Below are positions 1 to 64,000 of a stretch of 64,000 bases of DNA, piece by piece. Numbering within the stretch: position 1 is the first letter of the stretch; each line of letters opens with the position of its first letter. The notes below the pieces were generated by a model that did no database searches, was not told the DNA's origin, and saw nothing but the letters and a program-made list of their open reading frames with translations. The DNA lies in the NCBI RefSeq assembly GCF_004803695.1, contig NZ_CP039393.1:2666001-2730000 (forward strand). The letters run 5' to 3'. The DNA comes from Muribaculum gordoncarteri (GTDB lineage: Bacteria; Bacteroidota; Bacteroidia; Bacteroidales; Muribaculaceae). Both the position numbers and the translations under genes were made by a program.

Positions 1-296
1 ATCGCCATGGACACTACAGCCTGATGCGTTCCCGACTGAACCGTAGATGGAATGTTTTCGGTAATATCGTCTACATTGGCATGCCCCGATGCCGACGGAA
101 CCACATAACGATAACCGCCAAGATCGGTTGCGACCTTTATTGTGCGCAATGACTTCAAATCGCGTGACAACGTGGCCTGCGTGACCATGAAGCCGCGAAG
201 AGCCAGCATCTGCAGCAATTCATCCTGACTGCCTATGCTGTTACTTGAAAGCAACTCAAGTATAGCCTGTAAACGATTTTTCCTCTTATTCATCAT
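1..296 (-). CDS. argR: Arginine repressor ArgR (partial, C-terminus beyond window)
   Basis: The reverse strand from 296 reads MMNKRKNRLQAILELLSSNS and stays open to the window edge. The first 70 or so residues form the winged-helix DNA-binding domain of ArgR, with the recognition segment VTQATLSRDLKSL, followed by the GGYRYVVP wing. ArgR senses arginine through a C-terminal hexamerisation domain, which lies outside the window, and regulates arginine biosynthesis and catabolism. Two tandem ATG codons (296 and 293) are both possible starts. A TAAATTTG -7 box sits just upstream at 329-336. Family assignment is confident; which genes it controls cannot be seen here. Confidence 0.9.
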   Translation of the reverse strand, partial: MMNKRKNRLQAILELLSSNSIGSQDELLQMLALRGFMVTQATLSRDLKSLRTIKVATDLGGYRYVVPSASGHANVDDITENIPSTVQSGTHQAVVSMA

Positions 297-328
297 CCAC
301 TACAGTAAAATGATTTATACCAAGTGTG

Positions 329-336
329 CAAATTTA
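329..336 (-). promoter_or_regulatory. -7 promoter box for argR
   Basis: TAAATTTG on the minus strand matches the Bacteroidota -7 consensus TAnnTTTG and is followed by CACAC, about 33 bp before the argR start. No clear -33 TTTG was seen. Confidence 0.55.
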
Positions 337-410
337 CCAACAAAAATACATATAATCGCTATATTTTGCAGCTAAACTGCAATTAAATGCCAACATTTTA
401 TGACAAAAGA

Positions 411-441
411 CCTCGAAAAGCCTTTTTGAAGCTTTTCGAGG
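411..441 (-). terminator. Rho-independent terminator of the RPGN-repeat gene
   Basis: An 11-bp perfect stem (CCTCGAAAAGC paired with GCTTTTCGAGG, 9-nt loop) lies about 30 bp past the stop of the minus-strand gene and is followed on that strand by TCTTTTG. Confidence 0.75.
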
Positions 442-471
442 CAAAAATCGACAATATTTAATTAACAAAAG

Positions 472-1455
472 TTAGAGTCCGAAGGTGAGTGTGGTGAAGT
501 ATCGCAGTTCACCTCCCAATGAATATTGTGAACGATAATCGATAGTCACGTAACCTCGATTGGGAGCAAACCATGTGGCCGACAGTACTCCGCCAGTCCT
601 GACAATGTTGATAGGCGGGCCGTAGGTGCGGTTAAACCTTGTGTACAATGAATTGTAACGTATGGGATCGGGGTAGCTTGTCGAATAGAGGAACTCCGAG
701 CGGGCAAGTCCTCCTGCTCCGTAATAGAGAGTGGCATCGGGCCAGTAATATGACATCTCATTCACATCGCGGAGATACACGGCATCGTTACCATAACCGT
801 CGATTGTATAACCGCGATTGATCAGATAGTCGAGCGACATATTGATTGCCGTTCCAAAAGTAATGCCGAGGATTGAGGCGATTACGGGAGCAGCGGGACG
901 CGGACGCCATGACGGAGGAGGAACGGGTCGCGACCACGGGCGCATAGGCGGACGATGTGGGCGATGGGGCGGTACAATCACCGTAGGACGGTGAGGACGA
1001 TTGGGGCGATAATCGCCACTGGGACGATGGGGACGGCCGGGGTTATATCCTCCATGACCGGGACGGCCGGGGTTGTGACCGTTGTTACCGGGACGGTGAC
1101 CATTGTTATTGTTGCCTGGACGACCGGGGTTGTTGTTACCCGGGCGATGTCCGTTGTTACCGCCGTTATTGCCGGGGCGGTGACCGTTATTGTTGTTGCC
1201 CGGACGGCCAGGGTTGTTGTTACCCGGACGATGTCCGTTGCTACCGCCGTTGTTGCCGGGGCGGTGACCGTTATTGTTGTTACCGGGACGACCGGAACTG
1301 TTACTCGGACGACCGGAATTATTCGGTCGCGAGTTCTGTGTGCTGTGTGATCTTTCATTACGATTGCCTGTTGTCCTCGATTGAGCTTCAACCGGGGGCA
1401 CCATCATAGCGATACTAACCAAGGCAATGACAAAAATGCGAATTAATCTTTTCAT
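472..1455 (-). CDS. Secreted protein with RPGNNNNGH tandem repeats, unknown function
   Basis: 327 residues. A Sec signal peptide (about residues 1-25, ending PVEAQS) is followed by a low-complexity stretch (about 30-190) dominated by R, P, G, N and H. Within it a 28-residue unit built from RPGNNNNGH, RPGNNGGxNGH and RPGNNNPG is repeated twice exactly in register (DNA 1207-1290 and 1123-1206) plus a partial third copy. The segment then turns into Pro/Arg-rich sequence with a short hydrophobic stretch near AAPVIASILGITFG. The C-terminal 120 residues (DYLINRGYTIDGYGND... to YFTTLTFGL) look like a folded aromatic-rich beta domain. I do not recognise the family. The repeat region is likely disordered, perhaps cell-wall or envelope associated. 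A terminator follows at 411-441. Confidence 0.8.
   Translation of the reverse strand: MKRLIRIFVIALVSIAMMVPPVEAQSRTTGNRNERSHSTQNSRPNNSGRPSNSSGRPGNNNNGHRPGNNGGSNGHRPGNNNPGRPGNNNNGHRPGNNGGNNGHRPGNNNPGRPGNNNNGHRPGNNGHNPGRPGHGGYNPGRPHRPSGDYRPNRPHRPTVIVPPHRPHRPPMRPWSRPVPPPSWRPRPAAPVIASILGITFGTAINMSLDYLINRGYTIDGYGNDAVYLRDVNEMSYYWPDATLYYGAGGLARSEFLYSTSYPDPIRYNSLYTRFNRTYGPPINIVRTGGVLSATWFAPNRGYVTIDYRSQYSLGGELRYFTTLTFGL
1123..1290 (-). repeat. Two in-frame 84-bp tandem coding repeats
   Basis: Two adjacent 84-bp units encode the same 28-residue RPGN-type block (one Ser/Asn difference), with a shortened third unit continuing to about 1060. Because the unit is a multiple of three, gain or loss of copies would keep the frame. 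Confidence 0.8.
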
Positions 1456-1569
1456 GACTTATAATCTTTTACTGGATTAGATACAAATATGCCATAAACG
1501 TTTAAATCGAGCGAGAAAATATGGCTATTTTTATTTAAAAGAAGAACTTTTGACCAAATTTATCGCCAA

Positions 1570-2445
1570 TTAAAGCGAATTATAAGACATACTGAATGTA
1601 TCGCCTTGACGAAGGTCGCCTGTAGTCAATCCGCGTTTCAGCCATCGCATGCGTTGATCGGAACGACCGTGATTGAAGGCATCGGGTACTACATAACCCT
1701 GCGCCTGTTTCTGAAGATAATCGTCACCGATCTTAGAGGCGGCGTTTATAGCCTCCTCAAGGTCACCCTCTTCAAGCGACTGGAAAAGGCGATTGTCATG
1801 ATAGCCCCACACTCCGGCAAGGAAATCGGCCTGCAGCTCAATGCGCACGCTCACTTTGTTAGCGTCGGACTGGCTCATCTGCGACATCTGGGAGTGAGCA
1901 TCGTCGAGCACTCCGAGCAGGTGCTGCACATGGTGTCCCACTTCGTGGGCAATCACATAGGCATAGGCAAAGTCGCCTCCCGCACCCATTGACTGTCGCA
2001 TCTGCTCAAAGAACGAAAGGTCGATGTAAAGTTTCTCGTCGGCCGAGCAATAGAACGGGCCCGTAGATGCCGATGCATTACCGCATCCGCTCTGCACGGC
2101 TCCCGTGAAGAGAACAAGAGTAGGCGGACGATAGGTCTTTCCCATCTTGCGGAACTCCTCGGTCCACACATCCTCGGTAGCGGCAAGAATCTGCCGCGAG
2201 AATGTAGCCATCTCCTCCTCTTGGGCCGAAGGCGTGTAGGATGCAGTCGCCTCCTGGCCGCCCATCATGCCGGAACTTCCGGTGAGCACTTCGAGCGGAT
2301 TACCGCCCATGATCCATGTAAGTATTCCTACTATCACAATGGCTCCGATGCTCATGCCACCGGCTTTCATCGGAATACCTCCGATCCTGCGTTGTCCGCG
2401 CCTGTCGTCAACGTTGTTGCTTTCGCGTCGTCCGTTAAGTCGCAT
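1570..2445 (-). CDS. YpfJ-type neutral zinc metallopeptidase
   Basis: 291 residues. A basic, Gly/Arg-rich N-terminus (1-25) and one transmembrane helix (about 30-46, MSIGAIVIVGILTWIMG) anchor the protein. The rest carries the zinc-peptidase signature HEVGHH at residues 167-172 (zinc ligands H167 and H171, catalytic E168) and a downstream ELQAD motif (E203) that would supply the third ligand. The NLF/YIDLSFF and GPFYCSADEKLY segments are typical of the Zn_peptidase family of E. coli YpfJ. Physiological substrates are unknown in the family; the topology would put the catalytic domain in the periplasm. It is separated from maeB upstream by a terminator, so it is probably transcribed alone. Confidence 0.85.
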   Translation of the reverse strand: MRLNGRRESNNVDDRRGQRRIGGIPMKAGGMSIGAIVIVGILTWIMGGNPLEVLTGSSGMMGGQEATASYTPSAQEEEMATFSRQILAATEDVWTEEFRKMGKTYRPPTLVLFTGAVQSGCGNASASTGPFYCSADEKLYIDLSFFEQMRQSMGAGGDFAYAYVIAHEVGHHVQHLLGVLDDAHSQMSQMSQSDANKVSVRIELQADFLAGVWGYHDNRLFQSLEEGDLEEAINAASKIGDDYLQKQAQGYVVPDAFNHGRSDQRMRWLKRGLTTGDLRQGDTFSMSYNSL

Positions 2446-2476
2446 ATTGCAATTGTTTTTCTGAATATAACAAACA

Positions 2477-2518
2477 AAGTGGGCACAGATGTTTTTACAA
2501 ATCGTCTGTACCCACTTA
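2477..2518 (-). terminator. Terminator of maeB
   Basis: AAGTGGG-c-ACAGA pairs with TCTGT-a-CCCACTT around a 15-nt loop; on the minus strand it is followed by the T-rich CTTTGTTTG. It lies 30-70 bp after the maeB stop and before the peptidase start. Confidence 0.7.
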
Positions 2519-2547
2519 TTTTTGATACCTTTTAATTGTAGCGATAA

Positions 2548-4839
2548 TTATTTGTCATGGTCGTTACCTATCTTCTCAAGCACAGCGGCATCAAGTACGG
2601 CCACAGTGGCGAGGTTGACGATGTCACGCACCGGCGAATCGACATTGATGAAGTGGATAGGCTTGTTAAGACCCATCTGGATGGGGCCGATAGCCTCGGC
2701 AAGACCCATCTCAAGCATCATCTTATAGGCGGTGTTGGCCGCGCTGAGATTGGGGAATATGAGCGTGTTGACATCCTTTCCGTTCAAGCGGCTGAAGGGG
2801 AAGTTGTTGTCACGCACCTTCTTGTTGATGGCATAGTGCACCTGCATTTCTCCGTCGATGGGCAACTCAGGATAGAGTTTGTGCATCTTTTCGACAACGT
2901 TATGCACAAGTCGCGGCTCGGCCTCCTTGTTGGAACCGAAATTGGAGTAGGACACCATGGCCATTACAGGCTCGTGAGCGAAGTACTCAACCGAATTGCG
3001 TGCAAGACGGGTGATGTCGAGCAACGTTTCTTCGTCCATCTCGTGATTTATCATCGTGTCGGCAAGGAAGAACACACCACGCTTGGTGTTGAGGATGTGC
3101 ATTGTGGCAAAATGGTTGTAAGTTGGGCGTATGCCTACCACCTCACGCGCTATTTCGGCGGGAGTGTGACTTCCCGAATAGGTTCCTGCGATAAATGCAT
3201 CGGCTTCGCCCGTTTCAACCATCATCATACCGAAGTAGTTGCGGTCAAACATCATCTCAAGGGCCTCGGGATAGGTCATTCCGTCACGCTGACGCTTTTC
3301 GGCGAGATTCATAGCGTAACGGGCGCGGCGGTCGGCTTCACGGTCGTGACGCAGATTCACGATCTCAAGTCCGGCGATGTCGACACCGAGTCGGGCGGCA
3401 CGCTTTTGAATCATCTCCTCGTTACCAAGCAGGATAGGTATGCAGATACCGTCCTGGTAAGCGTTTACGGCAGCGCGAAGCATGTTGTCGGTATTGGCCT
3501 CGGCAAATACGACACGCTTGGGATTGCGCTGAGCCTCCTCGGTGAAACGACGCATGAGCTTGTTGTCGTAGCCCATGAGCTGACGGAGCTTGTCGTTATA
3601 GGCATCCCAGTCGGTGATGGGACGACGGGCCACGCCCGACTCCATGGCTCCGCGTGCAACTGCGGGAGCAACCGTTGTGATGAGTCGGGGGTCAAGAGGT
3701 TTGGGAAGTATGTATTCGCGTCCGAAACGCAGATTTGACATCTCGTATGCGGCATTTACCACCGAAGGCACGGGCTCCTTGGCGAGAGCGGCAATGGCCT
3801 TTACGGCAGCGAGCTTCATCGTTTCGTTGATTACGGTAGCACCCGAATCGAGAGCGCCGCGGAATATGTAGGGGAATCCGAGCACATTGTTTATCTGGTT
3901 GGGATAGTCGGAACGGCCCGTAGCGAATATCAGGTCGGGACGCGACTCCATTGCCACATCATAGGCAATCTCGGGATCGGGATTGGCGAGGGCAAACACA
4001 ATGGGCCTGTCGTTCATCGACTTGAGCATCTCGGGTGTCACCACATCCTTTACCGAAAGGCCGAGGAACACATCGGCACCCTTCATTGCATCCTCAAGAG
4101 TGTCGATGTCACGGTCGGTGGCAAATTCGAGCTTCTGGGCGTTCAATCCGGTGCGCTTGCGGTTGATTACTCCCTTGGAGTCGCACATCACGACATTTTC
4201 GGGACGCACGCCGAGCGCGATATAGAGGCGCGTACAGCTCACTGCGGCGGCACCGGCTCCGTTTACGACAAGCTTGATGTCGCTTATGTTCTTTTTCTGT
4301 ATCTCAAGGGCATTGATCAATCCGGCAGCCGAAATGATTGCCGTACCGTGCTGGTCGTCGTGCATCACGGGGATGTCACACTCCTCACGGAGGCGACGCT
4401 CTATCTCAAAACATTCGGGAGCCTTTATATCCTCAAGGTTAATACCGCCGAATGTGGGCGACAGGGCCTTGACAATCTGTATGAATTTTTCGGGATCCTT
4501 CTCATTTACCTCAATGTCAAAACAGTCAAGTCCGGCAAAAATCTTAAACAGCAACGCCTTACCTTCCATTACGGGCTTTCCGGCAAGAGCGCCTATGTCG
4601 CCAAGACCGAGTACGGCTGTTCCATTGGAAATCACCGCCACAAGATTGCCCTTGCTCGTGTACTCATAGGCATCCTGGGGATTTTGTTCAATTTCAAGGC
4701 AGGGATAAGCCACGCCCGGCGAATAAGCCAATGCGAGATCCTGCTGTGATGAATAAGGCACCGTGGGCACTACTTCGATTTTGCCCGGCTTGCCCTCGCG
4801 GTGATACTCGAGGGCCATTTCTTTGGTTACTTTTGACAT
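2548..4839 (-). CDS. maeB: NADP-dependent malic enzyme fused to phosphotransacetylase-like domain
   Basis: 763 residues, the usual length of MaeB. The first 420 residues are the malic enzyme: the N-terminal domain with SPGVAYPCLEI, the catalytic ISNGTAVLGLGDIGALAGKPVMEGK region, and a dinucleotide-binding GAGAAA at 194-199. The remaining 340 residues resemble phosphate acetyltransferase (FAEANTDNMLRAA, FIAGTYSGSHTPAEI) and act in the family as an allosteric domain sensing acetyl-CoA. It oxidatively decarboxylates malate to pyruvate with NADPH formation in the cytoplasm. A TACTTTTG -7 box lies at 4923-4930. A long open frame on the opposite strand inside this gene has no independent support. 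Confidence 0.95.
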   Translation of the reverse strand: MSKVTKEMALEYHREGKPGKIEVVPTVPYSSQQDLALAYSPGVAYPCLEIEQNPQDAYEYTSKGNLVAVISNGTAVLGLGDIGALAGKPVMEGKALLFKIFAGLDCFDIEVNEKDPEKFIQIVKALSPTFGGINLEDIKAPECFEIERRLREECDIPVMHDDQHGTAIISAAGLINALEIQKKNISDIKLVVNGAGAAAVSCTRLYIALGVRPENVVMCDSKGVINRKRTGLNAQKLEFATDRDIDTLEDAMKGADVFLGLSVKDVVTPEMLKSMNDRPIVFALANPDPEIAYDVAMESRPDLIFATGRSDYPNQINNVLGFPYIFRGALDSGATVINETMKLAAVKAIAALAKEPVPSVVNAAYEMSNLRFGREYILPKPLDPRLITTVAPAVARGAMESGVARRPITDWDAYNDKLRQLMGYDNKLMRRFTEEAQRNPKRVVFAEANTDNMLRAAVNAYQDGICIPILLGNEEMIQKRAARLGVDIAGLEIVNLRHDREADRRARYAMNLAEKRQRDGMTYPEALEMMFDRNYFGMMMVETGEADAFIAGTYSGSHTPAEIAREVVGIRPTYNHFATMHILNTKRGVFFLADTMINHEMDEETLLDITRLARNSVEYFAHEPVMAMVSYSNFGSNKEAEPRLVHNVVEKMHKLYPELPIDGEMQVHYAINKKVRDNNFPFSRLNGKDVNTLIFPNLSAANTAYKMMLEMGLAEAIGPIQMGLNKPIHFINVDSPVRDIVNLATVAVLDAAVLEKIGNDHDK

Positions 4840-4922
4840 ATTATTTTATTCTTGACAACAAATAAACGTTATATACCTTACATATTGTTTAACCTTTGCT
4901 GCTAATTCAGCAAATTATTTTG

Positions 4923-4930
4923 CAAAAGTA
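4923..4930 (-). promoter_or_regulatory. -7 promoter box for maeB
   Basis: TACTTTTG on the minus strand fits TAnnTTTG, about 84 bp before the maeB start. Confidence 0.55.
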
Positions 4931-4985
4931 CTAAATAAAATTATTTATCTTAACAAAATGCCCGATAAAATATGCCGATTGTTAA

Positions 4986-5031
4986 CAAAAGGCACGAGAG
5001 CCGCAACGATTTCCAATATTCGCTGCGGCTC
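4986..5031 (-). terminator. Terminator of the GH43 gene at 5080
   Basis: GAGCCGCA-a-CG pairs with CG-c-TGCGGCTC; on the minus strand the hairpin is followed by CTCGTGCCTTTTG. It lies about 50 bp after the GH43 stop. Confidence 0.7.
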
Positions 5032-5079
5032 CCGCCTGTTATTTATTATATGAGTACCCGACATTCCGGACACATCACA

Positions 5080-6087
5080 TCATTTCTTTTTAAGAGCTTC
5101 TGGCATTCCCCAACGTGCAGTCACGGCATCAAGCTCGGCCTTGGTGATGGGAATCACCGTACCGTGACGCGGGTGGAAGTCCATAGTCACGGGGCGCTCA
5201 ACCTTCTTGAAGTTGGTGAGGTCGGTTGTTTCAGTAAAGTCATAACGGCCGTTGGTGTAGACATCATACATCAATATATATTTGTCCTCGCCTATAAGTT
5301 TGAATGTTCCGGCACCCTCGACAGCATCGGTTGTCTGCTGCTTATAGTCGGGCTGCTCGGTCCACTTTCCCGAAGTGAGATTGTCGGTTGTGGCTACCTT
5401 GATGCCGTTGCCGTGACCTTCGGTCTTGTAGAAAAGGTGGTACACACCGTCCTTGTAGACAATGTCACCGTCGATACACGACTTCTTGTCGGCAGGGAGG
5501 AAGAAAGGTTTCGGCTCGCCCTCGAAGTCGGTGAAATCATCGTTGGCATAGGCGTAGTATATGACATCGGGGCCGTCGCCATACTTCATTGACCAGTAAA
5601 CGAGATACTTTCCGGCCTTGTCGTCATAAATAGTCTGAGGCGCCCACACTCGCTTAAGCTTTTCCTGATTGTCGTAACGCTTCTGCATATTCACTACCGA
5701 GCTCTTCCAATTGATGAGGTCGTTGCTCTTCAGCAGCACCATGGCGCGGTTGGAGTCCCAGCCGTTGCCCGAAACCATGTCGGTAAGAACCATATAGAAT
5801 GTTTTTCCGTCGGCGCCGCGCAGAATGTGGGGGTCGCGCACGCCGCCTGTCGAGCTGATGACCTTTGAGTCGAGCACAGGCTTGTTGTCGTTGAGGGCAT
5901 AGTAGTTATAGCCGTCGAGGCTTATGCCATAGCACACGGCCTCCTGCTTTATGTGATTGCCCGTAAAGTAGGTGAAGAGATAGGCCACATAGTCCTTTTC
6001 ATCGGGAGCTGCCGATGATGCGGTGGCGTTGAACGCAAGCCCGGAGGCTAAAATTGCAGTGATGAGAGATTTGCGAATGATGTTCAT
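5080..6087 (-). CDS. Glycoside hydrolase family 43-like protein (periplasmic)
   Basis: 335 residues with a signal peptide (about 1-26, ending NATASSA). The three acidic residues of the GH43 five-bladed propeller can be placed: the base Asp in GVRDPHILRG, the pKa-modulating Asp in KKSCIDGDIVYK and the acid Glu in DAVEGAGTFK. GH43 enzymes release arabinose or xylose from plant glycans. This one is single-domain with no lipobox, so it is probably periplasmic. It stands outside the PUL, 44 bp downstream of the tRNA-Arg gene, and no consensus -7 box was found in between. Substrate is not determinable; an arabinosidase or xylosidase role is inferred from the many arabinose-active enzymes in this window. 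Confidence 0.8.
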   Translation of the reverse strand: MNIIRKSLITAILASGLAFNATASSAAPDEKDYVAYLFTYFTGNHIKQEAVCYGISLDGYNYYALNDNKPVLDSKVISSTGGVRDPHILRGADGKTFYMVLTDMVSGNGWDSNRAMVLLKSNDLINWKSSVVNMQKRYDNQEKLKRVWAPQTIYDDKAGKYLVYWSMKYGDGPDVIYYAYANDDFTDFEGEPKPFFLPADKKSCIDGDIVYKDGVYHLFYKTEGHGNGIKVATTDNLTSGKWTEQPDYKQQTTDAVEGAGTFKLIGEDKYILMYDVYTNGRYDFTETTDLTNFKKVERPVTMDFHPRHGTVIPITKAELDAVTARWGMPEALKKK

Positions 6088-6130
6088 GGAAGCAAGAATC
6101 GGATATTCGGTTAATACATGTTTGATATTG

Positions 6131-6202
6131 TAGCCCGGAGCGGAATCGAACCGCTATCTAAGGTTTAGGAAACCTCTATTCTATCCGTTGAACTACCAGG
6201 CC
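6131..6202 (-). tRNA. tRNA-Arg (anticodon CCU)
   Basis: The minus strand folds into a cloverleaf: acceptor GGCCTGG with CCGGGCT (two G-U pairs), a D-arm beginning GTTCAACGG, anticodon loop TTCCTAA giving CCU, and T-arm AGCGG-TTCGATT-CCGCT. Discriminator base A. CCA is not encoded (CAA follows). It reads AGG codons. Confidence 0.92.
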
Positions 6203-6271
6203 ATCGGTTGAACCACGACAAAGTTAAGCATTTCCACATTAATATGCAAGTGCGGCCGCCAATAGCCAAGG

Positions 6272-6997
6272 CTAATCAAACAGCCTGCGCATAACATCAA
6301 GCGAGTTAAGCCCCGACAACGCCGCATAGTGTAAAGTGTAGTACTCCAGAATCGCCGTGAGAATAGAGTTACGCTGATTGCGGCTGAAGCGGAACGCAGC
6401 AAGATTATCCCATGTCATGCGTGACAACAGGGCTACCGTGGCGGCATCCTCGGGAGGAAGGAAGCGACGATGAAGCGGCAGAGCGGAGCGGAATGTACCG
6501 TCGACCATGTCAAACACACGCCCGGGAGCGTAGGTCGACACATCGGGCTCAATGCCTATGTAACGACCAAGACGATAGAGAAACGCAAGATGGAAATTGG
6601 CCACACCGCGTGACATAGAGTCAAACCGCCCCACCGAATCGACCAGGAAGGCATATAGGGCTGCATCCTCCTGGCTCTCGGTGAGCACCGCTCCGAGCAG
6701 CTCGGCCATGAACATGGCAACAGCGCCCTTTACCGGATTGGAGTGCAATCCGTGCAGCGGCAACAACGCCCGGGGTTCGCGTACATTATATATGTCACGC
6801 CCAGGCCTCACATCGGCTATGCACTCAAAGGGGGTCAAAGGCATGGTGACAGCCCTGCGTCGAACGGCCTCGCGGCTGCCGCCCGCCGACATCAACAGCG
6901 CGACACGCCCCATTTCCCGCGAATAGGCAATGAGTATATTATTGCGGTCACTGTACTTCACAGTGCGCAAAGCGATGCAATTCAGATGGGTCAACAT
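6272..6997 (-). CDS. recO: DNA repair protein RecO
   Basis: About 241 residues from the ATG at 6997, giving MLTHLNCIALRTVKYSDRNN, which matches the N-terminal OB-fold of RecO. An upstream in-frame ATG at 7066 would add a 23-residue extension of odd composition and is less likely. The middle region (HSNPVKGAVAMFMAELLGAVL) and the helical C-terminal half are typical of the Bacteroidota form, and the usual four-Cys zinc site is absent. RecO, with RecR, loads RecA onto SSB-coated single-stranded DNA in the RecF pathway. It diverges from the tRNA-Glu/rpsT unit. Confidence 0.85.
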   Translation of the reverse strand: MLTHLNCIALRTVKYSDRNNILIAYSREMGRVALLMSAGGSREAVRRRAVTMPLTPFECIADVRPGRDIYNVREPRALLPLHGLHSNPVKGAVAMFMAELLGAVLTESQEDAALYAFLVDSVGRFDSMSRGVANFHLAFLYRLGRYIGIEPDVSTYAPGRVFDMVDGTFRSALPLHRRFLPPEDAATVALLSRMTWDNLAAFRFSRNQRNSILTAILEYYTLHYAALSGLNSLDVMRRLFD

Positions 6998-7091
6998 AGT
7001 GGATTTACAGTCATAAAACGACCCTAAAGTTACTAAAAACATAGTCATTGCCATGAAAAATTTCATTAAATGAGCTATTTATCGCGATTTA

Positions 7092-7123
7092 TTTGCGAGA
7101 ATAAAAAAAAGTATCTATATTTG
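7092..7123 (+). promoter_or_regulatory. Full consensus promoter of the tRNA-Glu / rpsT unit
   Basis: A -33 TTTG (7092-7095) and a -7 TATATTTG (7116-7123) are separated by exactly 20 bp, a textbook match to the Bacteroidota housekeeping promoter. The expected start site is 20-25 bp before the tRNA 5' end. Confidence 0.85.
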
Positions 7124-7150
7124 CACTCGCTTTTGCGCACAGCGCATGTC

Positions 7151-7225
7151 GGCCCATTCGTCTATCGGTTAGGACGCAAGATTTTCATTCTTGAAAGAGG
7201 AGTTCGATTCTCCTATGGGCTACCA
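7151..7225 (+). tRNA. tRNA-Glu (anticodon UUC), copy 1
   Basis: Acceptor GGCCCAT with ATGGGCT, anticodon stem CAAGA/TCTTG around TTTTCAT (anticodon UUC), T-arm GAGGA-GTTCGATTC-TCCT, CCA encoded. Identical over all 75 nt to copy 2 at 7563. Driven by the strong promoter at 7092-7123, and rpsT follows after 39 bp. Confidence 0.95.
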
Positions 7226-7264
7226 AATTAAATTAAAAACAAAGTATAAAAGAGTTTTTTTATA

Positions 7265-7525
7265 ATGGCAAATCATAAGTCATCTATTAAGAGAATCCGT
7301 CAGACTGAGTCACGCCGACTCCGCAATCGTTATTATGCCAAGACCGCACGTAACGCCGTGCGCCGTCTTCGTGCAATGACCGACAAAGCAGAAGCTGCAG
7401 CAGCCTATATCAAGGTAAGCTCACTTCTCGACCGCCTCGCCGCAAAGGGAACAATCTCAAAGAACAAGGCAGGCAACCTTAAGAGCAAGCTTGCACTTCA
7501 CGTAAACAAGCTCGCCAACGCTTAA
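7265..7525 (+). CDS. rpsT: 30S ribosomal protein S20 (bS20)
   Basis: 86 residues, normal length, very basic N-terminus [22 protein letters not shown] typical of bS20, a helical protein that binds 16S rRNA early in assembly. It is sandwiched between two identical tRNA-Glu genes with no promoter of its own visible, so a tRNA-mRNA-tRNA primary transcript processed by RNase P and RNase Z is inferred. That would free the mRNA at both ends. Confidence 0.96.
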
Positions 7526-7562
7526 TAGAGGATTGCGCCATTAGAAGGCACAAAACTCTCAT

Positions 7563-7637
7563 GGCCCATTCGTCTATCGGTTAGGACGCAAGATTTTCAT
7601 TCTTGAAAGAGGAGTTCGATTCTCCTATGGGCTACCA
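7563..7637 (+). tRNA. tRNA-Glu (anticodon UUC), copy 2
   Basis: Same 75-nt sequence as copy 1, including the encoded CCA. It lies 37 bp after the rpsT stop and is followed by a terminator at 7657-7687. Confidence 0.95.
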
Positions 7638-7656
7638 AATCTCTACTTTGCTACTT

Positions 7657-7687
7657 AAGCCACGAGTTTTGATGACCCGTGGCTTTT
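7657..7687 (+). terminator. Terminator of the tRNA-Glu / rpsT unit
   Basis: AAGCCACG pairs with CGTGGCTT, 13-nt loop, followed by TTCT. Confidence 0.75.
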
Positions 7688-7766
7688 CTATTAAACCAAT
7701 GAACCGTTTACGGCACACAATTGTTAAACCTATATAACTCTATTACTAATCTAAATCATCAACACC

Positions 7767-7943
7767 ATGCCTTTTGACAATCAACCTATCAACGCTAAAA
7801 AGTTGACTCACCCCATTGACGAACTTCCGGGAATCGAAGATTCATACTACAGCGACGCAACACCTGAAGATGTAAAGCAGGATGTCAAGTCACTGAACAA
7901 CATCGGCGCTCCAACTTCAATAACGCCGAAGCCGGGGAAATAA
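7767..7943 (+). CDS. Small acidic hypothetical protein (58 aa)
   Basis: An ATG at 7767 opens a 58-codon frame, MPFDNQPINAKKLTHPIDEL and onward, ending ITPKPGK at a TAA at 7941. It is hydrophilic and Asp/Pro-rich with no signal peptide or membrane segment. The only support is its position in an otherwise empty 470-bp gap, a plausible composition, and a terminator 26 bp downstream. No -7 box was found upstream. Function unknown. Confidence 0.5.
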   Translation: MPFDNQPINAKKLTHPIDELPGIEDSYYSDATPEDVKQDVKSLNNIGAPTSITPKPGK

Positions 7944-7968
7944 GAAACTCAAAACTATTAAAATCATA

Positions 7969-8003
7969 AAGAACTCGCCGACATTGCCGACGAGTTCTTT
8001 TAT
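7969..8003 (+). terminator. Terminator after the 58-aa ORF
   Basis: AAGAACTCG pairs with CGAGTTCTT, followed by TTTAT. On the minus strand TTTATGATTTT follows, so it may also serve the M56 gene at 8108. Confidence 0.75.
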
Positions 8004-8107
8004 TTATGTATCATCAAAAGAAAGTCCCTGCTGAAACCCGCAAAACAGCACGCCTCACCATGCTCGATGCGGCGCACTGTATTGACTACAGAGTAGCTAC
8101 GGGATGC

Positions 8108-9373
8108 TTATTTAAATCTTACGGCCACCGTTGCGGGAACTGCGCCGTCATCCTTCTCCTCTTTTTCGGCAGGCTCATCCACGCTAAGTTTATATATTAC
8201 CGGCACATTCACACACACCGATTTGGACTTTTTAAGCGGCTCCCATCGAGGACTCTTGGAAATCAATTCCAACGCAGCGGCATCCAACGACGGCGAAACG
8301 CTTTTAACCACCTTGGCATCACATACCGAGCCGTCGGCATTTATGCACATCTGCACAACTACCGTGCCCTGCTCATTAGCCTCAAAGGCTTCAGCAGGAT
8401 AGTGCAGATTCATCATCATAAACTTCTGAAATTCCACCATTCCACCGGGAAACTGGGGTACTTCCTCCTCAGTGGCCGATGCTTCGGTAGTGTCAGGAGC
8501 GGAAACAGGAGCGGCATCAGCCCAGTTGGAGCATATAAACGCCAGTGCCAACACAGCAGGAATTGCAATCATGTAGCGCACAAGCGCCACTGATGATTTT
8601 TTCTTTTGATTCATCATTTTGATTCGTTTTTTAAGGGATGATACATTAAAGTTATTATAGAATTTTGCTATAGCCTGATTATCGGTCATCGCAAGAAGAC
8701 TCATCTGATATTGCCGACGGTTGTCACGCGTCATCACACGCGAATCGGCAATATATTCAAGATTGTCACGCATTTCGCCTCTCAACAACCATGCGACAGG
8801 ATTGAACCAGCACAATATCGACAGAAATTCCGACATCAGCACATCCACCGAATGCAGCTGATCGACATGCACCGCTTCATGCGATATCACATTGTCATCG
8901 TCAATAAAGCCTTCGCTCACAAAAATAAATCCGAAGAATGAGAATGCGCCTGAATTGCCGGGCATCACGAAGAGCCTCCGGTCGGCAACCGTCATGTCAT
9001 CGTAACGACGAACAAGCGCAAACACACTACCCACCCTCACGACAAGATAGAGCAACAGCACGGCAGCGACCGACGCATATAACGCAACGAGCAATGACTG
9101 CACATCAATTGTGACATTGTCGACAGCATTGTTGACTGCGCCGTGAACGACCTGTAACGCAGGGCCGACATAAGCGATACGGTTACCCACCGATTCGGCA
9201 GTCGTGCCGAAATCAATAAGCGGGAACACAACGGCCACCGTAATGCCTGTCAGCATAAAAGCACGCCTCCACTGAAAATGAGTGTCACGGCTCAGCACCA
9301 AACGATAGGCCAGATAGACTACCGTGACGATTACGTTGACCTCAAGCAGATATAAAAGGATTCCATTCATCAC
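8108..9373 (-). CDS. BlaR1-like M56 metallopeptidase with TonB-type C-terminal domain
   Basis: 421 residues. Several N-terminal membrane helices (about 5-25, 38-55, 92-115) surround a cytosolic M56 peptidase domain with HEAVH at 165-169 and a downstream EYIAD (E206) as third zinc ligand. A further helix (about 262-282) is followed, in place of a penicillin-binding sensor, by an acidic linker and a TonB_C-like domain (NLHYPAEAFEANEQGTVVVQ to PSLDAAALELISKSPRWEP). In classical systems BlaR1 cleaves BlaI to derepress its genes. Here the sensor is clearly not a beta-lactam-binding one. The start overlaps the upstream blaI-type gene by 4 bp (ATGA), so the two are translationally coupled. Confidence 0.88.
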   Translation of the reverse strand: MMNGILLYLLEVNVIVTVVYLAYRLVLSRDTHFQWRRAFMLTGITVAVVFPLIDFGTTAESVGNRIAYVGPALQVVHGAVNNAVDNVTIDVQSLLVALYASVAAVLLLYLVVRVGSVFALVRRYDDMTVADRRLFVMPGNSGAFSFFGFIFVSEGFIDDDNVISHEAVHVDQLHSVDVLMSEFLSILCWFNPVAWLLRGEMRDNLEYIADSRVMTRDNRRQYQMSLLAMTDNQAIAKFYNNFNVSSLKKRIKMMNQKKKSSVALVRYMIAIPAVLALAFICSNWADAAPVSAPDTTEASATEEEVPQFPGGMVEFQKFMMMNLHYPAEAFEANEQGTVVVQMCINADGSVCDAKVVKSVSPSLDAAALELISKSPRWEPLKKSKSVCVNVPVIYKLSVDEPAEKEEKDDGAVPATVAVRFK

Positions 9374-9738
9374 TTATCCTCCTCGCCTTTGTTTATAAGA
9401 TCTATTATTTCACGAAGTTCGTCACTTGATATCTTATTGTCACGCGCAAAGAAGGTGACAAGCTCCTTGTAGGAGTTCTTGAAGTAAGAGCCGACGACAT
9501 TGCCGAGAAACGTGCGCTTGTAATCCTGCTCGTCAATGGCAGGGCGGTATATGTAGGTGTTCCCTTCAAGACGAGAGGCTACATACCCCTTACGCTCCAG
9601 ATTCTTAAATACCGAAGCCACCGTAGTGTAAGGAGGCCGCGGAACCGACAGCAATTCGATGGCCTGCTTTACATTGCATGAACCGAGTTGCCACACGCAA
9701 CGCATGATTTCTTCTTCCTGATGAGTGAGTGGAGTCAT
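9370..9738 (-). CDS. BlaI/MecI/CopY-family transcriptional repressor
   Basis: 122 residues, normal family length. The winged helix is seen in LTHQEEEIMRCVWQLGSCNV and PPYTTVASVFKNLERKGYVA, and the C-terminal half (about 80-122) is the dimerisation and protease-cleavage region. It is the first gene of a two-gene operon with the M56 peptidase. Its promoter box TAGATTTG overlaps a perfect palindrome at 9775-9791, so autorepression is likely. The inducing signal is unknown. Confidence 0.9.
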   Translation of the reverse strand: MTPLTHQEEEIMRCVWQLGSCNVKQAIELLSVPRPPYTTVASVFKNLERKGYVASRLEGNTYIYRPAIDEQDYKRTFLGNVVGSYFKNSYKELVTFFARDNKISSDELREIIDLINKGEEDK

Positions 9739-9769
9739 AAATATGATTCAATATTAAATTTACACAACG

Positions 9770-9791
9770 CAAATCTACGAAAATTTCGTAG
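9770..9791 (-). promoter_or_regulatory. blaI-type promoter with overlapping palindromic operator
   Basis: The -7 box TAGATTTG (complement of 9770-9777) overlaps the perfect 17-bp palindrome CTACGAAAATTTCGTAG at 9775-9791. BlaI/MecI operators are short dyads with TAC/GTA arms, so this is the expected self-operator; binding would occlude the promoter. Confidence 0.7.
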
Positions 9792-9862
9792 TTATTTTTT
9801 CATTACATCGATTTTATTGTCACATTCCCTCATATTGCCATAATGGACAGCCTGTTATACAT

Positions 9863-9899
9863 AAAAAAAGAGGCCGCGTCAAAATTGACACGGCCTCTC
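9863..9899 (-). terminator. Terminator of secDF
   Basis: GAGGCCG pairs with CGGCCTC, with additional GTCAA/TTGAC pairing inside, and TTTTTTTAT follows on the minus strand. Confidence 0.85.
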
Positions 9900-9920
9900 G
9901 ATATTTATATCAATGTTGAA

Positions 9921-12812
9921 TTATGCGGCTTTCTTGCCTGAATTGCGACGACGGTCGGTGAGATAAGCCACCGGAGCAGCCACGTAGATAGTGGCAAGTG
10001 TACCGGTGATTACACCGAACAACATTGCAAATGTAAAGCTGCGGATAGATTCACCACCAAGGATAAAGATACACAGAAGCACAAGAAGCGTAGAGCATGA
10101 TGTCATGATTGTACGACTCAATGTCGAGTTAATTGACATGTTGATCATACTGAAGAAATCCTGCTTGGGATAGAGCTGTGTATTTTCACGCACACGGTCA
10201 AACACAACCACCGTATCGTTGATCTGGTAACCGATAACGGTAAGGATTGCCGCAATGAATGTCTGGTCAATCTCCATTGAGAACGGAAGGATGCCCCAGA
10301 AAAGCGAGTAGAATCCGATGATAGTGAATGCGGTGAATGCAACTGCGGCGAGAGCACCTACCGAGAATGCTACATTGTGGAATCGGAGCAAGATGTAGAG
10401 GAACATCGCGATGAGCGACAGAACAACGGCGATGTAAGCATCGTTCTTCATGTCGGCTGCGATTGTAGGACCTACCTTCTGTGAGCTCTGGATACCAACA
10501 TTCTCATTAGTTGTCGAGAAGTCCTCAAGGCTCATGTTGCCTATCTCATCCTTAAGACCATTGTAGAGGATTTCGGTGATTTCACGGTCAACGCCGTCAG
10601 TTTCCTCGTTAATCTTATAGTTGGTCGAGATACGCACCTTGGTGTCATTGTCGATAGTGATTACCGAAAGTGATGCATTGGGGAATGAGGGAGCAAGCTT
10701 GCTCTGAATCTCATGAGTCTTGACGGGATGATCAAATTGAACTACATAGTTGCGACCACCCGAGAAGTCGATACCCTGATTCATTCCGCGGAGGAAGAGC
10801 GATGCGACAACAATCAGCACCAATATACCGCAAACGGTAAATGAAACCTTACGCTGACCAAGGAAGTTGATCTTGGTGTTGGTAAGCATATTGCGAGAGA
10901 GCTTGGTGGTGAATGTCAAGCGCTGGAAGGGAGCGGTCTTGCCAAATCCGATGAATACAAGACGGGTGAGGAACACTGCAGTGAAGAACGAGCATACGAT
11001 ACCGATGATAAGGGTAGTAGCAAAACCCTTGATGGGGCCTGTTCCGTAAAGGAGCAGAATCACTGCGGTGATTACTGAAGTCAAGTTAGAGTCGAAGATT
11101 GCCGAGAAAGCGTTGCTGTAACCGTCGGCGATTGCCTGGCGAATGTTCTTGCCAGCGCGAAGTTCCTCCTTGGCGCGCTCGAAGATAAGCACGTTGGCGT
11201 CAACGGCCATACCGAGAGCAAGCACGATACCGGCGATACCGGGGAGCGTGAGCACTGCCTGGAATGAAGCAAGTATACCGAATGTAAAGAAGAGGTTGCA
11301 CACAAGTCCCATGTTGGCAACGAGTCCGGGAATGAATCCGTAGAAGAACATCATGAACGCCATCAAAAGCACGAGTGCGATGACAAACGAAAGGAATCCG
11401 TCATGGATTGCCTGCTTACCGAGCGAAGGACCGATTACGGTATCGCTGATGATGTCTACCTTGGCAGCCATCTTACCTGACTTAAGCACGTTGGCCAAGT
11501 CCTTTGCATCCTCGACAGTGAACTGACCGGTTATCTGTGAGCGACCGCCCTCGATTACCGAGTTGATTCGGGGATAAGAGTATACATGATCGTCAAGCAC
11601 GATTGCAACGGGCTTGCCGAGGTTGTTCTGAGTAACGCGGGCCCAAGCCTTTGCGCCTTCGCTGTTCATGTTCATCGAAACGTAGTTACCCGACATGTTG
11701 TCGAAGTCGCTGGTTGCCGATACTACGACATCACCTGCAAGAGCGGGCTTGCCGTTGTTTGACTTAAGAGCGATGAGCTGATAGATTTCAGCCTTGCGGG
11801 TAGTGTTGGTGGCAGTGTCGGTGTACTGAACTTCCTGAGGCTTAACCTCCCAGCGGAGTTTAAGGTTGGAAGGAAGGATGCGAGCTGCAACAGGGCTCTC
11901 GAGGATTGAGTCGATTACCTCGCGATGAGCCTGAGTTGCCATACCTACGATGGGAGTGCCGGGATAGCCCTGACCGTCAAAGTAAGCGAAGATGCTGTTT
12001 ACATTGGCGGTGCTGTCGCTGCGGAGTGCATTCTCAAGTGCCATGAGCTGCGACTGAATCTCGTCGATGGTGTAAACTTCGTAGAATTCGAGGTTGGCCG
12101 ATGCCTTAAGAAGCTCACGCACACGGTCGTGCTCCTTAACACCGGGGAGTTCAAGAAGAATCTGACCGTCCTTCTCAAGTTCCTGAATGTTGGGCGATAC
12201 AACACCAAACTGGTCGATACGGTTGCGGAGCACGTTGGTCGAACTTGCCACACGGTCCTTAACCTCCTGCTTTACTGTTGCCTCAACCTGCGCAGCGTTT
12301 TCGCCACGCTTAGCCACGTTCTTGAACACGACAGCCATGTCGGCCGAGGGATCAATGCGCTGATATTCCTTGAAGAAGGCAGCAACGTAGTCGCTCGTCT
12401 TAGTCTTCTTGACTACTGAATCGGTAGCTGAAATCACGGCGTTGAAGGTCTTGTTGCCTTCGGCGTTAGCCATAGAGCGGAGAATGTCGGGAACCGAAAC
12501 CTGAAGGATAACGTTCATACCTCCTTTCAGGTCGAGGCCGAGGCCTACGCCCATCTTCTGAACTTGATTGAACGTATAACCGAGAACGGGATAAACCTTC
12601 TCCTTACCGATAGAGTCGATGTAGTTTTTGTAAGCCTTCTTGTAAGAGTCGGAAGCAGCGTCACCGCCCGACATCACCATAGCATACTCGGTAGCCTTAT
12701 CCTCGTAACGCTTGGTCACCCAAGAGAATGAGAGATAAAACAGACACACGAGCACCAAGAAGATCGCTATCACACCGGATATAGCACTTCCGGTCGTACC
12801 TTTGCTTTGCAT
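9921..12812 (-). CDS. secDF: Fused protein translocase subunit SecDF
   Basis: 963 residues, the fused form usual in Bacteroidota. The SecD half begins with one membrane helix (about 10-30), then a large periplasmic domain with GLDLKGGMNVILQV and ELPGVKEHDRV, then transmembrane helices containing the AVDANVLIFERAKEEL motif. The SecF half starts near MLTNTKINFLGQRK, has the MNQGIDFSGGRNY motif and ends in DTVVVFDRVREN and further helices. SecDF uses proton motive force to assist SecA-driven export. A TATATTTG -7 box lies at 12874-12881. Confidence 0.96.
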   Translation of the reverse strand: MQSKGTTGSAISGVIAIFLVLVCLFYLSFSWVTKRYEDKATEYAMVMSGGDAASDSYKKAYKNYIDSIGKEKVYPVLGYTFNQVQKMGVGLGLDLKGGMNVILQVSVPDILRSMANAEGNKTFNAVISATDSVVKKTKTSDYVAAFFKEYQRIDPSADMAVVFKNVAKRGENAAQVEATVKQEVKDRVASSTNVLRNRIDQFGVVSPNIQELEKDGQILLELPGVKEHDRVRELLKASANLEFYEVYTIDEIQSQLMALENALRSDSTANVNSIFAYFDGQGYPGTPIVGMATQAHREVIDSILESPVAARILPSNLKLRWEVKPQEVQYTDTATNTTRKAEIYQLIALKSNNGKPALAGDVVVSATSDFDNMSGNYVSMNMNSEGAKAWARVTQNNLGKPVAIVLDDHVYSYPRINSVIEGGRSQITGQFTVEDAKDLANVLKSGKMAAKVDIISDTVIGPSLGKQAIHDGFLSFVIALVLLMAFMMFFYGFIPGLVANMGLVCNLFFTFGILASFQAVLTLPGIAGIVLALGMAVDANVLIFERAKEELRAGKNIRQAIADGYSNAFSAIFDSNLTSVITAVILLLYGTGPIKGFATTLIIGIVCSFFTAVFLTRLVFIGFGKTAPFQRLTFTTKLSRNMLTNTKINFLGQRKVSFTVCGILVLIVVASLFLRGMNQGIDFSGGRNYVVQFDHPVKTHEIQSKLAPSFPNASLSVITIDNDTKVRISTNYKINEETDGVDREITEILYNGLKDEIGNMSLEDFSTTNENVGIQSSQKVGPTIAADMKNDAYIAVVLSLIAMFLYILLRFHNVAFSVGALAAVAFTAFTIIGFYSLFWGILPFSMEIDQTFIAAILTVIGYQINDTVVVFDRVRENTQLYPKQDFFSMINMSINSTLSRTIMTSCSTLLVLLCIFILGGESIRSFTFAMLFGVITGTLATIYVAAPVAYLTDRRRNSGKKAA

Positions 12813-12873
12813 GTGTAAGTTAAGTGATATTTAAAGTTATTAATAAAAATTTTTTCGCAATTTTTTCAGCGTG

Positions 12874-12881
12874 CAAATATA
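12874..12881 (-). promoter_or_regulatory. -7 promoter box for secDF
   Basis: TATATTTG on the minus strand followed by CACGC, 62 bp before the start codon; matches TAnnTTTG. Confidence 0.65.
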
Positions 12882-12995
12882 ACGTTTTTTTCTGTGACTT
12901 CCATAAACTGAGGCCAATAAAATGGCCATATTCCATGATTTAAGGTGTATTAGACCCCGTTTCCTAATATTTGTTAACGCCGGGGCCGCAGTTCG

Positions 12996-13946
12996 TCAAT
13001 AGACGAGCCGCACATTGTCGACCCACAATGTCATGCCGGGGGTACCCTCAAAAGCCACACCGCAACCCGATGAAGCCATGACGAGCATGTGGGTCGGCAC
13101 CGCATCGGGAGCATCCCATTTCACCTCTTTCACCGGCACCATCTTGCCCTTGGAGTTGCGTGCGTAATAGGAGCGTTCATCGGGGATAAGCCCCATGTAA
13201 TCCTTATAGTCGGGATGTGAAGATATGTCACCGTAAAGCACCTTAATGTCATGATTGCGAATCCAATCGGTTGATGTAGCGTAACGCTCGCGGCCGGTTC
13301 CCACCCGCGCGGCGTATATGTTGCCGTCGGCATCCTCCCAGCGTCGCTGAAGCAGGATGTAGACCTCGGCATTATCCTTGCCGGGAATATCCTTTCGCGA
13401 CGAGCCGGTGGCGCGTACACGGCTTACCCCTTCAGGGATATGCACCTTATAGTCAATGCGCAAAGCCGAAGGGCGGCGGGTAAACGGAATGCCCATCTCC
13501 ATTTTTGAATAGGGATTTGACGCATTTTTTATAGGCTCTATGTTGTAGCCGAGATATATCGACCCCGACACAAGAACCTGCAGGTTTACAATGCCGAGCA
13601 CCTTGACTTTCTCTATTACAGTAGTGAGCTTGCAGCAACGGCCTCCGGCGGGATTGGCATCGGGAAACACAGCATTGCTCGCCTTGACAATGCCCATAAC
13701 GTTGGCCATCACATTGGATGTGGCCCATGGCGAACCGCCCATATTGGAATAGACCTTGTTGCCGTCGATAACCATTTCGGGAGCTATCTCGTAGACCTTC
13801 TTTGTGTTTCCGCCAAGCAGCTTCGACTCGGTGATATTGCGGGTAACCCAGTTTTCAAAGTCGGCATATTTAATCAGGTCAACCTCCTGACCTGCAACGG
13901 CAAGGATGCCAACCAACAAAGACAAAACAGTCGACAATATGCGCAT
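12996..13946 (-). CDS. Exported PCMD-like (putative carbohydrate metabolism domain) protein
   Basis: 316 residues with a signal peptide (about 1-19, ending LAVAGQ). The body has features I associate with PCMD proteins: an N-terminal DFENWVTRN segment, a SPWATSNVMANVMG block, RRPSALRIDYKVHIPEG, and a C-terminal LWVDNVRLVY strand, consistent with a jelly-roll carbohydrate-binding fold. No catalytic motif is visible. It has its own promoter (TATCTTTG at 13974-13981). The family call rests on recognition by eye and could be wrong. Confidence 0.6.
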   Translation of the reverse strand: MRILSTVLSLLVGILAVAGQEVDLIKYADFENWVTRNITESKLLGGNTKKVYEIAPEMVIDGNKVYSNMGGSPWATSNVMANVMGIVKASNAVFPDANPAGGRCCKLTTVIEKVKVLGIVNLQVLVSGSIYLGYNIEPIKNASNPYSKMEMGIPFTRRPSALRIDYKVHIPEGVSRVRATGSSRKDIPGKDNAEVYILLQRRWEDADGNIYAARVGTGRERYATSTDWIRNHDIKVLYGDISSHPDYKDYMGLIPDERSYYARNSKGKMVPVKEVKWDAPDAVPTHMLVMASSGCGVAFEGTPGMTLWVDNVRLVY

Positions 13947-13973
13947 ATCTTAATCCCGTTAAAATTTATTGCA

Positions 13974-13981
13974 CAAAGATA
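13974..13981 (-). promoter_or_regulatory. -7 promoter box for the PCMD-like gene
   Basis: TATCTTTG followed by TGC, 28 bp before the start codon, a perfect Bacteroidota -7 box. Confidence 0.7.
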
Positions 13982-14015
13982 ACAATTATACAGCCGTAAC
14001 TGATTATGCTCGCGA

Positions 14016-14041
14016 CAAAACCGACTGCCGTTTAACGGCAG
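14016..14041 (-). terminator. Terminator of ispF
   Basis: CTGCCGTT-t-AACGGCAG hairpin followed on the minus strand by TCGGTTTTG, 50 bp past the ispF stop. Confidence 0.65.
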
Positions 14042-14091
14042 AAACGCCTTATGCGCCAACAATAGGGCAAAACGGAACAAATGTCGCCGAC

Positions 14092-14580
14092 TTATACGCG
14101 GAATATCAGGGCTACAGCCTGTGCGGCTATGCCCTCTTCACGGCCTGTGAAGCCAAGGCGCTCAGTGGTTGTAGCCTTAACCGAAACGCAATCAAGCTCA
14201 AGACCAAGGTCGGAGGCGACGCACTCGATCATCGCCGGAATGTGGGGCAACAATTTGGGAGCCTGTGCCATTATCGTGATGTCGACATTGCCTATTGCAT
14301 AGCCTCTTGCGGCCAACAATTCACGCACACGGCGCAACAGCACCCTTGAATCGGCACCCTTATAAGCAGGATCGGTATCGGGGAAGTGATAGCCTATGTC
14401 ACGCAATGCTGCAGCGCCGAGCAGTGCGTCACACAAAGCATGAAGAGCGACATCGGCATCGCTGTGTCCGAGCAATCCGAGAGTATGAGGTATCTTTACG
14501 CCGCAGAGCCACAGGTCACGGCCCTCGACGAGGCGGTGGACATCAAATCCGTTGCCTATGCGAAAATTAGGTATATTCAT
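14092..14580 (-). CDS. ispF: 2-C-methyl-D-erythritol 2,4-cyclodiphosphate synthase
   Basis: 162 residues, full length. The metal-binding residues are D13 and H15 (GFDVHRL) and H47 (DADVALH); the HSDAD loop, [10 protein letters not shown] and the C-terminal [20 protein letters not shown] motif are all present. It catalyses the fifth step of the non-mevalonate isoprenoid pathway in the cytoplasm. It starts 17 bp after porV, and no separate promoter is seen, so the two are probably co-transcribed. Confidence 0.97.
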
Positions 14581-14597
14581 GATTATAAAAACTTTAT

Positions 14598-15800
14598 TTA
14601 TTTGCGTCCGAACATCTCCTTGAGTCCGTCCATGTCAAATGTAAGCGTGAAACGAAGTGTCTGGTCAAGCGGCGATGTCTGCGCGGTAGCTATCATATAG
14701 GAAGCGTCGAGCCGAAGCACATTGAGAGCGAATCCGGCACCCATACCGAAGTATTTGCGACCTCCCTTGAACTCATTCTCATAATAGTATCCGGCCCTGA
14801 GGAAAAACTGCTGATTATAGCTGTATTCAGCACCTATCGCCCATGTAATCTCACGCAGCTCCTCCTTAAATCCTCCGGGGGCATCGCCGAACGACTTGAA
14901 AATCCCGGTTATAGGCGACATGTCCTCCCACTCCACAAGAGCGTCAAGATAACGCTGTTCGCCTTCAGGAGTGTCGTCATAGTCGCCCCGACGGGGCTTG
15001 GTGGGGACAAGCAGCTTATTCAGGTCGAGCGAAAGGGCAAGATTGTGGTAATCGGCAAGAGGGAATGTGAATGTAGTACCAAGTCGCAGGTTGGCGGGCA
15101 GAAATACGGGGCTCTCCCCGTTATTGTAGCTCACCTTGCTTCCTACATTGGACACGTTCCAGCCCCACGACCATTGACACTCATTACGCCCTATCATGGG
15201 ATAGTAGGTGAAGAATCCGGCTACATCAGCCGAAAAAGCCGAAGCTCCGGTCGACTGGTCGCCCGAGTATGAGGTCGAGAAACCAAGGTCGGAATAGATG
15301 TAACGCAACACGACTCCCATCGAATATTTATCGGACAATTTACGGGAATATCCCACATCAAACGACATTTCATAGGGATTAAGAGTCTGACCCGCCGAGA
15401 TGTCGCTGCCAGTGGTTATCTCGCCAAGCGAAAAGTAACGTAGCGAAGCGCTCACCGCCTGGTTGTCACCGTCGCCTATCTTCCAGTATCCCGAAAGGTT
15501 GGCGAGAAATATGTCGTCGACAATCTTGCGCAGCCACGGAGTGTAGCTGAGCGACACCGCCCCACCGCTATAGGCAAATGCATACTTTGCCGGATTCCAG
15601 AACTGGGAATTGGCGTCGGGATCGGTGGCCGCACCGATATCGCCCATCGATGCACCGCGTGCATCGGGAGCTATGTTAAGCGAAGTCACCCCCGTCTGCA
15701 CAGGATTGAATTCGTCCTTCGGAGTTTCGGCGACGAGCGTCGAGTGAAGAAACAATATGGCGAGGGCGGTCAGCGTGTATCGTACCATGTAATGTGACAT
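14598..15800 (-). CDS. porV: PorV-type T9SS outer-membrane protein
   Basis: About 400 residues from the ATG at 15800 ([10 protein letters not shown]; a second ATG is at 15788 and a longer frame opens at 15851). The signal peptide ends near [10 protein letters not shown]. The mature protein matches PorV/LptO, a FadL-like 14-stranded barrel: the early [17 protein letters not shown] and [13 protein letters not shown] motifs, beta strands throughout, and a C-terminal [13 protein letters not shown]. PorV shuttles C-terminal-domain cargo from the SprA translocon to the attachment complex of the type IX secretion system. Its presence implies a T9SS elsewhere in the genome. It lies 60 bp after the GH127-type gene. 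Confidence 0.85.
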
Positions 15801-15860
15801 TGTACTATAATAACCGCAAAACCGCCCTTTTATTGTATAAGCGCGAGCCAAAGAGGTCGA

Positions 15861-18233
15861 TTACTTCTCCTCGCCCTTAATAAGCCTTACGTGATATATG
15901 CCTCCCGCACTATGTCCGGGATGGCTGCGGAATGTCACCGTCACGTGCGATTTGCCGGCGAGCAGATCGGCGGGAATAGGATACTCCACATTCACAAATT
16001 CGTCACGCTTCCACTTGCCCGACACATTTTCCGATGCAAGCAGAGTGTCATCAACGAGTATGTCAAATGTACGCTTTCCGTTCTCATTACCCCAGTAACG
16101 CACCATCAGGGCAAGCGAGTCGATGTTGTCGGTGCTCAACATGTAGCTGAAGTAGCCTCCGTTGGAAGCGTCACGCCAAGGCTCGCCCTGGAAGTTGCCC
16201 TTATTGGAGCGGTCAAACTTCATGCCGTGATCCACCTCAGGCTGCTGCTCACCGGTGTTGACAGCGTCGACAGTGCGGCGGTCGAGAGCAAGGCGCATCT
16301 CCTCCTTAAGCTGCTCTTCGCGCAGGTAGGAGGCATATTGCTCGGGAGTCATCGAAAGCCAGTACATCATGTAACGGCAATCGTGGATGCGGGCAAAGGG
16401 TTCAAGTTCAAGTGACGCATATTTTGCATCAAACAGTCCGGGGACGGTATATGTCATCGGCTTGCCCTCAACAGGCTTCATGTTATTGAGCTTCTTAAGA
16501 ATCTCGTCACGCGTTCCTATAAGTAACGGAGTATCAAACACAGAAACAAGCGGACCCGATGCGATGTGCGCCCAACGACCGTCGTCACCTACAAGACCGT
16601 CGAGATTTTCGGTACTGTAACGCGCACCCATCACAATGGGACCGCGCACGATCGATATGTAATCGGGCACATTGGGTATCTCCTCAACCGTTACGGCCAT
16701 GGGCAACGACAGTTCCACTACATCACCGTCACGCCATGTACGGTCGATCGTCACATAGGACTGCGCCGGAGAGGCAGCAATCTCCTTTCCATTGACCTTG
16801 ACAGTCATCCCCTCGCACCATCCCGGATGACGCAGCTGAAGCTTGAACTTCTTCTTGCCACGGGTATTCACGACGAGGCGCGATGACTCGGAGTCGGGGA
16901 ACGATGTCGACTGGGTTAGTGTCACGCCCTTGTCACGCCAGTTAAGACGCGATGCGATGAAGAGGTTCACCTGAAGCGAATCGCCCGAATGAGTGTATAT
17001 GAATTGTCCGTATTTTCCGTGATTCTCCATTCCGGTTCCGACGCAGCACCACATTGCGCTGTTGGGCTGTGAATAGACGCGATAGTGACCCGGACGAGCC
17101 GAGGTGAAGTAAACGTAACCTCCGTGTTCGGGGTGTTGGGTCGACAGGATGTGATTGAACAGAGCGCGCTCATAGAAATCGGCATACTCGGCGGTAGGCG
17201 ACATTCGGAACAGGCCCTCGGTCAGCTTCAGCATATTGTTGGTGTTACATGACTCGGGGCCTTCACGGTCATCGGCGTAGCTCTTGCAGTCGGCAGCCGA
17301 AGCAAAATGCTCGCGACGGCTGTTTCCGCCTATCGACAGTGAGCGGTCGTGTACAACGGTGTTCCAGAAGAATCGGGCAGCCGAGTCAAATGTCTTGTCG
17401 CCGTCAAGTTCGGCTATTCGCTGATAGCCTACAACCTTAGGCACCTGAGTGTTGGCATGCTTGTTATCGAGGTTGTCGACACCGGCCGCCATGCTGTCAA
17501 GCAGCCAATGGTGAGCGAAACGCTTGGCGGCATCAAGGTAACGCTTATCTCCGGTCATGGCATAAGCGTCGGCATAAACTTCGTCCATGCCTCCAAACTC
17601 GTTGTCGAGCATAGCTTCCATCTGCTTGTCGTCAAGAGGTGCTATGACATCGATGCCCCAGTCACACAACTTCAGGAACATGTCACGCGCCTGCTTGTCG
17701 CCCGTGTACACCCATGCGTCACGCAGTCCGGCGTAGGTCTTGTGAACATTATACCAGGGCACCCAGTATTTCCACACAATGCCCACATTGCCGTCATGTA
17801 TCTCCTTCCACAGCTTGGCACCGTTGGGCACACCGCCTATATAACCGTCGCCGTTGGCGTCCTGACATCTTTTCAGCTCCGATATCATGTAATCCATTCG
17901 CGATTTAAGCTCCTTGTTGCCTGTTGCGGCATAGTGAATGGCGAGAGCCGAAAGATAGTGTCCGCCCACATGTCCGTCAAGTCCTTCCCAGTTGGAGAAA
18001 AGCTCGCCCTTGGGCTGCAGACCGGCCTCTTTCAGAAAAGGAGCGAGCAACCGGTCGACATCGTATTGTAGCAGCACATCCACATTCAGGTCGCAGGCAT
18101 GCTTGAAAGGGCCGTCGAGCAATTGCACATCGCTCAACGAAAACTCATTGGGGTAAAGCCGCTGCTGTGCGCTCAATGGCGACATTGCTGCAAGCAACAT
18201 GACGCCGGCGGCCAGAAAGTGTCGGTAATTCAT
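15861..18233 (-). CDS. GH127/GH146-type beta-L-arabinofuranosidase
   Basis: 790 residues, with a signal peptide (1-22, ending SPLSAQ). An (alpha/alpha)6-barrel DUF1680 domain spans about 30-650, and a C-terminal beta domain (DUF6805-like, SNGGYFSYMLSTDNIDSLAL onward) follows. The Cys-based catalytic site of the family is present: E327 and C329 in EGPESCNTNN, and the C396-C397 pair in AMWCCVGTGMENH. In characterised relatives these coordinate zinc, with one cysteine acting as nucleophile. The enzyme removes beta-L-arabinofuranose from pectic or extensin-type glycans. It lies outside the PUL and has its own promoter (TAACTTTG, 18269-18276). GH127 versus GH146 cannot be decided here. Confidence 0.88.
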   Translation of the reverse strand: MNYRHFLAAGVMLLAAMSPLSAQQRLYPNEFSLSDVQLLDGPFKHACDLNVDVLLQYDVDRLLAPFLKEAGLQPKGELFSNWEGLDGHVGGHYLSALAIHYAATGNKELKSRMDYMISELKRCQDANGDGYIGGVPNGAKLWKEIHDGNVGIVWKYWVPWYNVHKTYAGLRDAWVYTGDKQARDMFLKLCDWGIDVIAPLDDKQMEAMLDNEFGGMDEVYADAYAMTGDKRYLDAAKRFAHHWLLDSMAAGVDNLDNKHANTQVPKVVGYQRIAELDGDKTFDSAARFFWNTVVHDRSLSIGGNSRREHFASAADCKSYADDREGPESCNTNNMLKLTEGLFRMSPTAEYADFYERALFNHILSTQHPEHGGYVYFTSARPGHYRVYSQPNSAMWCCVGTGMENHGKYGQFIYTHSGDSLQVNLFIASRLNWRDKGVTLTQSTSFPDSESSRLVVNTRGKKKFKLQLRHPGWCEGMTVKVNGKEIAASPAQSYVTIDRTWRDGDVVELSLPMAVTVEEIPNVPDYISIVRGPIVMGARYSTENLDGLVGDDGRWAHIASGPLVSVFDTPLLIGTRDEILKKLNNMKPVEGKPMTYTVPGLFDAKYASLELEPFARIHDCRYMMYWLSMTPEQYASYLREEQLKEEMRLALDRRTVDAVNTGEQQPEVDHGMKFDRSNKGNFQGEPWRDASNGGYFSYMLSTDNIDSLALMVRYWGNENGKRTFDILVDDTLLASENVSGKWKRDEFVNVEYPIPADLLAGKSHVTVTFRSHPGHSAGGIYHVRLIKGEEK

Positions 18234-18268
18234 TGCAATAGAAATGTTGTTGGGTTAATGATTTCTTA

Positions 18269-18276
18269 CAAAGTTA
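18269..18276 (-). promoter_or_regulatory. -7 promoter box for the GH127-type gene
   Basis: TAACTTTG on the minus strand, 36 bp before the start codon. No TGTCCACC-type site is found 20 bp upstream of it, unlike the two PUL promoters. Confidence 0.6.
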
Positions 18277-18342
18277 ATGAAAATCCGCAACATAACGCCT
18301 ATCGACACACAGCAACCGCCAACAATTAGGAATATTAAACAA

Positions 18343-18375
18343 ATGGTGCCGCCCCATTTTCAGGGACGGCACCAT
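18343..18375 (-). terminator. Terminator of the TPR gene
   Basis: ATGGTGCCG pairs with CGGCACCAT, loop about 15 nt with extra CCC/GGG pairing; TTTGTTTAATATT follows on the minus strand. Confidence 0.75.
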
Positions 18376-18403
18376 CCGTTAAGTTTCAAGTATTAAGTCA
18401 CTC

Positions 18404-19090
18404 TTATTTTTCCGAGGCCTGATATTCGGCGCGTGCGATGTACTTGTCAATGTCAAGATTGTAAGCGCGCGAATATTCGGGATAGTCAGCCTTGATAGCC
18501 TTGAGCACCTTAAGCTCGGCGGCATAATCCTTCTGCTCACGAAGCACGGTGGCCTTCTTAAGCATGAAGAGCGGAGTATAGAGAGCGTTGTTGTCGCTTA
18601 TCTTGATGGCCTTGTCGTAGGAAGCAAGAGCATCGGAATACTTCTGGAGATTGACATAGCAGTCACCTTCGAGCGACATTGCAGCAGCGCCCACAAGAGC
18701 TTCCTTGGGATCGAAGTTCTTCAGGTTGCTGATTGCCTCCTCATACTTTCCGTCACGGTAAAGCATTGTTGCGGCAACAAGAGTGGCACGGTTGCCGGCC
18801 TCATATCCATATTCGTTGGCAACCTGCTGATATTGTGCAAGTGCTACCGAGTCATTGCCCTGCGAGAGGGTGATGTCGGCCTGCGATACAGCCTCGTTAG
18901 CGGCCTTTATACCGGGGTTACGCACTGCAAAAATGTAGATGATAACGATGATGGCGATTACCGAAATGGCAATCATGCCCCACATTACATACTTCTGACC
19001 TTTGGTCACATTGTTCTTTAACTCTTCATTCTCCTTGTTGAGCACATCAAGCTCAATAGGTTCATTCTGTTTCGGGTCTTTATCAGCCAT
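18404..19090 (-). CDS. Membrane-anchored tetratricopeptide repeat protein
   Basis: 228 residues. A charged cytosolic N-terminus (1-30) is followed by one membrane helix (about 34-53, YVMWGMIAISVIAIIVIIYI) and four or so TPR units (about 65-220; for example ALVGAAAMSLEGDCYVNLQK and YSDALASYDKAIKISD). The layout resembles YfgM/PpiD-associated ancillary proteins near the Sec translocon, but the exact partner cannot be read from the sequence. It is monocistronic, with a -7 box at 19154-19161 and a terminator at 18343-18375. Confidence 0.85.
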   Translation of the reverse strand: MADKDPKQNEPIELDVLNKENEELKNNVTKGQKYVMWGMIAISVIAIIVIIYIFAVRNPGIKAANEAVSQADITLSQGNDSVALAQYQQVANEYGYEAGNRATLVAATMLYRDGKYEEAISNLKNFDPKEALVGAAAMSLEGDCYVNLQKYSDALASYDKAIKISDNNALYTPLFMLKKATVLREQKDYAAELKVLKAIKADYPEYSRAYNLDIDKYIARAEYQASEK

Positions 19091-19153
19091 TGTGTATTAA
19101 TATTTTTCAGTATATAACAAATGAGAGCCGAAAAAGTAGGCTCATTAATTGTG

Positions 19154-19161
19154 CAAAATTA
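19154..19161 (-). promoter_or_regulatory. -7 promoter box for the TPR gene
   Basis: TAATTTTG followed by CAC on the minus strand, 63 bp upstream of the start; fits TAnnTTTG. Confidence 0.6.
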
Positions 19162-19286
19162 ACCTAAATTATTAATTTACCCAAATTTTACGGCAAAAAA
19201 GGCAATAATAACAAAAATGAGGTATATCAAACGGCCGACAAGCCAAAAAAGGCGTTAAGAGTGAGGATTATTAGGCAATTATTATG

Positions 19287-19294
19287 TAATTTTG
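19287..19294 (+). promoter_or_regulatory. -7 promoter box for lysS-gpsA-pgi
   Basis: TAATTTTG followed by CATC. Transcription should begin near 19300, which rules out the more upstream in-frame ATG at 19292 and fixes the lysS start at 19322. Confidence 0.65.
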
Positions 19295-19321
19295 CATCAA
19301 TTTGATAAATTGTATACAATT

Positions 19322-21052
19322 ATGAATATACTTGAATTGAGCGAACAAGAGATAGTGCGCCGAGGAAGTCTTGACGAAATGCGTCGTATGGGCATAGACC
19401 CCTACCCCGCAGCCCTGTACCCCACCGACGCCTATACCACCGAGATTAAAGAGACATTCAGCGACGATGCGCCTCAACGCGAGGTGTGCATAGCCGGCCG
19501 CATAATGAGCCGCCGCATAATGGGCAAAGCCTCATTCATGGAACTTCAGGACTCGAAAGGCCGCATTCAGGTCTACATAAGCCGCGACGACCTCTGTCCC
19601 GGCGAAGACAAGGAGCTATACAATGTAGTGTTCAAGAAACTCCTCGACATAGGCGACTTTGTGGGAGTGAAAGGCTACGTGTTCCGCACTCAGACCGGCG
19701 AAATTTCGGTTCACGCCCGCGAGCTCACGGTGCTTAGCAAATCACTGCGTCCGCTCCCCATCGTCAAGGTCAAGGACGGCGTTACCTACGATGCATTCGA
19801 CGATCCCGAGCTGCGTTATCGCCGCCGCTATGTCGACCTCGTTGTCAACGATCAAGTAAAGGACATATTCATCAAGCGCACCAAAGTGTTCAACTCGATG
19901 CGCAACTACTTCAACGACCACGGTTACATGGAGGTGGAAACACCCATCCTGCAGTCGATACCCGGCGGTGCAGCCGCACGCCCCTTCATCACCCACCACA
20001 ATGCGCTCGACATTCCCCTCTATCTCCGCATTGCCGACGAGCTTTACCTGAAGCGCCTCATCGTAGGTGGCTTTGAAGGTGTCTACGAGTTCTCAAAGAA
20101 CTTCCGTAACGAGGGTATGGACCGCACCCACAACCCCGAGTTCACCTGTATGGAAATCTACGTTGCCTACAAGGACTACAACTGGATGATGGACTTCACC
20201 GAAAAGATGCTTGAAAAGATATGCCTCGATGTCAACGGCACGACCGAAGTCAAGGTTGGCGACAACACTATCAGCTTCAAGGCTCCCTTCAAGCGCATAA
20301 CGATGATTGACGCGATAAAGGAGCACACCGGCATCGACATCGCCGGCATGGACGAAGAGCAATTGCGCGAAGTGTGCCGCAAGCTCGACATCGAAGCCGA
20401 CGAAACCATGGGCAAGGGCAAGCTCATCGACGAGATATTCGGCGAAAAATGCGAAGGCAACTACATTCAGCCCACGTTCATTATCGACTATCCCATCGAA
20501 ATGTCGCCCCTCACCAAGCGTCACCGCAACAATCCCGAGCTCACCGAGCGCTTCGAGCTTATGGTCAACGGAAAGGAACTTGCCAACGCATATTCCGAGC
20601 TTAACGACCCCATCGACCAGTATGAGCGCTTTGTAGAGCAGATGCGTCTTGCCGAAAAGGGCGACGACGAAGCAATGATAATCGACAAGGACTTCATCCG
20701 CGCTCTTGAGTACGGAATGCCTCCCACTTCAGGCATGGGAATCGGCATGGACCGACTCGTGATGCTGATGACCGGCCAGACCACCATTCAGGAGGTGCTG
20801 CTCTTCCCGCAGATGCGTCCCGAAAAAGTCCAGCCCCGCGACAAGGAAGAGGCCTACACCGCAATAGGAGTACCCGCCGAATGGGTTGCACCGCTTCAGA
20901 AAGCCGGCATAATGACCGTGAGCCAGCTCGCAGGAGCCAATCCCGGCAAGATATTCCAGGATCTATGCGGCATTAACAAGAAATTTAAACTCGAACTTAA
21001 AAATCCGACACAGGACGACATCAAGTCATGGATTGCAGCAGTCGAACAGTAG
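19322..21052 (+). CDS. lysS: Lysyl-tRNA synthetase, class II
   Basis: 576 residues from [10 protein letters not shown]. An N-terminal OB-fold anticodon-binding domain (about 50-150) is followed by the class II catalytic core with motif 2 ([19 protein letters not shown]) and motif 3 ([14 protein letters not shown]). A C-terminal extension of about 75 residues ([20 protein letters not shown] onward) looks like a helix-hairpin-helix tail, as in other Bacteroidota LysS. It charges tRNA-Lys. The start codon at 19322 was chosen because a -7 box at 19287-19294 overlaps the alternative start. The stop overlaps gpsA by 25 bp. Confidence 0.96.
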
Positions 21053-22056
21053 AATCAACATTCCCGTTCCCCGGCAAGATAGCGGTGATGGGTGGAGGCT
21101 CCTGGGCCACCGCCCTGTCAAAACTGCTGCTACAGAATTGCGACTCGATAATATGGTATATGCGCCGTGACGACCGCATCAACGACTTCAAGAGGCTCGG
21201 ACACAATCCCGCCTATCTGTCGGATGTGGAGTTCCCCATAGGACGCATCGATTTCCGCAGCGACATAAACGCGGCATGCACCGAAGCCGACACTCTCCTG
21301 ATGGCAATGCCGTCGCCCTACTTCAAAAGCCACCTGGCAAAGCTGACAGCCGACATATCGGACAAAAACATCGTAGTGGCCACCAAAGGCATCGTCCCCG
21401 ACGAGAATGAGGTGATAAGCGACTACATGGTGGAGTACTACGGCGTCGACCCGTCACGCATAGTAGTCGTGTCGGGACCCTGCCATGCTGAAGAGGTGGC
21501 ACTCGGCCGATTGAGCTATCTCACCGTTGCCTGCAACGACATCGAGCTTGCACGTAAATTCACATCCATGCTCGACGGAAAGGCGATGAAGACCTTCGTA
21601 TCGACCGATGTACACGGAATTGAATATGCAGGCGTACTTAAAAACATCTACGCAATAGCCTCGGGAATGGTACACGGGATGAAAGCCGGCGACAATTATC
21701 AGGCGATGGTGATATCCAACGCCATACGCGAGATGGCGCGGTTCATCGAAGCCATATCGCCCGGCAAGCGTCAGATATGCGACTCGGTATATCTCGGCGA
21801 TCTGCTCGTGACATCCTATTCAAGGTTCTCACGCAACCACAATTTCGGAGCCATGATAGGACGAGGCTACACCGTAAAAGCAGCCATGATGGAAATGGAG
21901 ATGGTGGCCGAAGGATATTACGGCACAAAGTGTATTCATGAAATAAATCGTAAATACGAGGTGAACATGCCGCTGCTCGATTGTGTTTATCGTATACTAT
22001 ACGAGCGTTGTCCCGTGTCACTGGCTTTTGAAAAACTCAGTACCGAATTGATATAA
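21028..22056 (+). CDS. gpsA: Glycerol-3-phosphate dehydrogenase [NAD(P)+]
   Basis: 342 residues. A Rossmann domain opens with [14 protein letters not shown], then [18 protein letters not shown] and the conserved substrate-binding [12 protein letters not shown] with its catalytic Lys. The C-terminal helical domain contains [14 protein letters not shown]. It makes sn-glycerol 3-phosphate for phospholipid synthesis in the cytoplasm. The reading frame begins inside the last 25 bp of lysS, so translation is likely coupled; a start at the ATG at 21088 would remove the overlap but also the beta strand before GGGSW. Confidence 0.95.
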
Positions 22057-22087
22057 CCCTTAAATGACATATTTAACACCAACAGTT

Positions 22088-23437
22088 ATGAAAAAAATTC
22101 AAGTAAACATCAAGCACATCCTCAATACAGTCAACGAGGAGTCGGTGCGCACCATTCAGAAAGGTGCTGCCGCCGCAGGACTTGAAAAGCTCAACAAGGG
22201 CACAGGCGAAGGAAACGACTTCCTCGGCTGGCTCGACCTCCCCTCTCGCACCCCGGCTCATCATCTCGATGAAATACAGGCCGTGGCCGATGAGCTGCGT
22301 AATTCATGCGATTATGTGGTGTCAATAGGCATCGGCGGTTCCTACCTCGGAGCCAAGGCCGTAATAGAAGCCCTCAGCAACTCATTTGACGCATATACTC
22401 CGGCATTGCCCAACAACCCCAAGGTGCTCTTCGCCGGACAGAACATAGGAGAGGATTACCTCTATGAGCTCCAGGAATTCCTGAAGGACAAGAGATTCGG
22501 AATCATCGTAATCTCGAAGTCGGGAACCACTATCGAGCCGGCAATCGCATTCCGTCTGCTTAAGGAGCAGCTCGAGGCACAGGTGGGCAAGGAGAAGGCT
22601 TCAAAGCTCATCGTTGCCATAACCGACGCCAAGCGTGGAGCATTGCGCCAGCTTGCCACTGAAGAGGGCTACAAGACATTCGTAATCGACGACAACGTAG
22701 GAGGACGATTCTCAGTACTTACCCCCGTGGGACTGCTTCCCATCGCAGTTGCCGGATTTGACATCAAGAAGCTCGTAGAAGGCGCTCTTGAATTGCAGCA
22801 CGACACCGAGAAGGCAAGCGACGACAACATCAGCGAGCTATATGCAGCCGCACGTAACGCCCTTTATCAGGCCGGAAAGAAGATTGAGATCCTCGTAAAC
22901 TACAATCCCAAGCTCCACTACTTCGGAGAATGGTGGAAACAGCTTTACGGCGAAAGCGAGGGCAAGGACCACAAGGGCATATATCCGGCAGCAGTCGACT
23001 TCTCCACCGACCTTCACTCAATGGGCCAGTGGATACAGGACGGCGAACGCACAATATTTGAAACAGTGCTGTCGGTTGACTCAGTAAAGCACACCAAAGT
23101 CATCCCTTCAGACGAAGCAAACCTTGACGGATTGAATTACATCGCAGGAAAGCGCGTCGACGAAGTAAACAAGATGGCCGAGCTCGGCACACGCATAGCT
23201 CATGTCGACGGCGGTGTTCCCAACATCCGCATCACCATCCCCGAACTCAGCGAAAAGTATCTCGGACAGCTCATCTACTTCTTTGAGAAGGCTTGCGGAA
23301 TATCGGGATACATTCTCGGCGTGAATCCGTTTAACCAGCCCGGTGTAGAGGACTATAAGCGCAACATGTTTGCTCTACTTGAGAAGCCCGGTTACGAAGA
23401 GGCCACCAAGGCCATTCAGGCAAAACTCGGCGAATAA
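22088..23437 (+). CDS. pgi: Glucose-6-phosphate isomerase
   Basis: 449 residues from [13 protein letters not shown] at 22088 (an ATG at 22064 adds eight poor residues). The short, roughly 450-residue form typical of Gram-positive and Bacteroidota PGI. Sugar-phosphate binding motifs [16 protein letters not shown] and [16 protein letters not shown] are present, with the SIS folds and the C-terminal [14 protein letters not shown] signature. It interconverts glucose 6-phosphate and fructose 6-phosphate. Third gene of the lysS-gpsA-pgi unit; terminator at 23464-23503. Confidence 0.97.
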
Positions 23438-23463
23438 AGCGAAAGCGCGACATAATTAATCAG

Positions 23464-23503
23464 AGCGAGGCACGACCCACAAAGCGGTCATGCCTCGCTT
23501 TTT
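23464..23503 (+). terminator. Terminator of the lysS-gpsA-pgi operon
   Basis: AGCGAGGCA pairs with TGCCTCGCT, 18-nt loop, then TTTTT. Confidence 0.85.
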
Positions 23504-23663
23504 CAGTTAATACATAGTTAAAACCCGCTATTTGAGCCAATTTATGTGAAATAAACCCTGACTGAGCGACCATTTACCAATCATAGTTGTTAAACCTACA
23601 AATCCATTCAAGGAGAGACCCACATATTTGATAATTGCTAATTCTATGGAACACACAAGTAGC

Positions 23664-23703
23664 AAAAATACGCCCCGAGAAGACAGGACTTCCCGGGGCG
23701 TAT
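23664..23703 (-). terminator. Terminator of the left-pointing PUL operon
   Basis: ATACGCCCCG pairs with CGGGGCGTAT; the minus strand continues TATTTTTGC. The remaining 160 bp between this hairpin and the pgi terminator holds nothing I can identify. Confidence 0.8.
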
Positions 23704-23731
23704 TACGTATAATGAAAAAGTACTTATTGCA

Positions 23732-25279
23732 TTAATCGAGCTGAAGTGTCACGATTGACTTGGCGGGCAAAGTCAGCTTGAGCGAACCCTTGTTGATTTT
23801 TGCACCGTTGAAAGCCTTGAGAGTCACCTTCTCGGGCTGACCGAAATCGTTATAGTCGGCGATGTTGGCCGAGGTAAGGATTTCACCCTTTACATTCTTA
23901 GCCTTGATGTTGCCGAGAGGTATGTCGATTTCGCAAGGTTCGTTGAGGTCGGTGTTAACAAGTGATATAGCCACCTTGCCGTCCTTCTCCGATGCAGTTG
24001 CGCTGATTACGGGCACAAGACGGTTGTCACGCACCTTACGATAGGTAGTATTTACCGAAAGGGGGATAAGCTTTGCATCCTGGTGAGGAACATACATCTT
24101 GAACACATAGTAGGTGGGAGTAAGCACCATCTGATTGTCCTTGGTGAGTACCATCGACTGGAGCACGTTGGCAATCTGTGCGATGTTGGTCATCTTCACA
24201 CGATCGGTAAGGTCATGGAACACGTTCAATGACAGAGCTGCCACCATTGCGTCACGCATGGTGTTTTGCTGATAGAGGTGACCGGGTACGGTTCCGGGCT
24301 CCTCGTCCCACCATGTACCCCACTCGTCAACAAGAAGAGCTACACGCTTGTTGGGGTCAAACTTGTCCATGATGTCCATGTGCTTGCGGGTTACATCACC
24401 AACCTCAAGGCACTTGCCGAGAGTCCAATAGTAGTCATCGTCGGTGAATTTGGTTGCCGAGCCCTTGCTGCCTACCCAACCGGGAGTTGTGTAGTAGTGG
24501 AGCGAGATACCGTCCATGAGATTGCCGGCCTTGTCCATAAGCACTTCGGTCCAGTTGTAGTCGTAGTCACTTGCACCTGAAGCGATTTTAAACAGGCGGT
24601 TGCCGTTGAAGTTGCGGCAGTAGGTCTGATAACGGCGATATGCGTCGGCATAGAATTCGGGAGTGAAGTTACCACCGCAACCCCAGCTTTCATTACCAAC
24701 ACCGAGATATTTAAGATGCCAGGGCTTCTCACGACCGTTCTCCTTACGAATCTTGGCCATGGGACCCTCCTCGGCGGTTATATACTCAACCCACTTTGCA
24801 AGCTCCTCTACCGAGCCGCTACCCACGTTGCCGCTAAGATAAGGCTCGGCACCGATAAGTTCGCAAAGGTTGAAGAATTCATGAGTTCCGAAGCTGTTGT
24901 CCTCAACAGTTCCACCCCAGTTGTTGTTGACCATGCGGGGACGGTTCTCCTTCGGGCCGATACCGTCAACCCAGTGGTATTCATCGGCAAAGCAGCCGCC
25001 GGGCCAGCGAAGCACGGGCACCTTGATGTCGCGCATTGCCTGAAGCACATCGTTACGATAGCCGTTGGTGTTGGGAATGGGAGAATCCTCGCCTACCCAT
25101 ATACCACCGTAGATACATGTTCCAAGGTGTTCGGCAAACTGGCCGTATATCTCTTTATTAATCACTGGAGCCGATTCCTGAGGATTCAGCGTCACGGTTA
25201 CGCTCTTGTCGGCAGCGTTGGCGGCTGAAGCACATCCGAGGATAAGCGCCAATGCACCGGTTTTAATCAAATAGTTCAT
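23732..25279 (-). CDS. GH51 alpha-L-arabinofuranosidase (single-domain form)
   Basis: 515 residues with signal peptide (1-22, ending SAANAA). Canonical GH51 layout: [35 protein letters not shown], acid/base Glu in [12 protein letters not shown] and nucleophile Glu in [10 protein letters not shown], followed by a C-terminal beta domain. It releases terminal alpha-L-arabinofuranose from arabino-oligosaccharides, presumably in the periplasm. Last gene of the left-pointing PUL operon, 31 bp after the GH43 gene; terminator at 23664-23703. Confidence 0.93.
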
Positions 25280-25310
25280 TAGTTTAGGTTTTTTAGTATA
25301 GTTCGTTATA

Positions 25311-26291
25311 TTATTTTTCAGGCCAGATGCCTTCGGTAGTCATAGCGATTCGCTTGATTGTACCGTCGAGATTGTAGTAGAGTCGGTCGATGCACAATGA
25401 GCGGCGATAGCTACATCCGTCATTGTTGATGGCGCCGTTATGGTAAATGAAGTACCAGTCGCCGTTGAACTCTATTATGGCTTGATGGTTGGTATTGGAA
25501 TTGCCTGCTATTTCATTCAAAATGCCCTTGGGCTCCCACGGGCCGTTAATGCTGCGGCTCATGGCGTAGCATATCTTTTCGGGGAATTCCGACGCATACG
25601 ACAGGTAGTACCAGTCGCCGCGCTTGTGAATCCACGGAGCCTCGGTGTATCGGAGAAGGTTTATTGGAATTATAGGGCCGTCAAGCTCGATCATGTTAGG
25701 CTTGAGCTTTGCATAGTAGCACTGTGTGTTACCCCAGAAGATGTAGGCCTGACCGTCATCGTCGATAAACACGGTGGGGTCTATGTCGTCCCATCCTATG
25801 GAGGTGTACTCGGTGGTCATGTCGTTGGTCACGAGAGCCGAGCCTCGGGCGTCGACAAACGGTCCGAGAGGGCTGTCGGCGACAGCGACTCCGATCGACT
25901 TGCCGGGGATGGTGGCATGTTCCACTGTCACATACCAGTAAAACTTGCCGTCACGCTCTATGACCTGACTTGCCCATGCGTCACCCTTGGCCCACTTGAA
26001 GTCCTTGGCACGAAGAGGTGCGGGATGTTCGGTCCATGTCACGAGATCGGGAGATGACAGCACACACCACTCCTTCATGTCATAGTAATAGTGGGGAGCG
26101 GGACACTCGTCATGTCCGGCATATATATAGACCTTGCCGTCATGCACGAGAGCGGCGGGGTCGCCGAGATATTTATAGTTGACAAATGGATTTCCCTTCG
26201 CTACGAATGTCGTATCGGCGGGAGCGGCCGCCGACGCGCCTGCAGCGGCCGTCAGCAGCACTCCTGTCAATAATGTAGTGAGTTTATTCAT
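25311..26291 (-). CDS. GH43 arabinofuranosidase/xylosidase-type enzyme
   Basis: About 326 residues from [13 protein letters not shown] at 26291; a longer frame to 26378 would overlap the upstream gene and lacks a signal peptide at its start. The signal peptide ends near ASAAAPA. GH43 acids: base Asp in [13 protein letters not shown], middle Asp in [12 protein letters not shown] and acid Glu in [10 protein letters not shown]. The [16 protein letters not shown] opening resembles arabinoxylan/arabinan arabinofuranohydrolases (possibly subfamily GH43_29; not certain). Third gene of the operon, 7 bp after the GH51 stop. Confidence 0.88.
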
Positions 26292-26298
26292 TCGCCGG

Positions 26299-28284
26299 TT
26301 ACTGTTTCTTGAAGTGATAAACCGAGAATGTGTTGGGCTCGATAACTGTAGTCCAGTCGGCCTTCTCCTCCATTGCAAACTTCTTCATCGAGGGAACGAT
26401 CTTGTTGGGCTCCTCAAGGGTGTTCTCCGAGTCAAGATCCTTGGTCGAGAGTGTCTGTGCAGTCACACCTGTGATCACATCCTTCTTCTTAAGGCCGGCA
26501 AGCTTGATGTTGAGTTCCTGAGGCTCCGACGAAGTGTTGGCCACCTTTACTATATATTCGTTGCGATCCTTGTCGTAGACAGCGCTTGCAAACAGGCCGT
26601 TCTGACCCTCGGCACCGGTAACGTTCTTCTTGTCCATGGTGAGAGGAACTACGTTGGTACCCTTGTTTTCGCTGAACAGCTGCTGAACGTAGTAGCTTGC
26701 TGTGCGAACCGAGTTGTTGTTGTCATACCAGATCATGTCGGGACGCCACTGCCATCCTTCAACGTGAGCGAAAAGAGGTGCATAGGTTGCCATGTGAACA
26801 ACATCGGCGTTACGCTCAAGACCGGTCATGAATGCAGCCTCAAGAAGAGCGGCGTTGTAGTGGTTGTACTTCTTGCCGCGTCCGTGACATGCATATTCTC
26901 CGGCAAATACTTTCGGACCCTTGCGGTCGTAGTTGTCGTAACGTGCGCCCTGGCTCAAGAACCAAGATTCGGGACGATAGAAGTGCTCGTCAACGAGGTC
27001 AGCCTTAAGGCGAGTCATTTCAGGCCACAGGTAGTCAAACTCCTTACCTTCGGAGTTGGGACCCGATGAACCGATAATCTTTATGTCGGGATACTTTGCG
27101 CGGATAGCCTTGATGAAGGGCTCAAGACGCTCTACATACTCGGGACCCCACTGCTCGTTACCTACACCGATAAACTTGAGGTTGAAGGGAGCGGGATGAC
27201 CCATCTCGGCACGAAGCGCACCCCACTTGGTCGAAGTGTCGCCGTTGGCAAACTCGATAAGATCCAATGCATCCTGGATGTAGGGCTGAAGCGAGTCAAC
27301 TGCTATGTGAGCGTGCATGTCGTCGTTCTGATACTGGCAGGCAAGACCGACATTAAGCACGGGAAGCGGCTCGGAACCGATCTCTTCCGAAAGAAGGAAG
27401 AATTCATAGAATCCAAGTCCGTAGGACTGGAAGTAGTCGGGGAAGAAACGATGGGGGAAAGTGTAGTGCCAACGGTTCTCGTTGAGAGGACGGTTTTCAA
27501 CCGGGCCTACAGTCTTCTTCCAGTCGTAACGGGTGTCGATGTCGGTACCCTCAACGATACATCCGCCGGGGAAACGGAAGATACCGGGCTTAAGGTCGGC
27601 GAGAGCCTGAGCGAGGTCTTTGCGCATTCCGTTCTCATGTCCCTTCCAAGTGTCAACCGGGAAGAGCGAGATGTGCTCAAGGTCAACAGTGTGTTCGGGC
27701 TTGCTCAGGAAGATGCGGAGCTTACCCTTGGTCACCGAAGTTTCGGGCTTGAGGATTACCGTGTACTTCTTCCACTCCTTTGAGTCGATTGTAATCTCCT
27801 GCTGAGTCATTGTCTGGGTTTCGCCCATCGCCTTGGTGTCGACAAGCTCCACGCGTATTTTAGATGAACCACCGTCGGGTACGCGAGCCCATACCGAGAA
27901 GCGATACTCTTCGCCGGCCTTGAAGCTCACGCCGAAGAATCCTTCATTCTCAACTCCTGTCCACTTGTGGGGGTGTCCGGGATTGGAAAGGCGTACATAA
28001 TGGGGATTGCGTTCAAACGGACCGTCATTCTTTAAGTCAACATGTCCGAATATCTCCCAACCCATGAAATTTTCAGGGAATTCAAACGAGCGGTTCTTTA
28101 TCATCTCGGCATAAAGACCACCGTCGGCGGCATAGTTGATGTCCTCAAAGAAAAGACCGTACATGGTTGGTTGCACCGGAGCACCGATTTTGTTGGTTTG
28201 GACTACGAGCTCATTGGTCGCAGCATTAAGAGCGAGCCCTGCACTAAGGGCTACTGCAGTCAATAATCTTGAATTAAATTTCAT
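26299..28284 (-). CDS. GH51 alpha-L-arabinofuranosidase with N-terminal CBM-like domain
   Basis: 661 residues, signal peptide ending LALNAATN. The opening MYGLFFEDINYAADGGLYAEMIKNRSFEF is the hallmark of the longer GH51 type, followed by a CBM4_9-like jelly roll (about 70-210). The catalytic barrel has acid/base Glu in IGVGNEQWGPEY and nucleophile Glu in VFAGEYACHGRG, then a C-terminal beta domain. It debranches arabinan or arabino-oligosaccharides. It corresponds in position to BT0368 of B. thetaiotaomicron. Confidence 0.93.
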   Translation of the reverse strand: MKFNSRLLTAVALSAGLALNAATNELVVQTNKIGAPVQPTMYGLFFEDINYAADGGLYAEMIKNRSFEFPENFMGWEIFGHVDLKNDGPFERNPHYVRLSNPGHPHKWTGVENEGFFGVSFKAGEEYRFSVWARVPDGGSSKIRVELVDTKAMGETQTMTQQEITIDSKEWKKYTVILKPETSVTKGKLRIFLSKPEHTVDLEHISLFPVDTWKGHENGMRKDLAQALADLKPGIFRFPGGCIVEGTDIDTRYDWKKTVGPVENRPLNENRWHYTFPHRFFPDYFQSYGLGFYEFFLLSEEIGSEPLPVLNVGLACQYQNDDMHAHIAVDSLQPYIQDALDLIEFANGDTSTKWGALRAEMGHPAPFNLKFIGVGNEQWGPEYVERLEPFIKAIRAKYPDIKIIGSSGPNSEGKEFDYLWPEMTRLKADLVDEHFYRPESWFLSQGARYDNYDRKGPKVFAGEYACHGRGKKYNHYNAALLEAAFMTGLERNADVVHMATYAPLFAHVEGWQWRPDMIWYDNNNSVRTASYYVQQLFSENKGTNVVPLTMDKKNVTGAEGQNGLFASAVYDKDRNEYIVKVANTSSEPQELNIKLAGLKKKDVITGVTAQTLSTKDLDSENTLEEPNKIVPSMKKFAMEEKADWTTVIEPNTFSVYHFKKQ

Positions 28285-28326
28285 GATATAAAGTTAAAAA
28301 ATTACTATTCTGGGTTTTGGCTATGG

Positions 28327-29820
28327 TCATTTGGTTCTCTTTCCCCACACTGAGCGGCCCTGATCATCAAGTCCGGTAAAAAGCACTGTGTCGAGCCGGC
28401 GTTCCCAGTCATGACCTGCAAAGATAATCAAATTATTGATTTTTTCGCCGTTAAGCGTCATGGATAATAGCTGATTTTTTTCATCAAACTGCCATGAGCC
28501 CTTGTTTTCGGCTATCACACCTGCATTGGCAAGCGTATACGGTTGGGCGATGTTCCATTCGCCGTCGAGCAAAGCGCCCTCACCCCACAGAATCTGTCCG
28601 GCTTCAAGGCGGCGTTCGGCACGAGGCTCGACTATGCGCACTATCTCCCACTCGCCTTCAAGATCGGCGGCGCTGAAACTGCGCTGGGGCACTCCTGCAT
28701 AACGCTGGGGCGAAACCACAGGCCAGCCGTCGGGAGTGAAGAGTATGCGGCGCACATGTAGGTCCATCAAGGCGCTTTCGGAAGCGAGGCGTCCCTGGTG
28801 AGCCATGAAGTAATTGCCTTCACCGTCGGTAAACACTCCGCAATGGGCTGTGCCCACCCAGCCGTCATGGCTGTCAAAGCGGTAAGGAGCCGTGAGGATG
28901 GGGAAATTGTTGGTGGTGTCGCTCATCTCCTTGCCGAAGAAGTCGATGAAAGGGCCTTCGGGCTTGTCGGAGCGTCCTACTCTCACGTTATATGTGGTCA
29001 TCAAAGGGTCGTAGGAACCGAAAAGGAAATATTGGCGTGACGGCTCATGATAGATTATCTCGGGGGCCTCGAGGTTGTGCACGCTATAGTCGGCACGACG
29101 AGCCACGAGGTGACCCTGGTCGCCGGCGTTCACGGGAAGACCTGTGGCGGGATTGAGCTCAACGCAGTAGAGTCCGCCGAAAAACGATCCGTAATGCATC
29201 CACCACTTGCCGTCGTCGGTCACGACCACCGAGGGGTCGATTGCGTTCATTACCGATGACTCGTCGGTGCGCACTACACAACCCTTGAGTTCCCAAGGGC
29301 CTTCGGGCGACGATGACTCGGCAAGACCTATATATGATGTGTTCTTTCCGAATGCCGACACACAATAATAAAGACGGAACTTATCGCCGTAAGGCATCAT
29401 ATAGGGAGCCCAGATGTTTTCGGCTCCATTGCCACCGGCATTCGACTTCACCCACTGAACAGCCTCGGCGGGAATTTCGGGCAAAGCCCATCCGAGAAAC
29501 TCCCAGTTTACAAGGTCGGCTGAGCGACGCATCTGAATGAAGCCCATAGGCACGCCCTTCTCGGCAGCCTCCTGACGGTTCTCGGCAAAAATGGCATCGG
29601 TCGAATACATATAATAATAGTCGCCTACTTTACGGCACGCAGGATCGTGTACATTGTAAGTTCCCCACGATTTGTAGTTTTCCATTGACGATAAAGATCG
29701 GTAATCGTCGGCCCAAGGATTAGGAGCCGGGACGGGCTTGAACACATCGGCCCGACTGAATCCGGGCAGAAGCATCAAAACAACCGGCAATAAAGTTTTG
29801 CAAAGGTTTTTCATGAACAA
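28327..29820 (-). CDS. GH43 endo-1,5-alpha-L-arabinanase, periplasmic type
   Basis: 497 residues; signal peptide about 1-24 (FSRA). The GH43 propeller has the base Asp in TYNVHDPACRKVG, the middle Asp in NAIDPSVVVTDDG and the acid Glu in HNLEAPEIIYHE. The last 110 residues (FSAADLEGEWEIVRIV to SVWGKRTK) form the beta domain found after endo-arabinanase GH43 catalytic modules (GH43_C-like). It cleaves alpha-1,5-arabinan internally. First gene of the left-pointing operon, directly downstream of the candidate HTCS-controlled promoter (29843-29899). Confidence 0.9.
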   Translation of the reverse strand: MFMKNLCKTLLPVVLMLLPGFSRADVFKPVPAPNPWADDYRSLSSMENYKSWGTYNVHDPACRKVGDYYYMYSTDAIFAENRQEAAEKGVPMGFIQMRRSADLVNWEFLGWALPEIPAEAVQWVKSNAGGNGAENIWAPYMMPYGDKFRLYYCVSAFGKNTSYIGLAESSSPEGPWELKGCVVRTDESSVMNAIDPSVVVTDDGKWWMHYGSFFGGLYCVELNPATGLPVNAGDQGHLVARRADYSVHNLEAPEIIYHEPSRQYFLFGSYDPLMTTYNVRVGRSDKPEGPFIDFFGKEMSDTTNNFPILTAPYRFDSHDGWVGTAHCGVFTDGEGNYFMAHQGRLASESALMDLHVRRILFTPDGWPVVSPQRYAGVPQRSFSAADLEGEWEIVRIVEPRAERRLEAGQILWGEGALLDGEWNIAQPYTLANAGVIAENKGSWQFDEKNQLLSMTLNGEKINNLIIFAGHDWERRLDTVLFTGLDDQGRSVWGKRTK

Positions 29821-29842
29821 AGTGTTTTTTTTAATTTCGGCA

Positions 29843-29899
29843 CAAAATTACCTTTATATACAATATGAATGGTGGACATATCACGATTTAGGGTGGACA
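29843..29899 (-). promoter_or_regulatory. Left PUL promoter with two TGTCCACC operator sites
   Basis: On the minus strand two copies of TGTCCACC (complements of 29892-29899 and 29871-29878) lie 21 bp apart, and the proximal one ends exactly 20 bp before the -7 box TAATTTTG (29843-29850). The right-pointing operon has the same layout at 34435-34491. Inferred to be HTCS-binding sites placed for activation. Confidence 0.7.
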
Positions 29900-29989
29900 A
29901 TGAGTGTAAATCGACACTAATCAAGTAGCGAAGCCCCTGATTTATGCCAAAATAAACATCTATTAGTATATATTTCAATTTAAAATTAC

Positions 29990-29997
29990 TATCTTTG
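29990..29997 (+). promoter_or_regulatory. -7 promoter box of the HTCS gene
   Basis: TATCTTTG followed by CACAC, a perfect TAnnTTTG match, 64-67 bp before the start. The TGTCCACC sites are about 90-120 bp upstream and not at the activating distance. Confidence 0.65.
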
Positions 29998-30060
29998 CAC
30001 ACTCTCGATTAACAACCGAATTCACAGTAACCCAAAACGAAATTGCCACTACCGCATACC

Positions 30061-33000
30061 ATGATGAGATTACATCATTTTTGCATATCTTGTAAAGTGA
30101 CGCTGGTTTTTGCCGTCGCCTTCTTTACTATATTTACTGCATCGGCAGCCAACAACATGTCACAAGGATTTGCCGATGACTACAACACCCGCTACATAAC
30201 CATCCATGAAGGACTGCCCCACAACTTCGTCGACGACATTCACCGCGACAGCAAGGGCTTCATCTGGATGGCTCTCAACGGAGGCGGAGTGGCGCGTTAC
30301 GACGGACATGACTTTGTGACATTCGGCCCCTCCTCATCTTTAAGAAAGATAAAGAGCATCTTCGCAACAACGCTGAGCGAGGACAAATTCAACCGACTGT
30401 GGACCGTGACCGACCGAGGCCTCGACATAATAGATATGGAGAAACTCTCCACTCTTGCCGAAGACGACCCTATTTTTGCGAAGCTTGAGCAAGGCGACAA
30501 CCCCATCGACATATCGAAGATTGATTTCGCCACAAGCGACAAAAACGGTAACATGTGGCTCCATGCCGACACCATAATAGCCAAAGTGTCGTTTAACGAC
30601 GACGGCTCGATCGACCGCATAGCCACTTTGACTCACGACCCGCTTAACGTGTCGGTCCTTAAAATCAAGGACATAGAGGGCAACGGCACTCTGTGGACCT
30701 CAATCAACGGCGAGATAATGAACATCGAGGACCAAGGCGCTACAATTACCCTGAAGCCGGTAGCCGACTGCCTGAAGCTCGATCCTCACACCTATGTGAG
30801 CGACTTCATCGCCAAGGGTGACAATGTGTGGATTTCCACCGACCTCGGACTCTATCGTTATGACCCGAGCGCCAATATGGTAAAGCGTTATGTCTACAAC
30901 CCCGCCGACCCTAAATCTCTTTCCCAGAACTTCATAACCGACCTCGACATAACAGCCGACAAGCGACTGATAGCCTCGACTCTGAGGGGTATCAACATCT
31001 ACAACCCAATCAATGACAACTTTGAGCGCGTAGGCGATATGCCTCAGTCCGATCCCAGGGCAGTGTTCAACAACAACTTCATCAACTGCGTGGAGGTCGA
31101 CAGCGACCGAATATGGTTTGGCACCGAAGGAGGCGGCCTGAACAAGTTTGTTCCGCGCAACATCTACATCACCGACATATTCCATGACCCCAACCGCACA
31201 TCGTCACTCTCCGACAATCCCGTCAACTCAATATATGAGGATGTCGACGGCACAGTGTGGATTGGAACCGTAGAGGGTGGATTGAACCGCGCTCACAGCG
31301 ACATGAAGAGCTTTGACCACTTCACGGCCGAAAACGGGGCGATAACCCACAATTCGGTCAGCGCGATAACGGCCGACCGTGACGGCCGCTTATGGGTAGG
31401 CACGTGGGGAGGCGGTCTGAATGTAATCGACCGCAAGAATCCGTCACATCGCATCGAAACCATCAATGCCACCGACGACGGGAGCCTTCCCATAGGCTAT
31501 ATCGGAGCATTGGCCTACGACTCAATCAACAACGGAATATGGATAGGCTCAAACTTAGGATTATATTTCCGTGACCTCAACACAGGCCGCATAACCGAGC
31601 CGTTCAAAGGGGCGGCCGACGGCGTGCCCGGCACAATAGGCACCGCAATCGACAAAAAGGGGCACCTGTGGGTGGGATCGCTTACCGGCGTTTATGACAT
31701 CGTACTCAACGAGCGCAAGCCCGACGGCACATTCACCTACCGTCACATCAGCCACAAGCTTAACGACCCCAAGTCGAAAACCGCCGATAAGATAAGCTCG
31801 ATCTACATGTCATCCGACGGCTCGATGTGGTTCGGAACCAATGGAAACGGCGTATATCACCGCGTCACCGACGAAAACGGTGAAAAGTTCATAAACTACA
31901 CCACCGACGAGGGAATGCCCAGCGACATTGTCAACGGAATCCTTGAGGACAACGACGGTTATATGTGGATAAGCACCGCCAACGGACTCGCACGACTGAA
32001 CCCCGACGACGGCACGTTCATCAACTACGACCGAACCGACGGACTCGCCAACGACCAGTTTTACTGGAATGCATCCTACCGGCTCAGCGACGGACGGCTG
32101 CTCTTCGGCACAGTCGACGGCCTGATAAAGCTCGACGGTGTGACCAAGAAATCCAAGGAGCTCCACTATCCCGTGTACTTCACGTCACTCTCCGTAGCCA
32201 ACGAACCGGTGCATGCCGGCAGCGACATAACGCCCCTCGACATATCGTCGACCAAGCACATAACAATCCATGAGCGCGACAAGTCGTTCACTGTAGGATT
32301 CAGCGCGCTCGACTACGACCGTGACAATGCCGGACACTACAGCTACCGCCTTGTGGGATTTGACGACAAGTGGATAACCCTGCCTGTCGACCGCCGATAT
32401 GTGACCTACACCAATCTCGAACCCGGAGTCTACAAGCTGCAGGTGCGTTACGTGCCCGAGGGCTCGCAACCCGACGAATCGGAGATTTCGCAGCTCGTCA
32501 TAACGGTAAAGCCCTACTTCTACCGCACCCCGTGGTTCATGATGATAATGATATTGCTCGTGGGCGCATCGGCATGGCTCTTCCACTATTACCGCGTAAA
32601 GTCACTCACCAACCAGCGCACCCTGCTGCAGGCTTCGGTTGAAGAGCGCACATCCGAGATAAGGCAACAGAAGCAGCTCCTCGAGGCTCGCGCCGTGGCA
32701 CTCTCGGAGCAAAACGACATGCTCAAGCGCAACAATGAGGAGATAACCGAGCAGAAGACCCAGCTCATCGACATGTCACGCCGAGTGCAGGACCTCGCAA
32801 TGGACCGCATATCATTCTTCACCAACATAACCCACGAGTTCCGCACTCCCATCACCCTTATCATAGGCCCCACACAGCGTGCGCTGAAGCTCAGCTACAA
32901 TCCCCAGGTAATCGAGCAGCTCAACTATGTGGAACGTAACGCCCGATACCTGCTCAACCTCGTGAACCAGCTCATGGACTTCCGCAAGCTCGAGTCGGGC

Positions 33001-34359
33001 AAGATGGAAATCGTGCGCACACGCGGCAACTTCGTCAAGATGGCCAACGAGATACTGACTCCCTTCCAGCCCTTTGCCGCCGAGCGAAACATAACCCTGC
33101 GAAGCCTCTTCCACATCCCGCAGCCCGAACTCGACTTCGACGGTGACGCACTGCGCAAGGTGATCCCCAACCTGCTCAGCAACGCCATTAAATTCACCCC
33201 CGACGGAGGCACCGTAACCTTCTATGCCGCAATGCTGCCCCAGGGTAAAAACCGCCCCGAGCCCATGCTCTACCTTGACATCACCGACAGCGGAAACGGC
33301 ATACCCGAAAGCGAAATCAACAAGGTATTCGACCGCTTCTATCAAGGCAAGAGCCAAATAAAATATCCCATCCCCGGCTCATCGGGCAGCGGAATAGGAC
33401 TCTATCTCTGCAAAAGCATCGTAGAGCTATTCGGAGGCTCGATATGGGCACGCAACAACCGCACCCGCGGATGCTCGTTCCGTGTACTGCTGCCCATGAG
33501 CAATGTCGAGGAGGCCACCAACAGCCTGCTGCCGGCTCCCACAGCACCCGCCTCGGTGCCCATGGTGCCGGTGATGCAGCCGTCGCCCGGCATCACCATC
33601 CTCGTGGTGGAGGACAACAACGACATGCGCCGGTTTATATGCTCCGTATTGCGCGACAAGTACAATCTGCTTGAAGCATCCAACGGCGAGGAAGCCCTGT
33701 CGATACTCCTCTCCAATCAGGTCGACTTCATAATAAGCGACCTCATGATGCCCGTGATGGACGGACTCGAGCTGTCACGCCGCGTCAAGGAGGACTTCGC
33801 CATATCCCACATCCCGTTCCTGATGCTGACGGCCAAGACGGGACAGGAGTCACGCCTTGAAAGCTACCGCGTAGGTGTCGACGAATACCTCTTGAAGCCC
33901 TTTGACGAAGAGCTGCTGCTCACCCGCATATCCAACATCCTCGAAAACAAGAGGCGTCATCAGTCCAAGTTCAACATCGACATGGATGTCGACGAACTTA
34001 ACATCGAGGACGAGTCGCGCGACAAGAAGTTCATCGACCAGGTGATGGAAGTTGTCAAGAACAACTATAAAAACTCCTACTTTGAGGTGGGTGACTTTGC
34101 CGAGGCCCTCGGTATAAGCCGAAGTCTGCTCAACAAAAAACTACAGAATCTCACCAGACAATCGGCGACAAAATTCATGCGAAACTACCGCATGAGCATT
34201 GCTCGCGAACTCATACTAAAGAACCGTAAGACCCGCAACATGAATGTGTCGGAAATAGCCTATGAGGTAGGGTTCAACGACTCGAAATACTTCACTCGAT
34301 GCTTCACCCGACAATTTAATGTAACGCCAAGCTCGATGCTAAACGGAGATGACACATAA
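30061..34359 (+). CDS. Hybrid two-component system regulator (HTCS) of the arabinan PUL
   Basis: About 1432 residues from tandem ATGs at 30061/30064 (an upstream TTG is possible but unlikely). Signal segment, then a periplasmic sensor of two seven-bladed Reg_prop propellers (about 35-700, repeated GxIWxGTxGGGLN-type blades) and a Y_Y_Y domain (to about 815), one transmembrane helix (about 825-845), a coiled coil, HisKA with phospho-acceptor His near residue 925 (NITHEFRTPI), HATPase (NLLSNAIKFTP), a receiver with phospho-acceptor Asp near 1227 (ISDLMMPVMDG), and a C-terminal AraC-type DNA-binding domain. It senses oligosaccharide in the periplasm and activates the flanking operons. It corresponds to BT0366. 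Confidence 0.95.
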   Translation: MMRLHHFCISCKVTLVFAVAFFTIFTASAANNMSQGFADDYNTRYITIHEGLPHNFVDDIHRDSKGFIWMALNGGGVARYDGHDFVTFGPSSSLRKIKSIFATTLSEDKFNRLWTVTDRGLDIIDMEKLSTLAEDDPIFAKLEQGDNPIDISKIDFATSDKNGNMWLHADTIIAKVSFNDDGSIDRIATLTHDPLNVSVLKIKDIEGNGTLWTSINGEIMNIEDQGATITLKPVADCLKLDPHTYVSDFIAKGDNVWISTDLGLYRYDPSANMVKRYVYNPADPKSLSQNFITDLDITADKRLIASTLRGINIYNPINDNFERVGDMPQSDPRAVFNNNFINCVEVDSDRIWFGTEGGGLNKFVPRNIYITDIFHDPNRTSSLSDNPVNSIYEDVDGTVWIGTVEGGLNRAHSDMKSFDHFTAENGAITHNSVSAITADRDGRLWVGTWGGGLNVIDRKNPSHRIETINATDDGSLPIGYIGALAYDSINNGIWIGSNLGLYFRDLNTGRITEPFKGAADGVPGTIGTAIDKKGHLWVGSLTGVYDIVLNERKPDGTFTYRHISHKLNDPKSKTADKISSIYMSSDGSMWFGTNGNGVYHRVTDENGEKFINYTTDEGMPSDIVNGILEDNDGYMWISTANGLARLNPDDGTFINYDRTDGLANDQFYWNASYRLSDGRLLFGTVDGLIKLDGVTKKSKELHYPVYFTSLSVANEPVHAGSDITPLDISSTKHITIHERDKSFTVGFSALDYDRDNAGHYSYRLVGFDDKWITLPVDRRYVTYTNLEPGVYKLQVRYVPEGSQPDESEISQLVITVKPYFYRTPWFMMIMILLVGASAWLFHYYRVKSLTNQRTLLQASVEERTSEIRQQKQLLEARAVALSEQNDMLKRNNEEITEQKTQLIDMSRRVQDLAMDRISFFTNITHEFRTPITLIIGPTQRALKLSYNPQVIEQLNYVERNARYLLNLVNQLMDFRKLESGKMEIVRTRGNFVKMANEILTPFQPFAAERNITLRSLFHIPQPELDFDGDALRKVIPNLLSNAIKFTPDGGTVTFYAAMLPQGKNRPEPMLYLDITDSGNGIPESEINKVFDRFYQGKSQIKYPIPGSSGSGIGLYLCKSIVELFGGSIWARNNRTRGCSFRVLLPMSNVEEATNSLLPAPTAPASVPMVPVMQPSPGITILVVEDNNDMRRFICSVLRDKYNLLEASNGEEALSILLSNQVDFIISDLMMPVMDGLELSRRVKEDFAISHIPFLMLTAKTGQESRLESYRVGVDEYLLKPFDEELLLTRISNILENKRRHQSKFNIDMDVDELNIEDESRDKKFIDQVMEVVKNNYKNSYFEVGDFAEALGISRSLLNKKLQNLTRQSATKFMRNYRMSIARELILKNRKTRNMNVSEIAYEVGFNDSKYFTRCFTRQFNVTPSSMLNGDDT

Positions 34360-34434
34360 TAGCTCATAAAACCTTTAATATTAATCTATTACTAAAAATA
34401 TACGAATCTATGAAAATTTTACATGTTGGCGATT

Positions 34435-34491
34435 TATCCTCATAATTTGTCTATTTGTCCACCATCGGACACATAGATATAAGTAATTTTG
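34435..34491 (+). promoter_or_regulatory. Right PUL promoter with TGTCCACC operator sites
   Basis: TGTCCACC at 34456-34463 lies exactly 20 bp before the -7 box TAATTTTG (34484-34491). A weaker copy, TATCCTCA (5 of 8), lies exactly 21 bp upstream at 34435. This reproduces the spacing of the left promoter. A separate 7-bp ATTTGTC repeat with 9-bp period (34444-34459) overlaps the proximal site. The transcript would have a leader of about 165 nt. Confidence 0.7.
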
Positions 34492-34664
34492 CACAGTTTG
34501 AAATTGAAGATTTACACCTTTATAAAACCAATTCCCAAAACGCGAATTTTAACCTGTTAAAGTACAGTATCCGGTGCGAAATTGAATAAGTTGCAGTGCT
34601 AAAAGCAAGACCTTATCAAAACAGCCTTGAGAATGAACTTTTAACCTAAAACTAAATATCAATT

Positions 34665-36908
34665 ATGAAGACTAAAAAGTGGACGTCTTTTGCGGCAGCT
34701 ATTGCTGTCCTCCTCTTAGGGTCATCATGCCAAGACTGGGGCGAAATGGACCCGGCGGCCGGCAATCAAGTGACGCCGACATTGGAAAACGTTGCTACGT
34801 TCTCCTTTGACGAGCCCGAGCTTGACCCGATTGTGTACAAAACGTATGCAAATGCCGACGGACAACTGCCTTCGGTGGTGGAAGATGACATAAAGGGAAA
34901 TGTGCTTAGCCTCAACAACGGCTATGTGACCTTAAACAATCCTCTGAACTCAGTGAAAGTGCAGAAAGCGGTTTCAATGACCTTCTGGATGAAGCAGCCC
35001 CTGGTTGTGAATGTCGATGAAGAAGGCAACGAAACTACCGAGCCCCAGGATCTCACCGGTGCTCTTATTGCATTTGAAAATGAGAATGCGACCTCTAAGA
35101 TGTTCTTCACCGCCAACGGCTGGATCAAATACAACGGCATGGACGGCGAGTGGGAGGATAACAATCCTGCAACTTATGCCACCGGCTACATCCCCGCAGG
35201 CGATTGGCATTATGTGGCGCTTATCATGCGCAATGACGGCTACGGACTATACGTTGACGGACAACAGAAGGTGGAGAAGAAAGTCACCGACTTCGACTGC
35301 TCAAAGATGGTGCAGTTCCTCAACAACGTAAGCAAGATGTATATAGGATCGACCGAAACTTCCAAGCCCTGGATGATTGACGACCTTAAGATATATCGCA
35401 ACGAAATCACAGCCAAGGAAATCGCTCGACCCAACATCGGCAACGGCGGCGGTCAAGGCCCCGGTGGTGATGACAACAAGTTTGAGCCGATTGCTCCTAT
35501 ATTCTTCAACTCATTCGACGCCGGCATGAACGGATGCTCGATATACGGTGCAGGCTCAATAATATATAAGGGCGGTGCGTTTGGAAATGTATTCTCCAAC
35601 GCAAGCGGCGCAATGCGCAGCAACTACCTTGTATTGCCCTCCAACGTGCTCGGTCAGTCGGCCGACACTCAGGCTCTCACAATAGGTGTATGGGTGAACC
35701 GCGGTAACGAAACAGAGTCTTCAGCCTACATGTGGGCACCTCTCTTCACCGCTTACGCATCCCACAACCCCACCGATAACGGAATGCCGATGCTCGCCTG
35801 CCAGTATCGCGGCGTGCTTCAGGTCAACTGCAACGGCTGGAGCGACTACACCGACGACCAGAATGTAAACAAGCAGAACATACTCTATCACGGCGAAAAC
35901 GACTGGCTTGCCGACGGACAGTGGCACTACTACACTGCAGTGTTCACCCCCACAACGGCCAAGGTCTACATCGACGGCGAAATTGCCAATGAATGGGAAA
36001 TCGACGGCACCAACAACACCGCCGCCGGCCTCTTCAGCAACGGCTCGGAACTCCAGTACATCTGCCTCGGCGGTAACCAGGCCTGGAACTGGGGCGACAA
36101 CGACCCCGGATTCTGGTTTGACGACATCGCAATCTACAACCAGGAACTTTCAAAGGCTCAGATCAAGGCCATCATGGGACTCAAGACCAATGTAGCTTAT
36201 GGCAACACATTCAGCAACGATGCCGACAACATGACCCTCAAGGGTGCCGGAACATTCGTTAACGATGAAACTCCCGGATTTGGCAAGATATTCCAGAATG
36301 CCGTAGGCGGTCTTCGCGAGAACTACCTCGTATTCCCCTCCGGAGCACTCTCCAAAGTTGGTGAAACCAAGGAAATGACCATCAACGTATGGCTCAACGC
36401 ATCCAACGCAGGCGCATCCAACACCTACATGTGGTCGCCCGTAATGACCGGTTATGCCGAAGCTCCTGGTGGAAACGGATGCCCGATGTTTGCTTGCCAG
36501 TACCGCGGTGCGCTCATGATCAACAGCAATGGCCCCGACAACTCGGGCGACAACTGGTGTGACTACACCGACGCTCAGAATGTAGCAGGCACCAACCAGA
36601 TTCTGCACGACGCCACCGACTGGCTCGTTGACCACAAGTGGCACCTGTACACAGCAGTGTTCACTCCTACCAGCGCTTTCGTATACTTTGACGGAGAACT
36701 TATCAACGAGTGGGCACTCGACGGTGAAAGCCGAGGACAGCAATGCGACCTTGAAACACTCTCGACACTCGGTTATGTATGTCTTGGAGGAAACCAAGCT
36801 TGGGGATGGGGCGACCCCGATCCCGGATTTGGATTTGACGACATCATGGTATACAATAAGGCTCTGTCACAGGCTGAGATAAAGCAAATCATGAATTTCA
36901 AGAAGTAA
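34665..36908 (+). CDS. Surface lipoprotein with three LamG/ConA-like domains (SusE/F position)
   Basis: 747 residues. Lipoprotein signal with lipobox LLGSSC (Cys22). Three concanavalin A-like (LamG) jelly rolls follow: about 40-265, 270-505 and 510-745. The second and third are clearly related to each other (shared MPMLACQYRG/CPMFACQYRG, WHYYTAVFTPT/WHLYTAVFTPT and YICLGGNQAWNWGD/YVCLGGNQAWGWGD blocks), so an internal duplication occurred. No catalytic residues are seen; a glycan-binding role on the cell surface, like that of SusE/SusF, is inferred from position (BT0365-like). First gene of the right-pointing operon, 26 bp before susC. Confidence 0.82.
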   Translation: MKTKKWTSFAAAIAVLLLGSSCQDWGEMDPAAGNQVTPTLENVATFSFDEPELDPIVYKTYANADGQLPSVVEDDIKGNVLSLNNGYVTLNNPLNSVKVQKAVSMTFWMKQPLVVNVDEEGNETTEPQDLTGALIAFENENATSKMFFTANGWIKYNGMDGEWEDNNPATYATGYIPAGDWHYVALIMRNDGYGLYVDGQQKVEKKVTDFDCSKMVQFLNNVSKMYIGSTETSKPWMIDDLKIYRNEITAKEIARPNIGNGGGQGPGGDDNKFEPIAPIFFNSFDAGMNGCSIYGAGSIIYKGGAFGNVFSNASGAMRSNYLVLPSNVLGQSADTQALTIGVWVNRGNETESSAYMWAPLFTAYASHNPTDNGMPMLACQYRGVLQVNCNGWSDYTDDQNVNKQNILYHGENDWLADGQWHYYTAVFTPTTAKVYIDGEIANEWEIDGTNNTAAGLFSNGSELQYICLGGNQAWNWGDNDPGFWFDDIAIYNQELSKAQIKAIMGLKTNVAYGNTFSNDADNMTLKGAGTFVNDETPGFGKIFQNAVGGLRENYLVFPSGALSKVGETKEMTINVWLNASNAGASNTYMWSPVMTGYAEAPGGNGCPMFACQYRGALMINSNGPDNSGDNWCDYTDAQNVAGTNQILHDATDWLVDHKWHLYTAVFTPTSAFVYFDGELINEWALDGESRGQQCDLETLSTLGYVCLGGNQAWGWGDPDPGFGFDDIMVYNKALSQAEIKQIMNFKK

Positions 36909-36934
36909 ATAACTATAAATCTAAATACTGAATA

Positions 36935-39900
36935 ATGAATAATAACAGCAAAACAGCAAAAGGATGGTGGAGCACAACGCTCCGCCACCTGCTGCCGACA
37001 CTCATATTGATGCTGGTGGCTCAGAGTGCATTTGCTCAGTCAACGCAAGTCACCGGTACTGTCCTTGACGAAACCGGCGAGCCGCTGATTGGCGCCAGCG
37101 TAATCGAAAAAGGCACTGCTACAGGTTCCGCCACCGATTTCGACGGTAACTTCGTGCTCTTCGTTAAAGACCCCGCATCGGCTGTACTTCAGGTTTCCTA
37201 TGTGGGCTATGAAACTCAGGATGTCGCCCTCAAGGGACAGACCAAGATTACAGTGACCCTCAAGGAGTCATCGGCTCTCCTCGACGAAGTCGTTGTCGTT
37301 GGTTACGGTCAGCAGAAGAAGGAATCGGTTGTGGGTGCAATCTCACAGGTTAATTCCGACGACCTCCTCGAAACTCCCGCCGCCAACCTCTCGCAGGCCA
37401 TCACCGGTAAGATTCCCGGTGTGATCACCTCGCAGACTTCAGGTGCCCCCGGTGCCGACGACGCACAGATATTCATCCGTGGTCGCGCGACATTCGCAAG
37501 CGACGCACAGCCCCTCATCCTCGTGGACGGTATCGAGCGTTCATTCTCGCAGATCGCCCCCGACGATATCGAAACCATCTCGGTTCTTAAGGACGCATCG
37601 GCAACCGCCGTTTACGGTGTGCGTGGTGCTAACGGTGTAATGCTCATCACCACCAAGCGCGGTAAGGAGCAGAAGCCCGTAGTGAGCCTCACCGCCAACT
37701 GGCAGTTCCAGACTCCTACCCGCAAGGACACCTACCTTGACTCTTATCAGTCGGTAATGCTTCTTGAAGAGGCTCTCGCCAACGACGGCCTTCCCTCGCA
37801 GTACTCAGCCGCCGACATCGAAATGTATCGCAAGTCGGTTGCAGGTCAGCTCAGCGGTCTTGACGCTCTGCTCTACCCCAACGTTGACTGGTATGACGAA
37901 GTGTTGAAGTCATCGGCTCCCGCACAGCGTTACAACGCAAGCGTGCGCGGTGGTACAAAGCGCATGCGCTACTACGCATCACTCGAATACTACAACCAGG
38001 GTTCGCTCTTCAAGGAACTCTCCAACGACCCCTACGGCAACCCCTCAAGCCTCCACTACCGCCGCTACGGCTTCCGTGCCAACGCCGACTTCTTCCTGTC
38101 AAAGGATCTTACTCTGTCGGTTAACTTCGGTACCCGCTTCGAGGAGCGCAAGGGTCCCAACTCCAGAGAAGAAGACAAACACAGCGAAATATATTATCAG
38201 GCCAACCACATACCCGGATGGCTCTTCCCCGTGGCCTATCAGGCTCAGAACGGTGAAACCACCAAGACTCTCTACGCAGGTACCTCACAGTATCAGCTGA
38301 ACCCCTACGCGATTCTTGCCGAATCGGGTTACTACAAGGGCGTGAACACCGTGAACGAAACCAACTTCATCGCCGACTACAAGATGGATTGGCTCACCCC
38401 CGGCCTCAGCGCACGCGCCATGATGTCATTTGACTACGAGAACTATCACCGTTCACTCTACAGCAAGTCGTTTGCAACCTACGAGCTCATGAAGGACAAC
38501 AACGGTGTTCCCTACGATCCCACTTCGATCGACTCTTACAACCGCTTCAACTCCGACGGTACGCTCGCTCACTCACGCAGCAGCTTCACCCTCTACAAGC
38601 TCTACATGGAGGCTCAGCTCAACTACAAGCGCATCTTCAACCAGGTGCACGATGTTACGGCAATGGTGCTCTACATGCAGAATGACTTCCGTCGCCAGAG
38701 CGAACTCGCTCACCGCTACCAGGGTGTTGTAGGTCGTGTGACTTACGGATACGACAACCGCTACCTCGCCGAAATCAATGTCGGTTACAACGGTTCCGAG
38801 AACTTCGCCAAGGGTCGCCGCTTCGGTTTCTTCCCCGCATTCTCTCTCGGTTGGCGCATCGCCCAGGAGTCGTTCATGGAAAATACCCGCAACTGGCTCG
38901 ACAACCTCAAGCTCCGTGCAAGCTACGGTCAGGTAGGTAACGACTCTTACAGCCAGCGATTCCTCTACGAGCAGAAGTGGTTACAGATCGGCAACGACTA
39001 CTACTTCGGTACTTCAGGCCAGACCGGTATCTTCGAGCAGCAGTATCCCAACTACGCAGTTACCTGGGAGCGCGCTCACAAGTACAACGTAGGTCTTGAA
39101 TTCGGACTGTTCAACAGCACCTTGACCGGTAACATCGACTACTTCTACGAGAAGCGTAACGACATCTTGACCGAATACCTCACCCGCCCCTGGTGGTTCG
39201 GTGTATCTTCGGCTGCTGGTAACCTCGGTAAGACAACCAACCAGGGTTATGAAATCGAACTTCACTACAACAACTCTATAGGTCGTGACTTCAACTACTC
39301 GGTAGGTCTTACCTACTCTCACGCCAAGAACAAGATCGTGGCTATGGACGAGCCCGCCAACAAGACCGGATACCGCAAGCGTGAAGGTCATGCTATCGGC
39401 CAGTTCTTCGGACTCATCGCCGACGGATTCGTAACTCAGGCCGACCTCGACGGCGGCAAGCTCCCCGTGTCGACATTCGGCGACGTGAAGGTCGGTGACC
39501 TCAAGTACCGCGACATGAACGGCGACGGATTTATCGACGACCGCGATGAAACATTCATCGGCTACAGCGACATCCCCGAAAACACTTTCGCACTCACTCT
39601 CGGTGCCAACTGGAAAGGCATTGGTTTCAGCGTGATGTTCCAGGGTGTTGACCACGTGAGCCGTTACTACGACGCCGAGGCAATGTACGCATTCGTTAAC
39701 GGCGGTAAGGTTAAGGAACACCACCTCGACCGTTGGAACCCCGCATTGAGCGAAGCTCAGAACCTTGCTCAGGCCAAGTATCCCTTGCTTCACTACGACA
39801 GCAACGGCAACCACAACCAGCGTCAGAACTCATTCTTCCTGAAGAACGGTTCATTCTGCCGTCTGAAGAACATCGAGCTCTCCTACACTCTCCCCGAGAA

Positions 39901-40063
39901 GTGGACCAAGCACGTGTTCATGAGCCAGTGCCGCTTCTATGTGAACGCCAACAACCTCATAACCTGGGACCATCTTGATGGACTCACCGACCCCGAAAGC
40001 AGCGGCTCCAACCGTTACCCCATCTGTAAGACCGTTAACTTCGGTGTAAACATTCAATTCTAA
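36935..40063 (+). CDS. SusC-like TonB-dependent outer-membrane transporter 1
   Basis: 1042 residues. Signal peptide ending SAFAQ, an N-terminal carboxypeptidase-regulatory-like domain (VTGTVLDETGEPLIGASVIEKG), the TonB box region DEVVVVGYGQQKKES, a plug domain with GVRGANGVMLITTKRG, and a 22-strand barrel ending in the aromatic VNFGVNIQF. Together with the following SusD it forms a pedal-bin importer for arabino-oligosaccharides across the outer membrane. Next gene follows after 7 or 16 bp. Confidence 0.95.
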   Translation: MNNNSKTAKGWWSTTLRHLLPTLILMLVAQSAFAQSTQVTGTVLDETGEPLIGASVIEKGTATGSATDFDGNFVLFVKDPASAVLQVSYVGYETQDVALKGQTKITVTLKESSALLDEVVVVGYGQQKKESVVGAISQVNSDDLLETPAANLSQAITGKIPGVITSQTSGAPGADDAQIFIRGRATFASDAQPLILVDGIERSFSQIAPDDIETISVLKDASATAVYGVRGANGVMLITTKRGKEQKPVVSLTANWQFQTPTRKDTYLDSYQSVMLLEEALANDGLPSQYSAADIEMYRKSVAGQLSGLDALLYPNVDWYDEVLKSSAPAQRYNASVRGGTKRMRYYASLEYYNQGSLFKELSNDPYGNPSSLHYRRYGFRANADFFLSKDLTLSVNFGTRFEERKGPNSREEDKHSEIYYQANHIPGWLFPVAYQAQNGETTKTLYAGTSQYQLNPYAILAESGYYKGVNTVNETNFIADYKMDWLTPGLSARAMMSFDYENYHRSLYSKSFATYELMKDNNGVPYDPTSIDSYNRFNSDGTLAHSRSSFTLYKLYMEAQLNYKRIFNQVHDVTAMVLYMQNDFRRQSELAHRYQGVVGRVTYGYDNRYLAEINVGYNGSENFAKGRRFGFFPAFSLGWRIAQESFMENTRNWLDNLKLRASYGQVGNDSYSQRFLYEQKWLQIGNDYYFGTSGQTGIFEQQYPNYAVTWERAHKYNVGLEFGLFNSTLTGNIDYFYEKRNDILTEYLTRPWWFGVSSAAGNLGKTTNQGYEIELHYNNSIGRDFNYSVGLTYSHAKNKIVAMDEPANKTGYRKREGHAIGQFFGLIADGFVTQADLDGGKLPVSTFGDVKVGDLKYRDMNGDGFIDDRDETFIGYSDIPENTFALTLGANWKGIGFSVMFQGVDHVSRYYDAEAMYAFVNGGKVKEHHLDRWNPALSEAQNLAQAKYPLLHYDSNGNHNQRQNSFFLKNGSFCRLKNIELSYTLPEKWTKHVFMSQCRFYVNANNLITWDHLDGLTDPESSGSNRYPICKTVNFGVNIQF

Positions 40064-40079
40064 TTGCCTTATGATTATT

Positions 40080-41891
40080 ATGAAAAAAACAATCCAAAAT
40101 ATAGCTGCTGTGGTGCTTCTCGGCTCAACAATGTCGCTCGCTTCTTGCGGTGACTTCCTTGAGAAGCAGCCCTCCAACGAGCTCACCGAGGACAAGACCT
40201 ACGGAAACTGGAGTATGTTTGAGTACTTCCACAACGACACTTACAACTTCCTCCGTCACGGAGCTCTGCGCATCGGTAACTCTTGGCTTGATTCAGCAAC
40301 CGACCTTGCTGAAACATCCTACTCCAACGGTGGTACCCGCACTTCGTTCAACATCGGTAACTACTATGCCGGTGGCGGCGCCGACGAGCTCACCTCTACT
40401 TGGGAGTCGCGCTATCGCGGAATCCGCAAGTGCAACCGTGTAATCACAGGCATCGACCGCGTGCCCTTCGACATCACCAAGACCGAGGAGGAGAACCTTG
40501 CCCTCCGTCGCACAATGGTGGCCGAGGCCCGTGCATTCCGCGCCTACTTCTACTGGGAAATGTTCCTCCGCTACGGTCCTATACCCATCATCAAGGAGGT
40601 TCTCGATCCTGAAGAGGACATGATTACACCCTACACCAAGCGCCCCACTGTAAAGGAGTATGTTGTTGACTTCATCCTCAACGAACTCAAGGAGGCCGAG
40701 CCCGACATGCTTCCCTACGAAGAAGCCTTCGTGTCGACCAAGAGCGGTCGCCTCTCTCAGCCCATGGCACGTGCGCTTGCATCACGCATCAAGCTCTACA
40801 TGGCATCGCCCCGCTACGCGGCTCAGTCAGGCATAACCTGGCAGGATGCTGCCGACGCTGCCAAAAGCTTCATCGAGGACTACGGCGCTAACTTCGCCCT
40901 CTATCAGGAGGACAACATCCCCGGTGGAACCAACTATCGCAATGCAGTGCTCCGCACTCACTACACCGGCAATAACCATGAGGTAATCTTCTTCCGCAAC
41001 GATGTTACCATCGGATGGGGAGGCATCAGCCTCGACTCTCCCGTAGGCGAAGGCGGCTCGGGCGGTAACTGTCCCTCGCAGAATCTTGTCGACATGTATG
41101 ACATGGCCGACGGTTCGTCACCCTTCGCTCAGTATGACCTCACCGGTGCTCCGGTATATGTCAACGGAACTCCCACCGTCAATCCCGCAAGCGGCTACAA
41201 CGACGAGGCTATGTGGAGCAACCGCGACCCGCGCCTCGAAGCTACAGTGCTTCACCACGGATTTGCCTGGGGTAACAGTACCGTTCGTCCCGACAACCGC
41301 ATCAACGTAATATACGGTATGGCCGACAACCCCGCAGGTAACGCCAACTCGACCCCCACAGGCTACTACATGGCCAAGTACATTCCCGCCGAAATCCTTT
41401 CAGGTACTCACGCAGGTAGCGCCTACCGACTCTGGACCATCATCCGCTACGCCGAGATTCTCCTCAACTACGCCGAGGCTCTCAACGAAGCTCAAGGTCC
41501 CTCAGCTACAGTGTTCGACCTCCTCGACCAGATTCGTCACCGCGCAGGCATTACCGGTAACGTTGCCGACCGCGCCGACCTTCAGGATCAGGATGCTCTC
41601 CGTCGATTCATCCGCAAGGAGCGCACTGTTGAGTTCGCGTTCGAGGAGCATCGTCCTTGGGATGTTCGCCGCTGGAATGTGGCTGTAGAGGCTCTCTCTC
41701 GCCCCATCTACGGTGTTACGGTGACCCGTGTTGGAAACGCTACCGATGCCGACTACGACTTCGTACCCGGCAACTACAAGATCACCCGCAAGGTGGCTCA
41801 GGCTCGCGTTTTCGACGAAAAGATGTACCTCTATCCCATCCCTGAGGAGGAAGTATGGAAAACCGGTCTTGAAAACAATCCCGGATGGTAA
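40080..41891 (+). CDS. SusD-like surface glycan-binding lipoprotein 1
   Basis: About 603 residues from MKKTIQNIAAVVLL (an ATG three codons upstream is equally usable). Lipobox SLASC (Cys23). SusD-type alpha-helical TPR scaffold with RYAEILLNYAEALNEA and the C-terminal FRKERTVEFAFEEHRPWDVRRW-like block. It acts as the lid of the SusC1 barrel and binds substrate at the surface. The C-terminus ends PIPEEEVWKTGLENNPGW, as usual in the family. Confidence 0.95.
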   Translation: MKKTIQNIAAVVLLGSTMSLASCGDFLEKQPSNELTEDKTYGNWSMFEYFHNDTYNFLRHGALRIGNSWLDSATDLAETSYSNGGTRTSFNIGNYYAGGGADELTSTWESRYRGIRKCNRVITGIDRVPFDITKTEEENLALRRTMVAEARAFRAYFYWEMFLRYGPIPIIKEVLDPEEDMITPYTKRPTVKEYVVDFILNELKEAEPDMLPYEEAFVSTKSGRLSQPMARALASRIKLYMASPRYAAQSGITWQDAADAAKSFIEDYGANFALYQEDNIPGGTNYRNAVLRTHYTGNNHEVIFFRNDVTIGWGGISLDSPVGEGGSGGNCPSQNLVDMYDMADGSSPFAQYDLTGAPVYVNGTPTVNPASGYNDEAMWSNRDPRLEATVLHHGFAWGNSTVRPDNRINVIYGMADNPAGNANSTPTGYYMAKYIPAEILSGTHAGSAYRLWTIIRYAEILLNYAEALNEAQGPSATVFDLLDQIRHRAGITGNVADRADLQDQDALRRFIRKERTVEFAFEEHRPWDVRRWNVAVEALSRPIYGVTVTRVGNATDADYDFVPGNYKITRKVAQARVFDEKMYLYPIPEEEVWKTGLENNPGW

Positions 41892-41923
41892 AAATCTTAA
41901 ATCGCTTTATTTTTAGACCAATT

Positions 41924-44900
41924 ATGGATAACATCATAAAATATTTGTCAGCTAAAGGTAAATACCTTCTGACCGCAGTGCTTCTGGGCAGCACGCTCGC
42001 TATGTCGGCTGCCGGAGGTCGAGAAGTAAAGGGTCGCGTTGTCGATCCCGAAGGCAATCCCATTCCGGGAGCTGTGGTAAACCTTGCCGAGCAGAGCCGC
42101 ATCGTGCTCACCGACCAGGACGGTAACTTCGTCCTCAAGGATGCCGGCTACGACGATGAAGTCAACGCAAAGTGCATCGGCTTCCTCACCAACATCGTGA
42201 CAATCGAGGATCTTGACACTCCCCTCGTCATAACTCTTGAACCCGACAACGACGCTTACGCTCATCTCCGTCAGGTAGCTTTCGCCGAGAAGCCCTCAAA
42301 GTTCATGACCGAGTCTACCTCAATGGTGACCGGACAGGAGCTCCAGCGCTATCCCGTGACCGTGCTCCAGAACGCCTTCAACTCACTCCTCACCGGTGTA
42401 CAGACCTATGAGGCATCATCCGAGCCCGGTTGGTCGGAAACCGCAATGTACATCCGCGGTGTCCGCACCCTCAACTCGGCTGCCCGCAGCCCGCTGGTAA
42501 TCGTGGACAACGTTGAGCGTGACATCTCGTTCCTCGATGCATTCCCCATCGACAACGTGACAGTGCTCAAGGATGCTGCCGCTACCGCTCTCTACGGTAT
42601 GCGCGGTGCCAACGGTGTCATCCTCGTAACCACCAAGCGTGGCGACGCCGGAAAGACCAACATCGAGTTCACTCAGGAAATAGGATTCCAGACTCTTACC
42701 GGAAAGGTTGAGAACCAGAACTCCTACAACATCGCCCTCACCCGCAACCAGGTGCGTTACCTCGACGGCCGCGAGCCCCTCTACACCGCCGAGCAGATTG
42801 AGAAGTATCGTCGCGTAAGCAACGGTGAAACTCTCGACGGCATGGACCGCTACCGCTACTTCAACACCAACTGGTTTGATGTTCTCTATCGCGAAACAGC
42901 TCCGGTAGTTAAGACCAACCTCCAGATTTCAGGTGGTAACAACCGCGCCCGCTACTACGTGTCGTTCTCTTACCTCCGTCAGGAAGGTATGTGGAACAGC
43001 GAAGGTACCAAGTTCAACGACCGCTTCACCACCCAGCACACTCTCAACCGCTGGAACCTCCGAAGCAACCTCGACATCAATGTCAACAAGTATCTCCGCG
43101 TAGGTCTTGACCTTGGAGGTCGTATCGACAACATCCTCCAGCCCACCACCCGTGTGTTTGACCTCACTACATTCGGTGCCGTGGAGGCCGACCCCATGCG
43201 TCCCGTTTACTGTCCCAACGGCGAGCTTTATGTCGACGGTAGCGCAAGCAACCCCATCTACCAGCTCGGTTCATCGGGTCAGGAGCGTAACCGCCGCCGC
43301 CAGCTCTACTCTACATTGAACGTTAACGGCGACCTCAGCCCCATCACCAAGGGTCTTAGCACCAACCTCGTCATAAGCTTCGACGCATTCGATGTATTCC
43401 AGTCGACTCAGACCAATGGTGTCGATGCCTACAGCTACGACTTCACCAACATGGCCGTGACCGATGTAAAGGACTTCACCTATACTCAGACCCGCAAATA
43501 CTCGGAGCTCACTAACCCCTCGGCTAACGAGCGTGCCAACTCCTGGACCATCAACCTCCGCTACGGATTCCGCTACGACCGCACATTCGGCAAGCACCAC
43601 ATCGATGCCAACGCATTTGTGCGCACCTATCAGCAGCGTCTTAACGTGCGTGAGGCCAACTCCGACAACGGTATGTACTCATCTGACCGTTACCTCTCTT
43701 GGAACGGTGCAGCAACCTATATCTTCGACAACCGCTACGTCATCAACGGAAGCATCTCGCGCATGGGTAACGATAACTTCACACCCGACAACCGCTGGGA
43801 TACATTCTGGGGCGTAGGTGCAGCATGGGTGGCTTCGGAAGAGTCATTCCTCCGCAACGACAACATCAACCTCCTCAAGCTTCGCGCAAGCTACGGTAAG
43901 GCAGGTATGAGCGACACCGGTGCAGGCCGTTATCCCTACCAGTCGACCTACTCGTCCAACGGTGGATACGGATTCGGTGAAAACAGTGCAACTTGGATTC
44001 CCGGTTACATCGAAAGTGCCGCCGGTAACCCCAACAACAAGTGGGAAATCTCCAAGATGGTAAACGTAGGTCTTGACTGGGACTTCTGGGGCAAGAAACT
44101 CTACGGTTCATTCGACATGTTCAAGGAGTGGCGTAGCGACATCCTCGTCGACCGCACCACCAACCCCGCAATCCTCGGTATCACATTTGCCAAGGACTCC
44201 TACGGTAAGGTTGAGTCAAAGGGTCTTGAGCTTACAATAGGCCACACCAACAAGATTGGAAAGGTTACCTACTCTATCGAAGGTCTTCTCTCGTGGAACA
44301 CCAACAAGATCACCGAGATGGACGAGCCCGAACCCGCTGTCGAGTGGCAGCGCAAGACCGGAAAGCGCATCTTTGACTACGCTTCGGTGTCATCGCTCTA
44401 CGAGTGGGAAAACCGCTCGGCAATCGGTGGATGGAATCAGTACCGCTTCGTGCAGTGGGCATCGGATCCCAACCTGATTTCAACCTCACAGCAGGATGCA
44501 ATCGATCACCCCGAAAAGTACCCCTACAACTCTTTCTCGGGTGGTGGCCAGAAACTCGGTACCGCAGTGTTCAAGGACCTCAACGGCGACCGCATAATCG
44601 ACTCTCGCGACATGGAGCCCTTCGGCTACACAATCATCCCCGAATTGACTCCCTCGATCTCACTGTCGGCTCAGTATGCCGGATTTGACCTCCGCGTCAT
44701 CGGTACAGCCTACCTCAACCGTTCAGTGTTCCTGTCACCCTCTATGACCTTCTCGGAATGGGGTTCCAACAACTCAACCCACGCTGTAAAGGACGCTTGG
44801 GGTTACTACACCGACGATCCCAACGACCCGCGCAACATCAACGCAAAGTATCCCCGTCTGAGCTACTCGTTCAACACCGAGGACTCTTCACGTGACAACG

Positions 44901-45154
44901 GTTCTTACCAGAACGACATCTGGATCATGAACGGCGACTACTTTGCACTGCGTAACATCGAGTTCGGATACTCACTTCCCAAAAAGCTCATCGCTAAGGC
45001 TTACATGACTCGTTGTCGCGTTTACTTCAGCGCTTACAACATCGCCACATTCAGCCATCTCCCCAAGGGTATGGACCCCGAGAAGCCCATGTCTTACTGC
45101 TGGTGGTATCCCAAGACCCGTACATTCTCTTTCGGTTTAAACGTTGCATTCTAA
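41924..45154 (+). CDS. SusC-like TonB-dependent transporter 2 with atypical TonB box
   Basis: About 1076 residues from MDNIIKYLSAKGKYL at 41924; the frame is open to 41885, but that would overlap susD1 and precede the signal peptide. N-terminal domain EVKGRVVDPEGNPIPGAVVN, plug with GMRGANGVILVTTKRG, and barrel ending FSFGLNVAF. Instead of the usual DEVVVVGYG it reads HLRQVAFAEKPSKFMTEST between the N-terminal domain and the plug, so the TonB box is degenerate. It is the second transporter of a tandem SusCD-SusCD arrangement, as in B. thetaiotaomicron BT0361-BT0364. Confidence 0.94.
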   Translation: MDNIIKYLSAKGKYLLTAVLLGSTLAMSAAGGREVKGRVVDPEGNPIPGAVVNLAEQSRIVLTDQDGNFVLKDAGYDDEVNAKCIGFLTNIVTIEDLDTPLVITLEPDNDAYAHLRQVAFAEKPSKFMTESTSMVTGQELQRYPVTVLQNAFNSLLTGVQTYEASSEPGWSETAMYIRGVRTLNSAARSPLVIVDNVERDISFLDAFPIDNVTVLKDAAATALYGMRGANGVILVTTKRGDAGKTNIEFTQEIGFQTLTGKVENQNSYNIALTRNQVRYLDGREPLYTAEQIEKYRRVSNGETLDGMDRYRYFNTNWFDVLYRETAPVVKTNLQISGGNNRARYYVSFSYLRQEGMWNSEGTKFNDRFTTQHTLNRWNLRSNLDINVNKYLRVGLDLGGRIDNILQPTTRVFDLTTFGAVEADPMRPVYCPNGELYVDGSASNPIYQLGSSGQERNRRRQLYSTLNVNGDLSPITKGLSTNLVISFDAFDVFQSTQTNGVDAYSYDFTNMAVTDVKDFTYTQTRKYSELTNPSANERANSWTINLRYGFRYDRTFGKHHIDANAFVRTYQQRLNVREANSDNGMYSSDRYLSWNGAATYIFDNRYVINGSISRMGNDNFTPDNRWDTFWGVGAAWVASEESFLRNDNINLLKLRASYGKAGMSDTGAGRYPYQSTYSSNGGYGFGENSATWIPGYIESAAGNPNNKWEISKMVNVGLDWDFWGKKLYGSFDMFKEWRSDILVDRTTNPAILGITFAKDSYGKVESKGLELTIGHTNKIGKVTYSIEGLLSWNTNKITEMDEPEPAVEWQRKTGKRIFDYASVSSLYEWENRSAIGGWNQYRFVQWASDPNLISTSQQDAIDHPEKYPYNSFSGGGQKLGTAVFKDLNGDRIIDSRDMEPFGYTIIPELTPSISLSAQYAGFDLRVIGTAYLNRSVFLSPSMTFSEWGSNNSTHAVKDAWGYYTDDPNDPRNINAKYPRLSYSFNTEDSSRDNGSYQNDIWIMNGDYFALRNIEFGYSLPKKLIAKAYMTRCRVYFSAYNIATFSHLPKGMDPEKPMSYCWWYPKTRTFSFGLNVAF

Positions 45155-45157
45155 TTC

Positions 45158-46960
45158 ATGAAAATTACAGAACTTATGAAATTCAATAAAATAGCATTAT
45201 ACGTAGCTGCGGTGCTCTCCTTCGGGGGAGCATCATGCAGCGACTACCTCGACAAGGAGGTTGACCTCACCCTGCAGGCCGATAACGTGTTCTCCGACTT
45301 CGATCGCACACGCGGATTCCTTGCAAAGATGTATGACAATTGCTTGCCCGACGCTTTCCGTGGCTATAGCGACACCCAGTTCCGCCTCTCGGGCGACTGT
45401 ATGACCGACAACGCTGTCGACTACTGGGGTGTGGCTCGCTACCACTCGGTTATGGCCGATGCTTACGACGCCACCAACCACTGGTTTGCCAACGACTATT
45501 GGACTTCGCGTTATGCAGCTATCCGCTCATGCAACCAGTTCCTCACCAACGCTCGTCCCGACGTTATCGGTAACGCCGAGAAGCCCGGCGACGACAACCG
45601 CCTCTACGACCGTATGATTGCGGAGGCTCACATGCTCCGCGCCATCATGCACTTCGACCTCATCTGCTGGTTTGGCGACACCCCCATGGTGACCGACGAC
45701 GAAAACGGCGCTCCCATCATCCTCACTCCTTCATCGGTGATTCCCGAGCGTATGCCCGCAGCCGATGCCTTGAAGTGGATTGCCGACGAGTGCGACAAGT
45801 ACAAGGATGCTCTTCCCTTCCGCTATGCAAGCGAAAATGAAAACTGGGGTCGTGTAAACGGTGCTGCCGCTTACGCTCTCAAGGCCCGTGCGCTTCTCTA
45901 TCGCGCATCGCCCCTCCACAACCCCGGCAACGATCAGGCCCGCTGGACCGAAGCAGCTAACGCAGCTCTCGACTTCATCAACGCCAACAATCGTCAGAGC
46001 AACCCCTACCGCCTCTACACTACTCCCGACAACGATCCGTCGAAGAACTACTATCAGTGCTTCACCACCAACCCCTCTCACAACAACGAGTACATCCTGA
46101 GCCGTTCGACCTGGAACACCCTCAACCTCGTGTTCTTCAACGCTCCTTGCGGATTCACCGGAGCCATCAGCGCAACCGGATACCTCAATCCCACTCAGAA
46201 CCTCGTTGACGCTTACGAAACTGCCAACGGACTCCCCATCGACCAGGACCCCTCCTACGACGAGCAGAATCCCTACGTTAACCGTGACCCCCGTCTTACC
46301 CAGACAATCATCCACCACGGCATGATCTGGGGTGTGGGCAGCGAGGCCCGTCCCGTCGATGTTAACAACGACGAAGGCCGTGTTGGTGCCGACTACGCTC
46401 GTGGTAACGGCGGTACCGCCACCGGTTACTACTCGATGAAGTACACTCACAACATTCCTTGGGACGGTACCGTTAACTCGGTTCAGGTGGCTTGCCCCAT
46501 CTTCCGTTACGCCGAGATTCTTCTTAACGCTGCCGAGGCCCTCAACGAGGCAGGTCGCACAAGCGAAGCCTACGACTACGTTGACCAGGTGCGTGCTCGC
46601 GTTAACATGCCTTCGCTCCGCTCTCGCGGACTCGACCAGTCGGCTCTCCGTGAGCGCATCCGCAACGAGCGCCGCATCGAGCTCTGCTTCGAGGATCACC
46701 GCTTCTTCGACGAGCGTCGCTGGAAGCTCTTCGACGAAAACCGCAACGCAGCTGCCGAGTCATCGCTTCCCCGCTACCGTCAGGTGTTCACTCTCTACGG
46801 TGTTGAAGTGCGCGAAAACACCAACACTACCTTCAACTACGGCACAAGCCGCGTCGATGGTCGCCGCACATTCAACAGCCCCAAGAACTACTTCTTCCCC
46901 ATCCCCTACGATGAAGTGCGCAAGGCAGGTATCGTACAGAACCCCGGTTGGGAACTTTAA
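45158..46960 (+). CDS. SusD-like surface glycan-binding lipoprotein 2
   Basis: 600 residues from MKITELMKFN (a start at 45176, MKFNKIALYV, is also plausible). Lipobox FGGASC (Cys27). SusD fold markers include FRYAEILLNAAEALNEAGRT, IRNERRIELCFEDHRFFDER and a C-terminal FFPIPYDEVRKAGIVQNPGW. It starts 3 bp after susC2, so the pair is tightly coupled. Partner of SusC2. Confidence 0.95.
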   Translation: MKITELMKFNKIALYVAAVLSFGGASCSDYLDKEVDLTLQADNVFSDFDRTRGFLAKMYDNCLPDAFRGYSDTQFRLSGDCMTDNAVDYWGVARYHSVMADAYDATNHWFANDYWTSRYAAIRSCNQFLTNARPDVIGNAEKPGDDNRLYDRMIAEAHMLRAIMHFDLICWFGDTPMVTDDENGAPIILTPSSVIPERMPAADALKWIADECDKYKDALPFRYASENENWGRVNGAAAYALKARALLYRASPLHNPGNDQARWTEAANAALDFINANNRQSNPYRLYTTPDNDPSKNYYQCFTTNPSHNNEYILSRSTWNTLNLVFFNAPCGFTGAISATGYLNPTQNLVDAYETANGLPIDQDPSYDEQNPYVNRDPRLTQTIIHHGMIWGVGSEARPVDVNNDEGRVGADYARGNGGTATGYYSMKYTHNIPWDGTVNSVQVACPIFRYAEILLNAAEALNEAGRTSEAYDYVDQVRARVNMPSLRSRGLDQSALRERIRNERRIELCFEDHRFFDERRWKLFDENRNAAAESSLPRYRQVFTLYGVEVRENTNTTFNYGTSRVDGRRTFNSPKNYFFPIPYDEVRKAGIVQNPGWEL

Positions 46961-46999
46961 TAATGTTAGCTTTAACACACTAATACTTTCAAGAACAAA

Positions 47000-48910
47000 A
47001 TGAAACTAACCAAAATATTGCTATATAGCACATTGTCAGCAGTCGCCCTATTCATGGGCGCCTGCAACGACGATGACGACATAGTCTTTGTCGATGGCGA
47101 GAACGTGGCCGTGGCAATGCCCGAAGCTACCGAGGTAGGAGCTACCTACATTGCGCTCAGCACCAACTTCGACACTCGCGCCAATGCTGTCTACACCAAC
47201 GCAGGCTACTGCTATAGCCTGAAGCCCAACCCCACCATCTACGGTACAGTAATCAAGGGCGAAGTCAACGACAACGTTGTCACTGCAACTCTCATGGACC
47301 TCGTGCCCAACACAACCTACTACGTTAAGGCCTTCGTGAGCGAATACAAAGGTCACGCCGTCTACTCTCAGGAATTTGAAGTAACCACTGCCGAAGGCAC
47401 TATGGACGAGCAGCTCGCTTCCTATCGCGGCCCTCAGCACCCCGACTACTATGTCGACTTCGCTGGCTGGGATCAGCGCGACAAGTGGAACCTCGCCAAC
47501 GTTCACGACCCCAGTGTTGTGAAAGCCGACGACGGTTACTACTACATGTATCAGACCGACGCTTCCTACGGTAACGCACACGTAGCGGGCGGACACTTCC
47601 ACGCTCGCCGCTCCAAGGATCTCATCAACTGGGAATACCTCGGCGGAACAATGTCGGAACTTCCCGGATGGGTAATTCCCAAGCTCAACGAGATTCGTGA
47701 GGCTATGGGACTCCCCGCAGTTACTCCCAACGCTAACGATTTCGGTTACTGGGCTCCCGTGGTGCGCCGCGTCAACAACGGCCTCTACCGCATGTACTAC
47801 TCTATCGTGTGCCCCGGCACCCTTAATGGCGACAACTCTTGGGGCGAACGCTCATTCATCGGTATGATGGAGAACAGCGATCCCGCCAACAACGACGATT
47901 GGGTCGACAAGGGATATGTAATCACCAACGCTTCCGACAAGGGTCTCAACTTCAACATCGCCCCCAACGACTGGGCCAACTGCTACTACAAGTGGAACGC
48001 CATCGACCCGGCCTACATCATCGCCGACAACGGTGAGCACTGGCTCATCTACGGTTCTTGGAACTCGGGTATCGCAGCAGTGCAGGTTGATGCCGCTACC
48101 GGAATGCCCTTAAACGCACTCGGCAACCCCTGGGGTGACGACGATGCCGCAATCGCCAACTACGGACAACTCATTGCAACCCGCCAGATGGGCAACCGCT
48201 GGCAGGCTTCCGAAGGTCCCGAAATCATCTATCGCGACGGCTACTACTACCTCTTCCTCGCTTACGACGCTCTCGATGTTGCCTATAACACTCGTGTCGT
48301 TCGCTCTACTTCAATCACAGGTCCCTACGTAGGCATCGACGGAACCGATGTCACCAACACCGGTGGCGATGCACTCCCCGTAGTAACCCATCCCTACAAG
48401 TTCAGCAACAGCAACGGCTGGGTAGGTATCGCCCACTGCGCTGTGTTCGATGACGGAAACGGCAACTGGTACTACGCTTCTCAGGGCCGACTCCCCGCAG
48501 GTGTCAACGGCAATGAGTTCAGCAACGCCCTAATGACAGGTCACGTGCGCAAGATTCGCTGGACCAACGACGGCTGGCCCCTCGTGATGCCCGAACGTTA
48601 CGGAGCAGTGCCCGATGTTCCCATCACCACCGAGGAGCTTCTCGGAACTTGGGAGCACATCGACCTCAGCTACGCCTACGGTACTCAGAAGGAAGCCGCT
48701 CCCATGGTGCTGACCGCCGACCACAAGGTTGCTTCTGGTCCCTGGGAAGGCAGCGACTGGGAATACGATGCCGAGAATCAGATTCTCACAATCAACGGCG
48801 TGGAGCTATACATCCAGCGCGAGTGTGATTGGGAATCCGAGGAGAGAAAAGCCACAATCGTATATGCCGGTGTTACCGCCGACAAAACTTATTGGGGTAA
48901 AAAATCATAA
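47000..48910 (+). CDS. Surface GH43 endo-arabinanase lipoprotein
   Basis: 636 residues. Lipobox FMGAC (Cys22) followed by an acidic NDDDD stretch, a signal associated with export of lipoproteins to the cell surface in Bacteroidota. A fibronectin III-like domain (about 30-130) precedes the GH43 propeller: base Asp in LANVHDPSVVKADDG, middle Asp in NAIDPAYIIADNG, acid Glu in SEGPEIIYRDG. A C-terminal beta domain (ITTEELLGTWEHIDLSY onward) matches that of the periplasmic arabinanase at 28327. It would make the first cuts in arabinan outside the cell. Last gene of the right-pointing operon, BT0360-like. Confidence 0.9.
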   Translation: MKLTKILLYSTLSAVALFMGACNDDDDIVFVDGENVAVAMPEATEVGATYIALSTNFDTRANAVYTNAGYCYSLKPNPTIYGTVIKGEVNDNVVTATLMDLVPNTTYYVKAFVSEYKGHAVYSQEFEVTTAEGTMDEQLASYRGPQHPDYYVDFAGWDQRDKWNLANVHDPSVVKADDGYYYMYQTDASYGNAHVAGGHFHARRSKDLINWEYLGGTMSELPGWVIPKLNEIREAMGLPAVTPNANDFGYWAPVVRRVNNGLYRMYYSIVCPGTLNGDNSWGERSFIGMMENSDPANNDDWVDKGYVITNASDKGLNFNIAPNDWANCYYKWNAIDPAYIIADNGEHWLIYGSWNSGIAAVQVDAATGMPLNALGNPWGDDDAAIANYGQLIATRQMGNRWQASEGPEIIYRDGYYYLFLAYDALDVAYNTRVVRSTSITGPYVGIDGTDVTNTGGDALPVVTHPYKFSNSNGWVGIAHCAVFDDGNGNWYYASQGRLPAGVNGNEFSNALMTGHVRKIRWTNDGWPLVMPERYGAVPDVPITTEELLGTWEHIDLSYAYGTQKEAAPMVLTADHKVASGPWEGSDWEYDAENQILTINGVELYIQRECDWESEERKATIVYAGVTADKTYWGKKS

Positions 48911-48960
48911 TAATCAATAGATACAATTTTTCTCCACTTTTAAAATCGTTTCAATTGAAA

Positions 48961-48993
48961 GAAAGCGTCGAGCCGCGGAGGCCCGGCGCTTTC
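48961..48993. terminator. Hairpin between the PUL operon and metY
   Basis: GAAAGCG-t-CG-a-GCC pairs with GGC-c-CG-g-CGCTTTC around GCGGA. The T-tract is weak on both strands, best on the minus strand (TTTCAATTG), so it may mainly serve metY. Confidence 0.5.
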
Positions 48994-49028
48994 GCCGTAT
49001 AATAGATATTCAAGCTGTCAATGTCGTG

Positions 49029-50321
49029 TCACACCTGCTCGAGTGCCTGAGCTATGTCGGCTATCAGGTCGTCGGCATGCTCCGTTCCTATCGACACCCT
49101 CACTGTGCCGGGAGTTATTCCCTGCTCGGCGAGCTGCTCCTCGTTGAGCTGCGAATGTGTTGTCGATGCCGGATGTATCACAAGGCTCTTGGCATCGGCC
49201 ACGTTGGCAAGCAGCGAGAATATTTCTAATGAGTCGATGAAGCGGTGAGCCGCCTCCTTTCCGCCGTCGAGTTCAAATGTGAATATCGAACCTCCTCCCT
49301 CGGGAAAATACCTTTTGTAAAGCTCATGGTCGGGATGCCCGGCAAGCATCGGGTGATTGACACGCTTCACCTTGGGATGTGAGGCAAGATACTCCACCAC
49401 CTTGCGCGCATTTTCACTGTGACGCTCGACTCTCAGCGACAATGTTTCCACACCTTGCAGCAACAGGAAAGCATTAAAGGGGCTTATCGTAGCGCCGGTG
49501 TCACGCAACAGCACCGCACGCACACGCGTCACGAAGGCTGCCGCTCCGGCCGCATCGATGAAGCGCACACCGTGATACGACGGCTCGGGCTCGGTAAGCT
49601 GCGGAAACTTGCCCGAAGCCTTCCAATCAAATCGTCCCGAATCGACAATCACGCCGCCCAGCGATGTGCCGTGACCGCCCAAGAATTTGGTTGCCGAGTG
49701 AACCACTATGTCGGCGCCGAGCTCGATTGGCCTCACAAGATAGGGTGTGGCAAATGTGTTGTCGACAATAAGCGGGATGCCGTTACGGTGAGCCGCCTCC
49801 GCTACGGCCTCTATGTCGATGATGTTGGAATTCGGATTTCCGAGCGTTTCTATGAATATCGCCTTGGTCGCGGGAGTTATCGCCTTCTCGAAGTTGCCGA
49901 CATCGCTCGGGTCGACAAATGTCGTCGTCACCCCATAGGAGGGCAGTGTGTGGTCGAGAAGATTGTAACTGCCTCCGTAGATTGTCTTGGCCGCCACAAT
50001 GTGGTCGCCGCTGCGCGTTATGTTGAGCAGCGCGTAGGTTATTGCGGCGGCTCCGCTGGCCACAGCCAGTGCGGCAACACCGCCTTCAAGTGCGGCGATG
50101 CGCTTTTCAAGTACCTCCTGGGTGCTGTTGGTGAGCCGACCGTAGATGTTGCCTGCGTCCTGAAGGGCAAACCTCGCCTCGGCCTGCGCCGAATTTTCAA
50201 ATACGTAGGATGTCGTCTGATATATCGGTACTGCGCGTGCGCCGGTTGATGAATCGGGTGTTTCCTGTCCCACATGAAGCTGAAGAGTTTCAAAGTGTAG
50301 TCTGTTTCTGTCTAAAGCCAT
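49029..50321 (-). CDS. metY: O-acetylhomoserine (thiol)-lyase / aminocarboxypropyltransferase
   Basis: 430 residues from [20 protein letters not shown] at 50321. The upstream in-frame codon at 50357 is inside the promoter box (50355-50362) and is rejected. Cys/Met-metabolism PLP fold: [20 protein letters not shown]-binding Lys in [18 protein letters not shown], and the [20 protein letters not shown] block typical of the 430-residue MetY type. It makes homocysteine from O-acetylhomoserine and sulfide. It diverges from an Lrp-type regulator gene. Confidence 0.92.
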
Positions 50322-50354
50322 TGTTGTATCAATTTTTAGTTGTTGTTTATGCTG

Positions 50355-50362
50355 CAAATTTA
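50355..50362 (-). promoter_or_regulatory. -7 promoter box for metY
   Basis: TAAATTTG followed by CAGC on the minus strand, 33 bp before the chosen start codon. Confidence 0.6.
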
Positions 50363-50414
50363 CATGTGCCCGATTTTTTATTCAATAAAACCGCATTACT
50401 TTGGAATAAATGAC

Positions 50415-50422
50415 TAATTTTG
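50415..50422 (+). promoter_or_regulatory. -7 promoter box for the Lrp-type gene
   Basis: TAATTTTG followed by ACC; the two divergent promoters of metY and this gene lie within about 70 bp. Confidence 0.55.
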
Positions 50423-50488
50423 ACCTCAAAACATTGAAATATGTTTCCTATGCCGCCCCGTCGGCCCGAAAAAACAGAATAAATCATC

Positions 50489-50959
50489 ATGACACCCACC
50501 GAATCCATCGACAATGTCGACCTCGACATCCTTCGTGCATTGCAAAGTGACGCACGACTCACCGTGCGACAGATAGCCATGCGTGTTCACCGCTCTCCCA
50601 CCCCGGTATTCGAGCGGCTCCGTCGCCTTGAGTCGCAAGGCTACATACGCCGTTATGTCACAGTCCTTGATGCCGACAAGCTCGGACAGGGATTTGTCGT
50701 GTTCTGTCAGGTGAAGCTGCGTCACATCAACCGTGACATCGCCAACGACTTCATGTCACGCATCCTGGCAATACCCGAGGTCACCGAGTGCTACAACGTG
50801 TCGGGAGCCTGCGACTATCTCCTCAAAATCTATGCGCCCTCCATGAGCGAATACCGTGACTTCCTCCTCAACAAGCTTGGCGCCATCGAGTCGCTCGGCT
50901 CGGTGGAGTCAACCTTCGTCATGTCGGAGGTGAAACACAACTACTCAATACCCATTTAG
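50489..50959 (+). CDS. Lrp/AsnC-family transcriptional regulator
   Basis: 156 residues. N-terminal helix-turn-helix (NVDLDILRALQSDARLTVRQ to RLESQGYIRRYVTVLD) and a C-terminal RAM ligand-binding/oligomerisation domain (VTECYNVSGACDYLLKIYAP). Family members respond to amino acids. The divergent position next to metY suggests it governs methionine or sulfur assimilation, but this is inference. Confidence 0.9.
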   Translation: MTPTESIDNVDLDILRALQSDARLTVRQIAMRVHRSPTPVFERLRRLESQGYIRRYVTVLDADKLGQGFVVFCQVKLRHINRDIANDFMSRILAIPEVTECYNVSGACDYLLKIYAPSMSEYRDFLLNKLGAIESLGSVESTFVMSEVKHNYSIPI

Positions 50960-51085
50960 ACCCTGCACCCCAATATTTGAACCGGCTCTAAATGAATGTG
51001 CATCTAAGTTAACAATTGCTATAAGCATCAACTTTGCCATAATCCGATGTGTTTACATAGCTGAAACTCTTAAAAACTCTCGATT

Positions 51086-51526
51086 ATGGAACTGAATAAG
51101 GAAAACCTTTCAAAGCAGGCCGCTGAAATATCAAAGAACGCGGCCGATGTAAGTGTCGATGCGGCAAAAGTGAGTGCCGAAGCCGCTGCTGAAGCAACTA
51201 AGGATGCCGCCGCAGGTATCAAGGACGCTGCCGCCGACAAAATCAATGACGCAAAAGACGCTGCTGCCGATAAAATAAACGATATTAAGGACGCTGCCGC
51301 CGACAAGCTGGGCGACCTCAAGGATCAGGCTTCCGACAAGTTTGACGACCTGAAGGACAAAGCCGCCGACCTCACATCGCAGGCTGCCGACAAGCTCGGC
51401 GACCTCAAGGACCAGGTAGCTGAAAAGAGCGGAAACATTCTCGACCACGTGAAGGACATTGCCGCCAACGCACTCGACTCCACAGCCAACGCCGCCCACT
51501 CCCTCGCCGACAAGCTCAAAAACTAA
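51086..51526 (+). CDS. Alanine/lysine/aspartate-rich helical protein with 11-residue repeats
   Basis: 146 residues, no signal peptide, almost entirely A, K, D, S, L. From about residue 45 an 11-residue periodicity is visible: KDAAADKINDA, KDAAADKINDI, KDAAADKLGDL, KDQASDKFDDL, KDKAADLTSQA. Such 11-mers form amphipathic right-handed helical rods in LEA-like and apolipoprotein-like proteins that coat membranes or protect against desiccation or stress. The exact family and function are unknown. A near-consensus -7 box (CAACTTTG, 51029-51036) precedes it and a strong terminator (51559-51593) follows. Confidence 0.8.
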   Translation: MELNKENLSKQAAEISKNAADVSVDAAKVSAEAAAEATKDAAAGIKDAAADKINDAKDAAADKINDIKDAAADKLGDLKDQASDKFDDLKDKAADLTSQAADKLGDLKDQVAEKSGNILDHVKDIAANALDSTANAAHSLADKLKN

Positions 51527-51558
51527 ACTTGTCACTTCGAGTTTTGAAAACAAATACA

Positions 51559-51593
51559 ACGCTGTGTCATTAATTGATGGCACAGCGTTTTTC
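51559..51593 (+). terminator. Terminator of the 11-mer-repeat gene
   Basis: AACGCTGTG pairs with CACAGCGTT, extra TCAT/ATGG-side pairing in the loop, followed by TTTTT. Confidence 0.85.
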
Positions 51594-51650
51594 ATCGGCA
51601 CCCTCGCCGTTTTTCACAATAATTTCCACTGTTCATTTGTTATAGTAGTG

Positions 51651-52400
51651 ATGGATGCTGTAAAAATATGGGGCAAGACCCTACGCGCCGCCATGCGGCT
51701 GAACGTGGTGAAAGTGTCACGAGCCGAGTTCCTTGAAAAAGAGCTCGGACACTACTGTGCGCCCGCGACAATCGAAAAAATAATCTCCGGCGAAGAAAAA
51801 ACCTACAATCTCATCCCCATCGAAACACTTGACCACGTAGCCGCCGGTTGCATAAACTACCAGACTACCGTTGCCTGCTCTATTGCCGCCGTTGCCGGAG
51901 TGCCCGGTGGACTCGGACTCGCACTGGCCATTCCCGCCGACCTCGCGCAATTCTACGGCAACATCCTCGCCCTGAGCCAGAAGCTGATGTACATCTACGG
52001 TTGGCCCGACATCCGCGACAAAAAGGGTGAAATCGACGATGCGACCCTCCAGGTGCTCACACTATTCGTAGGCGTGGCCATGGGCTGCAAGGAGGCCGGC
52101 AAGGCCATCAACGCAATCCTCGCCAAACTATCCGACCAGCTCATCCGCAACATCCCCGAAAAACTCGTCACCCACAGCGCCTTCTACTCCGTCGTGCGAC
52201 AAGTCGCATCATGGATAGGCATAAAAATATCAAAGGAAAGCCTCGCCAAAGGCATCGGCAAAGCCGTTCCCCTAATCGGTGCACCCATAAACGCCGGCAT
52301 GACCTACTACACCTTCAAGCCCATGGCCAACCGCCTCAAGAAGCACCTCCGCTCCCAAGCATTAACGAATATTGGACAACTTGGTCTAAAACTTTGTTAA
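51651..52400 (+). CDS. EcsC-like protein
   Basis: 249 residues from the ATG at 51651 (MDAVKIWGKTLRAAMRLNVV). The frame is open further upstream but runs through the previous gene's terminator. The central VPGGLGLALAIPADLAQFYGNILALSQKLMYIYGW and the C-terminal GKAVPLIGAPINAGMTYYTF segments match my recollection of the EcsC family (PF12787-type), whose biochemical role is unknown. Several hydrophobic stretches suggest membrane association. The 3' end may have been altered: after HLRSQ the sequence ALTNIGQLGLKLC does not resemble the related fragment found downstream at 54575. Confidence 0.7.
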   Translation: MDAVKIWGKTLRAAMRLNVVKVSRAEFLEKELGHYCAPATIEKIISGEEKTYNLIPIETLDHVAAGCINYQTTVACSIAAVAGVPGGLGLALAIPADLAQFYGNILALSQKLMYIYGWPDIRDKKGEIDDATLQVLTLFVGVAMGCKEAGKAINAILAKLSDQLIRNIPEKLVTHSAFYSVVRQVASWIGIKISKESLAKGIGKAVPLIGAPINAGMTYYTFKPMANRLKKHLRSQALTNIGQLGLKLC

Positions 52401-52447
52401 AAACGCCTTCCTTTTCACACAATTCTTAAAATCTCAGGATTTTTAGC

Positions 52448-52455
52448 TAAATTTG
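52448..52455 (+). promoter_or_regulatory. -7 promoter box for the third GH51 gene
   Basis: TAAATTTG, 48 bp before the start codon. No TGTCCACC-like site 20 bp upstream, so regulation differs from the PUL operons. Confidence 0.6.
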
Positions 52456-52502
52456 ATAACACATTTAATAAATCACCATTAACTTAACCATATCATTACA
52501 CA

Positions 52503-54512
52503 ATGAACATCAAACATCTTTCAATGGGAGCCGTGGCGGTAGCCTTATCCGTGGCAGCCTCGGCACAGAAGCCCATGACAGCCCCTCAAGGCGGCAAGCA
52601 GATCAGCGACGAGCTGATTGGTATCTTCTTTGAGGACATCAGCTACTCGGCCGATGGCGGTTTGAACGCCAACCTGGTTCAGAACGGCTCTTTCGAGTAC
52701 AGCCCAATGGTTCGCGACGGATGGGGACCCGGCACCTCTTGGCGCTTCCTCCGTCCCGGTCACTCAGCCGGCTACATCGTTGACGGTCATCAGAACCCCA
52801 TCCATGCCAACAATCCCACCTATATGCGCATCTATGCCGAGCGCATCGGTCACTACGAAGATTACGACGGATGGACCGGCGTGGGCCTGATGAACAACGG
52901 CTTCAACGGCATGAACGTGAAGGCCGGTGAAAAGTATGACTTCAGCATCTTCATGCGCAATGTCAGCGGCAAGGCAAAGCCCGTGCGCATCGTATTGGCA
53001 ACCCCCGGCCGCAAGCCCAAGGTACTCGCCGAAACCACCATCAATGTATATGACAAGGAGTGGCAGAAGTACACTGCCGTACTCACTCCCTCGGAGAACT
53101 GCCCCGATGCCGACCTGCAGATACTCATGCTTGAGAAAGGCGAGTTGGACATCGACATGGTTAGCCTCGTACCCCAGGACACCTACCACGGACATGGCAT
53201 ACGCAAGGATTTGGCCGAAGCTTTGGAAGGCCTGAATCCCCGCTTCATGCGCTTCCCCGGCGGTTGTGTGGTTCATGGCGGTGGCGACGGATTCTGGGAC
53301 ACCTATCGTTGGAAGACCACCGTCGGACCCAAGGAAACCCGCAAGTCACTCAAGAACACTTGGGGCTACAACCAGAGCATGGACATCGGTTACTTCGAGT
53401 ATTTCCAGCTATGTGAGGACATGGGCATGCAGCCCCTTCCCATTCTGCCGTGCGGTGTAAGCTGTCAGGGCGTAAACGGTGGCTGGGGCATGAAGAACCA
53501 GGCCCAGGAAGTCGTTGCCATGGAGGATATGGACGAGTGGGTACAGGATGCCCTTGACCTCATCGAGTGGGCCAACGGCGATGTCAACACCAAGTGGGGT
53601 GCCGTTCGTGCCGCTGCAGGCCATCCCGAACCCTTCAACCTGAAGTATCTCGGCATCGGTAACGAAGAGAAAATCACCCCCGAATTTGCCGAGCGCTTCA
53701 AGTATATGTACAACAAGATAATGGAGAAGCATCCCGAAATTGTAATCGTGGGTACTGCCGGTCCCGGCTCACATCCCGGAAATCCCGACTACGAGAACTC
53801 TTGGAAGCTGGCTGAAGAAATCGGTCTTCCCATCATCGACGAGCACTACTACGATCCCCGTCAGCAGTACATCGATTCACGCCAGTACGACAGCGACTTC
53901 TACAAGGACAAGAAGTGCAAGGTATATCTCGGCGAATACAGCGTAAAGGACCACAGCCACGGCGAGAAGAACCAGTGGGGCGACGCCCTTGCCGAAGCCA
54001 TCTACCTGCTGCATGTAGAGCGCAACGCCGACAAGGTAGTGATGACCTCCTACGCACCTCTGTTTGCCTACAAGCACAACACCAACTGGAACCCCAACCT
54101 GATTTACTTCGACAACGAGCGTCCCTTCCTCACCTGCAGCTACTACGTACAGCAGATGTTCGGACAGTCGAGCGGTCAGTACTTCTACGGCGACTGCGTG
54201 AAGTTTGCCGATGGCGACGACGAGTTCAAGAACCATCTCTTGGGACAGTCGGTGATTCTGAATGTCAACAAGCGCGAGCTCTATGTCAAGTTGGCCAACA
54301 TGACCGATGCGCCCAAGTCGGTAAATATCGACCTGTCACGCTTCTCAGTTAAGCCCAACGCCGTCAAGACAATCCTGAGCGGCAACTTGGACGACGAGAA
54401 CAACTACGACAAGCACCCCGTCAGCCCTGTAAAGGAAGATGTGAAGGTAAGCAAGAAAATGAACGTGGAAGTTCCCGCCCACAGCCTCATAATGTACACC
54501 ATCAAGCTGTAA
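52503..54512 (+). CDS. GH51 alpha-L-arabinofuranosidase with CBM-like domain, stand-alone
   Basis: 669 residues, signal peptide about 1-21 (AASAQKP). ELIGIFFEDISYSADGGLNANLVQNGSFEY marks the longer GH51 type; a jelly-roll domain (about 70-230), acid/base Glu in LGIGNEEKITPEF and nucleophile Glu in KVYLGEYSVKDHS follow. Arabinose-releasing enzyme, probably periplasmic. It is monocistronic (-7 box at 52448-52455, terminator at 54531-54565). It sits between an EcsC-like gene and a decayed copy of that gene's 3' end, suggesting insertion. By eye it uses TTG for Leu more than the PUL genes do, a weak hint of separate origin. Confidence 0.92.
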   Translation: MNIKHLSMGAVAVALSVAASAQKPMTAPQGGKQISDELIGIFFEDISYSADGGLNANLVQNGSFEYSPMVRDGWGPGTSWRFLRPGHSAGYIVDGHQNPIHANNPTYMRIYAERIGHYEDYDGWTGVGLMNNGFNGMNVKAGEKYDFSIFMRNVSGKAKPVRIVLATPGRKPKVLAETTINVYDKEWQKYTAVLTPSENCPDADLQILMLEKGELDIDMVSLVPQDTYHGHGIRKDLAEALEGLNPRFMRFPGGCVVHGGGDGFWDTYRWKTTVGPKETRKSLKNTWGYNQSMDIGYFEYFQLCEDMGMQPLPILPCGVSCQGVNGGWGMKNQAQEVVAMEDMDEWVQDALDLIEWANGDVNTKWGAVRAAAGHPEPFNLKYLGIGNEEKITPEFAERFKYMYNKIMEKHPEIVIVGTAGPGSHPGNPDYENSWKLAEEIGLPIIDEHYYDPRQQYIDSRQYDSDFYKDKKCKVYLGEYSVKDHSHGEKNQWGDALAEAIYLLHVERNADKVVMTSYAPLFAYKHNTNWNPNLIYFDNERPFLTCSYYVQQMFGQSSGQYFYGDCVKFADGDDEFKNHLLGQSVILNVNKRELYVKLANMTDAPKSVNIDLSRFSVKPNAVKTILSGNLDDENNYDKHPVSPVKEDVKVSKKMNVEVPAHSLIMYTIKL

Positions 54513-54530
54513 CACCCCCACCAACCCATA

Positions 54531-54565
54531 AAAAGCGGGATGCACCGAGGTGCATCCCGCTTTTT
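54531..54565 (+). terminator. Terminator of the third GH51 gene
   Basis: A 16-bp perfect stem (AAAAGCGGGATGCACC with its complement) and TTTTTATA; also functional in the reverse direction. Confidence 0.92.
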
Positions 54566-54574
54566 ATATATACC

Positions 54575-54750
54575 CGCCACCTACAGCACCTTATGCTCCC
54601 TCACACAACAAGTCGCATCATAGATAGACCTAAAAATATCAAATAAAAACATAAACAAATACATTCTCCTAATCATCCGCAGACATAAACCTACTACACC
54701 TTCAATCCGCACCCCACACGCCCGCAAAAACATCTCCGCTCCCAATACTC
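54575..54750 (+). pseudogene. Degraded copy of the EcsC-like gene's 3' part
   Basis: This stretch aligns with 52167-52365 of the EcsC-like gene with many substitutions and several deletions. Shared blocks include ACAAGTCGCATCAT (54608 vs 52199), TAAAAATATCAAA, CTCCTAATC vs CCCCTAATC, CTACTACACCTTCAA and CATCTCCGCTCCCAA vs CACCTCCGCTCCCAA. No reading frame survives. The two related stretches bracket the GH51 gene in the same orientation. Confidence 0.75.
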
Positions 54751-54811
54751 CTTAATCTTGTGAGCTTCGACATCTCTGCACCAATCCATCCGCCGATACT
54801 GATGCAACCCA

Positions 54812-54870
54812 CAAGAGGTAGCCTCTTGATATATCACCTTAACCGCGGGTGAGCGAAGCGTCACCCGTGG
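54812..54870. repeat. Dispersed hairpin repeat, copy A
   Basis: Hairpin 1 CAAGAGG-tag-CCTCTTG (54812-54828), spacer ATATATCACCTTA, hairpin 2 CCGCGGGTGA / TCACCCGTGG (54843-54870). Homology to the IS-interrupted copy C continues through ACAACCCCTGCGGTTGCAC to about 54935. Related copies: 55150-55205 and 61195-61284 with 62677-62731. Confidence 0.75.
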
Positions 54871-54995
54871 ATAGACAGCGTACCCACCCTACAACCCCTG
54901 CGGTTGCACTCCACGCACCCACATATCCCCACGCTTTCGCCCCGCGCAGCGCAGGGCGCACACCACACGCCAGCAGACCCCCGCGTTAGCGTAGA

Positions 54996-55109
54996 GCTGC
55001 GTTAGCTGCTCAATAATGTTAGGCCCGCGCAAGGTCGCCGTTAGGCGTCCGCAGCACGGGTATAAAAAAGCCATAAAAAAGAAAGAGGGCTGCGTTAGCT
55101 GCCCAATAA
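54996..55109 (+). repeat. Pair of 21-nt direct repeats
   Basis: 54996-55016 and 55089-55109 share 20 of 21 bases (core GCTGCGTTAGCTGC, then CAATAA). They lie in a GC-rich gene-free stretch with several short dyads (for example GCGCAGCGC-type). No ORF of note. Confidence 0.7.
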
Positions 55110-55149
55110 AACGCTCCACCCAATAACACCCAATTTAGCACTCACGTAT

Positions 55150-55205
55150 ATGCCGTCAGGCATTACATGTGTGAAACCGCGGGGAGCCCATAGGCCCAAC
55201 CCATG
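55150..55205. repeat. Dispersed hairpin repeat, copy B (diverged)
   Basis: Hairpin 1 ATGCC-gtca-GGCAT (55150-55163), spacer TACATGTGTGAA, then CCGCGGG (55177-55183) with ACCCATG (55199-55205) as the weaker second hairpin. The GGCATTACATGT block is shared with copy C. Confidence 0.65.
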
Positions 55206-55380
55206 CCCCGGCCGCACAGCCGCCCTACTTCCAAAATAGATAATGTATAAAAATCGCGCTGATCAGGTCGCGCTCGACGCCATAGTATATGCGTCATTAT
55301 TAGGAATAAACGATACGCTAAGCTTATCTTACTTTTTACAATAAGTCCCCTCTGTCATATTTTAACGTAAAAAGATAAAA

Positions 55381-55401
55381 ATCTCTTACCAAGAGATACT
55401 T
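55381..55401 (+). repeat. Left inverted-repeat arm of the inverton
   Basis: 21 bp, palindromic core ATCTCTTACCAAGAGAT plus ACTT; exact reverse complement of 55551-55571. Identity stops abruptly at both ends. Confidence 0.9.
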
Positions 55402-55532
55402 TAGCTCCTCACTTGATTATATTCCAATAAATTAAGGATGTACAAAATCAACAATTTGATAAAACAGTATTAAAATCGAAAAATTTATTTATAATTTTTT
55501 TGGTGAAAATGTATTGTTTTCAAAAAAATAAC

Positions 55533-55540
55533 TATCTTTG
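55533..55540 (+). promoter_or_regulatory. -7 promoter box inside the inverton
   Basis: TATCTTTG followed by CGGC, a perfect TAnnTTTG match reading towards SusC 3; no strong TTTG at -33 (TATTG lies 16 bp upstream). Confidence 0.75.
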
Positions 55541-55550
55541 CGGCAGATTT

Positions 55551-55571
55551 AAGTATCTCTTGGTAAGAGAT
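55551..55571 (-). repeat. Right inverted-repeat arm of the inverton
   Basis: 21 bp, AAGT plus palindromic core ATCTCTTGGTAAGAGAT; exact reverse complement of 55381-55401. It would lie at the very 5' end of the transcript in the ON state. Confidence 0.9.
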
Positions 55572-55677
55572 GCAAAAATTGATTTGACGATATTTAAGAG
55601 TTAACAGGCAATCGGAACTATCCGAAACAGGTTTTCGACAAGCATTTAAACGCTCTTGTCGTGTAAGGAAACGTACT

Positions 55678-55743
55678 ATGAATACTATTTCTAAGGTGAA
55701 AAAGATTGTAAAGGGGATTGTAAAATTTACAAGAAGCATTTAG
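55678..55743 (+). CDS. Possible 21-residue basic leader peptide upstream of SusC 3
   Basis: ATG at 55678 opens MNTISKVKKIVKGIVKFTRS followed by I and a TAG at 55741, 26 bp before the SusC start. It is strongly basic and amphipathic, in the roughly 220-nt leader downstream of the invertible promoter. It may be a regulatory leader ORF, or chance; no homologue is known to me. Confidence 0.35.
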   Translation: MNTISKVKKIVKGIVKFTRSI

Positions 55744-55769
55744 TTAAATATAGTAATTATTAATTGCCA

Positions 55770-58700
55770 ATGAAAAAACATCGATTCATTACGTGGCTGA
55801 CATTCCTCCTTGTTGGAATTGTAAGCCTTAGTGCGCAACAGTACTCTCTAAAGGGAGAAGTGCTGGACGAACTTGGGGACCCTCTGATAGGTGCTACCGT
55901 GAAAGTCAAGAGTGATCCTAATAATGGTGTTATGACCGACATCAACGGTCAGTTTGCCTTAAACGTGTCAAAAGGCGATGTCCTGCAGGTATCCTACATC
56001 GGATATGTCACTGTTGAACTGCCTATTACTGACCAAAACAACATCAAGATAGAGATGAAAGAGGACTCTCAGATTCTCGACGAGGTCGTTGTAGTTGGTT
56101 ACGGCACAATGCGTAAGAAGGACCTTACAGGTTCTGTTGTGCAAATCAATCCTGAAAAAATTGCCGACACCAATCCCGGTTCGGTGCAAGACCTTCTTAG
56201 AGGTACTGCCGGTCTGCAGATTGGTTACGACGCATCGGCCAAGGGTCAGAGCGCTTCAATCCAGTTGCGCGGACAGAACTCCCTCGGTACCAATGCAAGC
56301 CCTATGATCGTCCTCGACGGTATGGCATTCTACGGCGAGCTTTCTGAAATCAATCCCGACGACATCGCTCAGATCGATGTTCTCAAGGATGCCTCTTCAG
56401 CCGCCATCTACGGTGCCAAGGCTGCCGCCGGTGTAATCATCATCACCACCAAGAAAGGTAAGGAAGGAAAGCCCGTGATCAACGTGAGCGCCAACCTCGC
56501 CGTAAACACCAAGTCGGCCTATCGCGACTTCTTCGACCGCACAAACTGGGAAACCTACCGTGAGGACTGGTACAAGATGTACTACACCTACGGAATCGGC
56601 GAAGACGGCCTCTACGGCTACTACAATGCACGCGACACCAAGGCCGAAGGCAAGCCCATCCTATATCCCAAAGGCTACTTCGACAATCCCTCTCGCCTGA
56701 GCGATGCCGAGCAATCAGCTTGGATGACCAACATCGGCGCAGCCGGTTTCGGTGCTGCTGCAGGTGAATCGGCATTGGAGCTCTACGCCCGCCGTATGTC
56801 TATGGACAACGCTCCCTTGATGATGTCCAACTTCCTCGCAGGCAACTACTACGACTGGAACGACGCCGTGTTCCGCACCGGTCTTAACCAGGACTACAAT
56901 GCAAGCATCTCGGGTGCTTCGGAGCGCGTCAACTACTACATGTCTATCGGTTACATGAAAAATGAAGGTGTTGTGCGTGGTAACGACTACGACGCTTTCC
57001 GCGCAAGCTTGAAGTTGCACACTCAGGTTACCGACTGGCTCGAAGTAGGTGCACAGGTTAACTTCCAGAACCGTTCCGACGGCGACATGCAGGTATCGCT
57101 CGGCTCCAACTACTGGGACGCCAACATGCTCCGCAACTCTCCCTACGCAGGCATGTACACCGAGGACGGTAGCTACAACCAGTATCCTATGACAGGTTTT
57201 GCTGCCAACGGTGCCGGTTACAACTACTTCTTCGACAATCAGTACTACGACCTCGACCGCGGTTACACCGTGTTGAACTCAATCTTCAACGTGAAGGTCA
57301 ACCTTCCCCTTGGATTCTCCTATCAGTTCAACATCACCCCGCGCATGCAGTGGTACCACGACTACTATCACATGTCGGCCGACCTCCCCGGAGCATCGCC
57401 CGCCGACCGAGGTGTTAACCGTAGCAACTCCAAGAACTTCGACTGGAACCTAAACAACACCCTTATCTGGGACCGCACAATCGCCGACATCCACCGCTTT
57501 ACTGTAACTCTCGTTCAGGAAGCTGAGGACCACAAGTACTGGAGCGACAACATCTACGCCCGCAACATCACGCCCACCGATGTGCTCGGATTCCACTACA
57601 CTGCCGGCGGCAACAAGGAACAAAGCTCCTTCAGCACCTACGACAGCCACTACACCGCAGCATCTTATCTCGGTCGCGTATTCTACAGCTACGACAACCG
57701 CTACATGATCACCGGTACATTCCGTCGCGACGGTTACTCGGGATTCGGTGCCAACCATCCTTGGGGTAACTTCGGTTCGGTTGGTCTTGGTTGGAACTTC
57801 TCCGAGGAAAAATTCATGGAGAATACCCGCGACTGGCTCGACAATGCCAAGCTGCGCCTCTCTTGGGGTACCAACGGTAACCGCGAGTTTGGCGATGTCT
57901 ACAAGACCCTTGCCAACCTTACTCTCGGAAGCCCCATGGCCTACCTCGACAAGAGCGGAAAGCCCGTCATCGTCAACACCCTTTCTATGAGCCGACTCGG
58001 TGCTCCCGACCTCGTTTGGGAAAAGACTCACGCCTACAATGTCGGTCTTGACTTCTCGATTCTGAACTACCGACTCACCGGTAGCCTCGACTTCTACCAC
58101 AAGATCACCAAGGACATGATCATGTCGCAGCGTCTGCCCTCGTTCACCGGATTCAGCTCTATCGCTGCCAACCTCGGTGAAGTGCAGAACACCGGTTTTG
58201 AGTTCTCGCTCAACTCGACCAACATCAAGAACCGCGACTTAGTGTGGAACACCTCTGTAGGCTTCTCCTACAACAAGAACCGCATCAAGCACCTCTACTA
58301 CGACTACGACGAGAACGGTGTTGAGCGCGACGACACTTCCAACGGCTGGTACATCAACCATCCTATCGGTGAAATCTGGTACTACGAAACCGACGGCGTT
58401 TGGCAGAACACTCCCGAGGACATCGCTGCCGCCGCACTCGTAGGTCAGGTACCCGGTGATATCAAGGTTAAGAACAACTACACCGACGACGACAAGATCC
58501 TCGACGACGGAACCCGCATCCCCGTTTACAACGACAACGATAAGGTTTACCTCGGCACTACCGCTCCTCCCATCTACTGGAACATGCGCAACGAGTTCAC
58601 CCTCTGGAACGACCTTACAATCTCCTTCTCGCTCTACTCCTACATGGGCCACAAGAGCCTTGCAGGATACTGGCTCAACAGCGACAACGGAGGTTCGGTT

Positions 58701-59030
58701 GTCACCAACGGTTTCAACGTGCCCGCCAAGAAGTACTGGACTCCCGACAATCCCACCAACGACTACGGTCGTCTTGAGGCAAAGGGTCCCAACACCGGTC
58801 TTTCAGGAGGCGTAAGCAAGCTCTACAACCGCAACTTCGTTCGTCTTGACAACATAACTGTCGGATACACAATTCCTCAGAAGTGGACTCGCCAGTGGGC
58901 TATCGAGAAACTCCGCATCACTGCAAGCTGCAACAACGTTTGCACAATCTCAGGATGGGAGTATGGCGACCCCGAAACAGGCGGTCTTGCAACCCGTAAG
59001 TTCAACTTCGGCCTTAACATCACACTTTAA
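55770..59030 (+). CDS. SusC-like TonB-dependent transporter 3 (phase-variable candidate)
   Basis: 1086 residues from MKKHRFITWLTFLL at 55770 (an in-frame TTG lies two codons upstream). Signal peptide ending VSLSAQ, CarboxypepD_reg-like domain (YSLKGEVLDELGDPLIGATVKVK), canonical TonB box DEVVVVGYGTMRKKDLTG, plug with GAKAAAGVIIITTKKG and a barrel ending KFNFGLNITL. It has no neighbouring hydrolase, sigma factor or HTCS; transcription should depend on the promoter within the invertible element 200 bp upstream. Substrate unknown. Confidence 0.95.
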   Translation: MKKHRFITWLTFLLVGIVSLSAQQYSLKGEVLDELGDPLIGATVKVKSDPNNGVMTDINGQFALNVSKGDVLQVSYIGYVTVELPITDQNNIKIEMKEDSQILDEVVVVGYGTMRKKDLTGSVVQINPEKIADTNPGSVQDLLRGTAGLQIGYDASAKGQSASIQLRGQNSLGTNASPMIVLDGMAFYGELSEINPDDIAQIDVLKDASSAAIYGAKAAAGVIIITTKKGKEGKPVINVSANLAVNTKSAYRDFFDRTNWETYREDWYKMYYTYGIGEDGLYGYYNARDTKAEGKPILYPKGYFDNPSRLSDAEQSAWMTNIGAAGFGAAAGESALELYARRMSMDNAPLMMSNFLAGNYYDWNDAVFRTGLNQDYNASISGASERVNYYMSIGYMKNEGVVRGNDYDAFRASLKLHTQVTDWLEVGAQVNFQNRSDGDMQVSLGSNYWDANMLRNSPYAGMYTEDGSYNQYPMTGFAANGAGYNYFFDNQYYDLDRGYTVLNSIFNVKVNLPLGFSYQFNITPRMQWYHDYYHMSADLPGASPADRGVNRSNSKNFDWNLNNTLIWDRTIADIHRFTVTLVQEAEDHKYWSDNIYARNITPTDVLGFHYTAGGNKEQSSFSTYDSHYTAASYLGRVFYSYDNRYMITGTFRRDGYSGFGANHPWGNFGSVGLGWNFSEEKFMENTRDWLDNAKLRLSWGTNGNREFGDVYKTLANLTLGSPMAYLDKSGKPVIVNTLSMSRLGAPDLVWEKTHAYNVGLDFSILNYRLTGSLDFYHKITKDMIMSQRLPSFTGFSSIAANLGEVQNTGFEFSLNSTNIKNRDLVWNTSVGFSYNKNRIKHLYYDYDENGVERDDTSNGWYINHPIGEIWYYETDGVWQNTPEDIAAAALVGQVPGDIKVKNNYTDDDKILDDGTRIPVYNDNDKVYLGTTAPPIYWNMRNEFTLWNDLTISFSLYSYMGHKSLAGYWLNSDNGGSVVTNGFNVPAKKYWTPDNPTNDYGRLEAKGPNTGLSGGVSKLYNRNFVRLDNITVGYTIPQKWTRQWAIEKLRITASCNNVCTISGWEYGDPETGGLATRKFNFGLNITL

Positions 59031-59078
59031 TCCCGACTACAGTAACTTAGATAAACATTTTATCAATAAAACAACAAC

Positions 59079-61097
59079 ATGAAATTCATAAACAACAACA
59101 TAATCAAGTGCTTGGCCGGTGTCGCCTCATTGACTGCGCTTGCCGGTTGCTCCGACTCATTCCTGGAGCAGGACCCCCTGTCGTTCTATGAGCCCACGAC
59201 AACCTACAACACCGAGGCCGGACTTAAGTCGGCGCTCGCCCGCTGCGACTTGTCCTACAAGGAAATGCTCATGGACGGTAACGGCAACATGCTCCCCATC
59301 GCATCCACCTATTTCATGTCCGATATAGGCCTGTATGCCAAGACCGATGCCGGCGGCGGTATAATGGACGATATCGCCAACAAGATTACACCCACCTCCG
59401 GTATGGCAACTCACGGCGACTCCAACTCAATGATTGGATTCTACAACCGCTCTTGCGACGGTATCAAGTATGCCAACACCGTGTTGACCTACATCGACGG
59501 TGTAACATCGCTCGACGAGGTAACTCGCGACGCCTACAAGGGCCGCGCCTACTTCCACCGCGCCTACAAGTACTATCACATGGTGCTCCTCTTTGGCGAC
59601 ATACCCTTGATCACCAAAATCATCCAGGTGCCCAAGCAGAACTACAAGTCGACCAGCAAGCAGGCCATCTTCGAGATGCTTGTTCACGACCTCGAGTTTG
59701 CCGTGAAGCATGTGCCCTCGATGAAGGATATGCCCAACTACGGCGAGGTAAACCAGGAAGCTTGTATGCAGCTCCTCATTAAGTGCTACCTCACTGTAGG
59801 TGAATACGCCAAGGCCGAAGCCATGGCAACCGACCTCATCGAGAACCACGGACTCGCCCTCATGGAGCAGCCCTTCGGTACATTCGTGCCCTCAGGCAAC
59901 CCCAACACTTGGGAAGTATCGCGTAACGTAGTTTGGGACCTCCATCGCGGTGAAAACGTGGCAATCCCCGCCAACACCGAAACCATCCTCCCCATCCTCA
60001 ACTTCAACGCCCAGAACTTCACCTACTATCCCACAATGCGCGCCACCGAAGTACACTGGTCCAACGGCGACATCCTCGACCCCCACGGACTCGGTTCGCC
60101 CACCTACAACTTCGCACGCAACCGCTCCGAGTATGACGACAATCTCGACTGGCTCCGCGTGCTCGGCCGTGGCATCGGTTGCTTCCGCACATCCAAGTAC
60201 TACAACCGCGAGTTGTGGATGTACGACGGCGAGCTCGACGAGCAGGACCTCCGTCACAACCGTCAGATGGGTAACTGGGTTGAAATGACCGACATCCGCT
60301 ACAACCGTCCCAACTCCGACTTCAAGGGCGAGAACATGCGCCTCTACGCCGATGAGGACTACTACAACGACAAGGGCGAGCTCGTTGTCGCTGCAGGTCA
60401 GCTCCTTTGCAAGGACACAATCCGCAGCTGGTATCCCATTCCCTTGTATAAGATCTATGTCCTCGACCAGAGCGCATCAGGCAACATGGGAGCCGACCAG
60501 TTCAACGGTGCCACCAAAGGTGCCAACTGCTCTAATGGCAACATGTACCTCTTCCGCCTTGCCGAAACCTACCTCCTCCGCGCCGAAGCACGCTTCTATC
60601 AGGGCAACGCCTCAGGAGCAGCTCAGGATGTAAACAAGGTGCGCGCACGCGCCAACGCCAAGAAGATGTTCACCACCGTGACAATCGGCGACATCCTCGA
60701 CGAACGCGCTCGCGAGCTCTATCTCGAAGAGTGGCGCCAGCCCGAAATGACCCGTATCTCATGGTGTCTTGCACGCAGTGGCCAGCCCGACGAATGGGGC
60801 GAAACCTACGACCTCAACACTTGGGACAAGCAGAGCGGCACCGACCTTTCGGGAGGTAGCTACTGGTTCAAGCGCTGCACACGCTACAGCCTCTTCAACC
60901 ATGGCCAGATTGTGTCAAAGGTAATCCTCAACTACCAGCTCGACAAGCGCAACCTCTTCTGGCCCGTTCCCAACTCCGTGATCACTGCCAACTTCGGAGC
61001 GCCCCTCCGTCAGAACTACGGTTACGACGGATACGACGAATCAGTTGAAATGTGGACCAACTGGGAAGACGCAGTCGCCGACGAAGACGTAGTATAA
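59079..61097 (+). CDS. SusD-like surface lipoprotein 3
   Basis: 672 residues, longer than the two PUL SusD proteins. Lipobox ALAGC (Cys24). SusD hallmarks include RAYFHRAYKYYHMVLLFGDIPL, LAETYLLRAEARFYQGNAS and DILDERARELYLEEWRQPEM. C-terminal WPVPNSVITANFGAPLRQNYGY. Forms the lid of SusC 3; terminator at 61122-61159. Confidence 0.95.
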   Translation: MKFINNNIIKCLAGVASLTALAGCSDSFLEQDPLSFYEPTTTYNTEAGLKSALARCDLSYKEMLMDGNGNMLPIASTYFMSDIGLYAKTDAGGGIMDDIANKITPTSGMATHGDSNSMIGFYNRSCDGIKYANTVLTYIDGVTSLDEVTRDAYKGRAYFHRAYKYYHMVLLFGDIPLITKIIQVPKQNYKSTSKQAIFEMLVHDLEFAVKHVPSMKDMPNYGEVNQEACMQLLIKCYLTVGEYAKAEAMATDLIENHGLALMEQPFGTFVPSGNPNTWEVSRNVVWDLHRGENVAIPANTETILPILNFNAQNFTYYPTMRATEVHWSNGDILDPHGLGSPTYNFARNRSEYDDNLDWLRVLGRGIGCFRTSKYYNRELWMYDGELDEQDLRHNRQMGNWVEMTDIRYNRPNSDFKGENMRLYADEDYYNDKGELVVAAGQLLCKDTIRSWYPIPLYKIYVLDQSASGNMGADQFNGATKGANCSNGNMYLFRLAETYLLRAEARFYQGNASGAAQDVNKVRARANAKKMFTTVTIGDILDERARELYLEEWRQPEMTRISWCLARSGQPDEWGETYDLNTWDKQSGTDLSGGSYWFKRCTRYSLFNHGQIVSKVILNYQLDKRNLFWPVPNSVITANFGAPLRQNYGYDGYDESVEMWTNWEDAVADEDVV

Positions 61098-61121
61098 ACA
61101 CCCACTCTCCAACACCCTACC

Positions 61122-61159
61122 GGCGGGGACGGCCAATCGGCCGCCCCCGCCTCCTTTTT
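61122..61159 (+). terminator. Terminator of the SusC3-SusD3 operon
   Basis: GGCGGGG-ac-GGCC pairs with GGCC-g-CCCCGCC, loop AATC, followed by TCCTTTTTC. Confidence 0.85.
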
Positions 61160-61194
61160 CCCACCCTCGCTCCCACTCCCCGCAACCCTGCATT

Positions 61195-61284
61195 ATGTCG
61201 AAGGCATTACATGTACTTAACCGCGGGTTGGCCGCAGGCCTACCCGTGGAAAGGCCCGCACCCACAAACCACAACCCCTTGCGG
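61195..61284. repeat. Dispersed hairpin repeat, copy C, left part (interrupted by IS)
   Basis: Hairpin 1 ATGTC-gaa-GGCAT (61195-61207), spacer TACATGTACTTAA, hairpin 2 (61221-61249) with outer arms CCGCGGGT / ACCCGTGG and inner arms GGCC / GGCC. It runs into ACAACCCCTTGCGG, where the IS is inserted; the remainder resumes at 62677. Confidence 0.75.
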
Positions 61285-62667
61285 TTCTAGTGGTCGGAAG
61301 AGGTTTGTAACGATAGTATTTTGATTTTTAGATTATTGACCTCTGATTTCATTGATTTTACTTGAGCCTCAAGTCTTTTTATCGTTTCTGTCTGATATCT
61401 AATCAATTCTGTCATGATGGCCTGTTTGGCTATGCGTGGCCCCATATTATGGGCAATGGAATATATTTTAACCAGCAGGGCGACAATCAGGGTCATATAC
61501 AGCATTACCTGTATTCCGTGTACATTTGTTGATATAAAATGTGAAAAGCTCAGATCCTGTTTGAGAAATTTAAAGAATACCTCAATATCCCAGCGCCTTC
61601 GGTAATATTGGACAATTTCGATGGCATCTTTCTCAAAGTTATTGGTAATCAAGACCATCTCGTCATCATAGTGTCGGGCGTGGCGTCTGGTGTTTCGTGG
61701 AGATTCCGGACGCGGTGTCTTGAATCTAACCCGTATAATCCTGTAAAGGCATGAGGTATCCCATTTGTCGGATTGTTTGGCTCTGAGATAACCCTTGTCA
61801 TCCGCGGTCACTACCACTTCATTGTCTGCCAGCACAGAGTCTTCGGGCAACATCGTTTCTACGGGTTGTGTGCAGCGGTTTAGGTTGAGCCTCCCGACGA
61901 AGAAGGCCCGGTTCTGTTTTGTCAGTTTCGCGATACATTTGAAATCATCCACATCCTTCAAGCCTCTGTCAAAGACATATCCATTCGACATCCCCGCCCT
62001 TTTACGCAGACATTGTGCCACAGTCTTGCTTATCGGGGCATTGTCGGCAGAATATGTCCTTTCTGTAAAGACATTGGCCGCCACAACGTTGAGTCCGTTA
62101 TAAGCCATGGTGTACTTGAGTTGTCTCCGGTCTGAAGATGTATTTTTTGTCATGCCGGTAGAGAAACCCTCCACAAGTTTGTTTGAGGTCTCGGCGACCA
62201 TGGTGCTGTCAACGCGTATTATTTGCATGTCATCCAGTACAGCATCGGGTACATACTTAAGATATTTGGAGCATATCAGTGCATATGCCTCTTTGAAAAA
62301 ATCTATATTTATCCTGGTCAGCCGCTCGCTGAAAGATGAATGAACCACCACTGTGCGCTTGCTGTCAGAGGTGCCATTTGTGTCCGTCATCAGCGGGATG
62401 CCATTTTTTATCGATATAATCCTTTGACTGACCTGAGATGAAGACAGCATTGCAAATATGCAGTCGTCCATCATGTCTACTCCACGTAATTTTTTTGCTT
62501 TGTAATCGACCTTTGTTTTGGCCGCTATCTCTGAGATTTTATCGTATGGGAGGTTTTTTATCACCCCGATGGCTGTTACATTATCTTTTGGGTGCTGTGT
62601 AGTCATATCTGTTTTTTTGATATAACAACCAGGCTCGACTTTTTGCTGTGTCTTCCGACCACTAGAA
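61285..62667 (-). mobile_element. IS4-family insertion sequence, 1383 bp
   Basis: Perfect 17-bp terminal inverted repeats: TTCTAGTGGTCGGAAGA at 61285-61301 and its complement at 62651-62667. Flanked by a 9-bp direct repeat CCCTTGCGG (61276-61284 and 62668-62676), the target duplication. One transposase gene on the minus strand fills the element. The perfect ends and intact gene suggest recent insertion. Confidence 0.93.
61287..62606 (-). CDS. IS4-family transposase
   Basis: 439 residues, apparently intact. DDE catalytic triad: first Asp in IIRVDSTMVAETSN, second Asp in YVFDRGLKDVDDF, Glu in the YRRRWDIEVFFKFLKQ block, which is the Y-(2)-R-(3)-E-(6)-K signature of IS4. A coiled C-terminal tail (ETIKRLEAQVKSMKSEVNNL) follows. 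The last five codons, including the TAG stop, lie inside the terminal inverted repeat, so the C-terminus SSDH is encoded by the IS end itself. Confidence 0.95.
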   Translation of the reverse strand: MTTQHPKDNVTAIGVIKNLPYDKISEIAAKTKVDYKAKKLRGVDMMDDCIFAMLSSSQVSQRIISIKNGIPLMTDTNGTSDSKRTVVVHSSFSERLTRINIDFFKEAYALICSKYLKYVPDAVLDDMQIIRVDSTMVAETSNKLVEGFSTGMTKNTSSDRRQLKYTMAYNGLNVVAANVFTERTYSADNAPISKTVAQCLRKRAGMSNGYVFDRGLKDVDDFKCIAKLTKQNRAFFVGRLNLNRCTQPVETMLPEDSVLADNEVVVTADDKGYLRAKQSDKWDTSCLYRIIRVRFKTPRPESPRNTRRHARHYDDEMVLITNNFEKDAIEIVQYYRRRWDIEVFFKFLKQDLSFSHFISTNVHGIQVMLYMTLIVALLVKIYSIAHNMGPRIAKQAIMTELIRYQTETIKRLEAQVKSMKSEVNNLKIKILSLQTSSDH

Positions 62668-62676
62668 CCCTTGCGG

Positions 62677-62731
62677 GTTGCACAACACCACCCACACCCC
62701 CCCCATACCCATCGCTTCGCGACATTATGGG
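62677..62731. repeat. Dispersed hairpin repeat, copy C, right part
   Basis: Continues the interrupted repeat (GTTGCACAACACCACCC) and ends in a hairpin CCCCATA ... TATGGGG (62700-62731) with inner TCGC-ttc-GCGA. Copy A has the corresponding GTTGCACTCCACGCACCC at 54903. Confidence 0.65.
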
Positions 62732-62754
62732 GTGAAATCCGCCCTTTCCCGATA

Positions 62755-62762
62755 TTATATTT
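62755..62762 (+). promoter_or_regulatory. -7 promoter box for the last gene
   Basis: TATATTTG followed by CAG, 29 bp before the ATG at 62792. Confidence 0.65.
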
Positions 62763-62791
62763 GCAGAAAAAAATTTTTAATCCGTAAAACT

Positions 62792-64000
62792 ATGAAAGAC
62801 TCCTGTCTAACCATTCCGGCCAAGCTCTCAGCCTTCGCCGACCCCGACAACTCCGTGATTAACCTCCGCGAAAACAACGGAATCCTCAATCCCGTAGGCA
62901 TGCCCTCGACCGTGGTCGATCTCCCCGGGTCGTTGCTCACCTCATTCAGCCACGACGACGGCACCGAAACCCTCTTTATCGTTGATAGACTTGCACTTTC
63001 GGCTGTCCGTGGAGGCCGTGTGACCAAAATTGCCACACTACCTTCGGCGCCTGGTTGTGCCGTTGTCGACGGCCCAATGTTGATTGTCATGACCGATGAA
63101 GGCCCTTGGAGAGCCTGTTACGACATGATTTCGGAGCAGTGGCGCGAATTGGGATTGAATCCCGATTTCCCTGCCGTAGGGATTGAAATAGCCAATGAAC
63201 GTGAATTCCGTGAAACCTCCGGATTTCTCGATTTTGACGACGAATACTCGCCGGCCGGCATGACTATGCAGCCCGGCGACAGTCGCATGCTCAACCGTCT
63301 GCTTATGGAGTCCTACGACCGTTTGAGCAATTCGGCTCTCTCGCAGGACTACTACGTGCATCCCGTCCTTGCTGCCTATCGTATAATCGGCGACGATGGC
63401 GCCGTGTTGTATCGTTCCACCCCGGTTCTCGTTTCGCCACGAGGCTTTGAAATCGTGAAGCCGCTTAACGCAAGGCTCTACACAAGCGGCGGCAACATGT
63501 CGATGAGCAGTGGAGTTGACATTTCGCTCACCGGTTTCCGGCTTGCATTGCGTTCGCCCGCCGTTGTTGATTCGCCGTGGGCCGACAAGGCTGTTGCTCT
63601 CGAACTGCTCGTCACTCCACCGCTCGACCCTGTGCGCCGCTCCGAGTCGGCCCGTGTTTCACTTGGCTCTCCCGATGGCTCGATTCGTCCCTTTTCTGTC
63701 AGGATGCCTCTTGTCGGCGAATATCCCTCGATGGTTCAGCGTGCTTTTGAACGCTTTGACCTGATTGCCAAGGTAGCCGCCCGCTATACCAATCCCTTCA
63801 AGGGCGGAATAGCCCCCGAAGGCGGCACTCTTGTTCCTCTCCCTTGGTCCTACAAATACAATGTGCCCTACGATGGCCGCTCGGTGCAGATTGCTCTTGC
63901 CGTAAAGTCCATTCCCGAAACTCCTCCCTTTGAGCTCTCGCTTCCTCACACATTTACGGCCGCTTCCGCCGCACTTGTAGGCGACATGGCGGTATGGGGC
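62792..64000 (+). CDS. Unrecognised protein, 3' end beyond the window
   Basis: An ATG at 62792 opens a frame that stays open for 403 codons to the window edge: MKDSCLTIPAKLSAFADPDN onward. No signal peptide or membrane helix. Early motif NNGILNPVGMPSTVVDLPGS, later SGFLDFDDEYSPAG, QDYYVHPVLAAYRIIGDDGA and FEIVKPLNARLYTSGGN; mostly beta-rich and hydrophilic. The layout reminds me of large structural proteins of phage or integrated elements, but I cannot assign a family. It has its own -7 box (62755-62762). Confidence 0.75.
   Translation, partial: MKDSCLTIPAKLSAFADPDNSVINLRENNGILNPVGMPSTVVDLPGSLLTSFSHDDGTETLFIVDRLALSAVRGGRVTKIATLPSAPGCAVVDGPMLIVMTDEGPWRACYDMISEQWRELGLNPDFPAVGIEIANEREFRETSGFLDFDDEYSPAGMTMQPGDSRMLNRLLMESYDRLSNSALSQDYYVHPVLAAYRIIGDDGAVLYRSTPVLVSPRGFEIVKPLNARLYTSGGNMSMSSGVDISLTGFRLALRSPAVVDSPWADKAVALELLVTPPLDPVRRSESARVSLGSPDGSIRPFSVRMPLVGEYPSMVQRAFERFDLIAKVAARYTNPFKGGIAPEGGTLVPLPWSYKYNVPYDGRSVQIALAVKSIPETPPFELSLPHTFTAASAALVGDMAVWG

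Follow-up and report, generated by a model that had tools for sequence, protein, structure and literature searches.

The window analysed here, a 64-kb stretch of the Muribaculum gordoncarteri genome, contains two inverted repeats in front of a SusC/SusD gene pair, and it raises the question of whether the DNA between them is a promoter that can be inverted and, if so, by which enzyme. The initial annotation had described perfect 21-bp inverted repeats with an internal palindrome, 149 bp apart; rechecking of the letters confirmed this, with 100% complementarity between the arms (Table 1). Each arm contains a 17-bp near-palindrome, ATCTCTT-N3-AAGAGAT, which reads ATCTCTT-ACC-AAGAGAT in the left arm and as its reverse complement in the right arm. 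The promoter said to lie inside the segment and to face SusC was found as well, in the form of the box TATCTTTG, and its -33 TTTG box is weak at best. Two marks of a Bacteroidales inverton are hence present, namely inverted repeats around a short intergenic segment and an interior promoter facing a gene. Within the window, the two arms were the only exact matches to the core; with up to three mismatches the core pattern occurred five times, against a mean of 2.15 in shuffled sequences, and five or more in 7 of 100 shuffles. A second inverted repeat in the window (I2, 76%) was set aside as chance.

Table 1 Features of the window element (positions in the window) and the eight site pairs of the same genome (outer ends on contig C1) with their flanking genes.
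Feature	Position	Strand	Remark
Left arm	55381..55401	+	recombination core ATCTC-TTACCAA-GAGAT at 55381-55397
Inter-arm segment, 149 bp	55402..55550	.	would be inverted; inversion of the same site class seen in relatives
Promoter box TATCTTTG, -7 type TANNTTTG	55533..55540	+	39 bp from the outer edge of the right arm
Right arm	55551..55571	+	core at 55555-55571; expected to form a hairpin close to the 5' end of the ON transcript
Putative SusC mRNA leader	55572..55769	+	no terminator-like sites (0)
Leader ORF, 21 codons	55678..55743	+	may be chance
SusC-type TonB-dependent receptor, 1086 aa	55770..59030	+	ATG at 55770; Pfam
SusD-type lipoprotein, 672 aa	59079..61097	+	Pfam
Site pair	31038-31221 (C1)		left: GH43 gene; right: 944-aa protein without Pfam match and OmpA-like porin
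Site pair	288444-288780 (C1)		right: DUF3575 and DUF3868 genes; left: epimerase and sub-threshold glycosyltransferase matches
Site pair	1013207-1013411 (C1)		left: NusG-domain gene; right: lipoate ligase and aminomethyltransferase genes
Site pair	1557983-1558195 (C1)		M13 peptidase gene and bPH_2 gene
Site pair	1642906-1643094 (C1)		right: GH43/GH35 protein
Site pair (L021 7086-7449)	2514085-2514448 (C1)		two divergent SusC-type genes; single promoter box
Site pair (window element)	2721381-2721571 (C1)		SusC/SusD
Site pair (L022 7298-7723)	2987297-2987722 (C1)		two divergent DUF3575 genes, with a DUF3868 gene after the right one; single promoter box

The surroundings of the element were less bare than the annotated absence of an adjacent regulator or hydrolase suggested. 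Neither type of gene is found from the element to the end of SusD. However, an arabinofuranosidase gene on the same strand (52503-54512) ends 868 bp upstream of the element, and at 28-49 kb the window holds a glycan-use cluster with a hybrid two-component regulator, two SusC/SusD pairs and GH43s, so the statement on hydrolases is only partly right. The upstream stretch 54930-55190 is a dispersed repeat with more than 20 other matches in the genome (71-100% identity over 23-273 bp). Downstream of the SusC/SusD pair, at 61287-62606, the minus strand carries a DDE transposase gene (PF01609). The small ORF in the leader (MNTISKVKKIVKGIVKFTRSI) would encode a short basic peptide.

The repeats of the window recur elsewhere in the genome (G000, 3.43 Mb). 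The 17-mer pattern ATCTCTTNNNAAGAGAT matched 31 places genome-wide with up to two mismatches, compared with 7 for a reversed-pattern control, and 16 of these 31 matches form eight inverted pairs of 184-426 bp, all on C1. The stricter pattern ATCTC-N7-GAGAT was found without mismatch at 16 places (control, 1), 14 of them in the eight pairs and 2 unpaired; two of the eight pairs each have one mutated half-site. Given the excess over the control and the eight matched pairs, the repeats of the window are not due to chance. Across the 16 sites there is little or no variation at the half-site positions, and the centre varies at six of its seven. The 7-bp centre is the same in both arms of all eight pairs and differs from pair to pair; identity within pairs is expected if recombination needs identity in the 7-bp overlap. 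In genomes other than this one, several elements sometimes have a centre in common, and hence the uniqueness of each centre applies to this genome alone. A shared invertase would require many dispersed elements with a common site motif, and the eight pairs are such a set.

In relatives, such sites lie next to genes of one tyrosine recombinase family. At four of nine site-pair loci fetched from relatives, a recombinase of this family was 34-138 bp away (G039, 34 bp; G149, 125 bp; G064, 137 bp; G138, 138 bp), and coordinates gave further distances of 41, 61, 124 and 320 bp in G082, G088, G213 and G112, respectively. As for the remaining five loci, G023 had a more distant recombinase 3.7 kb away and in four none was found. 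In G077 there are 11 site matches (control, 3) and three PF00589 hits; of the hits, one is a family member and the other two are presumably XerC and XerD. At least 30 family-member loci came from the recombinase-positive genomes (148 of 247), and 30 were examined. Inverted repeats of at least 14 nt, called de novo, were present in 15 of them and were of the CTC-N7-GAG type in 13 of these 15; at least one exact copy of ATCTC-N7-GAGAT, in some cases unpaired, was present in 13 of the 30. Among 80 named records, of which 11 had less than 400 bp of downstream sequence, an inverted repeat of at least 13 nt lay in the 900 bp downstream of the recombinase in 32 (28 of the CTC-N7-GAG type), and any such repeat lay upstream in only one.

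Sites and recombinase also occur together across genomes. The 247 genomes of the family contained 538 site matches, compared with 61 for the control. A recombinase at E 1e-90 or better was present in 69 of 83 genomes with at least three site matches and in 50 of 164 genomes with fewer (Fisher p 1.9e-15), and when labels were shuffled within genera, none of 20,000 shuffles was as high as observed (416; mean 320, sd 18). In genus g17 (26 genomes), each genome had at most two site matches, and the recombinase was found in none at E 1e-90 and in six at E 1e-50. The link between a tyrosine recombinase and the motif was thus found in relatives both by proximity and by co-occurrence.

At the recombinase loci L178-L257 (for example L181, L198 and L238), the promoter of the downstream element is, in almost all assemblies, turned back towards the 3' end of the recombinase gene. 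Over 32 pairs at 28 recombinase loci, 25 promoters faced the recombinase, 2 faced away and 5 pairs lacked a box. Antisense transcription from a promoter in this state could restrain the recombinase. Beside another family member (G064:C21; L087 7395-7726), the repeats are of a different kind (GGGTGTATCAAAA), and site specificity may therefore have shifted.

The window's own genome has 38 PF00589 hits, two of which belong to the linked family. One encodes a protein of 410 aa (C1:984369-985598) that shares 53% identity with the G039 protein and 56% with that of G077; its domains are Arm-DNA-bind_5, Phage_int_SAM_5 and Phage_integrase. The other, of 308 aa (about C1:1122196-1123119), lacks the arm-binding domain and is possibly truncated, given that a longer alignment passes through two stop codons. 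The catalytic residues R259, K285, R358, H381 and Y390 are invariant in all nine aligned family members, and in the same nine the His of the HxxR motif is replaced by Tyr, which counts against the proposed reading. The initial annotation had proposed looking for the core beside recombinase genes. This search succeeded in relatives, but no site was found beside either of the two family members here (L079, 10 kb; L082, 14 kb); a family gene is present and is not adjacent to the sites. The 410-aa protein is the best candidate for the recombinase, though no site lies beside it.

We put the probability that the window segment is a phase-variable invertible promoter worked by this linked tyrosine recombinase family at roughly 0.88, and the broader claim that some recombinase inverts it is more probable still. 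The same class of switch could instead be flipped by another tyrosine recombinase, by XerC/XerD or, as in an Mpi-type switch, by the serine recombinase on C3, which we regard as unlikely. Such enzymes are available, since the genome also has one serine recombinase gene in two copies beside its many PF00589 hits, and the family members are far from the sites. Moreover, six genomes with at least four site matches (G089, G102, G139, G175, G240, G244) have no recombinase match at E 1e-50, and at E 1e-5 five of them gave hits of only 23-33% identity and one gave none; these genomes have the sites and lack any close relative of the candidate. On the other hand, linkage and co-occurrence point to one family, which is of the tyrosine type, and no paired site was found within about 1.5 kb of 30 PF00589 hits and the two serine copies. 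Only unpaired one-mismatch strays were present at these loci, and the serine copies had no site within about 1.5 kb. Serine invertases use a 2-bp overlap, and a centre of 7 bp, an odd number, is more in keeping with a tyrosine enzyme. The serine gene is the only one of its type and was found twice on the small contig C3 (G000:C3:5118-5525 and 19928-20335), 14.8 kb apart and with equal scores, as would be seen if a plasmid had been assembled twice.

Inversion of elements of this class was observed between G106 and G076, two genomes from the same genus as the window. When each of 39 elements was compared with all the others, at least one orthologous pair proved to be reversed; in this pair the flanks have the same orientation (410 of 495 and 398 of 500 positions identical) and the interior is turned around, with 128 of 175 positions identical when reversed compared with 92 of 175 when unreversed, and the 55 bp on the promoter side are identical. 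Elements of the same class therefore do invert, and the window's own element would be expected to flip likewise. The site cores of the two elements (L137 1305-1520, L143 1500-1714) differ in their central base, with a left core of ACT in one and AGT in the other, a difference that plain inversion does not explain. Together with recombinase linkage and co-occurrence, this reversed element supports the architecture of an invertible promoter that the initial annotation had proposed. For the window element itself, no match covering the element was found in 13 genus mates. Its orientation is known from one assembly, in which the promoter points to SusC, as would be the case in an ON state.

A relic, in which the sites and an ordinary constitutive promoter remain and inversion has ceased, would be consistent with this single known orientation and with the lack of sites beside the genome's own recombinases. 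We consider it improbable because the arms are perfect, the centres match in all eight pairs (two of which have one mutated half-site) and a full-length recombinase gene with its catalytic residues is present.

The position of the promoter relative to the arm is regular. In 50 distinct elements from this genome and its relatives, some of them overlapping or related, TANNTTTG pointed outward across one arm at 28-45 bp from its outer edge in 44, whereas 300 trials with shuffled interiors gave such a box in 1.6 elements on average and in 6 at most. Of the 45 boxes in this range, 40 start 37, 38 or 39 bp from the edge. In the window's own genome the box is present in seven of the eight elements (at 34, 38, 38, 39, 39, 41 and 42 bp) and absent from one. 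When similar interiors were grouped, 20 of 28 groups kept a box at 37-39 bp and 25 a box at 34-42 bp; shared interiors alone hence do not explain the spacing. PMC8748976 gives a -7 consensus of TANNTTTGY. By this consensus, the predicted transcription start would lie just before the site core. If transcription does begin where the promoter box predicts, the palindromic core is carried in the leader RNA, as had been claimed. The first 55 nt of the predicted transcript fold into a core hairpin of 9 pairs (-11.0 kcal/mol, z -2.66), matched by 6 of 200 shuffles; over 145 nt, folding is not unusual (z -0.75). That the repeats are paired operators or RNA hairpins regulating SusC/SusD instead of recombination sites is suggested by their nearly palindromic cores, which would fold in the ON transcript, but is very improbable in view of the asymmetric centre, kept as an inverted copy within pairs and different between pairs, the recombinase linkage and the reversed orthologue in a sister species pair.

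The mechanism we propose for the invertible promoter is as follows. A tyrosine recombinase, most likely the 410-aa protein or else its 308-aa relative, would bind the ATCTC/GAGAT half-sites of both arms, and strand exchange across the 7-bp centre TTACCAA would invert the DNA between them. With the segment as assembled, TATCTTTG would read across the right arm into SusC/SusD (ON); once inverted, the promoter would read to the left into a gene-poor stretch (OFF). Action of the candidate enzyme on this element, its flipping at present, the transcription start and the ON/OFF effect are predictions from the DNA. The seven other elements, with the same half-sites and other centres, would be flipped in trans by the same enzyme, each with its own partner arm.

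Flanking genes of the eight elements were called by Pfam, and Table 1 gives the reach from element to operon as neighbours only. They include SusC, pilus-like, capsule-regulator-like and glycosidase genes, and not all are clearly surface genes; the DUF3575/DUF3868 genes are, we assume, linked to pili, and the NusG-domain gene at 1013207 is presumably UpxY-like. Two of the eight elements lie between divergent genes of the same family (two SusC; two DUF3575) and have one promoter box, an arrangement in which inversion would select one gene or the other.

RNA polymerase reaches to about +20. With the box 37-39 bp from the edge, an initiating polymerase should therefore cover the crossover site. 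Transcription and inversion may thus be coupled, with the promoter locked at 37-39 bp, polymerase on the core and ON transcripts beginning with the hairpin; we offer this tentatively and rate it as possible but rather doubtful. If it were true, frequent transcription would protect the promoter's own site and make the ON state more stable, a bound recombinase could repress the promoter, and the private 7-bp centres would keep the switches independent under one enzyme.

The motif GTTAC-N7-GTAAC, which we take to be that of B. fragilis, usually had fewer matches than its reversed control in 119 genomes of the order. In G304, from another Bacteroidales family, three pairs of this motif (L288, L289, L290) each lie beside their own tyrosine recombinase. 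They share the 5-7-5 site plan of the window class and have other half-site letters; TANNTTTG is absent from two and at 44 bp in the third, so the tight spacing is not seen. The one G304 recombinase compared was 36% identical over 303 residues. In the open-licence literature, no paper combined the motif letters with inverted repeat and Bacteroid, and among the matches listed there was neither a description of such a Muribaculaceae system nor one joining Muribaculum or Duncaniella with inverton or invertible.

In Bacteroides, it is already established that promoters invert, that one invertase can serve several targets and that inversion occurs at SusC/SusD genes. The tyrosine invertase Tsr0667 and SusC/SusD inversions in Bacteroides fragilis were reportedly described by Nakayama-Imaohji in 2009. 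PMC4747536 lists Mpi with 13 regions, Tsr0667 with three SusC/SusD clusters and nine further regions, and Tsr19. As portrayed there, Tsr0667 resembles the present system as a tyrosine recombinase acting at several loci with SusC/SusD targets, but its SusC/SusD change is of the shufflon type with multiple inversions, whereas the window has a single small promoter segment. The fragilis system in the same paper is similar in that a single tyrosine recombinase inverts two surface-gene promoters, one local and one distant; it thus has two targets, compared with eight pairs here. Invertons associated with SusCD (PMC12632263, in part) or TonB/SusD genes (PMC11892184, in part) with nearby invertases have also been reported. 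The hCom2 inverton groups of the latter likewise combine TANNTTTG-type promoters near TonB receptor/SusD genes with nearby invertase genes, which are so oriented that the promoter cannot drive them. They are computational and from other strains, and the ATCTC-N7-GAGAT motif is absent from the portion of that text seen. Set beside these systems by description, the window element has its own site motif and recombinase family within the known Bacteroidales switches. It provides a defined site motif tied to a recombinase family, probably in Muribaculaceae, points to eight loci in one genome that a single enzyme should switch, and has a tight promoter-to-site spacing that makes transcriptional control of inversion testable.
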